Shown one piece after another: positions 1 to 64,000 of a stretch of DNA of 64,000 nt. Position numbers and translations under genes: made by a program. The notes under the pieces are model-generated. The model saw only the letters and a list, made by a program, of their open reading frames with translations. It searched no databases and had not been told where the DNA came from. This DNA is from Armatimonadota bacterium (GTDB lineage Bacteria; Armatimonadota; Fimbriimonadia; Fimbriimonadales; Fimbriimonadaceae), in NCBI GenBank assembly GCA_016125185.1, contig WGMG01000007.1, forward strand, positions 186,001-250,000, given 5' to 3'. Numbering within the stretch: position 1 is the first letter of the stretch; every line of letters starts with the position of its first letter.

Positions 1-1024
1 AGAACGCGTCGGCCTCGCTGGCCCGCGTTTCTACCACCGAGCTCCATTCACCATCTGGCAGGGCGCAGCCCTCGCAAGCCATATAGGCGTATAAGTCCTT
101 CGTTTCACCCGGCCCAAGCTCAAGGGTGATGACTCCGCACGCCTTGGTCCCAACCTGCTTGGGGTTGACCGCCTCCTTTTCGCCGTGAATCAGATACCGG
201 TGAAAGGCGTCCTTGACATACGGACTCTTGTTCGGTCCGCCAAAGATCAGCGCAGTGTTCGTCTCGTTCTCGGTAAACAAGAATTCGCTTGCTTCGGGAA
301 TTTCGAGTTGGACCTTTCCGTAACGATCCGAATTGGCGATCAGCGTCTTGTCGCCTTCCAGGACAATCGACGGACGTTCGGCCCCGTCGCGCCAAGACCA
401 CTTGTTACGGAACCACAGGTGCGGCAAGACCCAAATCTTGGCTTTCTCGGGACCCTTGTTCGTCACCCTCGTCCGCGCGATGGTCGAAAACTCGTCCACC
501 TTGGCGTACGTCACTTCGATCTCGAAGTACCGGTCGTCCTTTAGCACGCCGGTGTCGGCTAGCTCGTACTCCCCCGCGTGGACTCCGATCTTCGCGTTGG
601 TCTTGACTAGGTCCTCGTACGGATACGCCGCCTGCGGATAAATGTAAACCATCCGCATGTACGAACTCGTCGGCGTTCCATCCAGGTGGTAGTAAAGCTC
701 CTTGACGTCCTCGCCGTGGTTCCCCTCGGGGTTGGTCAGGCCGAAATACCGCTCCTTCAGGATTGGATCGTGGCCGTTCCAAAACGCCCACGCCAAGATG
801 ACTTCACAGTGCCTGTCGCACCATCCGGCGATGCCGTCTTCGCCCCACCGGTACGCCCGCGACCGGGCCTGGTCGTGCGGGAAATACTGCCAGGCGTTAC
901 CGTCCGCCGAGTAGTCCTCCCGCACGGTGCCCCAGTGCCGATCCGACAGGAAGGTGCCCCACCGGTACCAGTGGCCGATTCCTTCCTTCTGGTCTTGTAG
1001 CCGCTGATGTTCCGGGGTGCTCAT
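1..1024 (-). CDS. GH63-like glucosidase, N-terminal 341 residues (cut by window edge)
   Basis: This is the first part of a long glycosidase whose C-terminal catalytic half lies beyond base 1. Seen: the N-terminus holds DQARSRAYRWGEDGIAG, then NGHDPILKERYFGLTN and EGNHGEDVKELYYHLD, a block I recognise from bacterial members of the GH63/MGH1-like (mannosyl-oligosaccharide glucosidase type) family. No signal peptide is visible, so it probably acts in the cytosol on an imported alpha-glucoside. The ATG at 1024 is preceded by GGAG at a normal distance. It lies 12 bases downstream of the SDR gene and is the last visible member of the sugar-acid operon. The substrate cannot be told from this part. 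Confidence 0.8.
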   Translation of the reverse strand, partial: MSTPEHQRLQDQKEGIGHWYRWGTFLSDRHWGTVREDYSADGNAWQYFPHDQARSRAYRWGEDGIAGWCDRHCEVILAWAFWNGHDPILKERYFGLTNPEGNHGEDVKELYYHLDGTPTSSYMRMVYIYPQAAYPYEDLVKTNAKIGVHAGEYELADTGVLKDDRYFEIEVTYAKVDEFSTIARTRVTNKGPEKAKIWVLPHLWFRNKWSWRDGAERPSIVLEGDKTLIANSDRYGKVQLEIPEASEFLFTENETNTALIFGGPNKSPYVKDAFHRYLIHGEKEAVNPKQVGTKACGVITLELGPGETKDLYAYMACEGCALPDGEWSSVVETRASEADAF

Positions 1025-1036
1025 ATGGTTTGTCTC

Positions 1037-1843
1037 CTATCCGCCGCTGGCAAATCCTTCGCAGAGCGTCATGCCGCCGTCGACGAAAATCGTGGTGCCC
1101 ACTACGTAGTCGCTTGCGTCCGAAGCTAGCCAAACCGCGGCTTGACCGATGTCGTCCGGCAGGCCGACGCGGTTGTAGGGAATCAGGTCCAGGAGCTTGG
1201 CTTCCGCCGCATCCGTGTCCCATGCCGGTCGATTGATCGGCGTGGCGATCGCTCCCGGCGCGATGGAGTTAACGCGAATCAGCCGGTCCGAGACCTCCTG
1301 AGCGATCGACTGCATCATCAGCTTGACGCCGCCCTTCGAAGCCGCGTAGTTGGCGTGTCCCGCCCACGGAATCACTTCGTGAACCGAGCTCATGCAGATG
1401 ATCTTGCCCAGCGCTTTGCTGACCTCGCGCATGCCGCGCCGTTCGAACTCTCGAACGGCTTCCCGAATGCAGAGGAACTGCCCTCGTAGATTGACGTTCA
1501 TGACCAGATCCCATTGCGCGACCGTCATATTCTCGATCTTGCTGTCCTGCTGAAGGCCCGCGTTCGGAACCAGAATATCGAGCGTTCCGAATTCCTTCAC
1601 GCAGGTTTGCACCATCGCAATGACCTGCTCTTCGTTGCTCACATCGGCCATCACGCTGATCGCCTTTCCACCCGACTGATTGATATCGGAAGCGATGGCG
1701 TCTGCCGCCTCGGGGTTGCGCACGTAGTTGATGGCGACAGCCGCGCCAGCGGCGGCCAAGTGGCGGACGCACCCTTCGCCGATACCCGAGTTCGCACCGG
1801 TGACGAGCGCGTTCTGGCCCTTCAACGGTTGATGGGGGTACAT
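1037..1843 (-). CDS. SDR-family sugar dehydrogenase (glucose/xylose 1-dehydrogenase type)
   Basis: A 268-residue classical short-chain dehydrogenase/reductase. Seen: the NAD(P)-binding TGANSGIG near residue 17, the NAG of the NNAG motif, the catalytic Ser in CMSSVHE with YAASKGG about 13 residues later, and the C-terminal YVVGTTIFVDGG typical of glucose 1-dehydrogenase-like members. Its position after a D-xylonate dehydratase suggests it oxidises an aldopentose such as D-xylose to the lactone, but the specificity is inferred. I place the start at the ATG at 1843, because the SDR fold begins right after it; an in-frame ATG at 1891 would add 16 residues without family resemblance. It ends 12 bases before the GH63-like gene. 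Confidence 0.8.
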   Translation of the reverse strand: MYPHQPLKGQNALVTGANSGIGEGCVRHLAAAGAAVAINYVRNPEAADAIASDINQSGGKAISVMADVSNEEQVIAMVQTCVKEFGTLDILVPNAGLQQDSKIENMTVAQWDLVMNVNLRGQFLCIREAVREFERRGMREVSKALGKIICMSSVHEVIPWAGHANYAASKGGVKLMMQSIAQEVSDRLIRVNSIAPGAIATPINRPAWDTDAAEAKLLDLIPYNRVGLPDDIGQAAVWLASDASDYVVGTTIFVDGGMTLCEGFASGG

Positions 1844-1938
1844 GGCAACAAGCTCTTTTTGCCTATTTAGGTCATAGGTTGGGAGGACCATAATACTGTC
1901 AATAATAGCTTGCCGGGACCGGCTAGCACAGTAGGGTT

Positions 1939-3825
1939 CTACGATTTATTCATCAGTTTCGTGATGATTTCGTCCGTATCGTACACGCACCCACCCCAAA
2001 GTCCCCCGCTGGCAGTGACCATTGCCGCCCAAAGGCGCGTGTCGTCGGGAAGCAAAGGATGGGGTTTCAGACCGCTGTCTGGGGTTCGTTTTGAAAAGTC
2101 AGGGTCGTCGATCAAGTCGACCGTCGCTTCCATCGTTTTGGTGTTGACCACGATGCGAATCGTGTCTCCGTCTCGAACTTTGCCGATCGGTCCGCCTGCC
2201 AATGCCTCGGGTCCAACATGGCCAACGCACGCCCCCGTGCTAACGCCCGAAAACCGTGCATCGGTGATCAGGGCGACCTCCTTCCCAAAGGGCAGATACT
2301 TCAGGGCGCTGGTCAGTTGGTAGGTCTCCTCCATGCCCGTTCCCAGCGGTCCACAACAGGTCAACACCAAGATGTCGCCCGCCACAATCTCGCCCCGCTT
2401 GATCGCTTCGATGGCCTTGGATTCTTCCGTAAATACCTTCGCAGGTCCGGTCTTTCGGTACACGCCGTCGCCATCCAAGAGCGAAGAGTCGATGGCCGTC
2501 GCCTTGATGACGCTGCCCTGAGGGGCCAAATTCCCGACCGGAAAGCAGACCGTGCTCGTCAGTCCCTTCGCCCTCGCTTGCTCGGGCGACGAAATCACGT
2601 CGTCGGGGTCGACGCCATCTTGCTCCCGCAAGATCGCCTTGAGCCGTGCCCGCCTCTCCGACTGCTCCCACTCGTCCAAGTTTTCGTCGAGCGTTCGCCC
2701 ATTGATCGTCATCGCCGACCCATGCAAGAGTCTGAGGTCCCGCAAATGGAGCATCACCTCGGGCACGCCGCCCGCCAAGTACATCCGCACCGTTGGGTGG
2801 TCATTGGGGCCATTTGGCAAGACATCGACCAATCGCGGTACTGCTCGGTTGACTCGAATCCAGTCCTCGACCGTTGGGCGAGGTAGCCCCGCCGCGTGGG
2901 CAATCGCGGGAATATGGATCAGAAGATTGGTGGACCCGCCGCATGCGGCGTGAACCAGCATCGCATTCTCAATCGCTTCGGAGGTCACGATGTCTCGAAC
3001 CGGAATTCCGTTCTTTCGAATCTCGCAGGCGGTTCGCGTGGCGACGTCCAGCCAGATCGGCTGTCCGCTTGGTGCCAGCGCGGCGTGTGGAACCGTCAAG
3101 CCCAAAGCCTCGGCGACCGCCTGAGCCGTCGCTGCCGTTCCAAAGAATTGGCACCCTCCGCCCGGCGTCGCACACGCTCGACATCCAGCTTCCGCTGCTT
3201 CCTTTAGCGAGATCAGTCCGTGCGAGAAACGCGCGCCGATCGACTGAATCTTTCCCGCGTCCTCTCCATGGTCCGGCGGGAGCGTCACTCCGCCCGGCAC
3301 CAAGGCGCACGGCAGATCGCCCATCGCTGCCAGCGCCATCATCATGGCTGGAAGCCCTTTGTCGCACGTCGCCACTCCGAGTACACCTTTCCTAGTCGGC
3401 AAAGATCGGATCAGACGTCGCAGAACCATTGCTGCGTCGTTGCGATAGGGAAGTGAATCGAACATGCCAACCGTCCCCTGCGTTCGACCGTCGCACGGGT
3501 CAGAAACGAACCCCGCAAACGGAATCGCACCTTGCCGGGTCAACTCCTCGGCGCATTCGCGAACCTGCAGACCTACTTCCCAATGCCCAGTGTGGTAGCC
3601 GAGGGCGATCGGCTTTCCGTCTTCACCGCGCAGTCCGCCAAGGGTCGAAAGAATGAGGTACTCATCGCCGACGACTTTGGACGCCTCCCACCCCATGCCC
3701 GCATTTTGCGAAAGGCCGAAGAGGTCGCCCGAAGGGCGGTTCAAAAGCATTTCTTCGGTGAGTGGTAGCTGGCCGCTCGGGCCGGCCGCCCGCGTCGCTA
3801 CGTCATAGATGTCTCGCGATGACAC
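1939..3825 (-). CDS. yjhG: D-xylonate dehydratase, YjhG/YagF type (IlvD/Edd family)
   Basis: A 628-residue iron-sulfur dehydratase converting D-xylonate to 2-keto-3-deoxy-D-xylonate. Seen: near residue-for-residue resemblance to E. coli YjhG as I remember it, including [91 protein letters not shown] and [12 protein letters not shown]. The Cys residues of these motifs are the expected cluster ligands. The start is GTG at 3825, six bases after a TAAACT box that overlaps the stop of the upstream gene, so it may have its own leaderless promoter besides read-through. With the KdaD-like gene upstream and the SDR downstream it makes a Weimberg-type pathway. Confidence 0.92.
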
Positions 3826-3831
3826 AAACGC

Positions 3832-3837
3832 AGTTTA
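3832..3837 (-). promoter_or_regulatory. Candidate leaderless -10 box of the xylonate dehydratase gene
   Basis: TAAACT lies six bases before the GTG start at 3825, and overlaps the stop codon of the upstream gene. It fits the TAnnnT-N6 pattern repeated before many starts in this window. No Shine-Dalgarno sequence is seen between box and start. Confidence 0.45.
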
Positions 3838-4641
3838 GCCAACCTTGTTCGCAAGCGTAAGCTCGCCGATGCGAATGATGACGTGGTCGCCGACTTCGAG
3901 TGTGAAAGGTGCGGCGGGAACGATCCCCGTGCCCGTCATCAGAAAAACGCCATCCGGGAACGACATTTCGCGAAAAAGGAAGCTCACCAACTCATTCAGT
4001 TCCCGCTTCATCTGCGAAAGGTCGGTTCGATCCTCGAAAATGCACTCGTCCCCTCGCCAAATCTCCATCTCGATTGGAAGGAATTCGATGTCTTTTGCGC
4101 TTGCGACCACGATCCCCGGTCCGAGTGCGCACGATCCGTCGTACATCTTCGCTTGGGGAAGGTAGAGCGGATTCTCGCCCTCGATCGATCGCGACGAGAC
4201 GTCGTTGCCGATGGTGTAGCCAATGATCTGGCCTTTGGCGTTGATCACCAAAGTCAGTTCCGGCTCCGGCACGTTCCACTCGCTGTCTTTTCGAATGCGG
4301 ATCGGGTCTCCGTCACCAACCACGCGCCAACCGACGGACTTGAAGAAAAGCTCTGGCCTTTCGGCCGTATAGACCGTGGAGTAGACGTCGGAACTAGAAG
4401 ATTCCGCCTCTCGCTCAACCCGGCTTCGGAGGTAGGTAACTCCGCTCGCCCACACTTCCTGATGCGGCTCGATGGGCGCAACGCGGTCCTGGGTTCGCTC
4501 GTGAGGGCTCTCCAGAAGTAGGCTGTTCATCTCCTTAGCATCCATCTGGAGGAGGTCGATGAGGGTGGTTTCGGTCGGTAGCGCGTGGCCATCGACACAC
4601 CAAACAATGCCTTCTCGAGAGGCATGCCGAGTCAATAGCAT
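3835..4641 (-). CDS. Fumarylacetoacetate-hydrolase-fold 2-keto-3-deoxy-pentonate dehydratase (KdaD-like)
   Basis: A 268-residue FAH-superfamily enzyme. Seen: [68 protein letters not shown] and [17 protein letters not shown], an order and wording close to Sulfolobus 2-keto-3-deoxy-D-arabinonate dehydratase (KdaD). Family knowledge: these Mg-dependent enzymes turn 2-keto-3-deoxy-pentonates into 2-oxoglutarate semialdehyde. The neighbour just downstream makes exactly that type of substrate from xylonate, which supports the role. It is the first gene of the minus-strand operon; TAAGAT six bases before the ATG suggests leaderless transcription. The last Weimberg step (semialdehyde dehydrogenase) and a lactonase are not in the window. 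Confidence 0.82.
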
Positions 4642-4647
4642 TCCCCT

Positions 4648-4653
4648 ATCTTA
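4648..4653 (-). promoter_or_regulatory. Candidate leaderless -10 box of the pentonate operon
   Basis: TAAGAT sits six bases before the ATG at 4641. The intervening AGGGGA touches the ATG directly, too close for a working ribosome-binding site, which favours a leaderless start. Confidence 0.5.
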
Positions 4654-4703
4654 CAGGCCCAATTTTGCCTTGATCCTAATTCTCAGGCTCAAAAGGTGTA
4701 CAG

Positions 4704-4722
4704 GAACCGTCATTTTAGGTTC
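4704..4722. promoter_or_regulatory. Inverted repeat upstream of the pentonate operon
   Basis: GAACC-N9-GGTTC, about 60 bases upstream of the first operon gene, in the 172-base gap between the phosphoesterase stop and the dehydratase start. It is a possible site for a sugar-responsive regulator. Five-base arms can occur by chance. Confidence 0.25.
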
Positions 4723-4813
4723 AAAACCCTTGAAAATCGTCCGCTCCGAAAAAAGTCTATTAATGTCTCCTCGCTGGCCGAGAGAGCTGTGGGCTTGTGA
4801 ATAGCGAACCTGT

Positions 4814-5362
4814 TCACAACTGATCGATGGTCCTTCCCGTCGCAATCGAATAGCCATCTAGGCGAACGTCATGAGCCGATGCGTATTCGTCCTGAAGCTT
4901 TTGCAGAAACCACCGCTCGCACTCGCGGTACAGTCGCCAAGCTCCACGGAGCTTCCTCCCAATCAACTCGAACTCTAAGTACCCACTCTCGAGCCCGGTC
5001 CACAAAGCCTCGTCGGGTGAAATCGACGGGGAACCCAAAGGAGCAATCAAACCGGCATCCCACATCAGCAGTGGCCCCGCTCCATATCGTTGCGGCTGAA
5101 TCCGACCTTCGAAATCCAGTAGCGACTTTGCGTGGTCGCGCATCGGAAGGGCCAGCCGCCGAATCAAAGGGTTGGTGCTCGGCCCCTTGGGAATCACAAA
5201 GTCCCGCAAAGCGTTACCAAGCTCAAAACGAAAGTCGTAGTGCAGAGTCGTCGCCTGATGCAGATGGACCACGAACCGCCGGGGCGGCTCTAACCGGGAA
5301 GACGAAGTGAATGGATGCTTTGGCCGACAACCTCTCGGGCGCTGAGTGAGAGTCTCGTTCAT
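4814..5362 (-). CDS. Stand-alone LigD-type DNA 3'-phosphoesterase
   Basis: A 182-residue single-domain protein matching the phosphoesterase domain of bacterial DNA ligase D, which trims 3'-phosphates and 3'-ribonucleotides at breaks. Seen: RFVVHLHQATTLHYDFRFEL, VIPKGPSTNP, DHAKSLLDFEG, RYGAGPLLMWDAG and a C-terminal SIATGRTIDQL; the His and Asp of HLHxATxLHYDFR and the later His are the expected metal site. There is no ligase or polymerase domain, so it would process ends for another pathway. It is divergent from the mutasome genes and begins at a matching 20-bp element, which suggests joint damage induction. No ribosome-binding site precedes the ATG; TACACT stands six bases before it. Confidence 0.82.
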   Translation of the reverse strand: MNETLTQRPRGCRPKHPFTSSSRLEPPRRFVVHLHQATTLHYDFRFELGNALRDFVIPKGPSTNPLIRRLALPMRDHAKSLLDFEGRIQPQRYGAGPLLMWDAGLIAPLGSPSISPDEALWTGLESGYLEFELIGRKLRGAWRLYRECERWFLQKLQDEYASAHDVRLDGYSIATGRTIDQL

Positions 5363-5367
5363 TTATA

Positions 5368-5387
5368 TAGTGTACAAAATTCTACTA
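5368..5387. promoter_or_regulatory. TAGTR-N10-TACTA operator/promoter element, phosphoesterase side
   Basis: TAGTG-N10-TACTA on the plus strand. Read on the minus strand it is TAGTA-N10-CACTA ending five bases before the phosphoesterase ATG, and it contains the TACACT box of a leaderless promoter. Its twin at 5484-5503 has the same spacing and the same distance to its ATG. From the TAGTA to the ATG the two share 21 of 28 positions. A repressor here would cover the -10 region; LexA is the obvious candidate by gene content, but no LexA gene is in the window. Confidence 0.6.
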
Positions 5388-5483
5388 TTAATGACAAGGG
5401 CGCTGATTCGCAATCTAGGCGCGTCACGGGTACAAACCGACGTCCCTATTTTCGGCGATAAGCTCAAAGCCTCTAAACATTAT

Positions 5484-5503
5484 TAGTAGACTTATATATA
5501 CTA
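5484..5503. promoter_or_regulatory. TAGTA-N10-TACTA operator/promoter element, mutasome side
   Basis: A perfect five-base inverted repeat with a ten-base spacer, ending five bases before an ATG at 5509. It includes TATACT (5497-5502) six bases before that ATG, so it overlaps a leaderless promoter. It mirrors the element at 5368-5387 in front of the divergent phosphoesterase. Confidence 0.6.
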
Positions 5504-5508
5504 TTTTC

Positions 5509-5595
5509 ATGAAAATTCTCACGTGCGCCCGAGAATGGACAAAGCAAACGATCAGCGACCTTACTGAAACCAGCCGTCAGGGCTACGTGCCCTGA
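5509..5595 (+). CDS. 28-residue leader ORF ahead of the ImuB-like gene
   Basis: A short ORF beginning MKILTCAREWTKQ and ending RQGYVP. It starts five bases after the shared 20-bp element with a TATACT box in leaderless position, and its TGA overlaps the ATG of the next gene by one base (TGATG), so translation of imuB is probably coupled to it. The position is the one occupied by imuA or lexA in other mutasome cassettes, but I see no resemblance to either. It could be a leader needed only to bring ribosomes to imuB. Confidence 0.45.
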   Translation: MKILTCAREWTKQTISDLTETSRQGYVP

Positions 5596-6755
5596 TGTCC
5601 AAGTCGAAATTCATTCTTTGGATCGAGCTGGCGCACTTCTATGTTCGAAATGAAAACCCGAATCTGCCCGAGGTCATCGTTCGCGATGACGTTGTTCTGG
5701 ATACCAACGATCTAGCCAAAGACCGAGGTGTCACCATCGGCATGCCCGTCAAGCAGGCTAAAGCGATTCTAAAAGAAGGCGTCTTTCTGCCGTGGGAGAG
5801 TGAGCGCTATGCCTCCAAGCAGTCCGCCTGGATGGATGAATGTATTGCCTTTTCCGACGTGATTGAACCTGCCGACCAGCATGCGCTATGGATCGACCTC
5901 TCGCAACACCCCGAGCCATTCGAAGTTGCAGAAACGCTGATCCGGCACCTGAGCCATCAAACCGACCATGTGGTCTTATCGGGTATTGCCCAGGCAAAAT
6001 GGATTGCTCGTCTTGCCGCTCGTTGTGGGACTGGCCCCTCACCCCTCACTGACCCGAAAGGCTTCCTCTCTGAGCTTTCCGTGCATCATCTCGTCCCTGC
6101 CGCGCTTGAACACCGTCAGCGACTGCATTTCCTTGGCTATGCGAAGATTGGGAGGGTTGCCGCTATCCCATTCGATGTACTTCAGGAGCAATTTGGCGAG
6201 GACGCATACCAAATTGCCCGCGCCGCCGAAGGAACGTTAAGTGACGAGGTCGAAGCTAGCTATCCTCCAAAGTCTTGTTTGGCGAAGTTTACATTTGAGG
6301 GTGTCGCCGATACGGAAGAGGTTCTGCAAAACGGTCTCGCAAAGCTCGCGCAGGAGCTAGGTGATCGCCTTGATCGGCAAAGCCAGCAAGGGAACGCGAT
6401 GACGGCCACGCTTGAATTTGAGGAGAAACCGCCCCTCACACTCCAGCGAACCTTTTCTAAGCCGTACCAGGATGCCAGATCGGTTTACATATGCTTGAAT
6501 CTTCTCCTGGGTGATGCCCTCGAAACCCCCATCACCGTCGTTCACGCCGCACTGACCGAACTCTGCAAAACAGGAGCCGTCCAGGAGTCGTTCCTCGATG
6601 CCGCCAGTTCTCGCCTACCCCGTAAGTTCGAATCAAGCCTCCGACGGATTCGAGCGGTCTTTGGCGATCGGTCGGTGCAAAGAGGACAAGAAATTCAACT
6701 GCCGCGACGCGTCCGCGTCTTGCGCGAATGGAAGCATGCGACGGGATGGCGATGA
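5595..6755 (+). CDS. imuB: ImuB-like, Y-family polymerase-related mutasome protein
   Basis: A 386-residue protein of the DinB/ImuB family. Seen: an N-terminal LWIELAHFYVRNENPNLPEVIV in place of the polymerase DxDxFFAxVE motif, GVTIGMPVKQAKAIL as in the Y-family palm, and a later VIEPADQHALWIDLS where active enzymes have SIDEAYLD. The first metal Asp is Glu, the second acidic position is Ala, and the DE pair is DQ, so it is probably catalytically dead, as ImuB is. Family knowledge: ImuB bridges the beta clamp to DnaE2 for error-prone bypass. Its 3' end overlaps dnaE2 by 20 bases. No imuA is present nearby. Confidence 0.75.
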   Translation: MSKSKFILWIELAHFYVRNENPNLPEVIVRDDVVLDTNDLAKDRGVTIGMPVKQAKAILKEGVFLPWESERYASKQSAWMDECIAFSDVIEPADQHALWIDLSQHPEPFEVAETLIRHLSHQTDHVVLSGIAQAKWIARLAARCGTGPSPLTDPKGFLSELSVHHLVPAALEHRQRLHFLGYAKIGRVAAIPFDVLQEQFGEDAYQIARAAEGTLSDEVEASYPPKSCLAKFTFEGVADTEEVLQNGLAKLAQELGDRLDRQSQQGNAMTATLEFEEKPPLTLQRTFSKPYQDARSVYICLNLLLGDALETPITVVHAALTELCKTGAVQESFLDAASSRLPRKFESSLRRIRAVFGDRSVQRGQEIQLPRRVRVLREWKHATGWR

Positions 6756-9700
6756 GGTCCTCGCGCATTGGCGAGAAATCGGACAGTGGTGGGAGCGTGA
6801 AAGCCCACTTGAGTATCGTCGATTCGTTGACTCAATGGGGACTATTCGGGAAGAGCATAACGCCTTTCAATATCGTCGAGAAGCCCGGACCCTCGAGCGC
6901 CTGAGCCAAATGATGCGGGTGCGCGACGAGAAGGTCGCGAAGGCAATGGGCTATGCCCCTGAGCCCAACTATCAATCATTCAAACACGATGATGTCGACC
7001 CAGAACCGTACGCACTCCTCTTCGCCCAAAGTGGCTGCGCTTTCGGGCGTTCGACCATGGCCGTGCAGGACATCTTTTCCTATGCCGAAACTCAAAGCTA
7101 CGAAGCCACCCTCCTTGCCGATCCGTTCTCACTAGTAGGTGCCGTCGAGTTCGCCAAAGTTGCCCGCGAGCTTGAACGTAAACCGCTGATCGGGGCCGCG
7201 TTCGAAATGGAGGAAGGGGGCGAAATCGTCCTTGTCGCCCAAACCAAAGTCGGATATCGCAGCCTTTCGCGCCTCATTACCGCCTGCCACCAAGACGAGC
7301 CTCGCCTGTATCCGCTCTGCACTTGGGAGCGGTTGGAACGCCATTGTGAGGACCTTCTCTGCCTGACCGGAGGCGACAACGGGCCGATCAATCGCCTCAT
7401 CACCAAAGACTGCGTGGACGATGCCGAAGCCTATCTTGATCGTTTTATCGGGCTGTACGGAGCCCACAAAGTTTTCGTTCAAATAGAACGCTGCTACCTT
7501 CCGTGGGAGATTCGCACCAACCGGATCCTCCTCGACCTCGCAGAAAGCCGAAAGCTCACTGCCGTTGCAGGCAATGGCGTTACCCACCATAATCCGGCCG
7601 ATTTTCCCGCCCAGGACATGCTGGTCTGCATCGAAACCCTTTGCGGGATCGAGGAAATCGTGGGTCGAAAACCTCTTCGCACTCTTGGGCAACCGCCCAT
7701 CGTCGAACGGCCGAGACGCGCGCTTAACGCCGAGCGATACCTCCGCTCCGCATCTCAGATGCGCGAGCTCTTTGCTGATCGACCGGACCTGCTAAATAAC
7801 ACCAAAAGACTCTCCGACCTCTGTGATGGTCACGTCTTGCCCACTCGTACCCAATTGCCCCAATTCGATGAGAACGAAGCCAAGAAGCTCCGTTCAATCG
7901 TCCGCGAGGAAAGCCGTGGACTCCCGCGCTGGCTCTCAAAGTCTACGCTCCCGAGAAAATGGCAACTGGAACTTGAACTGAAACGCATCATCGATCGCGG
8001 CTTCGCCGGACACTTTCTGGTCGCATGGGACATGTGCCGGTGGGCCAAATCCCAGGGCATCGTCTTCAGCGGGCGTGGGTCGGTGGTGGATTCCGCAGTC
8101 GCTTACTGCCTCGGACTTTCGCGCATCGATGCCTACGAGCATGATCTCCACTTTGATCGGTTCCTGCCTCCCGAGGACGATAGCAAGCGCCCAGATATCG
8201 ATATTGACTTCGAAGCCCGTCGCCGGGACGATGTGAGGAACTACTTAGTGCAAAAATACGGACCGGAGCACGTCGCGACCGTTGGGGCCATTGGCACCTT
8301 CAACACGCGCGGCATCGTTCGCGAGGTTGGCAAAGTTCTTGGCATCCCGCCTGAAGACCTCAGTTATCTCGCCAAGCGCATCCACGGAAGTGTGAGCCCC
8401 GCCCGCATCGAAGCTGCCATTGAGGCCAAGCCGGAGTTGCGTAACAGCAACATTCCTCGCGAACGCTTTCATCTTGTTTTCGACCTTGCCAAGGTCCTCC
8501 AAGATATCCCGCGCAACCTCCGGGCGCACTCCTCCGGTGTCGTCATCTCGCGCGATCCCATAGCCGACACTGTGCCCGTCGTTCCGTCTGCCGTCGACGG
8601 TATACAGATTCTTCAATGGGACAAACGAAGCGCTAAGTATTACTTCGACAAATTCGACATTCTGTGCCTGCGCGGTAACGATGTGCTGTCGGACGCGATG
8701 GACCGGATTCAAGCCCATACACCGGATTTCTCTGTCTTCAACCTACCCCTTGATGACGAAAATGTGTATCGCACGATGCGTACTGGAGAACTCATCGGCG
8801 TTCCCCAATCCGCCTCGCCAGCAATGCGCCAAGCTCATATCCGCATCAAAACTAAGAACCTCAAGGAGGCTAGCCTCGTCCAGGCTGGGATTCGCCCCGG
8901 TGTTGGTGGCGCCGTCAAACTGAATGAACTTATCCTCCGTAAAAATGGCAAGAAGCCGGTCCCCGATACGCACCCTCTCCTGCAAAAAATCCTCGGCAAC
9001 ACATACGGACTCATCGTCTTCCAGGAGCAGGTTGACATGCTCCTGCAGGAATTCGGAGGCTACACCGCAGGACAAGCCGAGGAGATTCGCGAAGATATCT
9101 ACAAAAAGCGACGCGAAAAGGATGTCCAGCGCATTCACGACGAGGTTCTTGGGCAATTCCTTGAACGCGGCCACTCGCCAGAGGTTGCCGAGCAGGTCTA
9201 CAGCCTCGTCGCCCAGTTCCAAGGGTACGGCTTTGCCGAGGGCCACGCGCTTGCCTTTGCGGAGATATCTGTTCGCTCGATCTATTGCCAGCAGAACTAC
9301 CCCACCGAGTACTTTGCCGCCCTCCTCGATGCTCAACCTGCTGGCTACTATGGCCCTTGCACTTTGGTCAATGAAGCTCGCAATCGTGGCGTCGTCATCC
9401 TGCCTCCCGACGTCAACGCCAGCAATCTCAAGTACCGAGTGGAGGATGTGATCGTGGACGGAAAGCCGAGACTAGCCCTCCCAAACAAAGGCATTCGGGT
9501 TGCGCTGTCGGAAATCATGAACGTCTCGAAAAAGCTTCTCGAACGCATCGTCGAGCATCGGCGAGGCTATCCCTATACTTCGTTTTACAACTTTGTTTCG
9601 CGGGTCCACCCCAACCGGGACGAGTTGGAATGGCTCATTCTCTCCGGCGCGCTGGACGATCTGCACTCCAACCGCCGAGCAATGTTATGGGCGATCCCCA

Positions 9701-10248
9701 AAGCCCTTCGCTATGCCAACAGCGTGCGAAAAATGAACGATACGCTACCGATCTTTCTGCCCGAACCCGAAATGCCGACGGATATCCAGGACTTCAATGT
9801 TCACGAAAAAGCGGTTCAGGAACGGCGTCTGTTGGGGCTCAACGTCAAGGCGCACCTGATGGCCTTCGAACGGGAAAAGGTGAAGTCAAAAGGCGGCATC
9901 ACCTCGGCCGAGGCTAGCCGACTGCCCTCGGGAGAGAAGGCGATCGTGGTCGGCAACCCGATCCGGCTTCGATTTCCGCCGACCGAGAGCGGGAAGCGCG
10001 TGCTCTTTTTTGACCTGGAGGACGAAAGCGGCCTCCTCAACGTCACCTGCTTCGACGAAACCTACCAGCGCTACGGACATAACGTGATTTGTCACAAGTA
10101 CGTCACCTTGCGAGGCGAAGCCCAGGATCGTGATGGGCACATCGCGTTTCTGGCCTCGCATATCTTTCCGTACCACGCTGAGATATACAAACACCTCCGA
10201 GAAGACGAGAGTCTGCCATTGCCGGTGGCTGATTTCCTGGTGACCTAA
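6736..10248 (+). CDS. dnaE2: Error-prone DNA polymerase III alpha subunit, DnaE2 type
   Basis: A C-family polymerase of 1170 residues from the ATG at 6736, which overlaps imuB by 20 bases; an upstream ATG at 6598 would overlap by 158. Seen: a PHP domain from about residue 70, the catalytic PDIDIDFE with Asp near 487, 489 and 491, FSGRGSVVDSAVAYCLG, RAHSSGVVIS, VFQEQVDMLLQEFGGYT, GYGFAEGHALAFAEIS, a helix-hairpin-helix region and a C-terminal OB fold. The PHP site looks degenerate (LFAQSGCAF where LHxHSxxS is usual; LADPFSL where xTDH is usual), so no proofreading is expected. The first 60 residues (HWREIGQWWERES onward) are an extra segment resembling the tail domain found on some ImuB proteins. 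Confidence 0.88.
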   Translation: MRRDGDEVLAHWREIGQWWERESPLEYRRFVDSMGTIREEHNAFQYRREARTLERLSQMMRVRDEKVAKAMGYAPEPNYQSFKHDDVDPEPYALLFAQSGCAFGRSTMAVQDIFSYAETQSYEATLLADPFSLVGAVEFAKVARELERKPLIGAAFEMEEGGEIVLVAQTKVGYRSLSRLITACHQDEPRLYPLCTWERLERHCEDLLCLTGGDNGPINRLITKDCVDDAEAYLDRFIGLYGAHKVFVQIERCYLPWEIRTNRILLDLAESRKLTAVAGNGVTHHNPADFPAQDMLVCIETLCGIEEIVGRKPLRTLGQPPIVERPRRALNAERYLRSASQMRELFADRPDLLNNTKRLSDLCDGHVLPTRTQLPQFDENEAKKLRSIVREESRGLPRWLSKSTLPRKWQLELELKRIIDRGFAGHFLVAWDMCRWAKSQGIVFSGRGSVVDSAVAYCLGLSRIDAYEHDLHFDRFLPPEDDSKRPDIDIDFEARRRDDVRNYLVQKYGPEHVATVGAIGTFNTRGIVREVGKVLGIPPEDLSYLAKRIHGSVSPARIEAAIEAKPELRNSNIPRERFHLVFDLAKVLQDIPRNLRAHSSGVVISRDPIADTVPVVPSAVDGIQILQWDKRSAKYYFDKFDILCLRGNDVLSDAMDRIQAHTPDFSVFNLPLDDENVYRTMRTGELIGVPQSASPAMRQAHIRIKTKNLKEASLVQAGIRPGVGGAVKLNELILRKNGKKPVPDTHPLLQKILGNTYGLIVFQEQVDMLLQEFGGYTAGQAEEIREDIYKKRREKDVQRIHDEVLGQFLERGHSPEVAEQVYSLVAQFQGYGFAEGHALAFAEISVRSIYCQQNYPTEYFAALLDAQPAGYYGPCTLVNEARNRGVVILPPDVNASNLKYRVEDVIVDGKPRLALPNKGIRVALSEIMNVSKKLLERIVEHRRGYPYTSFYNFVSRVHPNRDELEWLILSGALDDLHSNRRAMLWAIPKALRYANSVRKMNDTLPIFLPEPEMPTDIQDFNVHEKAVQERRLLGLNVKAHLMAFEREKVKSKGGITSAEASRLPSGEKAIVVGNPIRLRFPPTESGKRVLFFDLEDESGLLNVTCFDETYQRYGHNVICHKYVTLRGEAQDRDGHIAFLASHIFPYHAEIYKHLREDESLPLPVADFLVT

Positions 10249-10249
10249 G

Positions 10250-10519
10250 CTAACTCTGCGGAGTCTCGCTGTCCAATTCTCGAATCTTCGCCCGTAATCG
10301 CTCCATCGCCTCTGTCGGCGGAAGATCCTGCTTCGTGTCATGCATCACCGAAAGCATCGTCTTCAGCCGCTTCAGAAAATTGCCGCAGTGACTGCAATGC
10401 GTCACATGAAACAGAACAAACGCCTTGCGGATGCCGCGCACCGACCCGTCCGCCACGCCCTGAAGCAGATTCTCCATGTGCTTGCACGGAGGTCCTTCGG
10501 AATTCTTCTCTTGCTTCAT
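10250..10519 (-). CDS. Zinc-finger anti-sigma factor
   Basis: An 89-residue soluble protein with the ZAS motif H-x3-C-x2-C (HVTHCSHC), preceded by CKHMENLLQGVADG. Family knowledge: such proteins hold an ECF sigma factor inactive, often responding to oxidation of the zinc cysteines. It follows directly after the sigma gene, the usual arrangement. I chose the ATG at 10519, which has AAAGGA nine bases upstream; a GTG at 10543 would touch the sigma stop codon. There is no membrane segment, so sensing is probably cytosolic. It converges on dnaE2 with one base between stops. Confidence 0.78.
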   Translation of the reverse strand: MKQEKNSEGPPCKHMENLLQGVADGSVRGIRKAFVLFHVTHCSHCGNFLKRLKTMLSVMHDTKQDLPPTEAMERLRAKIRELDSETPQS

Positions 10520-10543
10520 ATCAATAATCCTTTCATTGTCCAC

Positions 10544-11056
10544 TTACGACTGGTAAATCCCCACAAGCTTGTGCCGCAAAATACGTCGTCCCCGAAAAAC
10601 TCGCGATCGGATCGTCCCAATCGGAACACCTAAAACATCGGCTGCCGACTCGTACGTCATCTCTTCCAGATCGCACAGCGTCACCGCTACTCGATATTCT
10701 TCGGGCAGTTCGTCCACCGCGTTCACCACATCCTTTACATCCATCTGCACGTCGATCACTTTCCAAAAGTTCTCGTCGGCAGGCTCGGTGGTGGCTTCCA
10801 TATCGACTTCCGATCGCACTTTGCGCTTTCGGAGCAGGTATAGCCATTCGTTGTTCAGGATTCGGATCAGCCAGCTTCGTGGGTGCTTCCCGTCGAAGTC
10901 GTCCCAGTGCTTGAAGGCGTTCAGAAGGGTCTGGCTGACGATGTCTTCGGCGTCTGCGTCGTTGAGGGTCATTCGCCTCGCCACCCGATACAGCACTTCG
11001 AGTTCTCGTTCGAGAACTACGGCGGCGGATTCTTTCTTTGCGGGCGAGTGAAGCAT
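10544..11056 (-). CDS. ECF-type RNA polymerase sigma factor
   Basis: A 170-residue sigma factor. Seen: region 2 (LYRVARRMTLNDADAEDIVSQTLLNAF, then HPRSWLIRILNNEWLYLLRKRK) and region 4 (VDELPEEYRVAVTLCDLEEMTYESAADVLGVPIGTIRSRVFRGRR). It is followed by a zinc anti-sigma gene and preceded by two DM13 genes. I chose the ATG at 11056; a GTG at 11101 would place the extra codons over a strong hairpin at 11072-11095. An ECF-type promoter at 12481-12504 before the first DM13 gene suggests that the factor transcribes its own operon. Confidence 0.88.
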   Translation of the reverse strand: MLHSPAKKESAAVVLERELEVLYRVARRMTLNDADAEDIVSQTLLNAFKHWDDFDGKHPRSWLIRILNNEWLYLLRKRKVRSEVDMEATTEPADENFWKVIDVQMDVKDVVNAVDELPEEYRVAVTLCDLEEMTYESAADVLGVPIGTIRSRVFRGRRILRHKLVGIYQS

Positions 11057-11071
11057 GTCTCTAGTGGGCAG

Positions 11072-11095
11072 GGGCGTCCCAACCAAGGGACGCCC
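11072..11095. terminator. Intercistronic hairpin between DM13 and sigma genes
   Basis: GGGCGTCCC-AACCAA-GGGACGCCC, perfect nine-base arms, in the 53-base gap between the small DM13 gene and the ECF sigma gene. No T run follows on the minus strand, so it is more likely an mRNA stabiliser or a partial attenuator that keeps sigma levels below DM13 levels. Confidence 0.5.
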
Positions 11096-11109
11096 AGTCA
11101 CGATTCCGG

Positions 11110-11547
11110 TTATTTTAACCTCACGGTCTTGTCAAAGGAAGCCTCGCCCAGCACGACCTCGGCGAACGAGCACCAGACCTGAACCTTCTTCACCGAATGA
11201 ACATAGCTCGGCAGGGTGATGTCGCGGTTCGTCTTATCTCCAGCGATGGTGATTCGCTGAAGCAGGAAGGTGTTACCGTCGGCATCGACCACCTGCCAGT
11301 GCGGCGACGGCGAGCCCGGAGTCTTGAAGTCGTCGCTGAACATCAGGTGGAACTTGCCATCCTTCTTGTACAGGTTGGCCGTGCCGCCATTGACTTCGAT
11401 GCCCTTGAACTGGCCTGTCTTGGCCACGTCCATCATCATCATGGCGTCCTTCGACTTCTGTTGGGTCGGATTCATCGGCGTCGGACCAGCGAAGGCGAAC
11501 GAAGCGGCGGTGGCGAGAATGACGAGGGTACTGAGTTTGTTTTTCAT
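11110..11547 (-). CDS. Secreted single-domain DM13 protein
   Basis: A 145-residue protein with an N-terminal signal peptide (MKNKLSTLVILATAASFAFA) and one DM13 domain: GGTANLYKKDGKFHLMFSDDF, PHWQVVDADG, then LPSYVHSVKKVQVWCSFAEVVLGEA with the conserved Cys of the domain. Family knowledge: DM13 is predicted to be a redox or electron-transfer domain built around this Cys; biochemical proof is limited. It lies 26 bases after the two-domain DM13 gene and ahead of the ECF sigma pair, so it is a likely target of that regulator and probably works in the cell envelope. Confidence 0.75.
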   Translation of the reverse strand: MKNKLSTLVILATAASFAFAGPTPMNPTQQKSKDAMMMMDVAKTGQFKGIEVNGGTANLYKKDGKFHLMFSDDFKTPGSPSPHWQVVDADGNTFLLQRITIAGDKTNRDITLPSYVHSVKKVQVWCSFAEVVLGEASFDKTVRLK

Positions 11548-11573
11548 GGTGTTTTCTGTTAGGTTGGTTGGGT

Positions 11574-12470
11574 TTAGGCGAGGGCGGCGGCAGACTTCTT
11601 TTCTTGAGCCGAGCGGAGCAGGATCACGCCCGACGTCTTGCCCGTCTTCGCATCGATGACGGCGATGGATCGGTACAGCCAGGCGTCGATCTCTTTCGAA
11701 ATCGCGACGCGGCTCTTGCCGGCGGCGGCTTTACCTAGGGAGATGAAGGCGGCGTCCTTCGGAAACTCTCCGACTTGGAGGGTTTCCTTCTTCACGAGCC
11801 GAAGCTCGAACGACTGAGCCTTCTTGAAATTGAGTTCGACGAAGCGCTTGCCCGCGTCTTCGATGATGGCGGCGCGGCCACTGAACCGCTTGTCGCCCAT
11901 CACGCTCCCAAAGGTGACTTCGATGGGGCTTCCAAAAGCAGCGAGTTGGGCAATCGGTCGATCTCCGAGCCAGCGGGAGCTGGCGGTCGCGGCCGCTTGC
12001 TTCTCGGCGAGCGTGGCTCCACCGAAGGCGACGGAGAAGCGAGCGCACCAGACCGACACGGCTTGGTACTTAGCCAAATCCACGCTGGCCGGAATTTCGT
12101 AGTTCTGGTCGCCAATGTTGCCCTTCAATGTGCCGAGGTCAACATAACCGTTCTTCTTCACGGCATCCTGCGAGGAGTCGCTTCCGTTGACGAGGTAAAG
12201 ATGGACGTCGGGACCGTTCGAGGCAGAGAAGTTCGCAAGCTCGACAAAGCGCTTGCCGCTGACCGAAACGATGCGAGCCTCGCCTTTCGTCTCGTGGGCA
12301 TAAGAGGCAAACATGCCGCTCGAAAGAGTCTTGGCCATCTCGCCCGACATGGCCGGGAGCTTTTCATTGACGGTCTTGTTGACGAACAGCAATTCCGGCC
12401 GGAACAACGCCCACCCGACTACGAGAACCGGGATCGCGGCGATGGCGGCAATCTTCTTCGTTTTTTGCAT
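11574..12470 (-). CDS. Membrane-anchored DM13 protein, one good and one degenerate domain
   Basis: A 298-residue protein with one N-terminal membrane segment (KKIAAIAAIPVLVVGWALF). Residues about 45-140 form a DM13 domain (SGMFASYAHETKGEARIVS, PDVHLYLVNG, YEIPASVDLAKYQAVSVWCARFSVAFGGATL, with the conserved Cys). Residues about 165-290 repeat the pattern loosely (RFSGRAAIIEDAGKRFVELNF) but lack the Cys. I chose the ATG at 12470, right behind the membrane segment, with GGAG just before it. It is the first gene of the DM13/sigma operon and has an ECF-type promoter directly upstream. Confidence 0.75.
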   Translation of the reverse strand: MQKTKKIAAIAAIPVLVVGWALFRPELLFVNKTVNEKLPAMSGEMAKTLSSGMFASYAHETKGEARIVSVSGKRFVELANFSASNGPDVHLYLVNGSDSSQDAVKKNGYVDLGTLKGNIGDQNYEIPASVDLAKYQAVSVWCARFSVAFGGATLAEKQAAATASSRWLGDRPIAQLAAFGSPIEVTFGSVMGDKRFSGRAAIIEDAGKRFVELNFKKAQSFELRLVKKETLQVGEFPKDAAFISLGKAAAGKSRVAISKEIDAWLYRSIAVIDAKTGKTSGVILLRSAQEKKSAAALA

Positions 12471-12474
12471 GACT

Positions 12475-12504
12475 CCAGAAGACGCACCTTCTGGAAACAG
12501 TTCC
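12475..12504 (-). promoter_or_regulatory. ECF-type promoter of the DM13/sigma operon
   Basis: Read on the minus strand: GGAAC (12500-12504), 15 bases, CGTC (12481-12484), close to the consensus for group ECF sigma promoters (GGAAC-N15/16-CGTC), followed by the ATG at 12470. A perfect seven-base inverted repeat CCAGAAG-ACGCAC-CTTCTGG (12475-12494) lies over the -10 part and could be a second operator. The operon it drives includes an ECF sigma gene, so autoregulation is the natural reading. Confidence 0.65.
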
Positions 12505-12636
12505 AACGATTTTCAAAAAAGTCATTTTCGGGCTTCGGTGCCAAGCCGATCGCCGAAAGTTCAATTTCCAAATCCTTGGCCCGTGTGGTCTCCCCCGAAC
12601 AGGGAAGACCACACATGAGCACCAGATTGGCCGTCG

Positions 12637-15600
12637 CTACCGGATCGCGATCTTCACGATCTGAGGCTGGATCAGCCTCACCGGTCCGATCATTCCCGAC
12701 TCCAGAAGCTCCGAATCCTTATTGAAGAACTTCCAAGTCACAAAGGTTGTGCGCCCCGTTGCCGGTCGCGGCTCGCCCTTCAGAAGCCACTCCGGCCACT
12801 CGGCGATCGGTCCGTTGTTGAACTTCGCATCGTCCGGATATTGCTCGTCGCCGATCAGTCGATTCGGCCAAAGGTTCGTCACCTTGATCCGAAGCGAATT
12901 TGATCCCTTCTTCAAGTACTTCGAGACGTCGAGCCGGAACGGCGCTTTCCAAAGCGTGTCGAACTTGTGCCCGTTCAGTTCGACCTCCGCAAAGTTCTTC
13001 ACCTTGCCAAGGTCCAGCCACTGCGCCCCCGCCGAAACACTCGCCAGATCGAACGATGTCGAGTACGTCGCCGTACCCGAGAAGTACTTGATCGCGTCGT
13101 TGTCCGAATCCGACCAGGATTCCAATTTCGTCAGAGTCGTCGAAACCGGAGCCCCACCGCGAACCGGAACATCCAATTTCCACTTCACATCCAACGGCAT
13201 CGATTTGGGATTCGCCTTAAACGTCCCCTTGTGACCGTTGGACTCGACGTACTGATACGACCCCGGCTTCCAGGCCTGGATCGTCGTACCCGAGATCAGG
13301 TAGTCCGGCGGTGTGTTATCCTGACCGGCACCGAACAAGGTCAGCGACGCATTCTCGTCGATGTTCTTTTCGTACCGCTTCCCGTCGATCGTGTACACGA
13401 TGTGCAGATGCTTGACGTGCAGATAAACAGGGTCACCGAAGTTCGCGTTAGTGGCCTGAATTTCGCTTTCGCCTCTCGCAATCATCTCCTTGACCTTGGC
13501 CGTCACATCGACTCCACCGGCACCGTCGGTCGCCTCATAACGGGCCGACACAACTTCGACCTTCGGCGGTTTTGGCGGCGCTTCCGATTCTCCCATCCAC
13601 GTCACGGATCGCAAGTGCGCGCCGCTCGCCCGCTTCCGGAAGACCACAAACGTCGAACCGGCCGACTCCAGTCGAAGGGAAACCTTCGTTCGTCCTCCAC
13701 TCGACTGCCAGATCGGGGCTGATTCCATCGCTCCCGACTCGGGGTTCCAAAGCTCAGGTTGACGCCCATCGGCTCGGAATGTCACATCCACGTCCACCGG
13801 ACGATAGGCCGGGTTCGCCACAAAGTAGATGTCCGCGCCCTGGTCAAACCGATGAATCCAATTAACCGGCTTGGTCGATTCGACGTCGGGAAGCACCTTC
13901 TTACTGACGAGAACGTCCTTCAGTGACTTGCCGGTGGCGACGCCCGTCCAACCAGTGTCGACCACGCGTTCCAACTCCGCATCCGATTCGGGATACCCGC
14001 TCAGGCTCGGAGACTTGGTCGGCTTCGGACCAACGATCGTCGCGCCTGCTCTCGATAGTTCAGCCACCTTACGGGCCGTCTTCGGCGTCATCCACTTGGA
14101 ATCGGGCAACAGCAGAACTCGGTAACGCATGCCGCTGGGAAGCACGATTTGGCCGTTCTCGACCTTCATCGACTCCAGCACCGTCGCGTCGCATCCGTCG
14201 TAGTCGTAGCCCAGCGGGACCACATTTCCCTTCAGGAGCGGAAGGTCGTTCGGACCCTCTTCACCCGTAAACGCAACCACATCGGCCACAAACCGGCCTG
14301 ATTGCAACAGGTATTGGCACCGCGCGATGTACTTCATCCACGCCTGCCCTTGGTCCCACCACGTGATGGTTCGCTCAAGGTTCATGCCCCAGGGGCCCAT
14401 CGTCATCCCCGGCTCCAGGTTCGTCCACGGTTGGTGGGCGTAGCGGTGGAAGATGTAACGGTTGATACCCAGCGTAAAGATGCGGTCGCCGAGCGCCTTG
14501 ATCGCATACGGATCGGTCAGATACTTGCTGTTCCCCAGGTCGGCCGTGAATGACTCCGCGCCGATGATCGGCTTACCGTTTGTATGTCCCGCCGACGAAG
14601 CCAGCTTGGTCGTTTCGGCGGCGCCACCGCCAACCCAAAACTCACCCATTGGAATATCGGCGATCCCGCTTACCTGGAGATTATCAAACGAACCGTTCCC
14701 GTATCCTTCCGTCGAGAACTTCAACCCGTTCTGGTGGCAAAGCTCCTTGAAATAACCGTAGTAGTTGTCGGCAAAAAGGTCGCAGATGGTTCGTCGAACA
14801 TCCCAAAGGAACCGCTCGGTTACCTCTCCGCTCTGCACCACTCGCCCAGTCATTGCCGGCAAGTACGGCAAAGGGTCGTAGCCGCGTCGCTTCTTAAACT
14901 CCTCGCGGAACTTCGGCGTCCAGTTTTGGCTTCCGACTTCGTAGCTGTCGATAAGCGCATTGTTGAGACCGAACTTGCCCACCGGCCCGTTGTCCTTCAG
15001 TACCGAGGCCATCATGCCGCTGAAGAAGTGGTCCATCGCCGTTCGACTCAGCTTGTCGACCTCGGGTCCCAATCCAACTCTCGGCGACGGTTCGTTCTCC
15101 GCACCCGTCGGGGTGTAGCCCATGCGCATGATCGTCCATGTTCCCGGCGGCACATCCCATTGGACCTGCCCCTTCGAATCCATTTTCAACTGAATAATGT
15201 CGCTCATCGGCGTTGCCGAGTCGGCGGGAATGCCCGACGCATCGGGTGCCAAGCGATCACCTCGGTCAAAGCCCGCTTTGGCCCGGATATTCGACACTCG
15301 ATAGCTTCCCGCGCCCGGCTTGCGGACCGCGAAAACCGCGATATCTCGGTAGAAGCCCAGCTTGGTGGGCGGCTTGTCCAGGTTCCCCTCAAACGTGCCC
15401 GGACCGTAAACCTCCTTCTCCGACCAGGTGACCGCTTGCATCGCGTCTTCTGGCTTTACCCAGGGTCCGCCGCTACTGGACCAGCCCGCGCAGTTGTGCA
15501 CGCAGATTTCCAGTCCAAGGCGTTTAGCTTCACTGAACGCCCACGCGATCGCCTCTTGCCACTTGCCGGACATGAACGGCGTATTCCCCGCCGGGATGCC

Positions 15601-15831
15601 GACATCGACATTGAAGATTTGCGCGCCACCGAGGCCGATCTTCTTCATCGCCTCCAGGTCGGCGGTGATCCCCTCTTTGCTGATATTCCCGTTGATCCAG
15701 TGCCACCAGGTATGAGGTTTGGCCGAGTTGGGAGGGTTGAGGAATCCGGCATCGAGCGAAGTCTGAGCCATCGCCGATGAGGCAAGAATAGTCGCAGTCG
15801 AACAAGTTAAAAGAAGGCCGGTTAGCCGCAT
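12637..15831 (-). CDS. GH106-like alpha-L-rhamnosidase, secreted
   Basis: A 1064-residue protein with an N-terminal signal peptide (LTGLLLTCSTATILASSAMAQ). Seen: the family opening NPPNSAKPHTWWHWINGNISKEGITADL, GLGGAQIFNVDVG, AKRLGLEICVHNCAGWSSSGGPWV and the late galactose-binding-like region near FAEVELNGHKFDTLWKAPFRLDVS. These match bacterial GH106 proteins, which remove terminal alpha-L-rhamnose from plant pectins and glycosides. It stands alone on the minus strand between the DM13 operon and the HisC-like gene. Substrate specificity is inferred from the family only. Confidence 0.8.
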   Translation of the reverse strand: MRLTGLLLTCSTATILASSAMAQTSLDAGFLNPPNSAKPHTWWHWINGNISKEGITADLEAMKKIGLGGAQIFNVDVGIPAGNTPFMSGKWQEAIAWAFSEAKRLGLEICVHNCAGWSSSGGPWVKPEDAMQAVTWSEKEVYGPGTFEGNLDKPPTKLGFYRDIAVFAVRKPGAGSYRVSNIRAKAGFDRGDRLAPDASGIPADSATPMSDIIQLKMDSKGQVQWDVPPGTWTIMRMGYTPTGAENEPSPRVGLGPEVDKLSRTAMDHFFSGMMASVLKDNGPVGKFGLNNALIDSYEVGSQNWTPKFREEFKKRRGYDPLPYLPAMTGRVVQSGEVTERFLWDVRRTICDLFADNYYGYFKELCHQNGLKFSTEGYGNGSFDNLQVSGIADIPMGEFWVGGGAAETTKLASSAGHTNGKPIIGAESFTADLGNSKYLTDPYAIKALGDRIFTLGINRYIFHRYAHQPWTNLEPGMTMGPWGMNLERTITWWDQGQAWMKYIARCQYLLQSGRFVADVVAFTGEEGPNDLPLLKGNVVPLGYDYDGCDATVLESMKVENGQIVLPSGMRYRVLLLPDSKWMTPKTARKVAELSRAGATIVGPKPTKSPSLSGYPESDAELERVVDTGWTGVATGKSLKDVLVSKKVLPDVESTKPVNWIHRFDQGADIYFVANPAYRPVDVDVTFRADGRQPELWNPESGAMESAPIWQSSGGRTKVSLRLESAGSTFVVFRKRASGAHLRSVTWMGESEAPPKPPKVEVVSARYEATDGAGGVDVTAKVKEMIARGESEIQATNANFGDPVYLHVKHLHIVYTIDGKRYEKNIDENASLTLFGAGQDNTPPDYLISGTTIQAWKPGSYQYVESNGHKGTFKANPKSMPLDVKWKLDVPVRGGAPVSTTLTKLESWSDSDNDAIKYFSGTATYSTSFDLASVSAGAQWLDLGKVKNFAEVELNGHKFDTLWKAPFRLDVSKYLKKGSNSLRIKVTNLWPNRLIGDEQYPDDAKFNNGPIAEWPEWLLKGEPRPATGRTTFVTWKFFNKDSELLESGMIGPVRLIQPQIVKIAIR

Positions 15832-15858
15832 GTGAACACCAAACGCGAGGTTACCAGC

Positions 15859-16932
15859 CTAGCGACACTGACGCAGGGCGTCAGCGAACACTTCGTGGTC
15901 CTTCTCGGTCCCGACCGTCACGCGAATGAACCCGTCCAGCGGTGGCTGGCCCGGCTTTCGAATAAACACCTGATGGTCGCGGAGCTTTGCCACGATCGCT
16001 TCGGCCCGCTCTCGGCTTCCGGCATCGCCGAGTACAAAGTTTGTGGAGGAATCCAGGCTGGCAAATCCGTTCTCTTCCAGAATTCCCCGTAGAGCCGTTC
16101 GTCCTTCGCTGGTTTTTCGCTTCACTTCGTTTAAGAATTCGTCGTCGGCCAAGGACGCCATTGCCCCCGCTTGAGCCATTCGATTGACTTCGAAGTGGGC
16201 TCGAATTCGGTTCAAAGGTCGCACCGTCTCTGGTTCGCCGAACGCAAACGCGACCCTTGCGCCCGCCATTCCGTACGCCTTCGAAAACGTCCGAAGCCGA
16301 ATCAAACGAGGGTCCGAAATGTCGTACGGCTCGACGAAGTCGATATACGCCTCGTCGAGGATGACCAGCGTCGAATCGGGAACAATCTCCAGCAACATGC
16401 GAATCTCTTCGACGCCGTGGAAGTGACCCGAAGGATTGTCGGGATTCGCCACGTAGACCGCGTTGGCGCGGTGTTCTAGCGCGGCATTGGCGAGCCCAAC
16501 CAAGTCAACCGCATTCTCGTAGTACGGAACCTGAATCAACTCCGCCCCGACCGATTCGACAAAGTAGTTGAAGGTCGGATAGCTTCCTAGCGTCGTCACG
16601 ATCTTCTTCTTCGGCTCCCAAAAGGCCGACGCGATGTGAGCAAACAGACCGTCGATGCCTGGCCCGACCACAAAATGATCGATGCTCGTTCCAAATCGCT
16701 TTGCAAGCTCAGTGCGCAGATCCAACGAAATCGGATCGCCGTACCATTGGGCCTCCTGAGCGGCTTCGGCCATCGCCGCGATGGCTTTCGGTGAGGCCCC
16801 AAACACGCCCTCGTTCGCCCCGAGGCGAGCCAAAAACGGCTTGCCCATTTGACGCTCCAACTCCTCGGGAGCCACAAACGGAATCGTGTCGGAAAGTTTG
16901 GCGACGACTCGGTTGGGCTGGGGACGAGGCAT
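15859..16932 (-). CDS. Class I/II PLP aminotransferase, histidinol-phosphate type
   Basis: A 357-residue fold-type I PLP enzyme. Seen: LGANEGVFGASPKAIAAMAEA, YGDPISLDLRTELA, NPDNPSGHFHGVEEI, the Asp of VILDEAYIDF and the Schiff-base Lys in SKAYGMAGARVAFAFG. This is the HisC pattern, but a second and more typical HisC lies at 46705-47805, so this copy may act on another amino acid (for example an aromatic one). TAAAAT sits six bases before the ATG, so transcription may be leaderless. It is monocistronic as far as I can see. Confidence 0.8.
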   Translation of the reverse strand: MPRPQPNRVVAKLSDTIPFVAPEELERQMGKPFLARLGANEGVFGASPKAIAAMAEAAQEAQWYGDPISLDLRTELAKRFGTSIDHFVVGPGIDGLFAHIASAFWEPKKKIVTTLGSYPTFNYFVESVGAELIQVPYYENAVDLVGLANAALEHRANAVYVANPDNPSGHFHGVEEIRMLLEIVPDSTLVILDEAYIDFVEPYDISDPRLIRLRTFSKAYGMAGARVAFAFGEPETVRPLNRIRAHFEVNRMAQAGAMASLADDEFLNEVKRKTSEGRTALRGILEENGFASLDSSTNFVLGDAGSRERAEAIVAKLRDHQVFIRKPGQPPLDGFIRVTVGTEKDHEVFADALRQCR

Positions 16933-16938
16933 CCCAAC

Positions 16939-16944
16939 ATTTTA
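16939..16944 (-). promoter_or_regulatory. Candidate leaderless -10 box, HisC-like gene
   Basis: TAAAAT six bases before the ATG at 16932, with no ribosome-binding site between them. Confidence 0.45.
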
Positions 16945-17005
16945 CGCCCCTTGCCGTCACGGGCTTGTTTGGACGGCCCCGCACCCCATAAGAATGCGGC
17001 AGGAA

Positions 17006-17536
17006 TTACCGCTTAAACTTTCGACGCTGGGCCGAGATGACCTCGGTATTCATGCCCGCCCAATGGAGCATTCCACCGTAGCGTCCGTGCTCCATCTTCA
17101 CGCACTTATCGACGATCGCCTCCAGACCCGCGGCCCTCGCCTGCTCGGCGGCCTCGAAGTTGATAATGCGAAGCTGGGTCCAGACGGCTTTTGCACCAAT
17201 CTTGATCGCTTGCTCGACGATTCCGGGAATCTCGTTTGGCGGACGAAAGACATCGACGATATCGATGGGAAACGGAACGTCTTCCAGGCTCCGATAGACT
17301 TTCTGCCCCAGAATCTCATCGGCCTTCGGGTGGATCGGCACCACCGTAAATCCTTCGTCGATCAGATACGAACCGACCATGTTCGAGGCCTTCGTCGGTT
17401 CCGTGGACATACCCACGATCGCGATTACCTTTGCGGCACCGAGAAGCTCCTGGATCGTCTTCGAGTTCTGATACTTCTCTCGCTGTTCAGGAGTCAGCTT
17501 GGTGTTGAGAGTGATATCGCAGGAAAGAGTTGACAT
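17006..17536 (-). CDS. CoA-binding (Rossmann) domain protein
   Basis: A 176-residue protein of the YccU-like CoA-binding family. Seen: AKVIAIVGMSTEPTKASNMV, GFTVVPIHPKADEILGQKVY, PIDIVDVFRPPNEIP, AVWTQLRIINFEAAEQA and DKCVKMEHGRY. Family knowledge: these small proteins bind CoA-like ligands and are often next to sulfur-metabolism genes, with no proven reaction. It follows metY by eight bases with AGGAG ahead of the ATG at 17536, so it is co-transcribed with the cupin and metY genes. Confidence 0.82.
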   Translation of the reverse strand: MSTLSCDITLNTKLTPEQREKYQNSKTIQELLGAAKVIAIVGMSTEPTKASNMVGSYLIDEGFTVVPIHPKADEILGQKVYRSLEDVPFPIDIVDVFRPPNEIPGIVEQAIKIGAKAVWTQLRIINFEAAEQARAAGLEAIVDKCVKMEHGRYGGMLHWAGMNTEVISAQRRKFKR

Positions 17537-17544
17537 GGTTGCTC

Positions 17545-18831
17545 CTATACGTTCGCTAGGGCCTGATCCAGGTCCCAAAGCAGGTCGTCGGCCGTCTCCA
17601 AACCGACCGAAAGGCGAATCATTGCCGATGAAATGCCAGAGGCCTTCAGTTCGGCATCCGAAAGCTGTTGGTGCGTCGTCGAAGCGGGATGGATGACCAA
17701 GCTCTTGGCGTCGCCGACGTTTGCCAGGTGGGAGAAGAGCTGCAGGGACTCGATGAATCGCTTGCCCGCCGCTCGCTCGTCGCCATCCTTTGCGTTCAAG
17801 TCGAACGACAATACCGCGCCGGGGCCCTTCGGAAGGTACTTCTTCGCCCGCTCGTGGTGCGGGTGGCTAGCCAAACCGGCGTAATTCACCTTCGCGACCT
17901 TGGGGTGCGCTTCCAAGAATTCAGCGACGGCTTGCGCATTCTGTACATGCCGTTCCATACGCAGGGACAGCGTTTCCAACCCCTGCAGGAGCAGAAAAAC
18001 GTTGGTCGGCGAGATACACGCACCGGTGTCGCGCACCGTTTCGGTGCGGAGCTTCATCAGGAATCCGTAATGACCGAAGGTGTCGTAAAACTTGAGGCCG
18101 TGATAGGACGGTGACGGATCGGCGATAGTGGGATAGTGCGAGAAATCGAAGTCGCCCGAGTCGACGACCACGCCGCCGATGCTGGTTCCATGCCCGCCGA
18201 TGAACTTCGTGGCCGAGTGAATAACGATCGTCGCTCCCCACTCGATGGGCCGACAAAGATAGGGCGTCGCGAACGTACTGTCCACGATGAGCGGAAGATT
18301 TTTGCTCTTGGCGAGGGCCGCCAAACCCTCTAAGTCGGGAATTGCGCCGCTCGGGTTGCCTACGATCTCGACAAACAGAGCCCGCGTCTTCTCGTTGATG
18401 GCCGCTTCCCAAGCGTTGAGGTCATCGGGATCGACGAATCGTGCCGTGATCGAGAGCTTCTTGGCCGTGTGCGCCAGAAGCGTCAGGCTTCCACCATAAA
18501 GCTGAGTGGAGGCCACGATCTCATCGCCTGGGCTGCAGAGGGTCATGAACGTGCCGAATTCGGCCGCCATGCCGCTCGCAACCGCCACCGAACCGGTCGC
18601 TCCTTCCAGCGAAGCAATGCGCTCCTCGAAGACCGCCGTCGTCGGGTTGCTGATGCGGGAATAGATGTTTCCGTACTGCTTCAGTTCGAACAGGTGCGCG
18701 GCCTCGTCGGCATCGCTGAACACGTACGACGTCGTTTGATAGATCGGCACCGCCCGCGCGCCGACATACGGATCGGGAATCTGCCCGGCATGAAGCATCC
18801 GGGTATCAAAGCCGAATTGGCGTTTGTTCAT
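17545..18831 (-). CDS. metY: O-acetylhomoserine sulfhydrylase (Cys/Met metabolism PLP enzyme)
   Basis: A 428-residue enzyme making homocysteine from O-acetylhomoserine and sulfide. Seen: FDTRMLHAGQIPDP, AVPIYQTTSYVF, YSRISNPTTAVFEERIASLEG, the PLP Lys in IHSATKFIGGHGTSIGG and the C-terminal SVGLETADDLLWDLDQAL. Length and motifs fit MetY better than cystathionine gamma-synthase, which is shorter. Its ATG overlaps the stop of the upstream cupin gene (ATGA), and a CoA-binding gene follows by eight bases. Confidence 0.9.
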   Translation of the reverse strand: MNKRQFGFDTRMLHAGQIPDPYVGARAVPIYQTTSYVFSDADEAAHLFELKQYGNIYSRISNPTTAVFEERIASLEGATGSVAVASGMAAEFGTFMTLCSPGDEIVASTQLYGGSLTLLAHTAKKLSITARFVDPDDLNAWEAAINEKTRALFVEIVGNPSGAIPDLEGLAALAKSKNLPLIVDSTFATPYLCRPIEWGATIVIHSATKFIGGHGTSIGGVVVDSGDFDFSHYPTIADPSPSYHGLKFYDTFGHYGFLMKLRTETVRDTGACISPTNVFLLLQGLETLSLRMERHVQNAQAVAEFLEAHPKVAKVNYAGLASHPHHERAKKYLPKGPGAVLSFDLNAKDGDERAAGKRFIESLQLFSHLANVGDAKSLVIHPASTTHQQLSDAELKASGISSAMIRLSVGLETADDLLWDLDQALANV

Positions 18832-19268
18832 ACTCGAATGAACTCCGCCACTTGTTCGTTCTGCCGAAGCTCGTCGAGGTTTTCGGGGGTCGGTCTCTGC
18901 GGTCGGTCACGGTCATTGGCGACGATGCAAAGGAAGCCGAGTTCTTCTCCATTTGTGGCTCGGAATTGATGCCACGTGAACGGAGGAATGTGGACGACGT
19001 CGTGGGTATTAATTGGTGTCACCGCGTCGCCGACGAAAACTTGACCGGAACCCCGGATGATCATGACCGCGTGTTGGTGCTGGTGGCGTTCCAACGTGGA
19101 GTGCCCCCCGCAACCGATCTCAAAGTATCGAAATTCGACGGGCAGATCGTTGGTACCGTTGAAGAGGGTCTGCCGAGTGATGCTCTTAAAATGAGTCCCT
19201 CCATCTTCCTTGTAAGGCAAAAGGTCCACGCCTTTCCACCGATATTCGTCCGAAGTGTGTCTAATCAT
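18828..19268 (-). CDS. Cupin-domain protein of the metY operon
   Basis: A 146-residue single cupin. Seen: ITRQTLFNG, FEIGCGGHSTLERHQHQHAVM (the metal-binding His and Glu set), DVVHIPPFTWHQF for the second cupin motif, and a conserved tail GFLCIVANDRDRPQ. I chose the ATG at 19268, where the family begins; the longer frame upstream lacks resemblance. It is coupled to metY by an ATGA overlap, so a role in sulfur or thiol chemistry is likely, for example a thiol dioxygenase-like or sensing function, but the reaction is unknown. Confidence 0.75.
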   Translation of the reverse strand: MIRHTSDEYRWKGVDLLPYKEDGGTHFKSITRQTLFNGTNDLPVEFRYFEIGCGGHSTLERHQHQHAVMIIRGSGQVFVGDAVTPINTHDVVHIPPFTWHQFRATNGEELGFLCIVANDRDRPQRPTPENLDELRQNEQVAEFIRV

Positions 19269-19409
19269 TCGAGGTGCGCATTCCGTACTACGCGGACCAA
19301 GCCGCAGAGATTGCTGCAAGGAAATTATACTGTTGCTCGACCGCTCTCTCGTTCCCACCAAAGGATCGTAAGGTCCCATCCAGGAATTTCCTAATTTGTT
19401 GCGAAGGTG

Positions 19410-19415
19410 TAACGT
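19410..19415 (+). promoter_or_regulatory. Candidate leaderless -10 box, GH13 gene
   Basis: TAACGT seven bases before the ATG at 19423. Confidence 0.4.
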
Positions 19416-19422
19416 GTAGAGA

Positions 19423-20886
19423 ATGCTTGCCCCATTGCTGTTGCCCATCTTCTTTCAAAGCCCGACGAAGTCGTGGGAGGGCGAGGTTCTCTATCACATC
19501 TTTGTTCGGTCGTACCGGGATAGCAATCACGACGGTATCGGCGACTTCAAAGGCATTGAGGAAGGCATCCCGTCGATCAAGAAACTCGGCGCGACCGCGA
19601 TCCTGCTGAGTCCGATCCAAAAGTCCAGCGTCTATCACAACTACTTCGCCGACGATTTCTTTGCGCCTGACCCTGAGTTCGGTACTCTGGATCAGTTCAA
19701 ACATTTGGTCCAGTCGGCTCACAAAGCCGGACTGAAGATTCTGCTGGACATGGAGCCGCAGTACGTTTCGAGCCGCCATCCTTGGTATGAGCGAGCGCTG
19801 AAGGGCGAAACCAATCTGGTTTGGAGCGCGGTGCCCGATGATCCCAAGCGAGCGTCCCTCTGGTACGACAAAGCGCGAGTAAGGCTGACGCAGGCGAACC
19901 TTGACAACCTCGAAGTGCGAAGCACGATCCAAAAGGTCTTCCTCTTTTGGTCGCAAACCGGTCTCGATGGGTACCGGATCGATCATATGATGGACAACCT
20001 CGATAATGCAGGTAAGAACAAGGGACTCTTCGAGCACTTTTGGCGACCCATCGAGGACGATGTCATCAAGAAGTTTCCGAACACCTATTTTCTGGCTGAG
20101 CAGTCCGACTGGGGTTCAACCACTCAAGTCCAGGACATCTTTCGGCAGACGCCGACCAACGCGGCCTTCAACTTCCAACTTCTTGGCGCGCTTGTGACCT
20201 TCGACAAGGCCAAGATCGAACCCGTCTTGTCCAATTACCGAACGATCGCTCCCGATCCTCACAACCTCGTCGACTTCTTAGAGAATCACGATCTTCCTCG
20301 CTTCGCGACGACGATCCCCGACCTGGTCAAGCAAAAGCTGGCCGTCGCTCTGCTCATGACGGTCAAGGGTATTCCCTCCATTTACTATGGCGAAGAGTTG
20401 GGGATGCGGGGCAAGAAAGGGAATTGGAACTCGGACGGCAACGACATTCCGATGCGCATCGGCTACCGTTGGGGCGCGACGCTGGATGACCCGCGCACCC
20501 CGACTTGGTACAAGAACACCGGCCCATGGTGGAGCGACGATTACTCGGCCGATCACGACGGAAACAGCCTGCCTGAGCAGGAATCGAACCCGAATTCGGT
20601 CTACAACTGGTTCCGCAAGTTGATTACGATCAGGCGGGCCTCAAAGGCTCTCTCAGTCGGCGACCAAACCGTCGTCGCCAGCGAGAACGATAACCTCTTG
20701 GTCTTTGAGCGCACCAGCGGCGGCGAAAGCGTTCGAATCCTCGCCAATCTTTCGAGTTCGCCGATTACGATCTCGACCCCGGTCTCGACTCCGCATACAG
20801 ATTTGCTAACCGGAAAACCGCTCACTTCACGAACTCCGCTCACGCTCGGCCCTTGGCAGACCGCAATCCTCAAAGCGACCAGCTAG
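19423..20886 (+). CDS. GH13 alpha-amylase-family glycosidase
   Basis: A 487-residue alpha-glucan-active TIM-barrel enzyme. Seen: YHIFVRSYRDSNHDGIGDFKG, the nucleophile Asp in GLDGYRIDHMMD, the acid/base Glu in YFLAEQSDWG and the third acid in FLENHDLPRFATT. The order fits oligo-1,6-glucosidase/neopullulanase-like members. A short hydrophobic N-terminus (LAPLLLPIFF) could be a signal peptide. It converges on the GrpB gene, the two TAG stops overlapping in one CTAG. Confidence 0.85.
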   Translation: MLAPLLLPIFFQSPTKSWEGEVLYHIFVRSYRDSNHDGIGDFKGIEEGIPSIKKLGATAILLSPIQKSSVYHNYFADDFFAPDPEFGTLDQFKHLVQSAHKAGLKILLDMEPQYVSSRHPWYERALKGETNLVWSAVPDDPKRASLWYDKARVRLTQANLDNLEVRSTIQKVFLFWSQTGLDGYRIDHMMDNLDNAGKNKGLFEHFWRPIEDDVIKKFPNTYFLAEQSDWGSTTQVQDIFRQTPTNAAFNFQLLGALVTFDKAKIEPVLSNYRTIAPDPHNLVDFLENHDLPRFATTIPDLVKQKLAVALLMTVKGIPSIYYGEELGMRGKKGNWNSDGNDIPMRIGYRWGATLDDPRTPTWYKNTGPWWSDDYSADHDGNSLPEQESNPNSVYNWFRKLITIRRASKALSVGDQTVVASENDNLLVFERTSGGESVRILANLSSSPITISTPVSTPHTDLLTGKPLTSRTPLTLGPWQTAILKATS

Positions 20887-21401
20887 GCTCGAAGGGCGAG
20901 GTCGAGGACCTTCTGAACGAAGGCGTCTTTCCCGCTCGAATATCCGCTAATATCGCGTGGGAATTCGGCGGCCAACCTAGCCTTGATGGCTCGATACTCC
21001 TCGGCCATATCGAGATGAGTGCGTAAGTAGTCGCGAAAGGCGAGGCGATGAATCCAGTCCGGTCCGGTGATCTCGCTCATGTGGACATGGTGAGTTCTCG
21101 GACGTCCGAGGATGAAGAAGTGCCGTCGCGGAACGCCTTGTTCGCCGCGAAAAACGTAGTCTAGCTCGGCCATCAGATGAACTGTGTCGAACGCCGCTTC
21201 GAAGTCGGCGATGGCGATACCGATGTCGATGATCGGCTTGGCGTCCATTCCCGGAATCGCGGTGCTCCCGACGTGCTCGATTTGAAGAATCCAATCGCCC
21301 AGAACTTCCTTCAGTCGGGTGGCTTCGCGCTCGTAAAGTTCGGGCCAAAGGGGATCATAGGGGTGAACCTCGACTCGATGCTGGGGTAGTCCAAGGCTCA
21401 T
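20883..21401 (-). CDS. GrpB-family (UPF0157) nucleotidyltransferase-fold protein
   Basis: A 172-residue protein. Seen: YDPLWPELYEREATRL, then IEHVGSTAIPGMDAKPIIDIGIAI with the nucleotidyltransferase-type GS and acidic residues, and HHVHMSEITGPDWIHRLAFRDYLR. The family is widespread and its substrate is not established. TACAGT six bases before the ATG suggests a leaderless transcript. Its stop overlaps that of the convergent GH13 gene. Confidence 0.85.
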   Translation of the reverse strand: MSLGLPQHRVEVHPYDPLWPELYEREATRLKEVLGDWILQIEHVGSTAIPGMDAKPIIDIGIAIADFEAAFDTVHLMAELDYVFRGEQGVPRRHFFILGRPRTHHVHMSEITGPDWIHRLAFRDYLRTHLDMAEEYRAIKARLAAEFPRDISGYSSGKDAFVQKVLDLALRA

Positions 21402-21407
21402 GAACCG

Positions 21408-21413
21408 ACTGTA
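21408..21413 (-). promoter_or_regulatory. Candidate leaderless -10 box, GrpB gene
   Basis: TACAGT six bases before the ATG at 21401. Confidence 0.45.
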
Positions 21414-21432
21414 CCTCGCTGCTCGAGCAGCA

Positions 21433-21466
21433 ACGAGGGCGGCAAGATTTGTCTTGCCGCCCTCGT
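21433..21466. terminator. Perfect 15-bp hairpin after the Gfo/Idh gene
   Basis: Two perfectly complementary 15-base arms with a TTTG loop, between the Gfo/Idh stop (21477) and the GrpB start. Neither side has a real T run, so it may act as a stability hairpin or a Rho-independent-like stop for the minus-strand operon. Confidence 0.6.
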
Positions 21467-21476
21467 CAAAAGGAGT

Positions 21477-22796
21477 TTAGACTCCGTAACCTTTTCGGTA
21501 CTTCGGACGAATTAGGTCGTCGTACTCGTTGGTACCCTTGACCTGCATCTTCTTGGCGTCCCACTCCAGGCGAGGGCCGTTAGCCCAGATCGCCAGGTTG
21601 CCGAGCAGAACGGCTTCAGCCAATCCGCCGGCATAGTCCGGGAAGTTGGAGCGAGCCGGCTTGCCGCCCAGAGCGGCCCGAGCGAACTCGGCCATATGGC
21701 CGGGAGACTCATCAACCTCGATGTCCGGGATGGCCGCGCCACCCTGGAGGGCGTACTTGGTGTTCGACTCGTCGAAGCAGTAGATCGTCGCCTTCTCGCA
21801 GACGGTGATCGTGCCGTTTCCGCCGTAATCGAAGTCGGAAGCGAGATCTGGATCGGGCTTGCGTCCACCGTCGTACCAGTGAACTTTGAATGCCGGGCGG
21901 TCCTTCTTTTCCGCGTATTCGTAATGGACGATCGACCAAGCTGGGAAGCTGTCCTTGTTGTGACCGCTGGTCTCGGCCTGAACCGCGATCGGTTGGCTGA
22001 GGTCGAGCGCCATGTGCTGCATGTTGAAGATGTGGCAGCCCATGTCGCCAAGGGAGCCGGTTCCGAAATCCCACCAGCCGCGCCATGCGAAGGGGTGATA
22101 CCCTTCGGCGTACGGTCGCTCCGGTCGTGGCCCAAGCCAGAGATCCCAGTCCACGTACTTCGGCGGCTCGGACGGTTCGGGGCGCGGCACGCCCTGCTTC
22201 CACCAACCTTTCGACCGGTCAGTCCAAAGGTGAACTTCCTTTACGTGGCCAAAATGACCTTCCTGGATCAGCTTGGCGATCTTGCGCATTGGCGTGCTGG
22301 CCGTGCTTTGATTGCCCATCTGGGTTGCGACCCGCTTATCGCGGGCGATCTTGGCGATCTGACGCGCTTCCCAAATTGTTCGGCAAAGCGGCTTTTCGCA
22401 GTACGTATGCAGACCCATTCGCATGGCCAGGGCCGATGCCGGAGCGTGGTGGTGGTCAGGAATGCTGATCACGACTGCGTCGATCTTGCCGCGCATTGCA
22501 TCGAGCATCTGCCGATAGTCGTCGAATGCGGTTGCGCGCGGATGCTCCATCATCGCCTTTGTGCGGTTCTGCGCATCGATGTCGGCCAATGCGACGATGT
22601 CGCCGTGCTCGGCCGCCTGTTGCATGCCGCTCCAGCCTTTGCCGCCGCAACCGATGATGCCGAAGCGCAAGCGTCCGTTAGGCGCTTTCTGTTCGGGCTC
22701 GCCGGTTTCGGCCAAGCCGGTCTTCGCGATCGCCAAGCCCGCGACGGTCGCCACTGAGCCTCTTAGTACTTCACGTCTGGAATAATTACTAGCCAT
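21477..22796 (-). CDS. Gfo/Idh/MocA oxidoreductase with twin-arginine signal
   Basis: A 439-residue secreted NAD(P)-dependent sugar or inositol dehydrogenase. Seen: a TAT-type leader (SRREVLRGSVATVAGLAIA), the Rossmann RFGIIGCGGKGWSG, EKPLCRTIWEARQ with the conserved EKP, and GTGSLGDMGCHIFNMQH in the C-terminal domain. The ATG at 22796 follows AAGGGG. It lies 70 bases after the DUF1080 gene, a pairing common in Planctomycetes and Armatimonadota where both act on modified sugars outside the cytosol. The exact substrate is unknown. Confidence 0.87.
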   Translation of the reverse strand: MASNYSRREVLRGSVATVAGLAIAKTGLAETGEPEQKAPNGRLRFGIIGCGGKGWSGMQQAAEHGDIVALADIDAQNRTKAMMEHPRATAFDDYRQMLDAMRGKIDAVVISIPDHHHAPASALAMRMGLHTYCEKPLCRTIWEARQIAKIARDKRVATQMGNQSTASTPMRKIAKLIQEGHFGHVKEVHLWTDRSKGWWKQGVPRPEPSEPPKYVDWDLWLGPRPERPYAEGYHPFAWRGWWDFGTGSLGDMGCHIFNMQHMALDLSQPIAVQAETSGHNKDSFPAWSIVHYEYAEKKDRPAFKVHWYDGGRKPDPDLASDFDYGGNGTITVCEKATIYCFDESNTKYALQGGAAIPDIEVDESPGHMAEFARAALGGKPARSNFPDYAGGLAEAVLLGNLAIWANGPRLEWDAKKMQVKGTNEYDDLIRPKYRKGYGV

Positions 22797-22866
22797 GATC
22801 CCCTTCGCACGCCATCTTACCCCTGGGCAAATTGCCCAGGCGATAGAAACCGGAAGGAAATTGCCG

Positions 22867-23535
22867 TTACTTTTTCGGCTTGATCGGGCGAATCTTGATG
22901 TTGCGGAAAGAGACGACTCCGTGGTCACCCTGAATTGCGATGGAGCCGGACGCTAGCTTGGAAAAGTTCGGCATAGAAGCGAACTTACTCTTCTTCACTC
23001 GATCCCAGAAATCTGGGCTGTTGAGCACGTACTCGTAGTACTTCACGCCGTTCACGTATGTCGCGCACTTGTCCGGGGCGATGACGATGCGGAAGTGGTT
23101 CCACTGTCCAGGAGGATTGGTCGAATCGACCGGAGATGAGTAAAGCTCGTAGAGGTAGCCGGCCAGTTGTCCGTGGGGATCGACGTCCTTGTCCATGATT
23201 TGGATTTCGGGACCGCTGTGCCAGGTGGCATCGCCGTCGTCGGCGACGTGAAACATGATGCCGCTGTTGCCGCCCTTCGAGACATTCCAATCAAGCTCAA
23301 GTTCGAACCATTCGAACTTCTTATCCGTCACGATATCGCCTGCATTCCCCGGATCGGCAACCTTGAGGATTCCGTCGCTCACCGTCCATCCCGGGCGGAC
23401 GCCTTCGGCCTTAAAATTGTGCCAACCTTTGGTGGTTTGGCCGTCGAAAAGCAGCTCCCATCCTTTCCGTTTTTCGGCGGGAGTCAGCATATTCATTCCT
23501 TGCAGAACAGCGGTGGCGGCAAGCAGTGTAATCAC
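22867..23535 (-). CDS. DUF1080 / 3-keto-disaccharide hydrolase family protein
   Basis: A 222-residue jelly-roll protein with a hydrophobic N-terminus that may be a signal peptide. Seen: GWELLFDGQTTKGWHNF, FEWFELELDWNVSKGGNSGIMFHV, EIQIMDKD, GQWNHFRIVI and a C-terminal GSIAIQGDHGVVSFRNIKIRPI, the standard DUF1080 order. Family knowledge: some members cleave 3-keto-glycosides made by Gfo/Idh-type oxidation, which fits the neighbour. The start is GTG at 23535 with TACAAT six bases upstream, so probably leaderless. Confidence 0.85.
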   Translation of the reverse strand: MITLLAATAVLQGMNMLTPAEKRKGWELLFDGQTTKGWHNFKAEGVRPGWTVSDGILKVADPGNAGDIVTDKKFEWFELELDWNVSKGGNSGIMFHVADDGDATWHSGPEIQIMDKDVDPHGQLAGYLYELYSSPVDSTNPPGQWNHFRIVIAPDKCATYVNGVKYYEYVLNSPDFWDRVKKSKFASMPNFSKLASGSIAIQGDHGVVSFRNIKIRPIKPKK

Positions 23536-23541
23536 GGCTGA

Positions 23542-23547
23542 ATTGTA
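23542..23547 (-). promoter_or_regulatory. Candidate leaderless -10 box, DUF1080/Gfo operon
   Basis: TACAAT six bases before the GTG at 23535. Confidence 0.45.
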
Positions 23548-23702
23548 TCACAGGCTTCGTTCAAGGTCGCGCGCGGGAACCATTACAAACGAATTGAAGC
23601 GATAGGGGTACAATGGCCTCGGTTGCAAGGTGGCGGTCCGCCGGACTCTGTACTTAGCAGGGATAAAGCGATACCTAGTAACCCAACAATCCTAATTGGA
23701 GT

Positions 23703-23720
23703 TAGAATAAGCCTTAAGGC
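23703..23720 (+). promoter_or_regulatory. Possible promoter and palindrome of the MarR gene
   Basis: TAGAAT (23703-23708) followed after two bases by the perfect palindrome GCCTTAAGGC (23711-23720), placing the palindrome at the expected transcript start, 20 bases before the marR ATG. Autoregulation by the MarR product is the simplest idea. Confidence 0.35.
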
Positions 23721-23739
23721 AAGATAGGTTCAAAAGAAA

Positions 23740-24237
23740 ATGAAGGTTCAAGCAAGTAAAGATGCAGCTATCCAAGCTTACGTGAAGCTAATCCGCACCG
23801 CTGAAGCCCTTCATGTCCGCGTTAGCCGTGGCCTCATTGCCGAAGGTTTGACGGCAAGCCAGTTCAGCGCGATGAAGGTTCTTCGCCTTCACGGCGCTCT
23901 GCCCCAGCGCGACATCGCCAAATATCTGCTGCAGTCCGGTGGCAACATCACGCTCGTCGTCGATAACCTTGAACGAGACGGTTTGGCCCAGCGAGTGCGG
24001 AGCGTGGAGGATCGTCGCATCGTCCTCGTCACGCTTACCAAGAAGGGCGAAGAACTGTTCGACAAGATTTACCCGGGCCATCTCGACCGCATCCGGGAAG
24101 CAATGGGGCCGCTGGACGTCACGCGCCTCGAAGAACTATTGTCGCTGCTGGAAGCGGCGGGCGCTTCAGACTCGGTCTGTTGCACGCCAACCGAGGAAGG
24201 CGACGCCAAGGAAGCCTCGCTCGCTCGCTCGAACTAA
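23740..24237 (+). CDS. MarR-family transcriptional regulator
   Basis: A 165-residue winged-helix regulator. Seen: GLTASQFSAMKVLRLHGALPQRDIAKYLLQSGGNITLVVDNLERDGLAQRV-type recognition and wing region, with the RSVEDRRIVLVTLTKKGEELF wing typical of MarR. The C-terminus has a CC pair near SDSVCCTP that might sense redox or metal. It lies 114 bases upstream of a pseudopilin gene in the same direction; a perfect 9+9 inverted repeat in that gap could be its operator. Confidence 0.88.
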   Translation: MKVQASKDAAIQAYVKLIRTAEALHVRVSRGLIAEGLTASQFSAMKVLRLHGALPQRDIAKYLLQSGGNITLVVDNLERDGLAQRVRSVEDRRIVLVTLTKKGEELFDKIYPGHLDRIREAMGPLDVTRLEELLSLLEAAGASDSVCCTPTEEGDAKEASLARSN

Positions 24238-24281
24238 ATTCTCGATTTAGCATAAATATTCAAAAAATTCTTACATTGTTC

Positions 24282-24309
24282 CTATATCATTTAACATTGC
24301 ATGATATAG
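24282..24309. promoter_or_regulatory. Perfect 9-bp inverted repeat upstream of the pseudopilin gene
   Basis: CTATATCAT-N10-ATGATATAG, a 28-base dyad 43 bases before the pseudopilin ATG. Its right arm contributes to TATAGT (24305-24310), a plausible -10 hexamer, so a protein bound here would block the promoter. The AT-rich arms and ten-base spacer argue against a terminator for marR. Confidence 0.55.
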
Positions 24310-24351
24310 TATTGAATGGAAGGCATATCCATTCCCAAGGAGCAATATGTA

Positions 24352-25248
24352 ATGAAGCAACGATGGTCGACATCGAGTAAAGCGCTCTCAAAGAAGAAGG
24401 CATTTACACTTATCGAACTCTTGGTGGTCATCGCAATCATCGCGATTTTGGCCGCTATCCTCTTCCCCGTTTTTGCCCAGGCGAAGAAAGCTGCGAAGGT
24501 CACCGTTACGGTCTCCAACGCAAAGCAGTTGGCCATCGGCATCAACCTCTATTCGGCTGATACGGACGACGTCATGCCGATGACGATCCAGTCGCTGGAC
24601 ATCGACGACACGCCCGGTGGAACCTGGTGGACCCCCAATGAAATGGTGGGCATTCTCCAGATGATGTACCCGTACGTGAAGAACAACGACATTTGGTGGA
24701 ACGGCCTCAATCCGAAGCCGGGCAGCTTGGCTACGCCAATGACGCCGATTGCTCCGAGCGGAACTTGGGGCGATTGGACGAAGGAACAAACGATCCTCCC
24801 GAACAACATCGCGTTGAACGTTTGGGACGGCGCCGCACAGAACATCAAGCCGCGCTCCGTGACTTCGGTCGACGAGCCAGCCGCGCTCGGCGTATTCTTC
24901 CCGGTCGCTGGTCCGCTCCAGGGCGTCGCCACATGGTCGAGCAGCTATGCAGATGTTCAAATCGACATCGATCCTTGGTACAACGCTTGTGTTCCCAGTT
25001 ATACCGATCCGAGTGTGAACGACGGATACCCGCCGGTTTATGCTGCGCACGTGACGCATAACAACTCGTCACCAGTCGCATTTGCCGACGGCCATGCGGG
25101 CAAGATCAAGAACAATGCGTTCTATCAAAACTCGAACTGCCATGTAGGCTCGGTTCCCGGTTACGACGGGGCTAACGGCTTCATCTACCAGCACTATCCC
25201 AACCGCCTGTGGGGTTGGTACCTGCAAGGATATCAGCCGGTCAACTAA
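24352..25248 (+). CDS. Type II pseudopilin-like protein (prepilin N-terminus, DUF1559-like)
   Basis: A 298-residue protein with a class III prepilin leader: [18 protein letters not shown], Glu at +5 after the cleavage site, then the Armatimonadota-type [14 protein letters not shown]. The C-terminal part contains VAFADGHAGKIKN, the H-x9-DG region of this family. It is processed by prepilin peptidase and assembled in the envelope or secreted. AAGGAG nine bases before the ATG at 24352 decides the start. A small lipoprotein gene follows seven bases later. Such genes are multiplied in Fimbriimonadia and their roles are largely unknown. Confidence 0.85.
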   Translation: MKQRWSTSSKALSKKKAFTLIELLVVIAIIAILAAILFPVFAQAKKAAKVTVTVSNAKQLAIGINLYSADTDDVMPMTIQSLDIDDTPGGTWWTPNEMVGILQMMYPYVKNNDIWWNGLNPKPGSLATPMTPIAPSGTWGDWTKEQTILPNNIALNVWDGAAQNIKPRSVTSVDEPAALGVFFPVAGPLQGVATWSSSYADVQIDIDPWYNACVPSYTDPSVNDGYPPVYAAHVTHNNSSPVAFADGHAGKIKNNAFYQNSNCHVGSVPGYDGANGFIYQHYPNRLWGWYLQGYQPVN

Positions 25249-25255
25249 GCACGTG

Positions 25256-25450
25256 ATGGTTAACTTGAAATCACTGGCCTTGGCCTCGTTGTTCGTGATC
25301 ATGACGGTTTGCCTTGCAGGATGCAAGGATGACTCAGGCTCAAGCTACGTGAAGCCGAACCCGTCGCAGGCGAACCGCTACAAACAGCCCGGAGCCGCTC
25401 CGGGAGGAACCGGCATGCAAGCTGGAGGCTCGAACAACGCCCCGCAGTAA
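25256..25450 (+). CDS. Small lipoprotein following the pseudopilin
   Basis: A 64-residue protein with a lipoprotein signal and lipobox LAGC, then KDDSGSSYVKPNPSQ and a Gly/Ala/Pro/Gln-rich tail. It is anchored in a membrane by the Cys after cleavage. It begins seven bases after the pseudopilin stop and ends 23 bases before a strong terminator, so the two are a transcription unit. A parallel arrangement (pseudopilin followed by a tiny membrane protein) is at 39940-40909. Function unknown; a partner for pilin assembly is a guess. Confidence 0.65.
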   Translation: MVNLKSLALASLFVIMTVCLAGCKDDSGSSYVKPNPSQANRYKQPGAAPGGTGMQAGGSNNAPQ

Positions 25451-25473
25451 GTGAACCGTCAATAACCCAAAAT

Positions 25474-25514
25474 AAAGAGCTCGACTATCGGTACTCGAAT
25501 AGTTGAGCTCTTTT
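25474..25514 (+). terminator. Rho-independent terminator of the pseudopilin/lipoprotein unit
   Basis: AAAGAGCTCGACTAT pairs with ATAGTTGAGCTCTTT (one G-T pair) around a ten-base loop, followed by TTTT. Confidence 0.8.
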
Positions 25515-25546
25515 CATCAACCAGTTAAGATTAAGCGTAATCTACG

Positions 25547-27298
25547 ATGCCCCAAGACTTTCAAACTGCTCCCGACGTTGCGATCATTGGCGGAGGTCCG
25601 GCCGGATCGACAGTTGCGACCTTCCTGCGCAAGTATCGCCCGCGACTCAAAGTCGCGATCTATGAGCGGGAATCATTTCCGCGCGACCATGTAGGCGAGA
25701 GCCAGTTGCCCCATATTTCGGGAGTGCTGGACGAAATGGGCGTTTGGGACAAGGTTGAGGCGGCCAATTTTCCAGTCAAGATCGGTGCGACGTACCGGTG
25801 GGGCAAATCGGACGAGTTATGGGACTTCGAGTTTCTCAACAACGGCGTCTTTCAGGACGAGCCGCGGCCAGCCAAGTATGTTGGTCAGCGCACACAGACA
25901 GCTTTTCAGGTTGACCGGGCGATCTACGATAAGATCCTGCTCGACCATGCCCAAGAGTTGGGTTGCGAGGTCTTTGAGGAAGCCGCGATCCGACAGGTGC
26001 ATCGCAATGGCGACGCCGTGACGGGGCTCTCGATCGAGCACGGCGGGCAAACCTATGAGGTCAAAGCTCGTCACTATGTGGACTGTTCAGGCCACGTCGG
26101 CATTCTCCGCCGCGCGATGGACGTCGAGGTGGAAAGCCCAACGAACCTGCAAAATATCGCAATTTGGGATTACTGGACCAATGCTGATTGGGCCGTCAGC
26201 ATCGGCGTCGGCGGCACACGAGTTCAGGTTCTCAGCCTGGGTTACGGCTGGATTTGGTTCATCCCGCTTGGCCCGACACGAACCAGCATCGGCCTCATCG
26301 TTCCCGCCGAATACTATAAGGAGCGGGGCTTGAAGCCAGCCGAGCTCTACACTGAGGCGCTGAAGAGCGACGAGATCATCCAAGTCCTGACCAAGAACGC
26401 AGTTTGCGAGGACAAACTTTCGACGACGAAAGACTGGTCGTTCCTCGCCTCTCGTTTGGTGGGGGAGAACTGGTTCCTCGCAGGTGAGAGTGCAGGTTTT
26501 GCAGACCCAATTCTGGCCGCGGGAATGACCCTGGCGCACAAGGGCGCGCGCGATGTTGCCTACACCATCATCGAACTTGAGCGCGGCGACTATGAAGACG
26601 ACTGGCTCAAGAAACGATACGATGACAGCCATCGTCGCCATATCCTCCAGCACATTCGGTTTGCTGACTTTTGGTACACGCAAAATGGCCTCTTCGGCGA
26701 CCTCAAGGACTTCACCAAGGAATTGGCGGGCGAAGCCGGGCTGGAGATGTCGTCCGACGAAGCGTGGCGATGGTTTGGCACCGGTGGGTTTATCGACCAC
26801 GACACGGCCGGGGCCGACGTAGGCGGTTACGCCCTTTACGCGGCCAAGAAGATTACCGCCACTTTCCTGGATGAGCCGGTGGACTACGAAATCTTCGGCA
26901 AAACCCACTTCAAGGTTAACCTCGAGGGCGCAGAGGAGACCTATGGAGCCAACCTTTTCGATGGACGCATCCATCGCCATCCGGCGTATGTGCGTGGCAA
27001 CAAGTCGTTACCCATGCTTGGCGTGTGCGGATGGCTCGCGCACTTTCTATCTAAGCGACAGTGCGCGAAGGACATCATCGACGCGGCAAACCAGTTCCGT
27101 GCGTCGTCGGGCATGACCCGCGAGCAGATGCTCGCATTCCCTCGCCTCATGGTGGAAGCTCTGGAGGCGATGGTCCTCGACGGCTGGGTGATCGCGGACA
27201 CGGTCAAAGGCTTTGACCCGTGGCCGCAGTTCACGATCAACTACGAGCGGTTCATGCACTCCAATCGCGACATCGCCCTGAAAGTCAAAGCCGACTAG
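25547..27298 (+). CDS. FAD-dependent, tryptophan-halogenase-like oxidoreductase
   Basis: A 583-residue flavoprotein. Seen: the FAD-binding VAIIGGGPAGSTVATFLRK, ESFPRDHVGESQLPHISG, WIWFIPLGP, which matches the WxWxIP halogenase signature, and GESAGFADPILAAGM near the flavin. Family knowledge: these signatures separate flavin halogenases from monooxygenases, though many relatives have untested chemistry. A dedicated flavin reductase or peptide-synthesis gene is not adjacent, so the substrate is unknown. It follows the pseudopilin terminator and ends with no gap against the convergent GH127 gene. Confidence 0.75.
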   Translation: MPQDFQTAPDVAIIGGGPAGSTVATFLRKYRPRLKVAIYERESFPRDHVGESQLPHISGVLDEMGVWDKVEAANFPVKIGATYRWGKSDELWDFEFLNNGVFQDEPRPAKYVGQRTQTAFQVDRAIYDKILLDHAQELGCEVFEEAAIRQVHRNGDAVTGLSIEHGGQTYEVKARHYVDCSGHVGILRRAMDVEVESPTNLQNIAIWDYWTNADWAVSIGVGGTRVQVLSLGYGWIWFIPLGPTRTSIGLIVPAEYYKERGLKPAELYTEALKSDEIIQVLTKNAVCEDKLSTTKDWSFLASRLVGENWFLAGESAGFADPILAAGMTLAHKGARDVAYTIIELERGDYEDDWLKKRYDDSHRRHILQHIRFADFWYTQNGLFGDLKDFTKELAGEAGLEMSSDEAWRWFGTGGFIDHDTAGADVGGYALYAAKKITATFLDEPVDYEIFGKTHFKVNLEGAEETYGANLFDGRIHRHPAYVRGNKSLPMLGVCGWLAHFLSKRQCAKDIIDAANQFRASSGMTREQMLAFPRLMVEALEAMVLDGWVIADTVKGFDPWPQFTINYERFMHSNRDIALKVKAD

Positions 27299-29626
27299 CT
27301 ATTTGGTGTGGACCACCCGGATTCCGCAGAACGAGCCGGCGGTATGTCCTTCTTTCGCTTGAACTCGGATTACGATCGAAGACTTCGACTCGGTCAATGA
27401 CTTAGGGATGTCGTACGTGACGTCGTAAAACTCGTTGGCGGGCTTACCCTGAAGCGTTTCGCTGGCTATCTTCTCACCGTTCACAAGGATATCGAAGTCG
27501 GGCCGCAGGCGGTCGTTGCCCCAATAGCTGACGACGATTTGATGTGTCAGGGCCGGATCGCACTTCATCGTCACTTCGAACCAGCCGCCATTGAGGGGAG
27601 TTCGGAAACTGCGGCCGTTTGCCTCACGGACGTCGTTTCTTTCGGACGTTAGGTGGTGGTCTCGCTCCGGCTGCATCTCGCCCACGCGCATCGAGTCGAT
27701 GGTGCGCGATTCCAAATCGCGAATTCTCGCTTCTTCGGCGCGATACTTGGCTTCAGATTCTTGCCATTGAGCATCGGTGAAAAGGTCGAAATAGACTCCA
27801 TACCGCTGATGATCCACCTTGTAGAACGGAACGAACTTGAGTTGATCCGGGCGACCGACGCCGGTGGTTTCGAATTCGAGATCAGATGAGGAAGTCTTTT
27901 TGAGCCAATCGGATGGGTTCGTATTTTCGGTGACGAGAACGGGGGTTCTTGGCCGTGGACCGTTCTCGTTGCCGAGGATGGCGGCCAAAACAAGCGGACC
28001 GTAGAGAATGGCTACACGCTTTGGATTGTCCGGCATGGCCTCGGTATGGAGGGTCATCGGCAGATTGAACTCGACCGTGTCGCCCTTCTTCCAGGCTCGT
28101 TTGATCGAAACATAACTGCTAGGCTTGGCCGATACGGCCGCGACCTTGCCGTTGACTTTGAAGTCGACCGATCCTTGCACCCATTCCGGGTGACGAATCG
28201 CCAGCTCGAACTCCTTGTTGCCTTCGATGGTCAGCTTGACCGCCCCATCGTTGGGGAACTTCGAATCCAGGCGCACCTTGGTGCCGTCCCAGTCTAGTTC
28301 CGCCGGATCGTACAGATTCACAAAGAGCTTATGCCCTCCTTCGTGGAAGAAGATGCTGTCGGCGTGTTTGGTGTGGTTCTCCATTCCCGTGCCGTGGCAA
28401 CAGGTCCAGTCGTCCCATGGGGAGCTATAGTGCCGCTCATCGCCGGTGCCGAGGGGCATGAAGTAGGTGACGCCGGCTCCTTCTGGATCCTGGGAGGCCA
28501 GAATGTGATTCACATGGGCTCGCTCGTAGAAATCGAAATACGACGCCTGCGGGTCCCACGAGAACAAGTGCCGCGTCAGCTTCAGCATGTTGTACGTGTT
28601 GCAGGTCTCGCACGTGTTGGACGAAAGCTGGTCGTTCAGCTTGTCGGCGGGGCCAAAGTATTCGTGGTTGCTGTTGCCGCCGATCGCATAAGTATGGTGA
28701 TCGACAACCTCATTCCAAAAATTCTCGCTAGCTTTCTCGTCCGACTTGTCGCCTGTAATTTCGTATAGCCGGGCAAGGCCGATCAGCTTGGGAATCTGAG
28801 TATTCGAGTGGCGACCAGGAAGCGGGTCTTTGCCTTCCTTCAGCGGATCGAGAACGACGTGGTCGTAGAATTTACGAGAAAGGTCGAGATACTTCTCCTG
28901 CTTGGTGAGGGTGTACAACTCGGCCAGAACCTCGTTCATACCTCCATATTCGCATCGGAGCATGTTCTGCCATTGATCAGGCGTTAGGTCCTTGGTTTCA
29001 TAGATCGCCCAATCGGCAAACTTCTCTGCGACGCCGAGGGCGGCCTTATTGCCGGTTAAATGGTAGGCGTCCAGAAGACCGGCCAACACCTTGTGGTGCG
29101 TATACCAAGGCGACCACATGCCGTTAAGATCGAATCCGCCGCTTCGAATGTTGCCCTTGCGGACTTCAGCCCATTTTGCATCGCCATCAGGGATAGCCGA
29201 GATGTACCCATCTGGACGGCTTTTCTGGCATGCGACCAGCTCCGAGACGATGTAGTCGGTCTTTTCCTTGAATCGCTTGTCGCGGGTCGAGGCATACTCT
29301 TGGGCGCAAGCGGTGAGATAGTGCCCAAGTGAGTGACCCGCCAGACCCGAATTCTCCCAGCCGCCGTAAATCTTGCCTTTTGGCTTGAGGCCGCTGTGCT
29401 CACGAAAACTGCTCAGAAGGCGATCGGGGTCGACCTTCAGGAGATAGGCCGAGCAAACTTCCTCCGCCTTCATGAAAGGACCATAAAGAAGTCGGACTTT
29501 ACTGAGGGGAAAGGGCTCGGCGACGATAGGCGAGGAGGCTTTGGTTGACGTCATCGTTGGGGCAGACCTTGGGTTTGAAAGGGCGGTTGCGAATGAAAGA
29601 CAGAGGCTAAGCGGAACCGTGATCAT
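27299..29626 (-). CDS. GH127-family beta-L-arabinofuranosidase-like protein
   Basis: A 775-residue secreted enzyme (signal-like N-terminus LSLCLSFATALS). Seen: VRLLYGPFMKAEEVCSAYLL, GKIYGGWENSGLAGHSLGHYL, GFDLNGMWSPWYTHHKVLAGLLDAY and the zinc-cysteine site: NTCETCNTYNMLKL plus DDWTCCHGTGMENH. In characterised GH127 the second Cys set contains the nucleophile, so catalysis is likely intact. The last 200 residues form beta-rich accessory domains. Expected to release L-arabinofuranose from hemicellulose or glycoproteins. It converges on the halogenase-like gene. Confidence 0.85.
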   Translation of the reverse strand: MITVPLSLCLSFATALSNPRSAPTMTSTKASSPIVAEPFPLSKVRLLYGPFMKAEEVCSAYLLKVDPDRLLSSFREHSGLKPKGKIYGGWENSGLAGHSLGHYLTACAQEYASTRDKRFKEKTDYIVSELVACQKSRPDGYISAIPDGDAKWAEVRKGNIRSGGFDLNGMWSPWYTHHKVLAGLLDAYHLTGNKAALGVAEKFADWAIYETKDLTPDQWQNMLRCEYGGMNEVLAELYTLTKQEKYLDLSRKFYDHVVLDPLKEGKDPLPGRHSNTQIPKLIGLARLYEITGDKSDEKASENFWNEVVDHHTYAIGGNSNHEYFGPADKLNDQLSSNTCETCNTYNMLKLTRHLFSWDPQASYFDFYERAHVNHILASQDPEGAGVTYFMPLGTGDERHYSSPWDDWTCCHGTGMENHTKHADSIFFHEGGHKLFVNLYDPAELDWDGTKVRLDSKFPNDGAVKLTIEGNKEFELAIRHPEWVQGSVDFKVNGKVAAVSAKPSSYVSIKRAWKKGDTVEFNLPMTLHTEAMPDNPKRVAILYGPLVLAAILGNENGPRPRTPVLVTENTNPSDWLKKTSSSDLEFETTGVGRPDQLKFVPFYKVDHQRYGVYFDLFTDAQWQESEAKYRAEEARIRDLESRTIDSMRVGEMQPERDHHLTSERNDVREANGRSFRTPLNGGWFEVTMKCDPALTHQIVVSYWGNDRLRPDFDILVNGEKIASETLQGKPANEFYDVTYDIPKSLTESKSSIVIRVQAKEGHTAGSFCGIRVVHTK

Positions 29627-29723
29627 AGCTAACTTCGACCTTGCCGGGAATAACCATAACTCCCGCCGTATCTATTCCCTCACTTTACTTTAATATTGAA
29701 CGATTTGACATTCCTGCATCAAG

Positions 29724-29758
29724 AAAAACTCCCCCGTCGGAACAAGCCGCCGGAGGAG
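29724..29758 (-). terminator. Rho-independent terminator of the subtilase gene
   Basis: On the minus strand two 12-base G+C-rich arms (10 of 12 pairing) around a CTTGTT loop are followed by TTTTT. It lies 20 bases past the subtilase stop. Confidence 0.7.
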
Positions 29759-29777
29759 AGGGAGAGAGAGTTCTGGA

Positions 29778-31484
29778 TTAGAACGTTGGTGCGATCGAGT
29801 ATCGCCCTTTGGCGTAGCCGATCAACAATTGATTGTTGGTTTTGCCGAACCGGGAAGGAACCACCGAGCGAAGGATGACCTTCACCGTTCCGTCGCTGGC
29901 TACGTAGTTGGAGGTCGCCGAACCAAGCTTCAGGTTGATGGTGGTATCGGTGTTCGGGAAGGCGCCCTTGGTCGAGACCAGATCGTAGTTGCCGGTGTTG
30001 ACGTTGAGCACATAGCCCAACACGGAGGTCGGCTTCGTTCCCGTAACCTTGAACGTCGCCGCAAGGCTAAAGCTCGAGATCGTACCTTGGTCGGTCGGCA
30101 ACGAGCAGGCCATATTGGTTGCCGCGATCGTACCGATTGCACCCGAGTACACACTGTTGACCTTATAGGCATTGTTAAGGTTTGAATCTTGAACGCTGCC
30201 GAGATTGCCAGACGAGTAGGTGCCGGTTTGGACGCCCACATCACTGATGGTGGTGTCACGTGCCAGCGTCGATAGCGACAGCAAGACGCCTCGGAACACG
30301 TTGATTCGGCCGTGACCAAAGATCGAGCTCGAACCAATATTGTCGCAGGTGTTGTAGAGGATGGTCTGAACTTCGTCCGGCGTGAGGGTGGGATTGACGG
30401 ACCAAATGGTCGCTACCGCGCCATTCGTGACCGGCGTAGCCATCGACGTGCCGCTGGCCAGACCATAGGCACCGTCCATCGTCGTGCTTAGGATGTTGGT
30501 TCCCGGAGCGAAGACGCCGACACCACGGCCATAGGCCGAAAAGCTCGCTTTGCCGTCTTGCTCATTGGAGGCACCGCAGACGATGACGTCGTCGTAGGAG
30601 AAACCGCTGAGGTCGCGGGCGTCATTACCGGCAGCGTACAGGAAGAGACCGCCTTTCGATTTGATATAGGTTCCTGTTGTGCTGACGACATCGTTATCGA
30701 CACCGCTGTAGGAGGCGCTGATCGTCTTCGAGCCATGATCGACAGCCCAGCGGGCACCCGTCATGATGTCGTCGAAGGCCGCACCGCCACTGGCGACGTT
30801 GGACGTCTTAACGAAGCGAATCTTGAAGTTCCAACCAACACCCGAGACGCCGACGCCATTGTTACCAGCCGCCGCGCCACAACCCGAAACGTGGGTTCCA
30901 TGGCCATTGATGTCGGTAATGTCGCCACCTTCTGCTTCGGTCTTTCGATCAACGGAGTTGTATCCGGGAAGCAGCAGGTCCTTCAGGTCGGGGTGGGTTT
31001 TGGTAATGCCCGTATCCACGAAGGTGACTTCGAAATTCGAGCCGCCGGTCCAGAAGTTCCACGCGAGCGGAGACTGGATGGTCTGGTGGTGCCACTGCTG
31101 GCTGAAAAGGGGATCGTTCGGATTGTTGGTCGGATAGAGTCGGTAGTTAGGGCAGGCGTACTGGTAGTCGCCGGTCCGCATGAGCTCAGCCGAATACGAA
31201 ACTTCGTTTTTGCCCCACGGGACACGAACGACGTATTCGTCGGTCTCCGGGTGGTAGCGAAGGTAGTTGCTTCGCAAGCGGCCTTTGGCCCGGTTGCGGG
31301 CGGTTGTAATTTTGTCCGCAGTCCAGTTCTTGGCCATCATGTCGTCGACCTGGAGAGGGCGGACGATCATCTGGCCGGTGAACTCTTGGACACCGGGAAT
31401 GTTTTGAATAGTACTGGCAATGGACGATGCCGCGATGGCTAGCCCGAGAGCGGCAGACGCAACAAGGCGAAAATGAAATTTCAT
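29778..31484 (-). CDS. Secreted S8 subtilisin-like serine protease
   Basis: A 568-residue protease with a signal peptide (VASAALGLAIAASSIAS). The catalytic triad is visible: Asp in VTFVDTGITKTHPDL, His in GHGTHVSGCGAA, Ser in GLASGTSMATPVTNG. The segment before (about residues 30-110) looks like a propeptide, and about 150 residues after the catalytic domain form an extra beta-rich region. I chose the ATG at 31484, preceded by AAGGAGAG. A sigma-70-type promoter is upstream and a terminator downstream, so it is a single-gene unit. Extracellular protein breakdown is the likely role. Confidence 0.9.
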   Translation of the reverse strand: MKFHFRLVASAALGLAIAASSIASTIQNIPGVQEFTGQMIVRPLQVDDMMAKNWTADKITTARNRAKGRLRSNYLRYHPETDEYVVRVPWGKNEVSYSAELMRTGDYQYACPNYRLYPTNNPNDPLFSQQWHHQTIQSPLAWNFWTGGSNFEVTFVDTGITKTHPDLKDLLLPGYNSVDRKTEAEGGDITDINGHGTHVSGCGAAAGNNGVGVSGVGWNFKIRFVKTSNVASGGAAFDDIMTGARWAVDHGSKTISASYSGVDNDVVSTTGTYIKSKGGLFLYAAGNDARDLSGFSYDDVIVCGASNEQDGKASFSAYGRGVGVFAPGTNILSTTMDGAYGLASGTSMATPVTNGAVATIWSVNPTLTPDEVQTILYNTCDNIGSSSIFGHGRINVFRGVLLSLSTLARDTTISDVGVQTGTYSSGNLGSVQDSNLNNAYKVNSVYSGAIGTIAATNMACSLPTDQGTISSFSLAATFKVTGTKPTSVLGYVLNVNTGNYDLVSTKGAFPNTDTTINLKLGSATSNYVASDGTVKVILRSVVPSRFGKTNNQLLIGYAKGRYSIAPTF

Positions 31485-31503
31485 GGACTCTCTCCTTCCG
31501 CGC

Positions 31504-31533
31504 ATTCTACACCGAGAAGAGTAAACTTGACAA
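31504..31533 (-). promoter_or_regulatory. Sigma-70-type promoter of the subtilase gene
   Basis: On the minus strand TTGTCA (31528-31533), an 18-base spacer and TAGAAT (31504-31509), 20 bases before the start codon with a good ribosome-binding site in between. Confidence 0.55.
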
Positions 31534-32213
31534 GACCGTCTAGATTGTCGAAAAAAGAGATTGAATATTAGGCGTTTCGAGTACAAATTTCCGGCAATTT
31601 GGCTGACTTCTGGTACTGGTGGCAATGGCAGTTTCATGAACAAAGTTGCACGCTTTTTGCTCTTCGAGCCGGAAAAAGTCGTAATCGTCGAACGGCAAGG
31701 CCCATTACCAGAACCGTCAGGCTGATACTGGGCCCAAAGACCTACACGCTCATCGTTGGGGTTTTGGCCAGTATATGCCCCGTAAATATGCCGCCAGTTT
31801 TATCAATTTCTTGAAATGACACAGAAAGCTTGATGGTTATGCTTGGACCATCGAAAATTAGGATTACGGACTTGTTCTTAACATCCGGGTATTCATCGAC
31901 ACTTCGAATTCTATAAATTGTCCAGGAATGGCCTCTAAAGCTATATGCAAGCTAAAACGGCCAATCTAGCAGGCCCTTAACATCGCGATCGACATGGAGG
32001 AACCCGGTATTTCTAACAGTATCTCACTGACTCCCGATGCCCCATGGGAGTACCAAAGGTCCCGTTCAGCCCAGTTTTTTGCGTCATTCTTGAACTAATG
32101 ACCCGCTTGGTCTAGTTTGTAGGTTGTTAGCGTAAAGTCTCTTGGCGAGAATTTGGCTAATAGAGTATTGATAAAATTCGTATAATACTTTCACTGGTTC
32201 GTGAGGTGAGGCA
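31534..32213. other. 680-base stretch without a convincing gene
   Basis: Only short open frames are present (the longest is 71 codons, plus strand from 31599, with a composition unlike the neighbours and no start signal). Base composition is more A+T-rich than the flanking genes. I find no tRNA fold, repeat array or mobile-element end. A TATAAT at 32181-32186 near its right end probably serves the following operon. It may be a decayed gene or a regulatory region. Confidence 0.5.
32181..32186 (+). promoter_or_regulatory. Consensus -10 box of the HD-GYP unit
   Basis: A perfect TATAAT 28 bases before the small ORF at 32214, in the context AAAATTCGTATAAT. Nearly the same sequence (AAAATTTGTATAAT) occurs upstream of the second HD-GYP gene near 33421, so the promoter seems to have been duplicated with the gene. 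No clear -35 is seen. Confidence 0.5.
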
Positions 32214-32348
32214 ATGAACCCAAACAGGAGAATCCGACAGGAGCTTGAAAAATTTGAGAAGTGGAAAAAAGTTTTCCGCTCAACTGCTCATGCGGATTTT
32301 CGTTTGACGCCTCGCCGAATGACTTTTCCACCCACAGAGGTGGAGTGA
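32214..32348 (+). CDS. 44-residue basic small protein ahead of the HD-GYP regulator
   Basis: A short ORF beginning MNPNRRIRQELEKFEKWKK, rich in Lys and Arg with a predicted N-terminal helix. A strong ribosome-binding site (GAGGTGAG) precedes its ATG, and it ends seven bases before the ATG of the HD-GYP gene, so the two are likely translated together. I recognise no family. It could be a real small regulator or a leader peptide. Confidence 0.5.
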   Translation: MNPNRRIRQELEKFEKWKKVFRSTAHADFRLTPRRMTFPPTEVE

Positions 32349-32355
32349 GGACGTG

Positions 32356-33393
32356 ATGGACACGTCCGCTCAATATCATCCGAAGATTTTGGTGGTTGAC
32401 GATGACGCCACCAATATTCACTTCTTGAAACGCCTGCTGGATATCGGCGGATACGATGACATTCGGACGGCAAGTTCGGGTCGAGAAGCTCTGTTGGAAG
32501 GGGCCTCATACGATCCCGATTTGATTCTGCTGGACCTCCAAATGCCAGAGATGGACGGCTACGAAGTGCTGAGGGTGATGCGGCCGCTTCGCAACTCGGG
32601 AGTCTATCTGCCCATCCTGGTCTTTACCGCCGACGCAACGCACTCGGCGCGAAAGAAGGCACTGGAACTCGGGGCCAGCGACTTCTTGACCAAACCCGGT
32701 GACGCAACCGAGATTCTGCTTCGCGTCAAAAACTTCCTGACGATGCGCTTCTGGAGTAAGGAGTTGAACGAGCGCAATATCGACTTAGAAGAGCGCGTGC
32801 GTGCGCGCACACGCGAGCTTGAGGAATCGCACCGCGACGTCATTCACCGATTAGCGCGGGCCGGTGAATATCGCGACGACGACACCGGGCATCACACCCG
32901 GCGGGTGGGGGAACTGTCGGCGCGAATCGCGACGGCTCTTCGGCTGCCGACCGATACGGTCAAACTGATTCAGCTTGCCGCTCTGCTTCACGATCTTGGA
33001 AAAATTGGGATCCCCGATTCGATTTTGCTCAAGCCCGGCCGTTTGACAGAGGAAGAGTTTAGGCAGATGCAACAGCACTGCATGGCCGGGGCGTCGATTC
33101 TCGCTCAAGGAAATACTCCGCTCCTTCAAATGGCAGAGAAGATTGCGGCTCATCACCACGAGCGATACGACGGATCAGGATATCCTTCCGGATTACGAGG
33201 CGAAGAGATTCCGATCGAGGCGCGAATTGTTTCGGTGGCAGACGTCTTTGACGCGCTGACCCATGAACGACCCTACAAGAAGGCCTGGGACAGAGAGTCC
33301 GCGAAGGCGGAAATTCTATCTCAGAAGGGTCGTCAGTTTGACCCTCAGGTGGTTGACGCCTTTTTAGCGGTTCGTTCGTTCGATTTGTTCTAA
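32356..33393 (+). CDS. Response regulator with HD-GYP c-di-GMP phosphodiesterase domain (copy 1)
   Basis: A 345-residue RpfG-like protein. Seen: a receiver domain (KILVVDDDATNIHFL, phospho-acceptor Asp in LILLDLQMPEMDG, the Thr and Lys of FTADATH and FLTKPGD), a coiled linker (NERNIDLEERVRARTRELE) and an HD-GYP domain with HHTRRVGELSARI, LLHDLGKIGIPDSIL, HHHERYDGSGYPSGL and VADVFDALTHERPYKKAW. All signature residues are present, so it should degrade cyclic di-GMP when phosphorylated. The ATG at 32356 is preferred over the GTG one codon earlier. The histidine kinase partner is not nearby. Confidence 0.9.
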   Translation: MDTSAQYHPKILVVDDDATNIHFLKRLLDIGGYDDIRTASSGREALLEGASYDPDLILLDLQMPEMDGYEVLRVMRPLRNSGVYLPILVFTADATHSARKKALELGASDFLTKPGDATEILLRVKNFLTMRFWSKELNERNIDLEERVRARTRELEESHRDVIHRLARAGEYRDDDTGHHTRRVGELSARIATALRLPTDTVKLIQLAALLHDLGKIGIPDSILLKPGRLTEEEFRQMQQHCMAGASILAQGNTPLLQMAEKIAAHHHERYDGSGYPSGLRGEEIPIEARIVSVADVFDALTHERPYKKAWDRESAKAEILSQKGRQFDPQVVDAFLAVRSFDLF

Positions 33394-33420
33394 CCCTGCC
33401 GATTAGCCAAAGATAAACAA

Positions 33421-33434
33421 AATTTGTATAATGA
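33421..33434 (+). promoter_or_regulatory. Duplicate -10 region before the second HD-GYP gene
   Basis: AAAATTTGTATAAT, almost identical to the sequence before the first copy. It lies about 130 bases before the second start, with no clear gene between. Confidence 0.45.
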
Positions 33435-33564
33435 GGTGATTTCGGGTGGATCCATAGCGTGAGCCGATGGGCAGGTTGTTGCACATTGGCCTGTCGAACT
33501 CCACGCTATCATGGGTGTGTTTGACTTCGCGTCGCCCTGATCTCGATGGATAGAGGTGACGACG

Positions 33565-34599
33565 ATGGCGGTTTCAGGCCACTTTAGCCCCAAAGTTCTG
33601 GTCGTCGATGACGACACGACCAACCTCCACTATCTTCTCCGCCTTCTTAACGTCGGTGGATACGACGATGTGAGAATGGCGATGTCGGGCCGTGAGGCAG
33701 TAGTCGAAGGTGCCGCATTCAACCCCGATATCATCCTTCTCGATCTACAAATTCCCGAATTGGATGGCTTCGAGGTTTTAAAAATCCTGCGTCCCCTTCA
33801 ACGTTCAGGGGTCTACCTGCCGATTCTTGTCTTCACCGCCCAAGCCACTCATAATGTTCGGAAGCGCGCGCTTGAACTGGGCGCAACGGACTTTCTGGCA
33901 AAGCCGCTCGACTCGACAGAAATCTTGCTTCGGATGCGGAACTTTGTTTCCATGCGTTACCTGAGTAAGGAACTCAATGAAAGGAATATCGACCTGGAAG
34001 AAAGGGTTCGCGAGCACACCCGAGAGTTGGAGCAATCCTATCTCGATATCATCCACCGCCTTTCGCGTGCGAGCGAATACCGCGACAATAACGATGGTGA
34101 CCACACGCGGCGCATCAGTGAACTGTCGGCCAAGATCGCCTCGGCGCTTGGCCTATCGTCCCAACAGGTTCGCTTGATCAAGGAAGCCGCGCTCCTTCAT
34201 GACTTGGGGAAGGTCGGGGTTCCCGATTCCATTCTTACGAAAAACGGCAGGCTGAGCCGGAACGAAGAAAGTGCGCTGAGGAAGCACTGCGAGGTCGGCG
34301 CATCGATTCTCGCGAACAGCCGCAGTCCGTTATTGCAGGTCGCGGAAAGGATCGCTGCCCATCATCACGAACGATACGACGGCAAAGGTTATCCGTCGGG
34401 ATTGCGAGGCGAAGAAATCCCGATTGAAGCAAGGGTGGTGGCCCTGGCGGACGCCTACCAAAACCTATTCGAATCCTTTGGCTCGGATCCTGACGCTCTC
34501 GAGAGAGCCAAGGCCGAGATTGTGAGTGAAAGCGGATCGCGATTCGACCCCGCTGTGGTCGAAGCCTTTGTGGCTGTCCGACGAATTGACTTTCGCTAG
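33565..34599 (+). CDS. Response regulator with HD-GYP domain (copy 2, signature partly lost)
   Basis: A 344-residue tandem paralogue of the preceding gene, alike over its whole length. The receiver Asp (IILLDLQIPELDG) and Lys (FLAKPLD), the HD pair (LLHDLGKVGVPDSIL) and the GYP motif (HHHERYDGKGYPSGL) are kept. The later loop, FDALTxxRPY in active proteins, is replaced by VVALADAYQNLFESFGSD, so substrate binding or turnover may be altered and it might be a c-di-GMP sensor. The ATG at 33565 has GAGGTGA seven bases upstream; a GTG three codons earlier is less likely. Confidence 0.87.
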   Translation: MAVSGHFSPKVLVVDDDTTNLHYLLRLLNVGGYDDVRMAMSGREAVVEGAAFNPDIILLDLQIPELDGFEVLKILRPLQRSGVYLPILVFTAQATHNVRKRALELGATDFLAKPLDSTEILLRMRNFVSMRYLSKELNERNIDLEERVREHTRELEQSYLDIIHRLSRASEYRDNNDGDHTRRISELSAKIASALGLSSQQVRLIKEAALLHDLGKVGVPDSILTKNGRLSRNEESALRKHCEVGASILANSRSPLLQVAERIAAHHHERYDGKGYPSGLRGEEIPIEARVVALADAYQNLFESFGSDPDALERAKAEIVSESGSRFDPAVVEAFVAVRRIDFR

Positions 34600-34676
34600 G
34601 TGACTGGCGCGAAGGAATTTCTTGCTAGGATCGCTCTCCTAAACGCAGCCGAGACTCGCTGTTTCGAACCTCTGTT

Positions 34677-35096
34677 CTACATTGGCTGGAGGAAAAACCA
34701 TCGCTGGCCTTCTGGGTCCTCGGCGCGATACCGCGGACCCGGAAAGCCGGTCTCGATTTCAGAAAGGATCGTCGCACCGGCGGCTTTGGTCCGAGCAAAG
34801 TGCGACTCGATGTCGGCCACCTGAACCAGAACGCCATTAAAAATGTAGGGCGCGGTTGACCATTTGGCAGCCGGTGAATAGTGCTCCTGAACAGTCTTCG
34901 GCGATTGATAGTCAGGCGTCGGCGAAGCGAGCATGACCACTTGGTCTCCGAACTGCAGTTCGCCGTGGGTCAACCGGCCGCCTTCGACCCACCGCTCCTT
35001 CTGCTCACACCCAAAGGCGCGAATCAGCCAATCCATCATGGCCTCCCCGTCCTCGTAGGACAGCATTGGGATGATCGTCTGCGTTCGCTCGCTCAT
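34677..35096 (-). CDS. VOC-family (glyoxalase-like) protein A
   Basis: A 139-residue vicinal-oxygen-chelate protein. Seen: IIPMLSYEDGEAMMDWLIRAFG, GELQFGDQVVMLAS and the tail GPRYRAEDPEGQRWFF, the PhnB/glyoxalase-like layout. These proteins bind metals or small molecules in resistance, isomerisation or dioxygenation; the substrate is unknown here. TAGAAT six bases before the ATG suggests a leaderless transcript. It is the third gene of a run with an AraC regulator and another VOC protein. Confidence 0.8.
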   Translation of the reverse strand: MSERTQTIIPMLSYEDGEAMMDWLIRAFGCEQKERWVEGGRLTHGELQFGDQVVMLASPTPDYQSPKTVQEHYSPAAKWSTAPYIFNGVLVQVADIESHFARTKAAGATILSEIETGFPGPRYRAEDPEGQRWFFLQPM

Positions 35097-35102
35097 ACCG
35101 CC

Positions 35103-35108
35103 ATTCTA
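35103..35108 (-). promoter_or_regulatory. Candidate leaderless -10 box, VOC protein A
   Basis: TAGAAT six bases before the ATG at 35096. Confidence 0.45.
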
Positions 35109-35117
35109 ACCCAATGA

Positions 35118-35528
35118 CTAGTGGGGCTTGTGTTGGGTCATGCTGAACCAGTTGCCCGAATCATCGACCATGATCGCCTCGATACCATAGAATTGCTCCT
35201 CGGGCTCCCCTCGAAACTGGACCCCCTTAGCCTTCAGTTCCTCGTAGGTCGCACGGCAGTCGTCGACTTCAAAAACCCCGGCCCCCAGCGTGCCGATTTC
35301 TTGAAGTTTCTCAAGCAATTCGGCGCTACCCTCTTGGGCCATTGGACTTCGGATGGGCATGAGAATGATTTCGAAGTCGGGCTGGGTTTTGGGGCCGACG
35401 GTCAGCCATCGGAATTCGCCCATCATGGCGTCGGTGCGCACCTCGAAGCCAAGCTTATTCACATAGAAGTCGTAGGCTGAATCCTGATCCTTGACGAAGA
35501 TGGGAGCGTGTGAGAATCGCGTAACCAT
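35118..35528 (-). CDS. VOC-family protein B
   Basis: A 136-residue glyoxalase-fold protein. Seen: HAPIFVKDQDSAYDFYVNKLGFEV, DFEIILMPIRSP, AGVFEVDDCRATYEELKAKGVQF and EAIMVDDSGNWFSMTQ. The long frame starting at 35639 overlaps the AraC gene, so I use the ATG at 35528, which has TATCAT seven bases upstream. AraC-linked VOC pairs are often repressed or induced by the small molecule the VOC protein binds; the ligand is unknown. Confidence 0.82.
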   Translation of the reverse strand: MVTRFSHAPIFVKDQDSAYDFYVNKLGFEVRTDAMMGEFRWLTVGPKTQPDFEIILMPIRSPMAQEGSAELLEKLQEIGTLGAGVFEVDDCRATYEELKAKGVQFRGEPEEQFYGIEAIMVDDSGNWFSMTQHKPH

Positions 35529-35535
35529 GCTTACG

Positions 35536-35541
35536 ATGATA
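35536..35541 (-). promoter_or_regulatory. Candidate leaderless -10 box, VOC protein B
   Basis: TATCAT seven bases before the ATG at 35528. Confidence 0.4.
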
Positions 35542-35575
35542 TCGCGACGACGCGATTTCTTCTTTTTCGATCTTG

Positions 35576-35992
35576 CTATTTTGTTGGCAGGGAGTACCGC
35601 TGGGTGGTGAAACAGTGGGGAATGAACCGATGTCCCCAAATACGTCCAAGCGCGTATGCGCGGCAGGCTCTGAACCGAAATTCGGTCGGATTCAGCCCGA
35701 AACGCTTTCGAAAGAGGGTTGAAAATGTCGCCGGGCTTTCATAGCCAAGCTCGAACGCGATCTCGGTAATGGAGAGACAATTTTCAAGCAGAAGTTCCTT
35801 AGCGCGTTCAAGCCTACGCTGAGTCTTGAACTCCTGAGGCGTCATGCCATACCGCTGGGAAAACAGACGATGGAAGTGGAACGGAGACATCGTCGCGGCA
35901 TCAGCGACCTCGCTCAAAGACACGCCGCCCGCGCAATTGTCTGCGAGGAAGTCGCGGGAGACCGCCAGTCGGTGGATGACCTCTCGATCCAT
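35576..35992 (-). CDS. AraC-family HTH regulator without a sensor domain
   Basis: A 138-residue protein that is little more than the double helix-turn-helix: GVSLSEVADAATMSPFHFHRLFSQRYGMTPQEF and SITEIAFELGYESPATFSTLFRKRFGLNPTEFR. Lacking a sensing domain it resembles MarA/SoxS-like regulators controlled by abundance. It heads the run with two VOC genes. TACGAT six bases before the ATG suggests leaderless transcription. Confidence 0.85.
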   Translation of the reverse strand: MDREVIHRLAVSRDFLADNCAGGVSLSEVADAATMSPFHFHRLFSQRYGMTPQEFKTQRRLERAKELLLENCLSITEIAFELGYESPATFSTLFRKRFGLNPTEFRFRACRAYALGRIWGHRFIPHCFTTQRYSLPTK

Positions 35993-35998
35993 ACTTCT

Positions 35999-36004
35999 AT
36001 CGTA
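35999..36004 (-). promoter_or_regulatory. Candidate leaderless -10 box, AraC regulator
   Basis: TACGAT six bases before the ATG at 35992. Confidence 0.45.
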
Positions 36005-36113
36005 TCACGAGTTCGTCGTGGGGCCCTAGGCGAGCCCCAATCAAGACGAAGTTTCAGGTGCGTAACCCCACACGCGCTTAACCCAAGTGCAATTTTAGGA
36101 CGCGCGGAGGCAA

Positions 36114-36139
36114 GTAGTCCCAATTTGAGTCGGGACTAC
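36114..36139. terminator. Inverted repeat after the AIM24 gene
   Basis: GTAGTCCC-N10-GGGACTAC, perfect eight-base arms, 41 bases past the AIM24 stop. There is no T run, so it is at best a weak terminator or a protein-binding dyad. Confidence 0.35.
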
Positions 36140-36179
36140 CGAATTTGTTCATGTAATATTCATGTTCGCGCGTCGGCGT

Positions 36180-36875
36180 TTACTCGGAACTGGCCAGGTG
36201 CAGATACATGGACTGGAGGCCAATGCGCCCCGGACCGGTGAATCGGTTGAACACCAAATTTCCGGCGCTGGCGAAGAGCCCAGTCGAGAGCCGCTGCATA
36301 ATCGTGTCCATCTTCACCGTCACGTCTTTGTAGATCCAACCACCTGGCTCGATGTCGATCATCTCACCGGGAGCGAGCGTCACTTCGAAAACATTGCCAT
36401 AACCGTGCATCCACAAAATGCCCTCTGGGCCGGAGCAGGTGAAGGTGTCGATGAAGAAGCCGGTGCCCGAAAAGAGCATGTTGGCCAGGCCCTTGACTCT
36501 CGTGAACGTGTAGTCCAAGTTATTCGTTGCCGCCAACCACTGATGCTCGCGAACGTCCAAACGTTCGCCGTGGCGGAGGTGGATGCCGAAAACGTGACCG
36601 GCGCCATCGCGGCTGAAGCCAATTCGACCTCGTCCCTGCGTCTCGACCATGAATAGCGGCATTCCCGCTACCATTCGCTTGAGTCCGCCAGCGAGAGATT
36701 TCACCCCAATATTGAGCGCCGGGTCTTTCCAAAGCAAAATGTGGTGCTCAAAGTAGACCGGCATCTCAGAGATTTCAATTTGAAGAACGGGAACGAGTTC
36801 GCCCTGAATGTGATAGGTCACGCCACCGAAATTCTCATCCATGACGTTGGTTTGTTTTGCGACGGGTACAGCCAT
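36180..36875 (-). CDS. AIM24/TIGR00266-family protein
   Basis: A 231-residue beta-rich protein. Seen: VTYHIQGELVPVLQIEI, MPVYFEHHILLWKDPALNIGVKS, MVAGMPLFMVETQGRGRIGFS, and FFIDTFTCSGPEGILWMHGYGNVFEVTLAPGE, the usual AIM24 order. The function in bacteria is unknown. GAGG precedes the ATG at a normal distance. It is downstream of, but not close to, the DUF4166/membrane pair. Confidence 0.85.
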   Translation of the reverse strand: MAVPVAKQTNVMDENFGGVTYHIQGELVPVLQIEISEMPVYFEHHILLWKDPALNIGVKSLAGGLKRMVAGMPLFMVETQGRGRIGFSRDGAGHVFGIHLRHGERLDVREHQWLAATNNLDYTFTRVKGLANMLFSGTGFFIDTFTCSGPEGILWMHGYGNVFEVTLAPGEMIDIEPGGWIYKDVTVKMDTIMQRLSTGLFASAGNLVFNRFTGPGRIGLQSMYLHLASSE

Positions 36876-36922
36876 CTTCTTTACCTCACGCCATTATACA
36901 GATTCGTACTTAAGTCACCAAG

Positions 36923-37420
36923 CTAGGATTTTTCAGGGCGGAAACTGGCGATGAGATCCCGGACCCCGCTGACGGCGACGCCGGTGGCGATGAGCAACAG
37001 AATCCAAGCCGGGAAGCCATGGTAGCTGGGTCCCCAACCGAGGGGCCCTTGGCTCCACTTGTATAGCTCGGGCAGGAGATAAGCGAGGAACGCGCCGTAG
37101 ACGATTCCCATGACGGTATGCATGCATCGCTCACCTGGCGGCAGCTTGCGAACCTTGTCTTCCTCGACGAAATCCCACAGGGTGATCACGATTTCGGCAA
37201 GCAGGATGGCAAAAAGAATCCAAGCTAACGGTCCTCGCCAGGTGACGAACCCCAGCGAGCCGATGATAATTGCGTAGCAGAAGTCGCGCACGGCGTGGAG
37301 GCGCAGTTCGGTTTGCGTGTGGTCGCCGTGGGGCAGGCGAAGTTTGTATTCGTGGTAGTAGAGCGTGTCGGTCGCGCCGAGGATAGCTTGCACCAAGAGA
37401 ATCCAGATTGCCGTTTTCAT
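36923..37420 (-). CDS. Hypothetical four- or five-helix membrane protein
   Basis: A 165-residue inner-membrane protein. Predicted helices: IWILLVQAILGATDTLYYH, FCYAIIIGSLGFVTW, PLAWILFAILLAEIVITLWDF, CMHTVMGIVYGAFLAYLLPELY and AWILLLIATGVAVSGV. Its ATG overlaps the stop of the DUF4166 gene (ATGA), so they are translationally coupled. I do not recognise a characterised family; the DUF4166 partner suggests a conserved two-gene unit. Confidence 0.75.
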   Translation of the reverse strand: MKTAIWILLVQAILGATDTLYYHEYKLRLPHGDHTQTELRLHAVRDFCYAIIIGSLGFVTWRGPLAWILFAILLAEIVITLWDFVEEDKVRKLPPGERCMHTVMGIVYGAFLAYLLPELYKWSQGPLGWGPSYHGFPAWILLLIATGVAVSGVRDLIASFRPEKS

Positions 37421-37929
37421 GTCGAGCACAACTCTCCCTCATATTGGCAAATCTGGCCTAGCCCCGGCAAAAGGAATCGCACCCTTGTGTGCAAGCCCCT
37501 TTCGCTAGGGCGCTCGGTAGCCTCGATTCTGATGCTTAAGAAATTCGGCAAAGGGCAACCCATCAATCGCGTTCGTATGGAGGAATAGTCCAGCCCGCCG
37601 TCCACAATCCGCACTTCAAATTCGAAGGAAATCGGCCACTTCGTCTCGCATAAGTAGCCCTTGTTCTCTGTCTGGATGGTGACGAGTTTTGACTTTTTGA
37701 ACGTTCGGTCCCACACCTCGGTTCCGTTGTTCGAGCTGATTAATAGTTGGGTGGGAAGATCGCTTCCGGGTTTCGGCAACTGCATGATCCAACAGGCCAG
37801 TCTGCTTGTCCAACCTGGGGACCAGACCACGTCGAACGTGCCCTCTGCACCCAGTCCATCGTGGAATGTCTGGAGCGACGGAGCCAACCGCTCGTACTCC
37901 GGCCCCAACAGATCGCGGTACAGACCCAC
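37417..37929 (-). CDS. DUF4166 protein
   Basis: A 170-residue protein from the GTG at 37929; family members usually begin near LYRDLLGPEYERLAPSLQTFH, which is where this start lies. It also shows a VDGGLDYSSIRTRLMG-type central motif and the PNFLSIRIEATERP segment. CATAAT lies six bases before the GTG. An upstream ATG at 37980 would overlap the start codon of the divergent S10 gene. Function unknown. It is coupled by ATGA to a membrane protein. Confidence 0.65.
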   Translation of the reverse strand: MGLYRDLLGPEYERLAPSLQTFHDGLGAEGTFDVVWSPGWTSRLACWIMQLPKPGSDLPTQLLISSNNGTEVWDRTFKKSKLVTIQTENKGYLCETKWPISFEFEVRIVDGGLDYSSIRTRLMGCPLPNFLSIRIEATERPSERGLHTRVRFLLPGLGQICQYEGELCST

Positions 37930-37966
37930 GACTAGATTATGCGCCTGACGTCTAGGGCCTAATAGG

Positions 37967-37972
37967 TAACAT
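37967..37972 (+). promoter_or_regulatory. Candidate leaderless -10 box, S10 peptidase A
   Basis: TAACAT six bases before the ATG at 37979, in the divergent region shared with the DUF4166 gene. Confidence 0.5.
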
Positions 37973-37978
37973 CTGCCC

Positions 37979-39481
37979 ATGCATTTTCGGGCCATCACAG
38001 GAATCCTCCTCCTTTTGCCGATCGCTTGCCTTGCTCAGGAGCCGCCCAAGCCAACCGAGCCGAAAAAGGACGCCCAGGCGAACATCGAAATCAAGCCGTC
38101 TGTCACCAATCACAGCATCGAACTTCGCGGAAAGAAACTGGACTATAAGGCGACCGCCGCCCAGATCCCGCTTCGAAACGAGCAGGGCGAAGTCGAGTGC
38201 CGCATGTTCTACGTGGCCTACGAAAAGAATGGCGCGGACGCATCGTCTCGCCCGGTGACCTTTGCTTTCAACGGTGGTCCGGGAAGTGCGACGATGTGGC
38301 TCCACATGGGTGCACTGGGACCCAAGCGAGCCCCGATGCCCGACGACGGGTCACTGCCGAAGCCACCCTATCAGGCTGTCGATAACCCAGACACGTGGCT
38401 GGATTTCACCGATGTCGTCGTCATCGACGCCCCCGGCACCGGCTACAGCCGTCTCGCCAAACCCGAGCTTGGGAAGAAGTATTTCGGGGTCCGCCAGGAC
38501 ATCCGGGCGTTCACCAATTTCGTCAAGGAATGGCTGAGCGTCCATAACCGCTGGAAGTCGCCTTTGTTCGTGGCGGGCGAAAGCTACGGCGGCATACGCG
38601 GCTCGGGTCTGGCCCAGAGCCTCTTCCAGAACGGTATTGCCCTGAACGGATTCGTGAGCATCTCCGGCTCCAGCAACTTCCTCACGCTCGACGGAATGCG
38701 TGGCAACGATGCGACGTACATCGGCTTTCTGCCGTCGATGGCTGCCTGCGCTTGGTACCACCACAAGGCGGCTCCGCGGTTCAAGAGCGTCGAGCAGGTC
38801 GTAGCTGAATCGACAAAGTGGGTTGACGATGTCTACGGCCCCGCTTTGCTTCGTGGCGATAACCTTTCGGCCAAGGAGAAGGACGAGGTCGCCGGCAAGC
38901 TGGCCGAGTATCTTGGACTCACCAAAAAGTACTGTCTCGGTTCAAATCTTCGTGTTCCCGAATGGCAGTTCTTCAAAGAACTGCTTCGGGACGAGGGGCT
39001 GTCAATCGGCCGGTACGATGGTCGACTGATAGCCAAAGAAGAGCTGAAGGTCGGGGGCCAACAAGCCAATGACCCAAGTGACGATGCGGTGACGCCGCCG
39101 TTCACTAGCGCGATCCACGACTACTTCCTAAACGACCTAGGGCTGAAAACCGACCTCCAATACAACAACTTTGGCAATGTCTACCCTTGGGAGAGCCCGG
39201 AGGGGAGCTATCCAGAGACGTCGTCCGACCTGCGGAGCGTTCTCGCCGCGAACCAGCACCTGCGCGTGCTCTACTGCTGCGGGTACTACGACCTCGCCTG
39301 CCCTCTCAACGCCACCCTCTATACGATCGACCACATGGGCCTCGATGAAGAAACGAGAAAGCACCTCTCGTTTGCGTACTATCCGGCTGGCCACATGATG
39401 TACATCGAAAAGAGTTCGCGTGTGAAACTTCACGACGACGTCGAGAAGTTCGAGCACGACTGCCTGACCGGCAGCAACTAG
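37979..39481 (+). CDS. Secreted S10-type serine carboxypeptidase A
   Basis: A 500-residue protein with signal peptide (TGILLLLPIACLAQ) of the S10 family. Seen: FAFNGGPGSATMWLHMGALGP, the catalytic Ser in VAGESYGGIRGSGLA, Asp in CCGYYDLACPLNAT and His in YPAGHMMYIEKSS. It would trim C-terminal residues of peptides in the envelope or outside. A second S10 gene without a signal peptide lies at 41030-42466 on the other strand; the two flank the MerT-like and pseudopilin genes. A good terminator follows. Confidence 0.87.
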   Translation: MHFRAITGILLLLPIACLAQEPPKPTEPKKDAQANIEIKPSVTNHSIELRGKKLDYKATAAQIPLRNEQGEVECRMFYVAYEKNGADASSRPVTFAFNGGPGSATMWLHMGALGPKRAPMPDDGSLPKPPYQAVDNPDTWLDFTDVVVIDAPGTGYSRLAKPELGKKYFGVRQDIRAFTNFVKEWLSVHNRWKSPLFVAGESYGGIRGSGLAQSLFQNGIALNGFVSISGSSNFLTLDGMRGNDATYIGFLPSMAACAWYHHKAAPRFKSVEQVVAESTKWVDDVYGPALLRGDNLSAKEKDEVAGKLAEYLGLTKKYCLGSNLRVPEWQFFKELLRDEGLSIGRYDGRLIAKEELKVGGQQANDPSDDAVTPPFTSAIHDYFLNDLGLKTDLQYNNFGNVYPWESPEGSYPETSSDLRSVLAANQHLRVLYCCGYYDLACPLNATLYTIDHMGLDEETRKHLSFAYYPAGHMMYIEKSSRVKLHDDVEKFEHDCLTGSN

Positions 39482-39494
39482 CGTCCCAACATTG

Positions 39495-39520
39495 AATTCC
39501 CCGAGATTCCTCGGGGAATT
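39495..39520 (+). terminator. Rho-independent terminator of S10 peptidase A
   Basis: AATTCCCCGAG-ATTC-CTCGGGGAATT, perfect 11-base arms, followed by TTAGTTT. Confidence 0.75.
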
Positions 39521-39540
39521 TTAGTTTAAGGAGGAGGGTC

Positions 39541-39563
39541 AATATACCCCCATAGGGTATATT
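39541..39563. promoter_or_regulatory. CsoR-type operator upstream of the MerT-like gene
   Basis: AATATACCC-CCATA-GGGTATATT, perfect nine-base arms, ending 12 bases before the MerT-like ATG. The core TATACCCCC-N4-GGTATA resembles operators of CsoR/RcnR-family metal repressors (TACCC...GGGTA). The same core, in reverse orientation, stands before the pseudopilin at 40909. Confidence 0.65.
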
Positions 39564-39575
39564 GACCTTAGCGCC

Positions 39576-39923
39576 ATGATATCGAATGTCTCATCTCCGT
39601 CTCAGCACCGTTTGCAAATTGTGAAGAGCGCATTGGCAACCCTCGGGGTTGCGGCATTGGCGAACGCCTGTTGCTGGGTGCCGCCGCTTCTGCTCGCCGT
39701 CGGAGGAACGGGTGCGCGATTTGCAAAGGTATTGGACCCTTATCGGCCCTACCTGCTGGCGTTCATGGTAGTTCAGTTGGTGTGGGGCTTCCGCAATGCG
39801 TATCGGTCACACAAAGGTTGTTGTGGAGAGGATGACAAGCATGCCCGGCGAGTTCGGATCATCACCATGTGGATCATTGCGATCATCGTGATCGCGCTCA
39901 ATCTGATCCCCCATCACCATTAA
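39576..39923 (+). CDS. MerT-like heavy-metal membrane transporter
   Basis: A 115-residue protein with three predicted membrane segments. Seen: a Cys pair in ANACCWVPPLLLAVGG, the LDPYRPYLLAFMVVQLVWGF continuation seen in MerT, a second Cys pair in HKGCCGED in the loop, and a final helix IITMWIIAIIVIALNLIP with a His-rich end. Family knowledge: MerT moves Hg(II) across the inner membrane via such pairs. No MerA, MerP or MerR is nearby and the operator is CsoR-like, so copper or another soft metal is also possible. Confidence 0.75.
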   Translation: MISNVSSPSQHRLQIVKSALATLGVAALANACCWVPPLLLAVGGTGARFAKVLDPYRPYLLAFMVVQLVWGFRNAYRSHKGCCGEDDKHARRVRIITMWIIAIIVIALNLIPHHH

Positions 39924-39927
39924 GGGG

Positions 39928-39951
39928 AAGGGGCGGAAACTACCGCCCCTT
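39928..39951. terminator. Bidirectional terminator between MerT-like and small membrane genes
   Basis: AAGGGGCGG-AAACTA-CCGCCCCTT, perfect nine-base arms. It lies just past the MerT-like stop and covers the stop codon of the convergent small membrane gene. The T run is short. Confidence 0.6.
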
Positions 39952-40119
39952 CGACCGAGCACCGGCTTTCATCTGCCTGACCTCGGTCTGAACCGTGCCC
40001 GACGAATTGCTTCCTCGGGTCCAGAGAATGACGATGATCGCGACCGCTAAGGCAATCGCAATCAGGGCGATGACAATTTTGACGGTGCTGGCCGTCGACT
40101 GGCTTTGCTGAGCTGACAT
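39940..40119 (-). CDS. 59-residue single-span membrane protein after the pseudopilin
   Basis: A small protein: a Gln/Ser/Thr-rich start (MSAQQSQSTASTVK), one hydrophobic span (IVIALIAIALAVAIIVILW) and a short polar tail with several Arg/Lys. It starts 46 bases past the stop of the pseudopilin gene on the same strand and probably shares its transcript. The pseudopilin/small membrane protein order is like the pair at 24352-25450. No family recognised. Confidence 0.55.
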   Translation of the reverse strand: MSAQQSQSTASTVKIVIALIAIALAVAIIVILWTRGSNSSGTVQTEVRQMKAGARSKGR

Positions 40120-40165
40120 AGGGAAGTTGGGTCCGCCCGTCTGAAAGCGACGGGCGAAGCTTGGG

Positions 40166-40909
40166 TCATTCCTCGTTGGAGGGCAAGTTGTCGATGTTGT
40201 GCATGCCCCAGTTGTGAACGTCTAACTGCGGAAGCGTCTTGTCCAAGGTCGAGGCGAAGTGGAACCACTTGGCGTGGCCATCCACGAAGGCGTAGTTATT
40301 GCCGTTCGTGTGTCGCCCAACGTTCTTCGGATCGGGAATCTGCGAATCCGTGTCGATATCACCGATTTGATAGCCAGAGCCGTCGAGGAAGCCCCGCTCC
40401 CAGTTGTCATCCGGCGCCGACGGCCACGGGTGGTAGTCGAAGAAGGCGATACCGGCATGACGTTCGCCAAGGATGATCTGCTCGGCTGGCCGCGAAAACA
40501 TCGTGAGGTTTGCGCCGTGGGCGAAGAAGCCGTTGATGAGGTAGTCGGTGCGGTAGGTCTGCCAATCGGCAAGGGTTACCGGATAAGGGAAGAGGGTCGG
40601 TGTGTCATTGAGGACCGGATCGCGGAAGATGTCCCGACTCTTGATATACGGCTGGAGCGGTTGGAACCAGGTGTACAGGTCGGCGATGGTCTCGTTGGCG
40701 GCGAGGTCGTGGTGGGTCTTGCAGGTTTGGTCATCGTTGTCGCCTGCATACAGCATGATCGCCATGACGATCTGCTTTTGGTTCGAGAGGTCGACCGCTT
40801 TCTTCGCCGCCGCCTTTGCTTGGGCGAAGACGGGGAAAAGGATGGCGGCGAGGATCGCGATGATGGCGATCACGACGAGCAGTTCGATAAGAGTGAAAGC
40901 TCTGCGCAT
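40166..40909 (-). CDS. Pseudopilin-like H-x9-DG protein under a CsoR-type operator
   Basis: A 247-residue prepilin-type protein: short leader [21 protein letters not shown], then [14 protein letters not shown]. The globular part has a His pair in [10 protein letters not shown] and a late [13 protein letters not shown] as the family DGH motif. It differs from the 24352 copy in size and in promoter control: a TATACCCCC-type dyad lies 21 bases before the ATG. That would place a surface pseudopilin under metal control, with the MerT-like gene in the same regulon. Confidence 0.83.
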
Positions 40910-40929
40910 AAGGTTCTCCGGCGAATATT

Positions 40930-40950
40930 ATATACCTATAGGGGGTATAT
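40930..40950. promoter_or_regulatory. CsoR-type operator upstream of the pseudopilin gene
   Basis: ATATACC-TATAGGG-GGTATAT, seven-base arms. Read on the minus strand it contains TATACCCCC-N4-GGTATA, identical at every fixed position to the core at 39541-39563. It starts 21 bases before the pseudopilin ATG, where it would overlap the promoter. Confidence 0.6.
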
Positions 40951-40976
40951 GTATCTATATGAATTCATTCGGGATG

Positions 40977-41010
40977 AAAAAAAAGCCACCCTCTTTGGAA
41001 GGGTGGCTTT
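40977..41010 (-). terminator. Rho-independent terminator of S10 peptidase B
   Basis: On the minus strand an 11-base perfect stem (AAAGCCACCCT arm) with a TCCAAAG-type loop is followed by eight T. It lies 20 bases past the stop of the S10 gene. Confidence 0.85.
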
Positions 41011-41029
41011 GGTATGCACGGTCGGTCTC

Positions 41030-42466
41030 TTACTTGTAGAAATCGGAGATGTCTTCGTGGAGCTTCTTGAGGCATCCTTCGTCGATATACATCATGTGTC
41101 CGGCTTCGTAGTACTTCGTCTGAATGTTGTCTCGCAGGGTGGAATCCAGACCCAGGTGGTTGAGGGTGTATTCGGTGGCAAAGTACGGGGTCGCCAGGTC
41201 GTAGTAACCGGAGGCGATGAACACCTTCATGTACGGATTCTTTGACAGTGCGGCGCGCAGTGACTCGGACGTATCCGGGTGGCCGGCGCCCGCATCGCCG
41301 TAGGACCAATTCTTCCAAAGCTCGCCGGGGTTGAACACGTAGTAAGGCTGGTCGGTCTCCCAGCCAAGCTCCCGGCGAAGGTAGTCGTTGATCGTCGCCG
41401 TATAGGGAGCCATGATCGCGGTCATGGACGGATCGTGTTCAGGGTGCTCGGTCGCGGCGTTCTCATCGATGCCTTTGAACCGGCTATCCAAGCGGCCAAC
41501 CGTACGCTTTTCGTTGCGCAGAAGCTCCTTGCAAAAGCGGTGGATATTGACGCGAAGATCGGTGGCTTCCACATAGTCTTCGCTCAATCCGGTCAGTGCT
41601 GACAACTTCGAACGGACGGTCTTGCGCTCCGCATCGGTCATCGATGCGCCTTTCGCCAGAGCCAACACGTAATCGCTGGCGGCAAACTCCTCGCTTGCTT
41701 TCAGGGCGGATTCGAGCGTCTTGTACTTCGTCTTCTTGTGGAACCACGCGGTGGCGGTGTAGGTCGGCAGAAAGACTTGGTACGGCAAGTCGTTGCCTTT
41801 GTTGAAGCGCGCGGTCTGGAAGTTCAGGATCGACGAAACCAGCACGATGCTATTGAACGCAATGCCCTTTTCGATGAGGTGACCGGACAGACCAGCCGCT
41901 CGCGTGGTTCCATAGCTTTCGCCCACCAGGTGCAGTTTCGAACCCCATCGGTTGTTTCGCGTCAGGTAGAGCCGAATGAACTCGCCGATCGACTCGATGT
42001 CGCCTTCCAAGCTCCAAAACTTCTTGCCACCATCCTTTTTGGCCGGGCGGCTATAGCCGGTCCCAATCGGGTCGATGAAGACGAGATCGGTGTTCTCCAG
42101 CCAGGTGTACTCGTTGTCGACGAGTTTGAAGGGCGGCTTCGGCATGTTGCCGTCCGCTTCCATCACGACTCGCTTCGGGCCAACGACACCAAGGTGAAGC
42201 CAGACCGACGAGCTTCCCGGTCCGCCGTTAAAGCTGAACATCACAGGGCGATTCGAGGGGTCCTTGACGCCGTCTTTGGTGTAGGCGATGTAGAAAATGC
42301 CGCCTTCCGGCTCGCCAAATTCATCGTTGATCGGCATCAGGCCGACGGTGGCGGTGTACTTTAGGTCACCGACCTTATGCTTGGTCACAACCGGACCCTT
42401 GGAGAAATCGAGGGGGTAAGTCTGTTCCTTCTTGCCTTCTTCGGCCTTCGGAGGCGCTTCGCTCAT
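41030..42466 (-). CDS. S10-type serine carboxypeptidase B, no signal peptide
   Basis: A 478-residue relative of peptidase A. Seen: FSFNGGPGSSSVWLHLGVVGP, Ser in LVGESYGTTRAAGLS, Asp in SGYYDLATPYF and His in YEAGHMMYIDEGC. The N-terminus is charged (MSEAPPKAEEGKKEQ) with no signal peptide visible, in contrast to copy A, so it may act in the cytosol or the true start may have been lost. It ends in a strong terminator. Confidence 0.85.
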   Translation of the reverse strand: MSEAPPKAEEGKKEQTYPLDFSKGPVVTKHKVGDLKYTATVGLMPINDEFGEPEGGIFYIAYTKDGVKDPSNRPVMFSFNGGPGSSSVWLHLGVVGPKRVVMEADGNMPKPPFKLVDNEYTWLENTDLVFIDPIGTGYSRPAKKDGGKKFWSLEGDIESIGEFIRLYLTRNNRWGSKLHLVGESYGTTRAAGLSGHLIEKGIAFNSIVLVSSILNFQTARFNKGNDLPYQVFLPTYTATAWFHKKTKYKTLESALKASEEFAASDYVLALAKGASMTDAERKTVRSKLSALTGLSEDYVEATDLRVNIHRFCKELLRNEKRTVGRLDSRFKGIDENAATEHPEHDPSMTAIMAPYTATINDYLRRELGWETDQPYYVFNPGELWKNWSYGDAGAGHPDTSESLRAALSKNPYMKVFIASGYYDLATPYFATEYTLNHLGLDSTLRDNIQTKYYEAGHMMYIDEGCLKKLHEDISDFYK

Positions 42467-42568
42467 TCGTAACTTTTACCCGCCGGACGGGATGGATTGG
42501 TGGACTCTCGGTTTGACATTGAACGAATCAGTACGATGGTAGTAAGATTCAGGAGTCAGGGTTGACTC

Positions 42569-43912
42569 ATGGATTCCAATCAGAACTTCTCCCGCCGAAA
42601 ATTCCTCCAAACCACCGCGACGACCGCCGCCGGGCTCAGCTTGGGCACATCGTCATTCGCCAGCATGGGTATCGAAAAGATGCCGGAAGGCGCCAAGAAA
42701 AAAGCCGCACCCAGTGACAAAATCGTCATGGGCCTCATCGGCTGCCACGGCATGGGCGCCGCCAATATGCGCAACCTGCTCAACTACGACGACTGTGCGT
42801 TTGCCGCTATCTGCGATGTCGATACCTCGCGCATGGGAGACGAAATCAAATTCCTGACCGACAAGAACGGCAAAAAGCCGGACACCTACACGGACTATCG
42901 CAAAATGCTGGAGCGAAAGGATATCGATGCGGTGGTCATCGGCTCGCCCGACCACTGGCACGCCCTCAACCTGATTCATGCTTGTGAGGCGGGCAAAGAC
43001 GCCTACTGCGAAAAGCCGATCAGCCACAACTTTGTCGAAGCCAAGGCGATGATGGCGGCCAAAGCGCACTTCAACAAAGTCGTGCAGGTTGGAACTTGGC
43101 AACGAAGTACGCGAGAGTTTCACGATGCGATCGAATACATTCGCGCCGGAAAGCTTGGCCGAATCACCCACTGCCGCGTCTGGGGATGGGACGGAACCAA
43201 GATCGGCCATCAAAGCCCGACAACCCCTCCTTCGACCCTCGACTATGACATGTGGTGCGGACCAGCCGAAATGAAGCCGTACCAAGCGAACAAGACTCAC
43301 TACAATTGGCGATGGGTTCGAAATACCGGCGGCGGAATCACCACCGACTGGGGAGTCCACATGATCGACATTGCCCTGCTGGGTATGAGCAAGGGACTCG
43401 ACCTGGTGATGCCCGATGAGGTCGCAACCTACGGCGGACTCTGGGCTTCCGACGGCGACGATCGCGACACCTTTGACAGCGTGGAATCGGTGATGCGATT
43501 CAGTGATCCAGATTTCGTCCTGACCTGGTCCCTCTTGAGAGATCATCCCGGCAAGGATGGCAACGGTTGCGAATTTATCTCAGCCGATGGACGAACGCTA
43601 CGAGTTTGGCGAGGCAACTGGCTCATTCTCGATGCCAACGGAAAAGAACTTGAAAAAGAACCAGCGGCGCCGTTGGATTCGGATCACTGGCGAAACTTCC
43701 TCGACTGCGTCAAGAGCCGAGAGAAGCCGCGATCCGATCTTCACTCAGTTGGCCAGACGACCATCGCCTGCCACCTTTCCAACATGGCCCTGTACTCTGG
43801 GCAAACGGTGAAGTTCGACAAGAAGAAGATGGACGTGATTGGCAACAACGGCAAGAACAACCTGTCCTACTCGCGAAAGTATCGAAAGGGCTACACGCTC
43901 AAGCAGTACTAG
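42569..43912 (+). CDS. Gfo/Idh/MocA oxidoreductase with twin-arginine signal
   Basis: A 447-residue NAD(P)-dependent sugar dehydrogenase homologue. Seen: TAT leader SRRKFLQTTATTAAGLSLG, the Rossmann IVMGLIGCHGMGAANM, SPDHWHALNLIHACEAGKDAYCEKP with the EKP motif, and NTGGGITTDWGVHMIDIALLG. Exported enzymes of this type act on oxidised sugars in Planctomycetes and Armatimonadota. It stands alone: a GAGTC/GACTC dyad just before the ATG and a perfect terminator after it. Substrate unknown. Confidence 0.87.
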   Translation: MDSNQNFSRRKFLQTTATTAAGLSLGTSSFASMGIEKMPEGAKKKAAPSDKIVMGLIGCHGMGAANMRNLLNYDDCAFAAICDVDTSRMGDEIKFLTDKNGKKPDTYTDYRKMLERKDIDAVVIGSPDHWHALNLIHACEAGKDAYCEKPISHNFVEAKAMMAAKAHFNKVVQVGTWQRSTREFHDAIEYIRAGKLGRITHCRVWGWDGTKIGHQSPTTPPSTLDYDMWCGPAEMKPYQANKTHYNWRWVRNTGGGITTDWGVHMIDIALLGMSKGLDLVMPDEVATYGGLWASDGDDRDTFDSVESVMRFSDPDFVLTWSLLRDHPGKDGNGCEFISADGRTLRVWRGNWLILDANGKELEKEPAAPLDSDHWRNFLDCVKSREKPRSDLHSVGQTTIACHLSNMALYSGQTVKFDKKKMDVIGNNGKNNLSYSRKYRKGYTLKQY

Positions 43913-43928
43913 CCAGTACAGCCGTCTA

Positions 43929-43959
43929 AAAGCCCTCACCGTTCAACGGTGAGGGCTTT
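43929..43959 (+). terminator. Rho-independent terminator of the Gfo/Idh gene
   Basis: AAAGCCCTCACCGT-TCA-ACGGTGAGGGCTTT, perfect 14-base arms, followed by GCTTTG. Confidence 0.85.
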
Positions 43960-44045
43960 GCTTTGTAGGTTCCTCAAAATATACAGCGGGCCTCCAGTTC
44001 CGGCAAAAACCGCCAAACATAACAAAGTACTTGAGGTTTTTGACC

Positions 44046-44426
44046 ATGTTGAAGAGTTTTGTTCGTGCCGGGCTTCTGCTCGGAATAGGTGCCGGTCTGG
44101 GCATTTGGTTTGCTCCAGCAGGCACACGTCACGCGATGGCGGCCAAACTTGGCATCGTCCAAGGTAAGGCTAGCGAATTCCATCAGCACGTCGGATCGCG
44201 CTGGTTAGCTTCTGCCGAAAAATCGCTGGCATCCATGCCAAAAGTCGATGTTTCGAAACTCAATCGCGAGCAGTTTGCCACCTGGGTGGACTCGGCCAAG
44301 AAGACCTACGCAACGGTTTCCGACGAGGTGATTCGAACTAAGAAAACGGTCGACGCGGTCGGTCTGTATTTCGAGAAAGCGAAGGACGATATCCGCAAAG
44401 GAAACGAGCAACTCGCAAAGATCTGA
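44046..44426 (+). CDS. Hypothetical single-span membrane protein (YtxH-like layout)
   Basis: A 126-residue protein with one N-terminal span (VRAGLLLGIGAGLGIWFAPA, with a GxGxGxxxAP pattern as in YtxH-like proteins) and a long charged, mostly helical part (EKSLASMPKVDVSKLN, DDIRKGNEQLAKI). I chose the ATG at 44046, right after TTGACC, with GAGG eight bases upstream. No function can be assigned. Confidence 0.6.
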   Translation: MLKSFVRAGLLLGIGAGLGIWFAPAGTRHAMAAKLGIVQGKASEFHQHVGSRWLASAEKSLASMPKVDVSKLNREQFATWVDSAKKTYATVSDEVIRTKKTVDAVGLYFEKAKDDIRKGNEQLAKI

Positions 44427-44536
44427 AACGCAGACGAAGACCCGTTGCAAAACGATTCAGTTTTTGACCATAATAAAGGTTCTGCCGGGTGCGCGCCCGA
44501 ATCTCATCAAAGCCGCACCGAGTTGAGGATTGTCCC

Positions 44537-44707
44537 ATGGCGAAGAAAAAAGGCGAAATCAGAGAAATTATCCGGCTCGTGTGCACCGAGGATGGGAAGA
44601 GTTATTACACGACCACCAAGAACAAGCGAAACACTCCCGACCGACTTGAGCTGATGAAGTTCAATAAGAACCTGCGCAAGTACACGTTGCACCGAGAGAA
44701 GAAGTAA
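44537..44707 (+). CDS. rpmG: 50S ribosomal protein L33, zinc-free form
   Basis: A 56-residue L33. Seen: [34 protein letters not shown] and the end KYTLHREKK. The CxxC pairs of the zinc-binding form are absent (only one Cys), so this is the C-minus type. It lies 16 bases before rpmF; the pair is a small ribosomal-protein unit closed by a terminator at 44926. Confidence 0.92.
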
Positions 44708-44723
44708 GAGGACGACAGAAGAA

Positions 44724-44906
44724 ATGCCAAATCCTAAGCGACGATTTAGCCACCAGCGAACGGCCCTGCGCCGTACCAATTATACGACCGAACTGCCGGA
44801 GATCACCTCGACCAAGCAGGTCGATGGCGAGCCGTTCCGAAAGAACCACAACGCCAGCCCCGAGGGTTACTACAAGGGCCGACGACTTCCCGGCTTCAAG
44901 GACTAA
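44724..44906 (+). CDS. rpmF: 50S ribosomal protein L32, zinc-free form
   Basis: A 60-residue L32. Seen: the start MPNPKRRFSHQRTALRR and GYYKGRRLPGF. The four Cys that hold zinc in the usual form are missing, as in the L33 next to it. Both C-minus forms together suggest adaptation to low zinc or that zinc forms are elsewhere on the chromosome. Confidence 0.88.
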   Translation: MPNPKRRFSHQRTALRRTNYTTELPEITSTKQVDGEPFRKNHNASPEGYYKGRRLPGFKD

Positions 44907-44925
44907 GGCTTCTCAACCTCAACTG

Positions 44926-44961
44926 AATGCCGTCTTCTTTCGCGGAAGGCGGCATTTTTTT
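44926..44961 (+). terminator. Rho-independent terminator of the rpmG-rpmF unit
   Basis: AATGCCGTCTTC pairs with GAAGGCGGCATT around a seven-base loop and is followed by seven T. Confidence 0.85.
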
Positions 44962-44977
44962 GCGCCGAAATCGACTA

Positions 44978-44983
44978 TAAACT
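44978..44983 (+). promoter_or_regulatory. Candidate leaderless -10 box, unknown gene at 44990
   Basis: TAAACT six bases before the ATG at 44990. Confidence 0.5.
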
Positions 44984-44989
44984 AAGGGC

Positions 44990-45859
44990 ATGCGCCAGTT
45001 CTGGAAGTTCTCGAAGCCGCACGGAGTCGGATATGGCATCAGCAAAGGCTTCTACCTTTCGGTCCTGGGTGGGACGCCCGTCCTTCCCCCGATCTCCGCG
45101 ATCGTGAGTCCGAAAGCCGCCAACGGCGCATTGGAAGGGTTCGGCGCGCCGCTGGTCGATAGCAAGGACAAAGCATTGCTGGATTCACCGATGATCCGTG
45201 GCACCTACGCCCTCGCGACCAAAGACCGCAAGACCGTCGTTCGGCTAATGGTGATGTCGGCCGAGGAAGCTGGATTCTCACCCGATACCATCGCGAAAAG
45301 CGCGTTGGCTTCGCGCCTGTCTCCCGATCTGCTGGCCCGGCTCCGCTCCACCTGGCACCTCATGCAACTCAGTTTCGAGAGCTTCGACCCGGATGTCTAT
45401 CCCTCGCTCGACTTCATTCTCGGGATCGCCACTAGGCTTGGGACGCTCACGAACGCCGTCATAGCCGATCCGATTTCGGAGCGCTACCTGATGCCGAACG
45501 AGCTGTTCATGCGACCCCGAACCGATCCGAGCGTCGATGCCCGCGAGCATATTTACGTCCACAGCCGCCCCGAGGGCATGAATTGGCATGTCTTCACCAA
45601 GGGCCTCTCCAAGTTTCTTCAGCCCGAGTTGGAGCTGTATGGTGTTGCACCCGGCGACCAAGAAGAAGCGGCTCGGTTCCTCATGGCCGCATCCCAAGGC
45701 GTCCTCCAGGGCTTTCTAATTCAGAACGGATCGGAGGTCGGTCCCTTCGAGGCCCGTGCCGGGGGAACCAACAAAGCGCTGTGGGGCAACACGGCGGTGC
45801 TGGAACTGCTGCCGCCCACCGGGAAGCCGGTCGGCGAACTCCTGAGAATGCTCCACTGA
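44990..45859 (+). CDS. Unknown soluble protein of 289 residues
   Basis: Not recognised. It has no signal peptide or membrane span. Notable blocks are FSKPHGVGYGISKGFYLSVLGG at the start, VRLMVMSAEEAGFSPDTIAKS, LSFESFDPDVYPSLDFILGIATRLG and GFLIQNGSEVGPFEARAGG near the end. The mix of a middle helical part and Gly-rich ends suggests a globular enzyme or binding protein. It is the first gene of a run of four in the same direction (unknown, unknown, yajQ, hisC). The start is supported by the TAAACT box. Confidence 0.6.
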   Translation: MRQFWKFSKPHGVGYGISKGFYLSVLGGTPVLPPISAIVSPKAANGALEGFGAPLVDSKDKALLDSPMIRGTYALATKDRKTVVRLMVMSAEEAGFSPDTIAKSALASRLSPDLLARLRSTWHLMQLSFESFDPDVYPSLDFILGIATRLGTLTNAVIADPISERYLMPNELFMRPRTDPSVDAREHIYVHSRPEGMNWHVFTKGLSKFLQPELELYGVAPGDQEEAARFLMAASQGVLQGFLIQNGSEVGPFEARAGGTNKALWGNTAVLELLPPTGKPVGELLRMLH

Positions 45860-45863
45860 CGGG

Positions 45864-45869
45864 TATCCT
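45864..45869 (+). promoter_or_regulatory. Candidate leaderless -10 box, unknown gene at 45878
   Basis: TATCCT eight bases before the ATG at 45878; spacing is at the long end of the pattern. Confidence 0.3.
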
Positions 45870-45877
45870 AGAGAGGT

Positions 45878-46207
45878 ATGAAGCTCCGAGAAGGGGATAG
45901 AGTTCGCATCGTTACCCGCGAAGTCACCGAAGACGACCGAAAGACCAACCGCTACTACGGTCACATGGCGGGCTTGACGGGTTCCGTGGCGAACATCTAT
46001 GGCGACGCCGAGATCGCCGTTCAGGTCGATATCAACACCCTGACGAAAGTCTCGCAAGACGTGCATCGCGAGGCAACGGTCCGTATGCGCGCCAAGCTCA
46101 ACGACGCCCTCAGCGAAGTCCAGCGCAAAGAACTGACGAAGGAAGAACTGGAGTTCGACACTCACTTCATGCTCCTTTGCCACTCACAGGATTTGGAGAA
46201 GATTTAG
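45878..46207 (+). CDS. Unknown small protein with KOW/SH3-like start
   Basis: A 109-residue protein. The beginning (MKLREGDRVRIVTREVT, YYGHMAGLTGSVANIYGDAEIAVQVD) has the Gly-containing turn pattern of KOW/SH3-type beta barrels that bind RNA or protein; the second half is helical and charged. Its stop is directly next to the TTG start of yajQ, so the two are probably translated together. No family assigned. Confidence 0.55.
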   Translation: MKLREGDRVRIVTREVTEDDRKTNRYYGHMAGLTGSVANIYGDAEIAVQVDINTLTKVSQDVHREATVRMRAKLNDALSEVQRKELTKEELEFDTHFMLLCHSQDLEKI

Positions 46208-46702
46208 TTGGCCGCCGATTTTAGCTTCGATATCGTCTCGAAGGTTGATCCCATGGAGATCAAGAATGCCATGGATCAGGCTGACAAGGAGCTTTCGAAT
46301 CGCTACGACTTCAAGGGCACGAAGGCCGAACTGATCTTCGACGGAAAGCTCGACATCGTGCTGGTCGCTGACGACGAATTCCGAATGGAACAGCTCAAGG
46401 ACATCGTGTTCAGCAAGATGCTGAAGCGCGGCATCGACGCCCGCCAGATCGAGTGGGGCAAGGTCGAGCCATCCGGCAACATGACGGTCCGATGCAAGCT
46501 GAACCTGAAGCAGGGCATTTCGCAAGACAAAGCGAAGGCCCTCGCGAAGCAGATTCGGGATAAAGGGCTGAAAGTGAACGCCCAAATTCAGGGAGAAGAA
46601 GTCCGCGTTTCGGGCAAGAGCAAAGACGACTTGCAGAAGACCATCCAATTCGTCAAAGGGCTCGACCTCGACTATCCGGTCGACTTCATCAACTTCCGTT
46701 AA
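46208..46702 (+). CDS. yajQ: YajQ-family c-di-GMP-binding protein
   Basis: A 164-residue protein starting at TTG (46208), as the family start lies here. Seen: FSFDIVSKVDPMEIKNAMDQADKELSNRYDFKG, LVADDEFRMEQLKDIV, NMTVRCKLNLKQGISQDKAKALAKQIRD and KKDDLQ-type helix before VKGLDLDYPVDFINFR. YajQ homologues bind cyclic di-GMP and nucleic acid and influence gene expression. Together with the two HD-GYP proteins it makes c-di-GMP signalling a repeated theme of the window. It ends two bases before hisC. Confidence 0.9.
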   Translation: MAADFSFDIVSKVDPMEIKNAMDQADKELSNRYDFKGTKAELIFDGKLDIVLVADDEFRMEQLKDIVFSKMLKRGIDARQIEWGKVEPSGNMTVRCKLNLKQGISQDKAKALAKQIRDKGLKVNAQIQGEEVRVSGKSKDDLQKTIQFVKGLDLDYPVDFINFR

Positions 46703-46704
46703 CA

Positions 46705-47805
46705 ATGTCCGACCTGCACGTTCGTCCCAACGTCCTCAAAATGACGCCCTACTCGCCGGGCAAACCGATTGAGGAAGTGAAGCGGGAGCTTGGCCTCACG
46801 CGCGTCATCAAGCTGGCGAGCAACGAGAATCCGCTTGGTCCGTCGCCGAAGGCGGTTGCCGCCATCAAAGAAGCGGCTGATCAAATCCATCTTTATCCCG
46901 ACGGCTCGGCCTTTCTGCTTCGTCAAGCCTTGTCGGAGCACTACAGCCTTCCTATTAGCCAAATCATCGTGGGCAACGGAAGCGACGAACTCATCCATCT
47001 GCTCGGGCAGATTTTCCTGGGTTTGCCGGAAGACGAAGTCATCGTCGGTTACCCGTCGTTTGTCCGCTACGATGCTTCGGCGGGTCTGGCTGACTGCCAA
47101 CTGGTTCGAGTGCCCTTGACCGAGGATATGCGCCTCGACCTGGGGGCGATGGCTGCGGCGGTGACGGACAACACTCGACTCGTCTTCATCGCCAACCCCA
47201 ACAACCCGACGGGCACGATCGTGACCTCGGACGAACTGGACCGGTTCTTAGCTGCGATCTCTAGCGATGTGGTCGTGGTCCTCGACGAAGCCTATTTTGA
47301 GTTCGCCGACGGCACGCCGGGTTATCCAAACTCGCTTGACTACATCAACCGCTATCCGAACGTGGTGGGCATGCGGACCTTCAGCAAGACCTACGGCCTC
47401 GCCGGGATTCGAGTCGGCTATGCTTTTGTCTCGGACACGATTAGCGACGCCATTGACCGCGCTCGCGAGCCGTTCAATGTGAACCTCATCGGCCAGGTTG
47501 CCGCCAAGGCCGCCCTCGGAGATCGCGACCATTTGCAGAAGACGGTCGAACTCAATCGTCAAGGTCTGGAGCGTATGGAGAAAGCCTTCCTCGAACTCGG
47601 CGCAAAGCCGTTCAAGAGCTACGCAAACTTCATCATGGCCGACCTGGGCCAACCGGCTCGTCCAGTCTTCCAAGCCCTCCTCGAACGGGGAGTGATCACC
47701 CGCTCAGGAGACGTCTTGGGCATGCCGAACTGCCTCCGCGTCAGTGTTGGAAACGCAGAAGAAGTTCAGATTTTTGTCGAGGAACTAACCAAAGTACTCG
47801 GTTAG
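46705..47805 (+). CDS. hisC: Histidinol-phosphate aminotransferase
   Basis: A 366-residue PLP enzyme. Seen: MTPYSPGKPIEEVKRELG, KLASNENPLGPSPKAVAAI, IIVGNGSDELIHLL, NPNNPTGTIV, VVVLDEAYFEFADG and the Schiff-base Lys in FSKTYGLAGIRVGYAF. This is a standard HisC, in contrast to the more divergent copy at 15859. It directly follows yajQ. Its stop overlaps that of the convergent small gene (shared TTAG). Confidence 0.87.
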   Translation: MSDLHVRPNVLKMTPYSPGKPIEEVKRELGLTRVIKLASNENPLGPSPKAVAAIKEAADQIHLYPDGSAFLLRQALSEHYSLPISQIIVGNGSDELIHLLGQIFLGLPEDEVIVGYPSFVRYDASAGLADCQLVRVPLTEDMRLDLGAMAAAVTDNTRLVFIANPNNPTGTIVTSDELDRFLAAISSDVVVVLDEAYFEFADGTPGYPNSLDYINRYPNVVGMRTFSKTYGLAGIRVGYAFVSDTISDAIDRAREPFNVNLIGQVAAKAALGDRDHLQKTVELNRQGLERMEKAFLELGAKPFKSYANFIMADLGQPARPVFQALLERGVITRSGDVLGMPNCLRVSVGNAEEVQIFVEELTKVLG

Positions 47806-48089
47806 TCGAGGAACGTTGTCATCACTTTGGCCGCCGGCACAATGCCGTGGACAACTTGCTTTTCAACGGTATAGGTTTGGTCGAACTTCGCCTCGATTGC
47901 GGACAAGGCGGTTGACAGGATGCAGTCGTCTACTTCGCTCAGGAGGTAGACCTTGATCTTAACGATTTGGTGAGATAGCGTTAATTTGACGCCAAGAACA
48001 CCCAATTCCCACAAAGGAGCGAACGCCTCCGCAATGGTGCGCTCAAGGTTATCCTTTTCGTAAACACTATCCTTAGCGTTCTCTGGCAT
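47802..48089 (-). CDS. Hypothetical 95-residue protein
   Basis: Not recognised. From the ATG at 48089 it contains NLERTIAEAFAPLWELGVLGVKLTL, VKIKVYLLSEVDDCILSTALSAIEAKF and a tail VHGIVPAAKVMTTFLD, an alternating helix/strand pattern as in small alpha/beta proteins. An in-frame ATG at 48170 with GGAGG about ten bases upstream would add 27 residues. It converges on hisC with overlapping stops. Confidence 0.5.
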   Translation of the reverse strand: MPENAKDSVYEKDNLERTIAEAFAPLWELGVLGVKLTLSHQIVKIKVYLLSEVDDCILSTALSAIEAKFDQTYTVEKQVVHGIVPAAKVMTTFLD

Positions 48090-48316
48090 GGCCGGTATCC
48101 CCACACTATGGAATAACGTACGATTTCCATTTTCGTTCAAGTTCCGAACAAAATGGGCGTTTGTTAACACATGATAACACGAGCCTCCAGCAAAGACAAT
48201 TCAAATGTTTTTCTTACATTCGGAAGTCTATGGGTCTAAAGTCCCAGAAGCATTTTTGGAGGGCCAAAGGCGATTGATGAAACGAAAGACGGCTGAGGCG
48301 GGTAACTTTTCGCTAG

Positions 48317-49795
48317 ATGACTGCGGCCAGTGAGATTGAAATCCTCGTTCGATCCAAATACCCGATTCTCTACATCGTTTCGTGGGAGGAAAGGCGAGTG
48401 GAAGCCGCACTCCTTCGCATTGCGTCCGAGCTTAAACGAACCCTGCATGTGTGGTCGCTGACCCAGGGCATGCGCCCGTCGGTCCCGCAGTCGCAGGGCA
48501 AATCCTCTCTGCCGGGCGAACTCGAAGCCCTTGCCCAGGTGTATGAGTCCGGGGAGGGCACCATTTTCCTGCTGAAGGATTACCACCCGTACATGAAGGA
48601 TCCCCGCGTGATCCGCCTTCTGCGCGATATCGCCTTCAAACTTCGCAGTCGGGCGCAGACGCTTGTGCTCATGGGGCCGACCCTAAACCTGCCATCCGAT
48701 CTCGAAAAGGAAGTGTCGGTCGTGGACTTCCCGTTGCCCGATGCGACCGAAATCGGCGGGGTTCTCGATAAGGCTCTCACCGCCGTCAAGGACAATCCGA
48801 ACATCGATTCGAAGGTCTCCGATGAGGACCGCGAGACGATCATTAAGAGTTGCCAAGGGCTGACGCTCGACGAAATTGAGTCGGTATTCGCTAGGAGCAT
48901 CGTTCAGACCAAGAAGTTTGACCAAGAAGTCATCCTCGAAGAAAAGCAACAGATCATCCGCAAGACGGGAATTCTCGAATACTATCCACCCAATAACTCG
49001 CTGGCCGATGTCGGCGGTATGGAATCGATCAAGGAATGGCTTGACCAGCGGTCCACTAGCTTCACCGACAAAGCTCGCGAGTTCGGCATTCCTGTGCCCA
49101 AGGGCATTCTTTTGCTCGGCGTCCAAGGATGCGGCAAGTCGTTGACAGCCAAAGCGATCGCGGCTAACTGGAAGCTTCCGATGCTTAAGCTCGACGTCGG
49201 ACGAATCTTTGGTTCGCTCGTCGGCCAAAGTGAAGAGAACATTCGGAAGGCGATCAGTACGGCCGAGTCGGTTGCACCCTGCATTCTTTGGGCGGATGAA
49301 CTTGAGAAAGGCTTTGCCGGCACCAGTTCCGTCGGGGATAGCGGCACCACGGCCCGGGTCTTTGCCACCTTCCTCACCTGGATGCAGGATAAGACCGCAC
49401 CGGTCTTTTTGATTGCCACCGCCAATGACGTCTCGGCGCTGCCGCCCGAGCTTTTGCGGAAAGGTCGATTCGACGAAATCTTCTTCATCGATCTCCCCAA
49501 ACTCAAGGAGCGAGAGCAGATTTTCGACATCCACTTGCGCAAACGCAAGCGTGACCCCAAGACATTTAAGCTCAAACTCAAGCCGCTCGCCGAGAAGACC
49601 GAAGGCTTCAGCGGCGCCGAAATCGAGACGGTCGTGGTGGCCGCCCTTCAGCGCGCCTACCACGAGGACCGCGATCTTATCCAGGACGATCTTGTGAAGG
49701 AGGTCGCCGCCTGCGTGCCGCTCAGCGTGATGATGAAAGAGGATATGGAAGCGTTGCGAGATTGGGCGCACCTGCGTGCAAGGCCCGCCTCGTGA
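48317..49795 (+). CDS. Ycf46-like AAA ATPase
   Basis: A 492-residue protein of the family found in chloroplast genomes as ycf46. The first 220 residues ([45 protein letters not shown]) form the N-domain; then [12 protein letters not shown], Walker A in [20 protein letters not shown], Walker B in [12 protein letters not shown], and Arg-finger [12 protein letters not shown]. Family role unclear (carbon regulation suggested in cyanobacteria). Its stop overlaps the GTG of the nucleotidyltransferase (GTGA), so it heads the sugar operon. Confidence 0.87.
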
Positions 49796-50487
49796 GGGCC
49801 GTCATTCCCGCTGCGGGGCATGGAACCCGCATGCAAAGCGTGACTCATGGCGGCGCGAAGGAACTTTTGCCGCTCGCGGGCCGGACCGTCATCGAACACG
49901 TGTTGGCAGAGGGTTTCAAGCACTGTGACCATGCGATTGTGGTTTGGGATATCACCAAAGGCGAACTTCCCGACGGCGTGGCCTGGGTTCCGCAAGTACC
50001 TCAACGTGGCCTCGCTCCGGCCATTGCCAGCGGAGTTACAACCGAAGACTCCAACTTAATCCTCCTTCCCGACGCCGTCTTTTTGCCCTATGATCCCGCC
50101 GGAAAAATGGTCGCGATGGGCGAGGGCGACATCGTTCTTGCCCTCACCAAAGTGGGGGATGACGAGGTTAACAAATTCGGAATTTGTGAAGTGGACGAGG
50201 ACGGCTGGGTCACCAAAATGCTGGAAAAGCCTTCTCCTTCGGAGACGGAAAGCCGATGGGCGATCTGCGGAAGGTATAGAATGTCCGGGAAGGCGGCGGC
50301 GCTGCTGCTTGAGTTGGTTGCGCAGGCGCCCCTGGGTGGGTCGGAAACCGACCTCTCTTCCTTCTTTCGCGAAGCCCAGGAGCGAGGAATGCGGATCGCA
50401 GGATGCTTCTTGGACAGCTCCATTCGGCGGTTCGACTGCGGCGACCCGACTGGCTACGCCGATGCCGTCGAGGCTTTTGCATCATGA
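49792..50487 (+). CDS. Sugar-1-phosphate nucleotidyltransferase
   Basis: A 231-residue enzyme of the NTP-transferase family. Seen: the nucleotide-binding [15 protein letters not shown], the Lys in KELLPLAGRTVIEHVL, LILLPDAVFL, and DEVNKFGICEVDEDGWVTKMLEKPS. It would make an NDP-sugar from a sugar-1-phosphate, and the following GHMP kinase makes such phosphates. The start is GTG at 49792, overlapping the AAA stop (GTGA); a frame upstream extends into the AAA gene and is ignored. Confidence 0.82.
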   Translation: MRAVIPAAGHGTRMQSVTHGGAKELLPLAGRTVIEHVLAEGFKHCDHAIVVWDITKGELPDGVAWVPQVPQRGLAPAIASGVTTEDSNLILLPDAVFLPYDPAGKMVAMGEGDIVLALTKVGDDEVNKFGICEVDEDGWVTKMLEKPSPSETESRWAICGRYRMSGKAAALLLELVAQAPLGGSETDLSSFFREAQERGMRIAGCFLDSSIRRFDCGDPTGYADAVEAFAS

Positions 50488-51371
50488 AGATTTCCTATTC
50501 CGCGCCCGGACGGGCGGGAATTCTCGGCAACCCGAGCGACATTTACGGTGGTAGCGTTATCTCGTGCGCCACGCCCGCCCGAAACACATGCACCATCGAA
50601 GAAGCGGACGAATGGGACCTGCCCGCAGACACCACTCTTTGGGATGCTGCGGTTAAGCGACTGCCGACCAACAAGAAATATCGCGTCACTTGGCACTCAG
50701 AAGTGCCGCGCTCCAGTGGACTTGCGGGATCGACCGCCTTGCTGGCGGCGACGGTAGCGTGTCTGACTGAGGTTCACGAGGACTTTCGGGAGTTCGCCGA
50801 GCTTGTCCGCGATATCGAACTGCGCGAAGCCGGAGTCGTTTGCGGGTACCAGGACGCTTATATGGTGGTCCACGGCGGCATGAAGTACCTCAACTTTGAG
50901 GGGAAGCACCCCATTGACAGCGGCCCGCTTGGCCGGGTCAAAGACGTTCGTCTAAATGGTCAGTTTCTGTTGATCACGACCGGCGTGGAGCGGCTCAGTG
51001 GCTCGGTTCACGGTCCGATCCGCGACCGATGGCTCGCGGGCGAAAAGGAAGTCGTGGACGCCATGGAAGAACTGGCGGATATGGCCGATTCGGCCAAAAA
51101 CGGACTCTCGATTAACGACCTCGGCCACCTGATGACGCGTAACTTTAAAATCATCCAAATGCTGGGCGGATCGGGCGAATCCATCGACCGTTTGGTGCAG
51201 GACTGCCTGGGCTGTGGTGCGGTTTCGGCCAAGCTCGCCGGTGCAGGTCTCGGCGGAACCGTTATTGCCCTTACCGAAGACCCAGACGACCTCCAGCAAA
51301 GATTGACCGAAATGGGATATACCAAGTTCTTGCGGCCGGTTGCGGACGAGGGATTGAGAAAAGAAGCATGA
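50484..51371 (+). CDS. GHMP kinase resembling plant glucuronokinase
   Basis: A 295-residue sugar kinase. Seen: motif 1 PGRAGILGNPSDIYGGSVIS (plant glucuronokinase has GLLGNPSDVYFG), motif 2 EVPRSSGLAGSTALLAATVA (plant: IPRQTGLSGSSA), GYQDAYMVVHGGMKYLNFEG (plant: QDRVAQVYGGLVYMDF) and motif 3 SAKLAGAGLGGTVIAL. Glucuronokinase makes glucuronate-1-phosphate. Comparison is from memory. It is coupled to the nucleotidyltransferase by ATGA, so together they would make an NDP-uronic acid by salvage. Galactokinase-like substrates remain possible. Confidence 0.72.
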   Translation: MKISYSAPGRAGILGNPSDIYGGSVISCATPARNTCTIEEADEWDLPADTTLWDAAVKRLPTNKKYRVTWHSEVPRSSGLAGSTALLAATVACLTEVHEDFREFAELVRDIELREAGVVCGYQDAYMVVHGGMKYLNFEGKHPIDSGPLGRVKDVRLNGQFLLITTGVERLSGSVHGPIRDRWLAGEKEVVDAMEELADMADSAKNGLSINDLGHLMTRNFKIIQMLGGSGESIDRLVQDCLGCGAVSAKLAGAGLGGTVIALTEDPDDLQQRLTEMGYTKFLRPVADEGLRKEA

Positions 51372-52162
51372 GTTGGAAGCTAAGCGCTTTTGCGGATGAG
51401 ATCGACGGGGATATCGAGGTTCAATTTGCCCACCTGAAGGAGAACGGAATCGGCTTGGTCGATCTCCGCTCCGCCTACGGCAAAAACGTCATGGCCCTCA
51501 GCGACGAAGAGATCGCGTCGTACGTGGCTCGTGCCGCCGACTTTGGCGTCACCGTCAACTGCATCGGCTCGCCCGTCAACAAAGTCGTGATGGCCGATTC
51601 GCCCGCCGAAGCCGAACTCGATAAGACCAAGCGAGCCATCGAGGCGGCGAAGTTCGCGGGCACGAACCGCATCCGATTTTTTACACCGCAAGGCGACGAC
51701 TTCGATGCCGTCTGTGCCTGGATCGAGCCTCAAATCAAAGCCGCCGATGAGGCGGGAGTCGTGCTGATGCACGAGAACGACGCCAAATACTACGGCGCGT
51801 ACCCTGACAACGCCAAGAAGCTGGTTGAGCGATTCGCCTCGCCGAGCTTCCGGTTCGCCTTTGACTTTGCGAACACGGTTCAGATCGGCTTCCGCGCCAT
51901 GGACGACTGGTTCCCGTGGCTCCTCCCCTATCTGGAGACCATCCACATCAAGGATGCCCGCGAGGACGGTAAGGTCGTGCCCGCGGGTGAGGGCGTAGGT
52001 CAGGTCAAGGAAACGCTGGCTTGGCTGAAGGCGCAGGGATGGGAAGGCGTGCTCTCAATCGAGCCGCACCTTCAGTTCGCCGGTGACCGGGGCGGCTTTT
52101 CCGGCATTGAGTCTTTTCAAATCGCAACGAACGCAATCAAGGGGATCATGGCAGGCTTATGA
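51368..52162 (+). CDS. Xylose-isomerase-like sugar-phosphate isomerase/epimerase 1
   Basis: A 264-residue TIM-barrel protein. Seen: LSAFADEIDGDIEVQFAHLKENG, VLMHENDAKYYGA, the metal ligands in FAFDFANTVQIG and TIHIKDAREDGKVVPAGEG, and SIEPHLQF at the end. It probably interconverts or epimerises a free or phosphorylated sugar. It overlaps both neighbours by ATGA, which makes it part of the operon with the glucuronokinase-like gene. Confidence 0.83.
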   Translation: MSWKLSAFADEIDGDIEVQFAHLKENGIGLVDLRSAYGKNVMALSDEEIASYVARAADFGVTVNCIGSPVNKVVMADSPAEAELDKTKRAIEAAKFAGTNRIRFFTPQGDDFDAVCAWIEPQIKAADEAGVVLMHENDAKYYGAYPDNAKKLVERFASPSFRFAFDFANTVQIGFRAMDDWFPWLLPYLETIHIKDAREDGKVVPAGEGVGQVKETLAWLKAQGWEGVLSIEPHLQFAGDRGGFSGIESFQIATNAIKGIMAGL

Positions 52163-53208
52163 GCGAGATTAGATTTGGCATTTTGGGGTGTGGAAATATT
52201 TCGAAGACCCACGTCCACGGCATCACGCATTCGGACGGCGCGACGCTGGTCGCGGTGTGCGACGAAGTCGGCGAGAAGGCGAAAAAGTTGGGCGAAGAGG
52301 TTTCGGTCGCCGCGTTTTCGAACTTCGATGAGTTCGTGAAAGAGGTTGACGCCGTGGTCGTGGCTCTGCCGAGCGGCATGCATGCCGACTACGCGGTGCG
52401 CGCCGCCGACCACGGAAAGCACGTCCTCACCGAAAAGCCGCTGGATATCACGCTAGCTAACGGATTGCGGATGGTCGAGGCTTGTGAAGCGGCTGGTGTC
52501 AAGCTCGCTTGCATCTCCCAACACCGCTTTGCCCGCGACATGAAGCGCCTCCACGATGCCGCTCAGGGCGGCGAGCTTGGGACGCTGATCCAGGGCGATT
52601 CGTACACCAAATGGTTCCGAAGTCAGGGTTACTACGATAGCGCCGGATGGCGCGGCACCTGGACGATGGATGGCGGCGGATGCTTGATGAACCAAGGCGT
52701 CCACTACGTCGATATGATTCAGTGGATCATGGGCGGTGTCCGGTCGGTACAGGCTCGGGTTCGCACTGCGTCTCATACCATCGAAGTGGAGGACCAGGCG
52801 ATTGCCATGGTCGAATACAACAACGGCGCGCTCGGCGTGATCCAGGGCTCGACGTCGGCCTACCCGGGTATGTCTGAACGAATCGAGGTTCACGGCACCA
52901 AGGGAACGGTGGTCATCGAGGGAGATCGGGCCAAGATTTGGGTCACTAAAGAGGTCGAAGAGCAGGAGCCATTTGGCCCTTCAGTCACGCTCGGAAAAGC
53001 TCACGACTTGGACGATGATCCGACGACGGCAACCTGGAATGAAGCTCATCGGCTTCAGATTCAGGACTTTACGAACGCTATCCGAGAGAACCGCGATCCG
53101 TTTATCACCGGACGCCAGGCGTTGGAACCGCTGAAGGTCATCTTGGCCATTTATGAGAGTTCGCACCGAGGCGGCTCACCGGTAGGCCTCGAGGAGTTGC
53201 TACCTTGA
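52159..53208 (+). CDS. Cytosolic Gfo/Idh/MocA oxidoreductase
   Basis: A 349-residue NAD(P)-dependent dehydrogenase without export signal, unlike the two TAT copies. Seen: IRFGILGCGNISKTHVHGI, AVVVALPSGMHADYAV, HVLTEKPLDITLANGLRMVEA, and GGGCLMNQGVHYVDMIQWIMGG in the C-terminal domain. It acts on a sugar or uronic acid in the cytosol between two isomerases. ATGA overlap before, TTGA overlap after. Confidence 0.87.
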   Translation: MSEIRFGILGCGNISKTHVHGITHSDGATLVAVCDEVGEKAKKLGEEVSVAAFSNFDEFVKEVDAVVVALPSGMHADYAVRAADHGKHVLTEKPLDITLANGLRMVEACEAAGVKLACISQHRFARDMKRLHDAAQGGELGTLIQGDSYTKWFRSQGYYDSAGWRGTWTMDGGGCLMNQGVHYVDMIQWIMGGVRSVQARVRTASHTIEVEDQAIAMVEYNNGALGVIQGSTSAYPGMSERIEVHGTKGTVVIEGDRAKIWVTKEVEEQEPFGPSVTLGKAHDLDDDPTTATWNEAHRLQIQDFTNAIRENRDPFITGRQALEPLKVILAIYESSHRGGSPVGLEELLP

Positions 53209-53969
53209 AGTTCGGAGCTCAACTGTACACGCTTCGCGACTTTTGCAAAACCCGCGATGGCTTCCACGATTCCCTGAAGAGAGTGGCGGCCATGGGCTAC
53301 GAAGGTGTGCAAGTTTCGGCTGTCGAGGCCTTCTTGACGGAAGTCTCTCCGACGGAGCTTAAAGGGTGGCTCGACGAACTCGGGCTGACCTGTTGCGCAA
53401 CACACCGTCCGTGGGATCGCCTGATGGAGCATTTGGACGAAGAGATCGACATCCACAAGACGATCGGGTGCCATGTTGTTGGCATCGGCATGGGTCCCAA
53501 GAAATGCTTTGATGGCGGACCATCGGAGTGGCGCAATTGGCTCAAAGATGTTGACCGAGTCGTGACAGAAATGTCTGAAAACGGCCTCGTATTTGCCTAC
53601 CATAACCACGCTATCGAATTCGAGAAGAAGGACGGCATCCGGGCGATCGACATTCTGGTTGCCGAAGCCAACCCTGATCTGCAGTTCATTTTGGATACCT
53701 ATTGGGTTCATCACGCTGGTGGGTGTTGTGTGGACTGGATCAACCAGCTTCGCGGACGACTCGACGTAGTTCACCTGAAGGACAAGGCGGTTTCGGGCTG
53801 GGATACCCGCTATGCGCCTGTTGGCGAGGGCAACCTACCTTGGCACTCTATTCTTCCAGCCTTGGACGATGCGGGCACCGTCTGGGGCGTGGTCGAGCAG
53901 GATGATTGCTACGGAGAGGACCCGTTTGACTGTCTAGATCGATCCATCAAGTATTTGAACCAAGCGTAG
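53205..53969 (+). CDS. Xylose-isomerase-like sugar-phosphate isomerase/epimerase 2
   Basis: A 254-residue TIM barrel starting at TTG, overlapping the previous stop (TTGA). Seen: GAQLYTLRDFCKTRDGFHDSL, VFAYHNHAIEFEK, FILDTYWVHHAGG, DVVHLKDKAV and GVVEQDDCYGEDPFDCL, with the usual Glu/Asp/His metal set. It belongs to the hydroxypyruvate-isomerase-like branch. With isomerase 1 and the dehydrogenase it suggests an oxidation-epimerisation sequence. Confidence 0.85.
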   Translation: MKFGAQLYTLRDFCKTRDGFHDSLKRVAAMGYEGVQVSAVEAFLTEVSPTELKGWLDELGLTCCATHRPWDRLMEHLDEEIDIHKTIGCHVVGIGMGPKKCFDGGPSEWRNWLKDVDRVVTEMSENGLVFAYHNHAIEFEKKDGIRAIDILVAEANPDLQFILDTYWVHHAGGCCVDWINQLRGRLDVVHLKDKAVSGWDTRYAPVGEGNLPWHSILPALDDAGTVWGVVEQDDCYGEDPFDCLDRSIKYLNQA

Positions 53970-53979
53970 ACTTCGGTGT

Positions 53980-53985
53980 TAGAAT
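53980..53985 (+). promoter_or_regulatory. Candidate leaderless -10 box, membrane protein at 53993
   Basis: TAGAAT seven bases before the ATG at 53993. The GAGAGGG between touches the ATG, too near to serve as a ribosome-binding site. Confidence 0.45.
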
Positions 53986-53992
53986 GAGAGGG

Positions 53993-54406
53993 ATGGAACG
54001 GCGTCCAACGAAGATTCAGGAAAGGCTGATTTACGGTTGGATGTATGGCCCGACATTGGTCACCCTGTTCGGACTCGCCATTGTTTGCCTAGTCATTGAC
54101 GGACCATTGGCTGAGCGCTTGACGTGCGCTTCTGTCTTGATACTCATTGGGGGCGTTTGCGTCTTAGTCTTTCGAAAGCTCATCAAAAGGCCCCTTATCC
54201 TTCCCAATACTTCCTCTTATCGGAAGCTCCTATATGGAAGCTTGCTCTTCGGACTCGTTGTGACGATTACCAATGGGCTTCTTAATAGAGGAGGGCAGTT
54301 TTTCAACGAGTTCACTCGAAATGCCATTCTTTTCTGCTTGCTTTACGCTCCGTTTGCATTGTTTCAGCCGCCTACCATCCGTCGAGACTTCACTAGAATC
54401 CGATAG
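53993..54406 (+). CDS. Hypothetical four-helix membrane protein
   Basis: A 137-residue protein with four predicted spans: WMYGPTLVTLFGLAIVCLVI, TCASVLILIGGVCVLVF, LLYGSLLFGLVVTITNGLL and AILFCLLYAPFALF. No family recognised. It follows the sugar operon by 23 bases but has its own TAGAAT box. The start could also be nine bases earlier. Confidence 0.6.
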   Translation: MERRPTKIQERLIYGWMYGPTLVTLFGLAIVCLVIDGPLAERLTCASVLILIGGVCVLVFRKLIKRPLILPNTSSYRKLLYGSLLFGLVVTITNGLLNRGGQFFNEFTRNAILFCLLYAPFALFQPPTIRRDFTRIR

Positions 54407-54465
54407 TCCTTACCTAACCAACTTCCTCGCGGTAGGGTTCAAATGCGGGTAAACCAAGCAACAGT

Positions 54466-56382
54466 ATGTTCTTGCTTCCAATGTTGCTAGCCAGCCACCA
54501 AACTCCGGTTCTGCCCGCTCTCTATGGTCCGGTGGCGCTCCACTTCAATCTGGCTACGACCGGAAACCCGTTCGATCCGGCTGTCAACGACGTCCGAGTG
54601 ATCTTCCACAAAGGCAGCCTTTCCGAAGAACGACTTGCTTACTATTCTCACGATCAGTGGCACGTCAAGGGCTATGTTTCCGAGCCTGGCTCGTACACCG
54701 TGGATATTGAACTGAACGGAGAAAAGAAGGCGACCGTCCCGGAAATCAACGTTCCCGGCCAGACTCAAAAGGGCATTATCCATGCGGAACACCAATGGTT
54801 TTTCGACGGTTCGGGTCGGCCGTTTTGGCCAGTTGGCATCAATACGGCGTGGGGCTCCCAGGGGAAGCCGGTCACCTCTTACTTCCCGAAAATGAAGGAG
54901 GCAGGCATGAATTGGGCCCGCGTGTGGGCGTGCCACTGGGACGACCATAACCCCTATTGGACCATCAATGTTCCCAAACCCAAAGACGACTGGATGAGCG
55001 AGGACGTCCTCGACCGATGGGACGACATCGTCAAAGCGGCGGAGAAAAACGACATTCATTTTCAGTTTGTTTGCTTCCACCATGGGCAGTGGTCCTCGAC
55101 CGTCAATCCCAACTGGCAGGACAACCCTTGGAACAAGGCGAATGGGGGCTTTCTCACCTCGGCTTCCGACTTCTTTACCGACCCTGAGGCTAAGCGGCGA
55201 ACGAAGATGCTGCTCCGCTACCTAGTGGCGCGGTATGGCTACTCGCCCTCGATCATGGCTTGGGAGTTGTTCAACGAGGTGCAGTTCACGGACCGGGCCC
55301 GCGACAAGAACGATTGGGAAACGATCGGAAAGTGGCACGACGAAATGGCGACCTACATCCGTTCTATCGATAGCGCGCACCACCTGATCACGACCAGTTC
55401 TGAGTTGGATAAGCCAATCTGGCGGGAGATGGATTACATGCAGGGACACGGCTATCCGTCTAGCGTTGCCGGAATGTTGGCCGGAACCAAGAACGACGGG
55501 CCAAAGCCGGTCTTCTTCGGCGAAATTGGTCCGTCGGGAGCCGGAAGCGACAAGATGGCGAACATTGCCGCCCGCCGCGAGGGAGTGTGGGCCGCCTTCT
55601 TTGCCGGACATGCGGGTGCAGGCGAATATTGGTCGTGGGACCAGATGGACGACGACGCGTTCAAAGCGTATGGCTTCTCCATCGAACTCCTCAAGCACCT
55701 TCCTCCGACGATGACGTTTCAGCCGCAGGCCGTCCAATGCAAGGTCGCGATGGGTGGCGATTTGACGTTCAGACCCGGGCGAGGTTGGGATAAGTCGGAC
55801 CTGATGACATTCAACCTACCGGGCGATGCCAGCCCGGCCAAGTCTGGCCAGCTTTCGAGCTTCGTTCAGGGTACGTCGCATCGCGACATGCAACCCCAGC
55901 CGATCCAGTTTACCTTTGATAGTCCCAAAGCGGGCACGATGACGATGAAGGTCGTCGAGGTCTCGGGGAGCGTCGGTCGGGTCGAGGTCATGCTTAACGG
56001 CAACAAGGTCACAGAGAAGGATTTCGAACCTGGGCAAAAGTCGGGGCAGATTTCGGTTGGATATTCCGCCGGGCACAACGTCCTCATCGTCAACAATGTG
56101 GGGTCGGACTGGGTCAATGTGGGCTCGTTCACCTTCACCGGTATCGCCCCGCTGGCCACGGTCGAAGCAGTTCGCAGTGGTCTGATTACGGTAGTCCATG
56201 CCACCGCTACAAAGCCCGATGTTCCTATCGACCTCAGCAATCTCGGCAACGAACGGTTCGGCAACGCGCAGATGTTCGATCTCGATACCCTCAAAATGAC
56301 GCCTGTTCCCAAGACTTTCAGGAATGGAAAGGCGTCCCTGGTGCTTCCCGGCAAGGACGTCATCATCGTTTTTCGACCGTGA
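54466..56382 (+). CDS. Secreted GH-A-clan glycosidase with DUF5060-like N-domain
   Basis: A 638-residue protein with a short signal-like N-terminus. Residues about 20-100 form a beta-sandwich like DUF5060; then HQWFFDGSGRPFWPVGINTAW opens a GH5-like TIM barrel with the acid/base Glu in IMAWELFNEVQFTD and the nucleophile Glu in VFFGEIGPSG; residues about 440-630 are beta-rich accessory domains. This fits an endo-glycanase or apiosidase-like enzyme; substrate unknown. Its stop overlaps the next start (GTGA). Confidence 0.8.
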   Translation: MFLLPMLLASHQTPVLPALYGPVALHFNLATTGNPFDPAVNDVRVIFHKGSLSEERLAYYSHDQWHVKGYVSEPGSYTVDIELNGEKKATVPEINVPGQTQKGIIHAEHQWFFDGSGRPFWPVGINTAWGSQGKPVTSYFPKMKEAGMNWARVWACHWDDHNPYWTINVPKPKDDWMSEDVLDRWDDIVKAAEKNDIHFQFVCFHHGQWSSTVNPNWQDNPWNKANGGFLTSASDFFTDPEAKRRTKMLLRYLVARYGYSPSIMAWELFNEVQFTDRARDKNDWETIGKWHDEMATYIRSIDSAHHLITTSSELDKPIWREMDYMQGHGYPSSVAGMLAGTKNDGPKPVFFGEIGPSGAGSDKMANIAARREGVWAAFFAGHAGAGEYWSWDQMDDDAFKAYGFSIELLKHLPPTMTFQPQAVQCKVAMGGDLTFRPGRGWDKSDLMTFNLPGDASPAKSGQLSSFVQGTSHRDMQPQPIQFTFDSPKAGTMTMKVVEVSGSVGRVEVMLNGNKVTEKDFEPGQKSGQISVGYSAGHNVLIVNNVGSDWVNVGSFTFTGIAPLATVEAVRSGLITVVHATATKPDVPIDLSNLGNERFGNAQMFDLDTLKMTPVPKTFRNGKASLVLPGKDVIIVFRP

Positions 56383-57404
56383 AGGAAACCGTCGAGCTCA
56401 GAACGCGAGTTCGCGACCTCGTCCTCCGGCACGGCTGGAACGCGACATGCTACCAAACCGTCAATCCGATCTTCGAATACGCTTTTTATGAGGACCTCGA
56501 CGCATTCGTCGCGTTCGTCCGCGCCCGGGGGGTGCGGGTTGCGGCGGGAGCGCCAGTGTGCCCTCACGAAAACCTGGAGCAGGTGCTCGACCGCTTCGAC
56601 CAAGAGGAAAAATCGGACGTTTTGTACTTTGGCGCAGGGGCTCGGGTCAAAGACGCCTTGATGGCCCGCAACCGAAAGAGCGTGGTGTCGTTGGGCGCTC
56701 AGCCGGTGTGGAGCCCTCAGCACTGGAACACGGCAGTTCTGCGCCGAAAATCGCTTCGCTACCAATTCAACCGAGCCCGCAACAAGGGCGTGCGGGTACG
56801 CGAGTGGACGACATCGGAAGCCGAGAATTCGACGGCATTAGAAGGTGTGCTGAAGGAGTGGTTGAACACCCGAGGGCATCCGCCCCTACACTTTCTGGTC
56901 GAGCCCGAGACGCTAGGGTTTCTGACGGATCGTCGGACGTTCGTCGCCGAAGTCGACGGCGAACCGGTGGCGTTTCTAAACCTGTGTCCGGTGCCGATGC
57001 GCAACGGCTGGCTGACCGAGCAGTTTCCGCGTAAGCGCAATTCGCCCAACGGCACGATCGAGTTGCTCATGCATGAAGCGGCCCAAATTGTCGCCGCCGA
57101 CGGCGCGGAATATCTGACGATGGGATTGGTTCCGTTTTCGATCTACGGCGCAATCAACGAGAATCCGGCTTGGTTGCGGCAAGTCATGAGCCTGACGCGG
57201 ATTTTCGGTAAGCCGTTGTACTCGTTTACCGGTCTGAATGAGTTCAAATCGAAGTTCAATCCTGAAGAGTGGGAGCCGGTATACGCGGCGGTCACACGCC
57301 GAGGGTTCCGCTATTCCGACCTGATCGCGGTTGCCGAGGCATTCACCCGAGAGCCGTTCGTCAACACCCTCAAGCGTTTGGCGGCCAAGACGTTTGAGCG
57401 ATAA
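56379..57404 (+). CDS. DUF2156 (MprF C-terminal-like) acyltransferase-fold protein
   Basis: A 341-residue soluble protein starting at GTG, overlapping the glycosidase stop. Seen: LRHGWNATCYQTVNPIFEYAF, VVSLGAQPVWSP, the run LRYQFNRARNKGVRVREW, and LTEQFPRKRNSPNGTIELLMHEA, which match the GNAT-like fold of phosphatidylglycerol lysyltransferase C-domains (DUF2156) without the membrane part. It might transfer an aminoacyl or acyl group to an envelope component. Role inferred only. Confidence 0.72.
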   Translation: MKETVELRTRVRDLVLRHGWNATCYQTVNPIFEYAFYEDLDAFVAFVRARGVRVAAGAPVCPHENLEQVLDRFDQEEKSDVLYFGAGARVKDALMARNRKSVVSLGAQPVWSPQHWNTAVLRRKSLRYQFNRARNKGVRVREWTTSEAENSTALEGVLKEWLNTRGHPPLHFLVEPETLGFLTDRRTFVAEVDGEPVAFLNLCPVPMRNGWLTEQFPRKRNSPNGTIELLMHEAAQIVAADGAEYLTMGLVPFSIYGAINENPAWLRQVMSLTRIFGKPLYSFTGLNEFKSKFNPEEWEPVYAAVTRRGFRYSDLIAVAEAFTREPFVNTLKRLAAKTFER

Positions 57405-57410
57405 TACGCC

Positions 57411-57752
57411 ATGGGCAAACGTGCCTTTCAAGTTCTTACAATCGTCCGTCTTCGTGCGCCAGAGACGCCCGTGCCCGATACGGACGAGGATGAACGAATT
57501 CAGGCGGAGCACATCGCTTACCTGACGGGCTTAAAAGAACAAGGCATCCTTCTGCTGAATGGTCCGGTTCGTCGAGTCGACGATTCTCGGTTTTTGGGAA
57601 TGAGCATCTACTCGGTTGGCGTCGACGAGGCGCGCGCCTTTGCGCTGGCCGACCCCGGAGTCAAGGCCGGATGGTTTGAAATTGAAGCCGACAAGTGGCT
57701 CCTTCCGTGTATTCCGACGATGATGGGCGACCGAGTCGATCTCGAACTCTGA
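57411..57752 (+). CDS. YciI-like protein
   Basis: A 113-residue YCII-related protein. Seen: RIQAEHIAYLTGLKEQGILLLNGPV with the His-Asp-type pocket residues, and VDEARAFALADPGVKAGWFEIE. Members bind small molecules or catalyse simple eliminations; this one is unassigned. It begins six bases after the DUF2156 stop, and its TGA shares a base with the ATG of the GNAT gene (TGATG). Confidence 0.8.
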   Translation: MGKRAFQVLTIVRLRAPETPVPDTDEDERIQAEHIAYLTGLKEQGILLLNGPVRRVDDSRFLGMSIYSVGVDEARAFALADPGVKAGWFEIEADKWLLPCIPTMMGDRVDLEL

Positions 57753-58483
57753 TGCTGGAATCTCTGCTTGATCTTTGGTGGTCGTCGCCCGATGTCGTTT
57801 ACTCGGATGAGTACGTCGTGCGGAGCCAAACGGACGGATATTGCCGAGTGATGCCGCGCAAGTTTTTGGGGGCGATGACCGACGACATCATCGAACGAGA
57901 GATCGTGTACCACCGGCATCTCGGGCGTTCCTTCGAATGGACTCAGACGGGCTTCGGCGACGAGAACAAAATCCTCGATCGATTAGAATCTCACGGCTTT
58001 GTCATCGGGACGAAGGAGGTTATTTGCCAGATCGACCTTGAGGCGTTCGATTTGTCGGAACGCTCAGAAATCCGAGTCGAACGGGTGCAGGATGAGCAGG
58101 GCTTGGCGGATTTTCGGGCTGTGGCGGAGGAGGTTTTTGAGAAGGATTTCGCGTACACAACCGGGGTCCTGCGCGAGTGCTTGGCTAGTGGAAGCCGGAA
58201 GCAAATTGGCTTCGTGGGTTACGATGGTGACTATGCCGTAAGCATCGGTCGATTGGACACGCAGGGCGATTCTCTGATCGGCGGGCTCTATACGGGTGGC
58301 ACTCGCAATGAGTATCGTGGGCGAGGGTTTTACCGAGCGGTGGTTGGTAGGCGAGCGGAATACGCGAGAGAGTTGGGACTGAGGTACCTGTCGGTCGATG
58401 CGAGGCCGACGAGTCTGCCGATTCTGCGGCGGCTGGGATTTGAAGAGGTCGTGGAAAGTTGGCCGTGCGAATGGAATCCGTAG
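57752..58483 (+). CDS. GNAT-family acetyltransferase
   Basis: A 243-residue protein with one recognisable GNAT domain in its C-terminal half: DFRAVAEEVFEKDFAY, GGLYTGGTRNEYRGRGFYRAVVG as the acetyl-CoA-binding motif A, and LRYLSVDARPTSLPILRRLGF. The N-terminal half may be a second, degenerate GNAT domain. I chose the ATG at 57752, which overlaps the YciI stop; the longer frame begins inside that gene. Confidence 0.8.
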   Translation: MLESLLDLWWSSPDVVYSDEYVVRSQTDGYCRVMPRKFLGAMTDDIIEREIVYHRHLGRSFEWTQTGFGDENKILDRLESHGFVIGTKEVICQIDLEAFDLSERSEIRVERVQDEQGLADFRAVAEEVFEKDFAYTTGVLRECLASGSRKQIGFVGYDGDYAVSIGRLDTQGDSLIGGLYTGGTRNEYRGRGFYRAVVGRRAEYARELGLRYLSVDARPTSLPILRRLGFEEVVESWPCEWNP

Positions 58484-58516
58484 GATCCAGACTCAATCTG
58501 GTTTGGTGGCTATCCA

Positions 58517-58534
58517 TGCCTTGCCAGGGCAAGG
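58517..58534 (+). terminator. Weak hairpin after the GNAT gene
   Basis: CCTTGCC-AG-GGCAAGG shortly after the GNAT stop, followed within a few bases by ATTTT. Stem short, so termination may be partial. Confidence 0.4.
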
Positions 58535-58577
58535 TGGGCATTTTGGATTAATGGCACAAAATGGCACGAATTAGCCC

Positions 58578-58607
58578 TTGACTTTGCGCTTTCTGGGGAC
58601 TTATAGT
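58578..58607 (+). promoter_or_regulatory. Sigma-70-type promoter of the haem-motif protein gene
   Basis: TTGACT (58578-58583), an 18-base spacer and TATAGT (58602-58607). A perfect dyad follows at the expected transcript start. Confidence 0.6.
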
Positions 58608-58612
58608 GTGTC

Positions 58613-58637
58613 AGTTTTATGAACATTTCATAAAACT
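58613..58637. promoter_or_regulatory. Perfect 11-bp dyad at the transcript start
   Basis: AGTTTTATGAA-CAT-TTCATAAAACT, 25 bases, beginning six bases after the -10 box. AT-rich arms and the place suit a repressor operator; an mRNA 5' hairpin is the alternative. Confidence 0.6.
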
Positions 58638-58694
58638 ATTTATCAATTTTCGTATTTGCCAAAAGGGGAGGGAATTTGTGAGGAAATTCAATCC

Positions 58695-60479
58695 ATGTCA
58701 ATTACTAAGAAGACAATCCGCTCGACTTCCGGGCGATTACCCATTACGGGTTTGTCACTCTCTGCAGGGGTTCTATTACTAGCGGCGGGGCTATTGGCCA
58801 AAACGCCGGCGCTATTGGCGAAAAAGCAAGGCATCCCTACGAATCCGCAGGCGACGGCCACGGTTCCACCGGCGACCTTCGCGACTTGGTTCCAATCGGG
58901 CTCACCGAGTTTGAACGGCATCGTGAACCCGGCGAACAGCATTACGTTCCCGAATAATCCGGGGCTGGCGAATGTGGACTTCTATCAGTGGTCGTATCAA
59001 ATGTTCTTGTGGGCGACATCTCCGGCTCCGGCCACTTACGGCGGGGGAGGCGGTCGAGTGTTCAACTCACCGGTTTTCTACGACATTTCGCCGCCCGATG
59101 CGATGAACAATCGAACCTTCATTCCGCATACTCCTGGCTTTATCTCGTTCGCCGCTCTCCGTGCGGCGCAGGTCGGATTCCACGGTCTTCCGGTCATCAC
59201 GAGCAAGAAGGGCACGATCTTTGAGGTCGAGAAGCCGAAGGTGATGCCCAGCGGCCGATTCCTGGTGCGTAACAGCGCGGGTGCGTCGGTCGAGGTCGCG
59301 AAAGCGTCGATTGTCCGAGGCAAGGTTCGGTTCACCGATGCGAAGGGCAAGACGATTTCAAACGCGCGGATGATGATTCAGTCCAACGCGCCGCAGAGCC
59401 ACATTGCCCAGAAGATCACGATCAATAAGAAGATCGTCTTTTTCGACTTCTTTGGGAATGTGATCGACACCGAGGAAGGACAGGCCGATGGCGGCGCGCT
59501 GTTGAGCCAAGGCGGACGCCTGATCTACTACATCACAATGTGCAACGACGTGTTCGCTTATATGCGAACCGGCGCGGTGGACGGTGGTATCACTCCGGCC
59601 CCGACTCAGTTCCCGACGACACAGGCGGCGCTGGACAAGATCACGGCGTATGCGGCGACCAAGGGTAAGACGTTCCCTGATCCCGAGGCATTGGCGATCG
59701 AGTTGAAGAGCTCTTGGATCGAGGCGGACAGTCTGCCGAATGCGAGTCAGTACATCACGATTAAAGCGACGATTCCGACCTATGACAAGTCGAATCCAAA
59801 GCATTGGGTGGCGACGGGCAAGACGACGAAGACTTTAGCCTTGATCGGAATGCATGTGGTGGGAAGCGCGAAGGGGCATCCAGAGATGATCTGGTCGACC
59901 TTCGAGCACTTTGGGAATACGCCGGATGCGACGTATACCTACAACGCGACCTCGGGCGCGAACCCGCACACGATCACCCAAAACACGGTTGGATCGTGGC
60001 TGTTCTGCAAGTCCGGCGCGACCAATCCCTCGGCGAACTTCAACATGGCGATTCAGGGCGCGAGCGGGGCGGACATCGTGGCCTTTGGTGCGGCCAACAT
60101 TGGTCCGACGAACACGATTCGCTTCAAGCCATGGGGAAGCTCTAATAACCAGAAGCCAAACCCCCTGATTTCGAGCGTAGCGGCGTCGAACACGCAGATT
60201 CTGTCGATGAATAACAGTGTGCGAGGTCAGCTCATCTCGGGCGACGTTCGTAAGAACTACTTCTTTATGGGCGCGACGTGGACGGCGGGCGGCGCATCAC
60301 CGACAGGAGGATTCCCGACCGGCAACGAAGTGGGCACGAGCCAGTTGGCGAACTCGACGATGGAGACCTTCCAGATCACCACGTCTGCGTTCGACTCGAC
60401 GAACAACTGTTTCTTCTGCCACGGCTCGAACCAGGTGAGCGTGAGCCACGTTTATAACCACTTGAAACCTCTCTTCTAA
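58695..60479 (+). CDS. Exported protein with one C-terminal CxxCH haem motif
   Basis: A 594-residue protein with an N-terminal export signal (ITGLSLSAGVLLLAAGLLA). The only haem-type motif is CFFCHGSN near the C-terminus. Other blocks: VDFYQWSYQMFLWATSP, FHGLPVITSKKGTIFE, LALIGMHVVGSAKGHPEMIWSTFEHFGN and KNYFFMGATWTAGG. I recall similar ALIGMHVV...WSTFEH proteins among uncharacterised cytochrome-like families. The start at 58695 has GAGGAA upstream. It has its own promoter, dyad and terminator, and lies before another CxxCH protein gene. Confidence 0.7.
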   Translation: MSITKKTIRSTSGRLPITGLSLSAGVLLLAAGLLAKTPALLAKKQGIPTNPQATATVPPATFATWFQSGSPSLNGIVNPANSITFPNNPGLANVDFYQWSYQMFLWATSPAPATYGGGGGRVFNSPVFYDISPPDAMNNRTFIPHTPGFISFAALRAAQVGFHGLPVITSKKGTIFEVEKPKVMPSGRFLVRNSAGASVEVAKASIVRGKVRFTDAKGKTISNARMMIQSNAPQSHIAQKITINKKIVFFDFFGNVIDTEEGQADGGALLSQGGRLIYYITMCNDVFAYMRTGAVDGGITPAPTQFPTTQAALDKITAYAATKGKTFPDPEALAIELKSSWIEADSLPNASQYITIKATIPTYDKSNPKHWVATGKTTKTLALIGMHVVGSAKGHPEMIWSTFEHFGNTPDATYTYNATSGANPHTITQNTVGSWLFCKSGATNPSANFNMAIQGASGADIVAFGAANIGPTNTIRFKPWGSSNNQKPNPLISSVAASNTQILSMNNSVRGQLISGDVRKNYFFMGATWTAGGASPTGGFPTGNEVGTSQLANSTMETFQITTSAFDSTNNCFFCHGSNQVSVSHVYNHLKPLF

Positions 60480-60493
60480 GCAGACCAAAACTG

Positions 60494-60535
60494 ACCCGGC
60501 CGGACTCATTTGTCTGGACCGGGTTCTTCGTTTTT
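60494..60535 (+). terminator. Rho-independent terminator of the haem-motif protein gene
   Basis: An ACCCGG...CCGGGT stem with one bulge, about 15 bases past the stop, followed by TCTTCGTTTTT. Confidence 0.65.
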
Positions 60536-60610
60536 GGACGAATCGAGAACAAAATTGGATTAATTGGGAAGAAAGTACGGGTTCGCGAGAGCATCGAGAA
60601 ATCACTCGGT

Positions 60611-60616
60611 TACACT
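60611..60616 (+). promoter_or_regulatory. Candidate leaderless -10 box, DUF1553 protein
   Basis: TACACT six bases before the ATG at 60623. Confidence 0.5.
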
Positions 60617-60622
60617 AGGCAC

Positions 60623-63600
60623 ATGAACGCAAAGTGGCGCGACCGTTTTGCTTTGGCCACTTCGGTTGGTCTGCTCGCTGCCGGTTTCTTGAGTGCTCAG
60701 GCCAGTAAGAAAGTACCGGAAAAGCTTGATTATAATCGCGACGTCCGTCCGATCATCACGAAGTGCTTTACCTGCCACGGTCCGAGTGCGGAAGAGAGCG
60801 CCGCTGGCCTTCACCTCGATAACTTTAAGGGCGCCACGAAGAAGCTGGACAGTGGCATGTTTGCGATCGTGCCGGGCCACCCAGAGAAGAGCGAGCTGAT
60901 CACGCGCATCAACGCCACCGATGATTCGCTGATGCCTCCGGCGGATAGCCACAAGACTCTGTCAAAGGATGAGAAGAAGGTCCTTTACGACTGGATCGCG
61001 CAGGGCGCGGAATATAAGGAGCATTGGGCTTTTGTGAAGCCGGTTCGGCCTACTCCGCCGACGGTGAAAGATGCTAAGTGGGTCACCAACGACATCGACC
61101 GATTTATTCTCGCCAAGCTTGAAAAGAACAATTTGACGCCGGAGCCACAGGCGGATAAGCGAACCTTGATCCGCCGTGTGACGCTGGATTTGACGGGCTT
61201 GCCCGCGACGCCGAAGGAAGTGGACGCTTTCTTGGCCGACAAATCGAAAGGTGCCTATGAGAAGGTTGTTGACCGGTTGCTCAAGTCGCCCCGATACGGC
61301 GAGCGCATGGCGATGGACTGGATGGACTATTCGCGCTATGCGGACAGCAACGGCTATCAGGCTGACTTTCAGCGGTTCCAGTCGCGATGGCGAGATTGGG
61401 TGATCAACGCCTACAACTCGAATATGCCGTACGACGAGTTTACGGTCGATCAGATTGCGGGCGACTTGTTACCGAACGCGACGACCCAACAGAAGTTGGC
61501 GACGGCGTTCAACCGCAACCACCGAATCAACACGGAGGGCGGCGTCATCGCCGAGGAGTGGCGCATCGAGAATGTGATCGACCGCGTGGAGACGACTTCG
61601 GCGGTGTGGCTTGGCTTGACCGCGGGTTGCGCGCGATGCCATGACCATAAGTACGACCCGTTGACCCAGAAGGACTTTTACAGCCTGTGCGCGTACTTCA
61701 ACAACGTGCCCGAGTCGGGAACCGGCGTCGAGCAACCGGTGAACCATCCGCCGCTCTTGAAGGCGGCAACGCCGACGGAAGAGGCGACGCTCTCGACGCT
61801 TCGCAAGCAGATTCAGGGGCTGGACAAACAGATGGACGCCCGGCTGACGGCCAATGCGCCGGAAGCGGCGAAGTGGACACCCGAAGCTCCGGTGCCAACG
61901 GTTGAGCAGGGCTTGGCGGGACGGTTTGTGTTCACGCCGGAGACGCAGGCGAACTACAAGCTGGAGGGCCAGACGAAGTTCGATTTGGGACGAGCCAGCG
62001 GCTCAATCGCGATCGACGATAAGGGGTTTGCGGACCTCGGTAACGTCGGCGACTTCGACAAGGATCAGCCGTTCTCGTATGGCGCTTGGGTGCGAACTGA
62101 GACTGGGGAGGGCGCGCCGTTCTCGCGAATGGACGACGGCAACGATTATCGCGGCTGGGACTGCTTCTTGGCGGGTGGAAAGGTGATGGCGCACATCATC
62201 AATAAGTGGCCGGAGAACGCGCTGAAGATCGTCAGCAAGCCGATGATGCCCAAGAACGAATGGGTTCACCTCTTCTTTACTTACGATGGATCGCGCAAGC
62301 CGAGCGGCTTTAAGCTGTACATGGACGGCAAGCCGGTGGAGACCACGGTTGAGCAGGATTCGCTGAAGGACACGATCCGCACAACGGTCTCGACGAAAAT
62401 CGGGCGACGAACGACAGGCGAATTCTTCAAAGGTCAGGTCGACGACTTCAATATTTACAACCGCGTTTTGGACGCTTCGGAAGTAGCGAAACTGGCGAGC
62501 GCAAGCCCGGTGGCACGATTCGTCTCGATTCCGGCGGACAAGCGAACGGCCGAGCAGAAGCGAGCGATCGAAGAGTATTGGTCGCTCCATCACGACACGA
62601 CGTACGCGAAGCTGAGCGAGCAGGCGTCAATGGCCTCGACGAAGGAGAAGACGCTCGACGACTCGATTCCCGACGTGATGGTGATGGCGGAGATGCCGAA
62701 ACCGCGCGATTGCTACGTGCTGATCCGCGGCGAGTACGACAAGCACGGACCGAAGGTTGAGCCAGCTCTGCCCTCCTTCCTTCCTCCGATGCCGAAGGGG
62801 TACCCGAACAACCGACTTGGTTTGGCCGAGTGGATCGTTTCGCCGGACAACCCGCTGATGTCGCGGGTGACGGTCAATCGATTCTGGGAGCGATTCTTTG
62901 GTCGCGGCCTGGTGGATACGATCGAGGACTTTGGTACCCGGGCAGACTGGCCCACCCATCCTGAACTTTTGGATTACTTGGCGACCGAGTTTATCCGCCT
63001 GAAGTGGGACCAAAAGGCGTTCATCAAAGAAATGGTGATGAGTTCGACGTATCGACAGTCGTCGAATATCTCGGTAGCAAAGCTGGCGGCGGACCCCCAG
63101 AACAAGCTGTTGTCGCGCGGACCTCGGTTCCGACTTCCGGGTGAAGTGATTCGCGACCAGGCGCTGTTTGCCAGCGGCCTGTTGGTGGAGAAGATCGGCG
63201 GACCTCCCGTTCGACCCTACATGCCGGAAGGAATTTGGGACGAGACGAACGTTTACGGCAACCTGCGCAACTACAAACACGACATGGGCGATGGTCTGTA
63301 CCGACGAAGTTTGTACACGATTTGGAAGCGAACGGCGGCCCCGCCGAACATGCTCCTGTTCGACGTTCCGTCGCGAGAAACCTGCCGGGTTCACCGGGCA
63401 AGAACGGACACGCCGTTGCAGGCGCTGACGCTGATGAACGACGAGACGTACGTGGAGGCGGCGCGAGTGCTGGCGGAGCGGATGATCAAGGAAGGCGGCG
63501 CGACGCCGGAAGGGCGCATTAAGGTCGGCTTTGAGCGGGTGCTATCGCGAATGCCAACGGATGCCGAGCTGAAGCTGATGGCGGCGAACGTGAAGAAGCG

Positions 63601-63757
63601 CGTGGCGCACTTCAAGGGCGACTCGGCGGCGGCCACGAAACTGATCGAAACCGGCGCATCGCCGGTGGACAAGACCATCGACCCGAGCGAACTCGCGGCT
63701 TACACTTTGACGGCCAGCACCTTGCTGAACCTCGACGAGACACTGAATAAGGATTAG
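60623..63757 (+). CDS. Planctomycete-type cytochrome/DUF1549/LamG/DUF1553 protein
   Basis: A 1044-residue exported protein. Order: signal peptide; a haem-binding domain with CFTCHGPSAEE near residue 50 (PSCyt1 type); DUF1549 (WAFVKPVRP, RRVTLDLTGLPATPKEVDAFL, AMDWMDYSRYADSNGYQ, about 130-350); a LamG/concanavalin-like sandwich (about 430-620); DUF1553 (LAEWIVSPDNPLMSRVTVNRFWERFFGRG, TAPPNMLLFDVPSRETCRVHRARTDTPLQALTLMND, about 720-990). These proteins are always paired with DUF1501 and are thought to act in degradation of complex sulfated or plant glycans. The DUF1501 gene follows by two bases. Confidence 0.9.
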   Translation: MNAKWRDRFALATSVGLLAAGFLSAQASKKVPEKLDYNRDVRPIITKCFTCHGPSAEESAAGLHLDNFKGATKKLDSGMFAIVPGHPEKSELITRINATDDSLMPPADSHKTLSKDEKKVLYDWIAQGAEYKEHWAFVKPVRPTPPTVKDAKWVTNDIDRFILAKLEKNNLTPEPQADKRTLIRRVTLDLTGLPATPKEVDAFLADKSKGAYEKVVDRLLKSPRYGERMAMDWMDYSRYADSNGYQADFQRFQSRWRDWVINAYNSNMPYDEFTVDQIAGDLLPNATTQQKLATAFNRNHRINTEGGVIAEEWRIENVIDRVETTSAVWLGLTAGCARCHDHKYDPLTQKDFYSLCAYFNNVPESGTGVEQPVNHPPLLKAATPTEEATLSTLRKQIQGLDKQMDARLTANAPEAAKWTPEAPVPTVEQGLAGRFVFTPETQANYKLEGQTKFDLGRASGSIAIDDKGFADLGNVGDFDKDQPFSYGAWVRTETGEGAPFSRMDDGNDYRGWDCFLAGGKVMAHIINKWPENALKIVSKPMMPKNEWVHLFFTYDGSRKPSGFKLYMDGKPVETTVEQDSLKDTIRTTVSTKIGRRTTGEFFKGQVDDFNIYNRVLDASEVAKLASASPVARFVSIPADKRTAEQKRAIEEYWSLHHDTTYAKLSEQASMASTKEKTLDDSIPDVMVMAEMPKPRDCYVLIRGEYDKHGPKVEPALPSFLPPMPKGYPNNRLGLAEWIVSPDNPLMSRVTVNRFWERFFGRGLVDTIEDFGTRADWPTHPELLDYLATEFIRLKWDQKAFIKEMVMSSTYRQSSNISVAKLAADPQNKLLSRGPRFRLPGEVIRDQALFASGLLVEKIGGPPVRPYMPEGIWDETNVYGNLRNYKHDMGDGLYRRSLYTIWKRTAAPPNMLLFDVPSRETCRVHRARTDTPLQALTLMNDETYVEAARVLAERMIKEGGATPEGRIKVGFERVLSRMPTDAELKLMAANVKKRVAHFKGDSAAATKLIETGASPVDKTIDPSELAAYTLTASTLLNLDETLNKD

Positions 63758-63759
63758 AG

Positions 63760-64000
63760 ATGCACAACGACTACCATCTGCAGGACCGATTCAACCGGCG
63801 CACATTTTTGAAGCGAACCGGAGGGGTCGGAATGGCCGCCCTCCTCGGGATGCTCTCGGGCGATAGCTTTGGCGCGTCCATGATTCAGGCGGCTCAGAGC
63901 ACGGACAAGAACCCTTGGGCGGGTAAGCGATTCGGCGGTCTGCCGCAGTTCCCGCAGTTCAAACCGAAGGCGAACCGCGTCATCTATCTGTTCCAGTCGG
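63760..64000 (+). CDS. DUF1501 protein, N-terminal 80 residues (cut by window edge)
   Basis: The start of a DUF1501 (sulfatase-like) protein with a twin-arginine signal: FNRRTFLKRTGGVGMAALLG. It continues with KANRVIYLFQSG, the usual first strand of the domain. It begins two bases after the DUF1553 gene, the standard pair. The rest lies beyond the window. Confidence 0.85.
   Translation, partial: MHNDYHLQDRFNRRTFLKRTGGVGMAALLGMLSGDSFGASMIQAAQSTDKNPWAGKRFGGLPQFPQFKPKANRVIYLFQS

Follow-up and report, generated by a model that had tools for sequence, protein, structure and literature searches.

Our analysis of a 64-kb stretch of a Fimbriimonadales genome (the window) suggests that twin elements on a pair of divergent promoters are LexA operators of this lineage, and that the stand-alone phosphoesterase (PE) encoded on one side belongs, with the ImuB/DnaE2 cassette on the other, to the Fimbriimonadales SOS regulon and not, in this genome, to end joining. 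We give this reading a probability of roughly 88%. It draws on direct observations, namely the sequence of the elements, their conservation, the regulon that they mark, their specificity for stand-alone PEs and a PE-imuB-dnaE2 operon in a second genus.

The elements, each 20 bp long, face opposite ways in the 146-bp gap between ATGs at 5362 (minus strand) and 5509 (plus strand), each lying five bases from its ATG, and they are identical at 21 of 28 positions by manual count (Table 1); on all these points our recount agrees with the earlier note that drew attention to them. The first is TAGTGTACAAAATTCTACTA as written in the window and is listed in the table in its minus-strand reading. Each element falls within the spacer (17 bp) and -10 box of a promoter of the sigma-70 type, with 6 bases between -10 box and ATG, a distance at which the PE mRNA likely has a leaderless start. 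The ATG after the second element had been taken to serve ImuB/DnaE2, which holds for the transcript but not for the start codon itself, since the ATG at 5509 opens a 28-codon leader ORF and that of imuB lies at 5595; no conservation of the leader peptide was seen in the relatives compared.

Table 1. Features of the divergent locus, in window coordinates.
Feature	Position	Strand	Details
Stand-alone LigD-type 3'-phosphoesterase, 182 aa, without polymerase or ligase domain	4814..5362	-	Pfam LigD_N E 4.9e-26; matches 3n9b/2lj6/5dmp
Candidate operator (proposed LexA box) of phosphoesterase gene, TAGTAGAATTTTGTACACTA	5368..5387	-	13/16 letters of TRGTAGAC-N4-GTCTACYA
-10 hexamer TACACT, phosphoesterase promoter	5369..5374	-	within operator right half; 6 nt before ATG
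-35 hexamer TTGTCA, phosphoesterase promoter	5392..5397	-	spacer 17
-35-like hexamer TAAACA, imuB-side promoter	5474..5479	+	4/6 letters; spacer 17
Candidate operator (proposed LexA box) of leader ORF-imuB-dnaE2 transcript, TAGTAGACTTATATATACTA	5484..5503	+	14/16 letters
-10 hexamer TATACT, imuB-side promoter	5497..5502	+	within operator right half
28-codon leader ORF, MKILTCAREWTKQTISDLTETSRQGYVP	5509..5595	+	TGA overlaps imuB ATG (TGATG)
ImuB-like inactive Y-family polymerase, 386 aa	5595..6755	+	Pfam IMS and IMS_C
DnaE2-type error-prone Pol III alpha subunit	6736..10248	+	start inferred; ORF open from 6598

Allowing up to one mismatch, TAGTR-N10-TACTA has four matches in the 64-kb window (expected 0.52), which are the two sites on both strands, and none of 100 shuffles reached this count. 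Its exact form occurs in only two other places in the 4.52-Mb genome, and there, too, the inner letters read GTAGAC and TAYACT, which the N10 leaves unspecified. After scans of the genome and the order, TAGTA-N10-TACTA, which the earlier note had taken as the element, was dropped as the motif in favour of the inner GTAGAC dyad: the sites exist, but the outer letters are merely the rim of the operator and the conserved part is its inner half-sites. The resulting consensus is T(A/G)GTAGAC-N4-GTCTAC(C/T)A, with the core TAGAC-N4-GTCTA, of which the twin elements are imperfect copies. In the window's own genome the operator also precedes recA, ruvB, Pol IV, alkB, tagI and DinB-family (DinB_2) genes. 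Since scans near the limit (3/16 mismatches) returned mostly noise (78 matches for a reversed control pattern against 25), near-limit matches in this genome were counted only where an independent reason backed them.

In a scan of 113 Fimbriimonadales genomes, TRGTAGACNNNNRTNYACYA gave 109 sites among the matches listed against 9 for the reversed control (manual count), a roughly 12-fold excess, and the neighbouring genes include imuB, dnaE2, Pol IV, SSB, SRAP, SPL-like radical SAM and DinB_2 genes. As the earlier note would have predicted, the element is conserved before imuB across Fimbriimonadales, with 51 of 63 upstream regions carrying a box that scores at least 12/16 (about 1.6 expected from shuffles) and about a fifth of imuB genes scoring below 12. 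In many relatives the imuB start codon falls partly or wholly within the right half of the box.

The PE is LigD-type without ligase, as first proposed, matching the LigD_N profile with no polymerase or ligase domain. It retains the Mn triad (H35/H41/D43), together with R45 and H77, and has Leu at the Tyr88 position and Arg at the Glu82 position, the two residues needed for activity or phosphatase activity in Pseudomonas aeruginosa LigD (PMC8656161). Glu82 is replaced in seven of the eight stand-alone PEs and Tyr88 in four, the window PE falling in both sets. A view of the stand-alone PEs as recent LigD truncations was unsupported, as they split from all LigD PE domains (branch support 98/97, long branches). 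All eight stand-alone LigD-type PE genes found in Fimbriimonadales are preceded by the box, against none of 27 testable full-length ligD genes, a contrast that holds even with the weakest site scored as absent (Fisher p 1e-6). Ku was not found in six of the eight stand-alone-PE genomes, including that of the window, in which the single LigD_N match is the PE itself and there is no full LigD. Because this genome has neither Ku nor a full LigD, the PE is here better read as an SOS gene than as part of end joining.

On the plus-strand side, the catalytic acids of the ImuB-like protein are not kept among its orthologues, and judged by sequence it is a catalytically dead member of the Y family; its IMS_C domain ends at residue 332, with about 54 residues after it. 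DnaE2 carries the Pfam domains DNA_pol3_alpha, finger and PHP; it matches PRK05673 (E 1.2e-187) as well as the error-prone DNA polymerase entry PRK05672 (E 1.4e-175). At this locus imuA is absent, with just the 28-codon ORF ahead of imuB. Joint control of the PE and ImuB/DnaE2, which the earlier note had suggested, appears to recur, given the boxes at all eight PE genes and the arrangement in a second genus (G009), where a single operon of overlapping genes, with the box, runs from the PE through imuB to dnaE2.

It is an even bet that the box is a LexA operator but the PE merely another SOS gene, with no working link to the mutasome and its adjacency to imuB in the window due to chance. The PE adjoins imuB in only two of the eight stand-alone-PE genomes, and imuB had no match in one genome with a boxed PE (G088) and is a broken copy in another (G056). 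Against this, the pair occurs in two distinct arrangements, divergent here and co-directional with overlapping frames in G009, which argues for selected pairing at least in these cases. We offer only as a tentative idea that in Fimbriimonadales the PE is a mutasome partner, stripping blocked or ribonucleotide 3' ends at damage, which DnaE2 guided by the inactive ImuB might then extend. If true, mutagenic synthesis would include an SOS-controlled end-healing step, borrowed from end joining without its Ku and ligase.

The earlier note counted absence of the element before recA and lexA as evidence against its proposal, but the operator core lies before recA and the GTAGAC half-site before lexA. 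In the window's genome recA is preceded by TACTAGACACGCGTCTATAA, in the N4 form, and among 30 recA upstream regions scored for the core 11 reach at least 9/10 (0.2 expected) and 23 at least 8/10 (3.3 expected), the boxes being weak or not found in part of the family. The same genome encodes one LexA (LexA_DNA_bind and Peptidase_S24), whose promoter has three GTAGAC half-sites, none in the N4 arrangement. In a scan of named genomes, which used LexA because of the excessive diversity of the ImuB alignment, GTAGAC lies upstream of lexA in all 24 Armatimonadota (Fimbriimonadales), against 5 of 56 other genomes with GTAGAC or GTCTAC.

The N4 spacing is found at PE, imuB, recA and other genes, whereas at lexA GTAGAC is often paired with GTCTAC 18 bases downstream or at other distances. 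This difference could mean that the box is recognised by another damage-responsive regulator, a repressor or an activator, whose regulon overlaps that of LexA, lexA having its own half-site arrangement; some SOS-like regulons are run by non-LexA proteins (PMC8565304), among them, according to PMC8072749, that of Deinococcus. We consider this improbable, as the GTAGAC/GTCTAC letters are identical at lexA, recA, imuB and PE, the N4 form is present at recA, and a LexA DNA-binding domain was found in 105 of the 113 genomes searched. The distribution over recA, lexA and imuB thus supports the earlier suggestion of a LexA-type box, with a different half-site spacing at lexA.

Since the right half of the box coincides with the -10 hexamer at the two window sites, part of its conservation may reflect the promoter. 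When PE promoters were picked by their left half alone, the right half matched 4.0 of 6 letters at N4, the median for all spacings being 1.6. That the twin similarity reflects two ordinary promoters with AT-rich spacers and no operator can be rejected as very improbable, because GTAGAC does not correspond to a promoter hexamer, repair genes are marked by the pattern, which outnumbers its reversed control 12-fold, and full-length ligD promoters lack the pattern.

The elements lie between -35 and -10 and over the -10 of both promoters, where, if they are LexA operators, a bound LexA dimer would block RNA polymerase. Upon DNA damage, activated RecA would stimulate LexA self-cleavage and both promoters, with their presumed leaderless starts, would open together, yielding the PE on one side and ImuB with DnaE2 on the other. 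The PE, if catalytically active, might then prepare 3' ends for use by DnaE2 or Pol IV.

The operator looks like an undescribed SOS (LexA) box of Fimbriimonadales, with no earlier report from Armatimonadota in the literature examined. Seventeen LexA boxes had been reported by 2021 (PMC8565304), and this one is not among the motifs named in PMC8565304, PMC7739468 and PMC9578287. Like the boxes of other phyla (Gram-positive CGAAC-N4-GTTCG, Escherichia coli TACTG(TA)5CAGTA, Caulobacter GTTC-N7-GTTC, Balneolaeota TTACACATATTTTWTACATA and Bacteroidetes CTAA-N5-TTAG), it has the form of a dyad or repeat, stands at the promoters of error-prone polymerase genes, recA and lexA, and marks the same kind of regulon. 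It shares the N4 spacer of the Gram-positive box, but its half-site is (A/G)GTAGAC instead of CGAAC and the half-sites stand wider apart at lexA. The LexA signature varies by phylum, and each new box makes the regulon of a phylum readable. The cassette resembles the ImuA-ImuB-DnaE2 mutasome and the variants of it that lack ImuA (Timinskas and Venclovas 2019, PMC6511836) in placing an inactive Y-family protein beside DnaE2 under an SOS-type box; without imuA or a recognisable ImuB-C, it comes nearest to the DinB2-DnaE2 type of Streptomyces coelicolor (PMC6511836), and it differs from the mutasomes described there in being tied to a PE, divergent here or the first operon gene in G009. The PEs share sequence family, Mn triad, Arg52 and His84 with the LigD 3'-phosphoesterase superfamily (3n9b; archaeal PEs), but in Fimbriimonadales they are free-standing, SOS-boxed and often replaced at Glu82/Tyr88. 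SOS operons with Ku and an ATP-dependent ligase (Aravind et al. 2013, PMC3765255) likewise set end-repair genes beside SOS translesion genes, although here there is neither Ku nor ligase and the end-cleaning domain stands alone. The box also places an enzyme class known from end joining within the SOS response, as a free-standing protein and mostly in Ku-less genomes, and a role of the 3'-phosphoesterase outside end joining becomes directly testable.

The minus-strand gene encodes a LigD 3'-phosphoesterase domain standing alone (PE), and the divergent plus-strand genes encode an inactive, ImuB-like member of the Y family and, with it, a DnaE2-type polymerase. The two elements that an earlier note had placed between them, TAGTG-N10-TACTA and TAGTA-N10-TACTA, are present exactly as it described; their outer TAGTA/TACTA letters form only the rim of a larger dyad, T(A/G)GTAGAC-N4-GTCTAC(C/T)A, scored here out of 16 (core TAGAC-N4-GTCTA, out of 10). 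From the comparisons set out below, this dyad is probably a new LexA (SOS) box and the PE a new SOS member. Each element overlaps a promoter, TTGTCA-N17-TACACT for the PE and TAAACA-N17-TATACT for the cassette, and on both sides 6 bases separate the -10 box from the ATG, a distance that, with the predicted start sites, fits leaderless messages. The ATG following the cassette-side element is not the start of imuB but opens a 28-codon ORF overlapping that start (TGATG), which could link imuB translation to a leaderless message; conservation of its peptide was not seen in the relatives examined.

Features of the locus, and small helix-turn-helix (HTH) proteins of Fimbriimonadales genomes (L, locus label)
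Feature	Position	Strand	Remark
Proposed operator, cassette side	5484-5503	plus	TAGTAGAC-TTAT-ATATACTA, read from left half
Proposed operator, PE side	5387-5368	minus	TAGTAGAA-TTTT-GTACACTA, read from left half
Leader ORF, 28 codons	5509-5595	plus	between operator and imuB, TGATG overlap
Apparent ECF-type sigma factor gene	10544-11101	minus	in the pair (10250-11101) next to dnaE2; translation judged by eye
Small possible anti-sigma gene	10250-10543	minus	after sigma gene; translation judged by eye
Small HTH protein	L357:791-1243	minus	behind SOS box
Small HTH protein	L338:1307-1747	plus	behind SOS box
Small HTH protein	L263:1533-1946	plus	behind SOS box
Small HTH protein, further loci	L284, L320, L321, L332, L335, L336, L339, L351, L353, L354		

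Exact TAGTR-N10-TACTA occurs in only four places in the source genome. A relaxed pattern has sites upstream of two DinB_2 genes, Pol IV and ruvB, the last two with the palindrome TGGTAGAC-N4-RTCTACCA, and weaker box sites lie at another DinB_2 gene and tagI. Upstream of recA is TACTAGACACGCGTCTATAA, lexA carries GGTAGAC/GTCTACC half-sites, placed both between the -35 and -10 boxes of its promoter and past them, and the one exact GTAGAC-N4-GTCTAC is upstream of an AlkB-type dioxygenase gene. A further SOS box with a perfect TTGACA-N17-TACACT promoter (L002:1493-1540; C6:1558139) has no clear gene directly downstream, a Clp_N-domain gene beginning about 200 bp past it, and may possibly serve a small RNA or small protein.

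The LexA of this genome is of the canonical kind (LexA_DNA_bind and Peptidase_S24 domains) and, among named genomes, is closest to that of a Fimbriimonas sp. (85%), which places the genome in the Fimbriimonadales. The earlier note had proposed looking for the element before lexA, recA and imuB in relatives: the half-site GTAGAC is in 24/24 lexA upstream regions of named Armatimonadota, 51 of 63 imuB upstream regions score at least 12/16 (~1.6 expected), and the core reaches at least 9/10 in 11 of 30 recA upstream regions (0.2 expected). By our count from the output, GTAGAC or GTCTAC occurs in 5/56 lexA upstream regions of named genomes from other phyla, many of which have GAAC-N4-GTT(C) instead. 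Across 113 genomes of the order, TRGTAGACNNNNRTNYACYA gave 109 listed matches versus 9 for the reversed pattern (our count), adjoining imuB, dnaE2, Pol IV, SSB, SRAP, SPL-like radical SAM and DinB_2 genes and a recurrent small HTH protein. This protein (~140 amino acids, sigma-region-4-like, with weak Pfam Sigma70_r4 matches) lies downstream of an SOS box in many Fimbriimonadales genomes and is possibly a second-tier SOS regulator. Among the 113 genomes searched, lexA promoters retain the arrangement TTGACA-N-GTAGAC..TATAAT, commonly followed by GTCTAC 18 bases further, half-site spacings that differ from the N4 dyad at other genes; at L015, L036, L044 and L049, for example, GTAGAC immediately follows the -35 box and GTCTAC lies 18 bases on, past the -10 box, and some lexA promoters have a third GTAGAC further downstream. 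The recognition-helix region of LexA, SLRGVTVHLDAL, is invariant in nine aligned proteins and nearly so in the other LexAs examined, as a conserved box would lead one to expect.

LigD_N was found in 37 of the 113 genomes and a stand-alone PE in eight (G000, G009, G015, G019, G056, G088, G089, G092). All eight PE genes have a box within ~200 bp upstream, scoring 13/16 for the window gene and 14 (three), 12 (three) and 11 (one) in relatives, whereas none of the 27 full-length ligD genes with a placeable start scores above 10/16 upstream (Fisher p 1e-6, the weakest PE site taken as absent). In a tree, stand-alone PEs split from LigD PEs with support 98/97 and long branches. Ku had no match in six of the eight genomes, the source genome included; G009 and G015 have Ku plus a separate LigD. 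PE and imuB are linked in only 2/8 genomes, and in G009 the box, PE, imuB and dnaE2 follow in order on one strand, with overlapping PE stop and imuB start codons. At G056:C1:29387-29929, imuB is broken by several stop codons, and the stand-alone PE of that genome still has its box.

Most likely, LexA would occupy both boxes and shut the PE and cassette promoters, and its RecA-driven self-cleavage after damage would free both at once. The simplest idea for a mutasome role of the PE, if it has one, is that it would ready blocked 3' ends for DnaE2, which the G009 operon best supports. The Mn triad is intact in all eight stand-alone PEs, as are Arg52 and His84. Seven of them have another residue at Glu82, and four, the window PE among these, have Leu or Cys in place of Tyr88. 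In Pseudomonas aeruginosa LigD, activity requires Tyr88 and the phosphatase step Glu82 (PMC8656161), and thus the exact activity of the stand-alone PEs is uncertain.

A literature search of partial coverage did not find LexA together with Fimbriimonas, and an earlier report elsewhere is possible; papers naming Armatimonadetes or Armatimonadota plus LexA are, by title, community or review papers, and the SOS literature examined does not mention a phosphoesterase. The cassette in the window has no imuA, resembling the ImuA-less mutasome variants of Timinskas and Venclovas (PMC6511836). The new box has the same N4 spacing as the Gram-positive LexA box, CGAAC-N4-GTTCG (PMC9578287), and therefore the Fimbriimonadales box may descend from it through a change of half-site.
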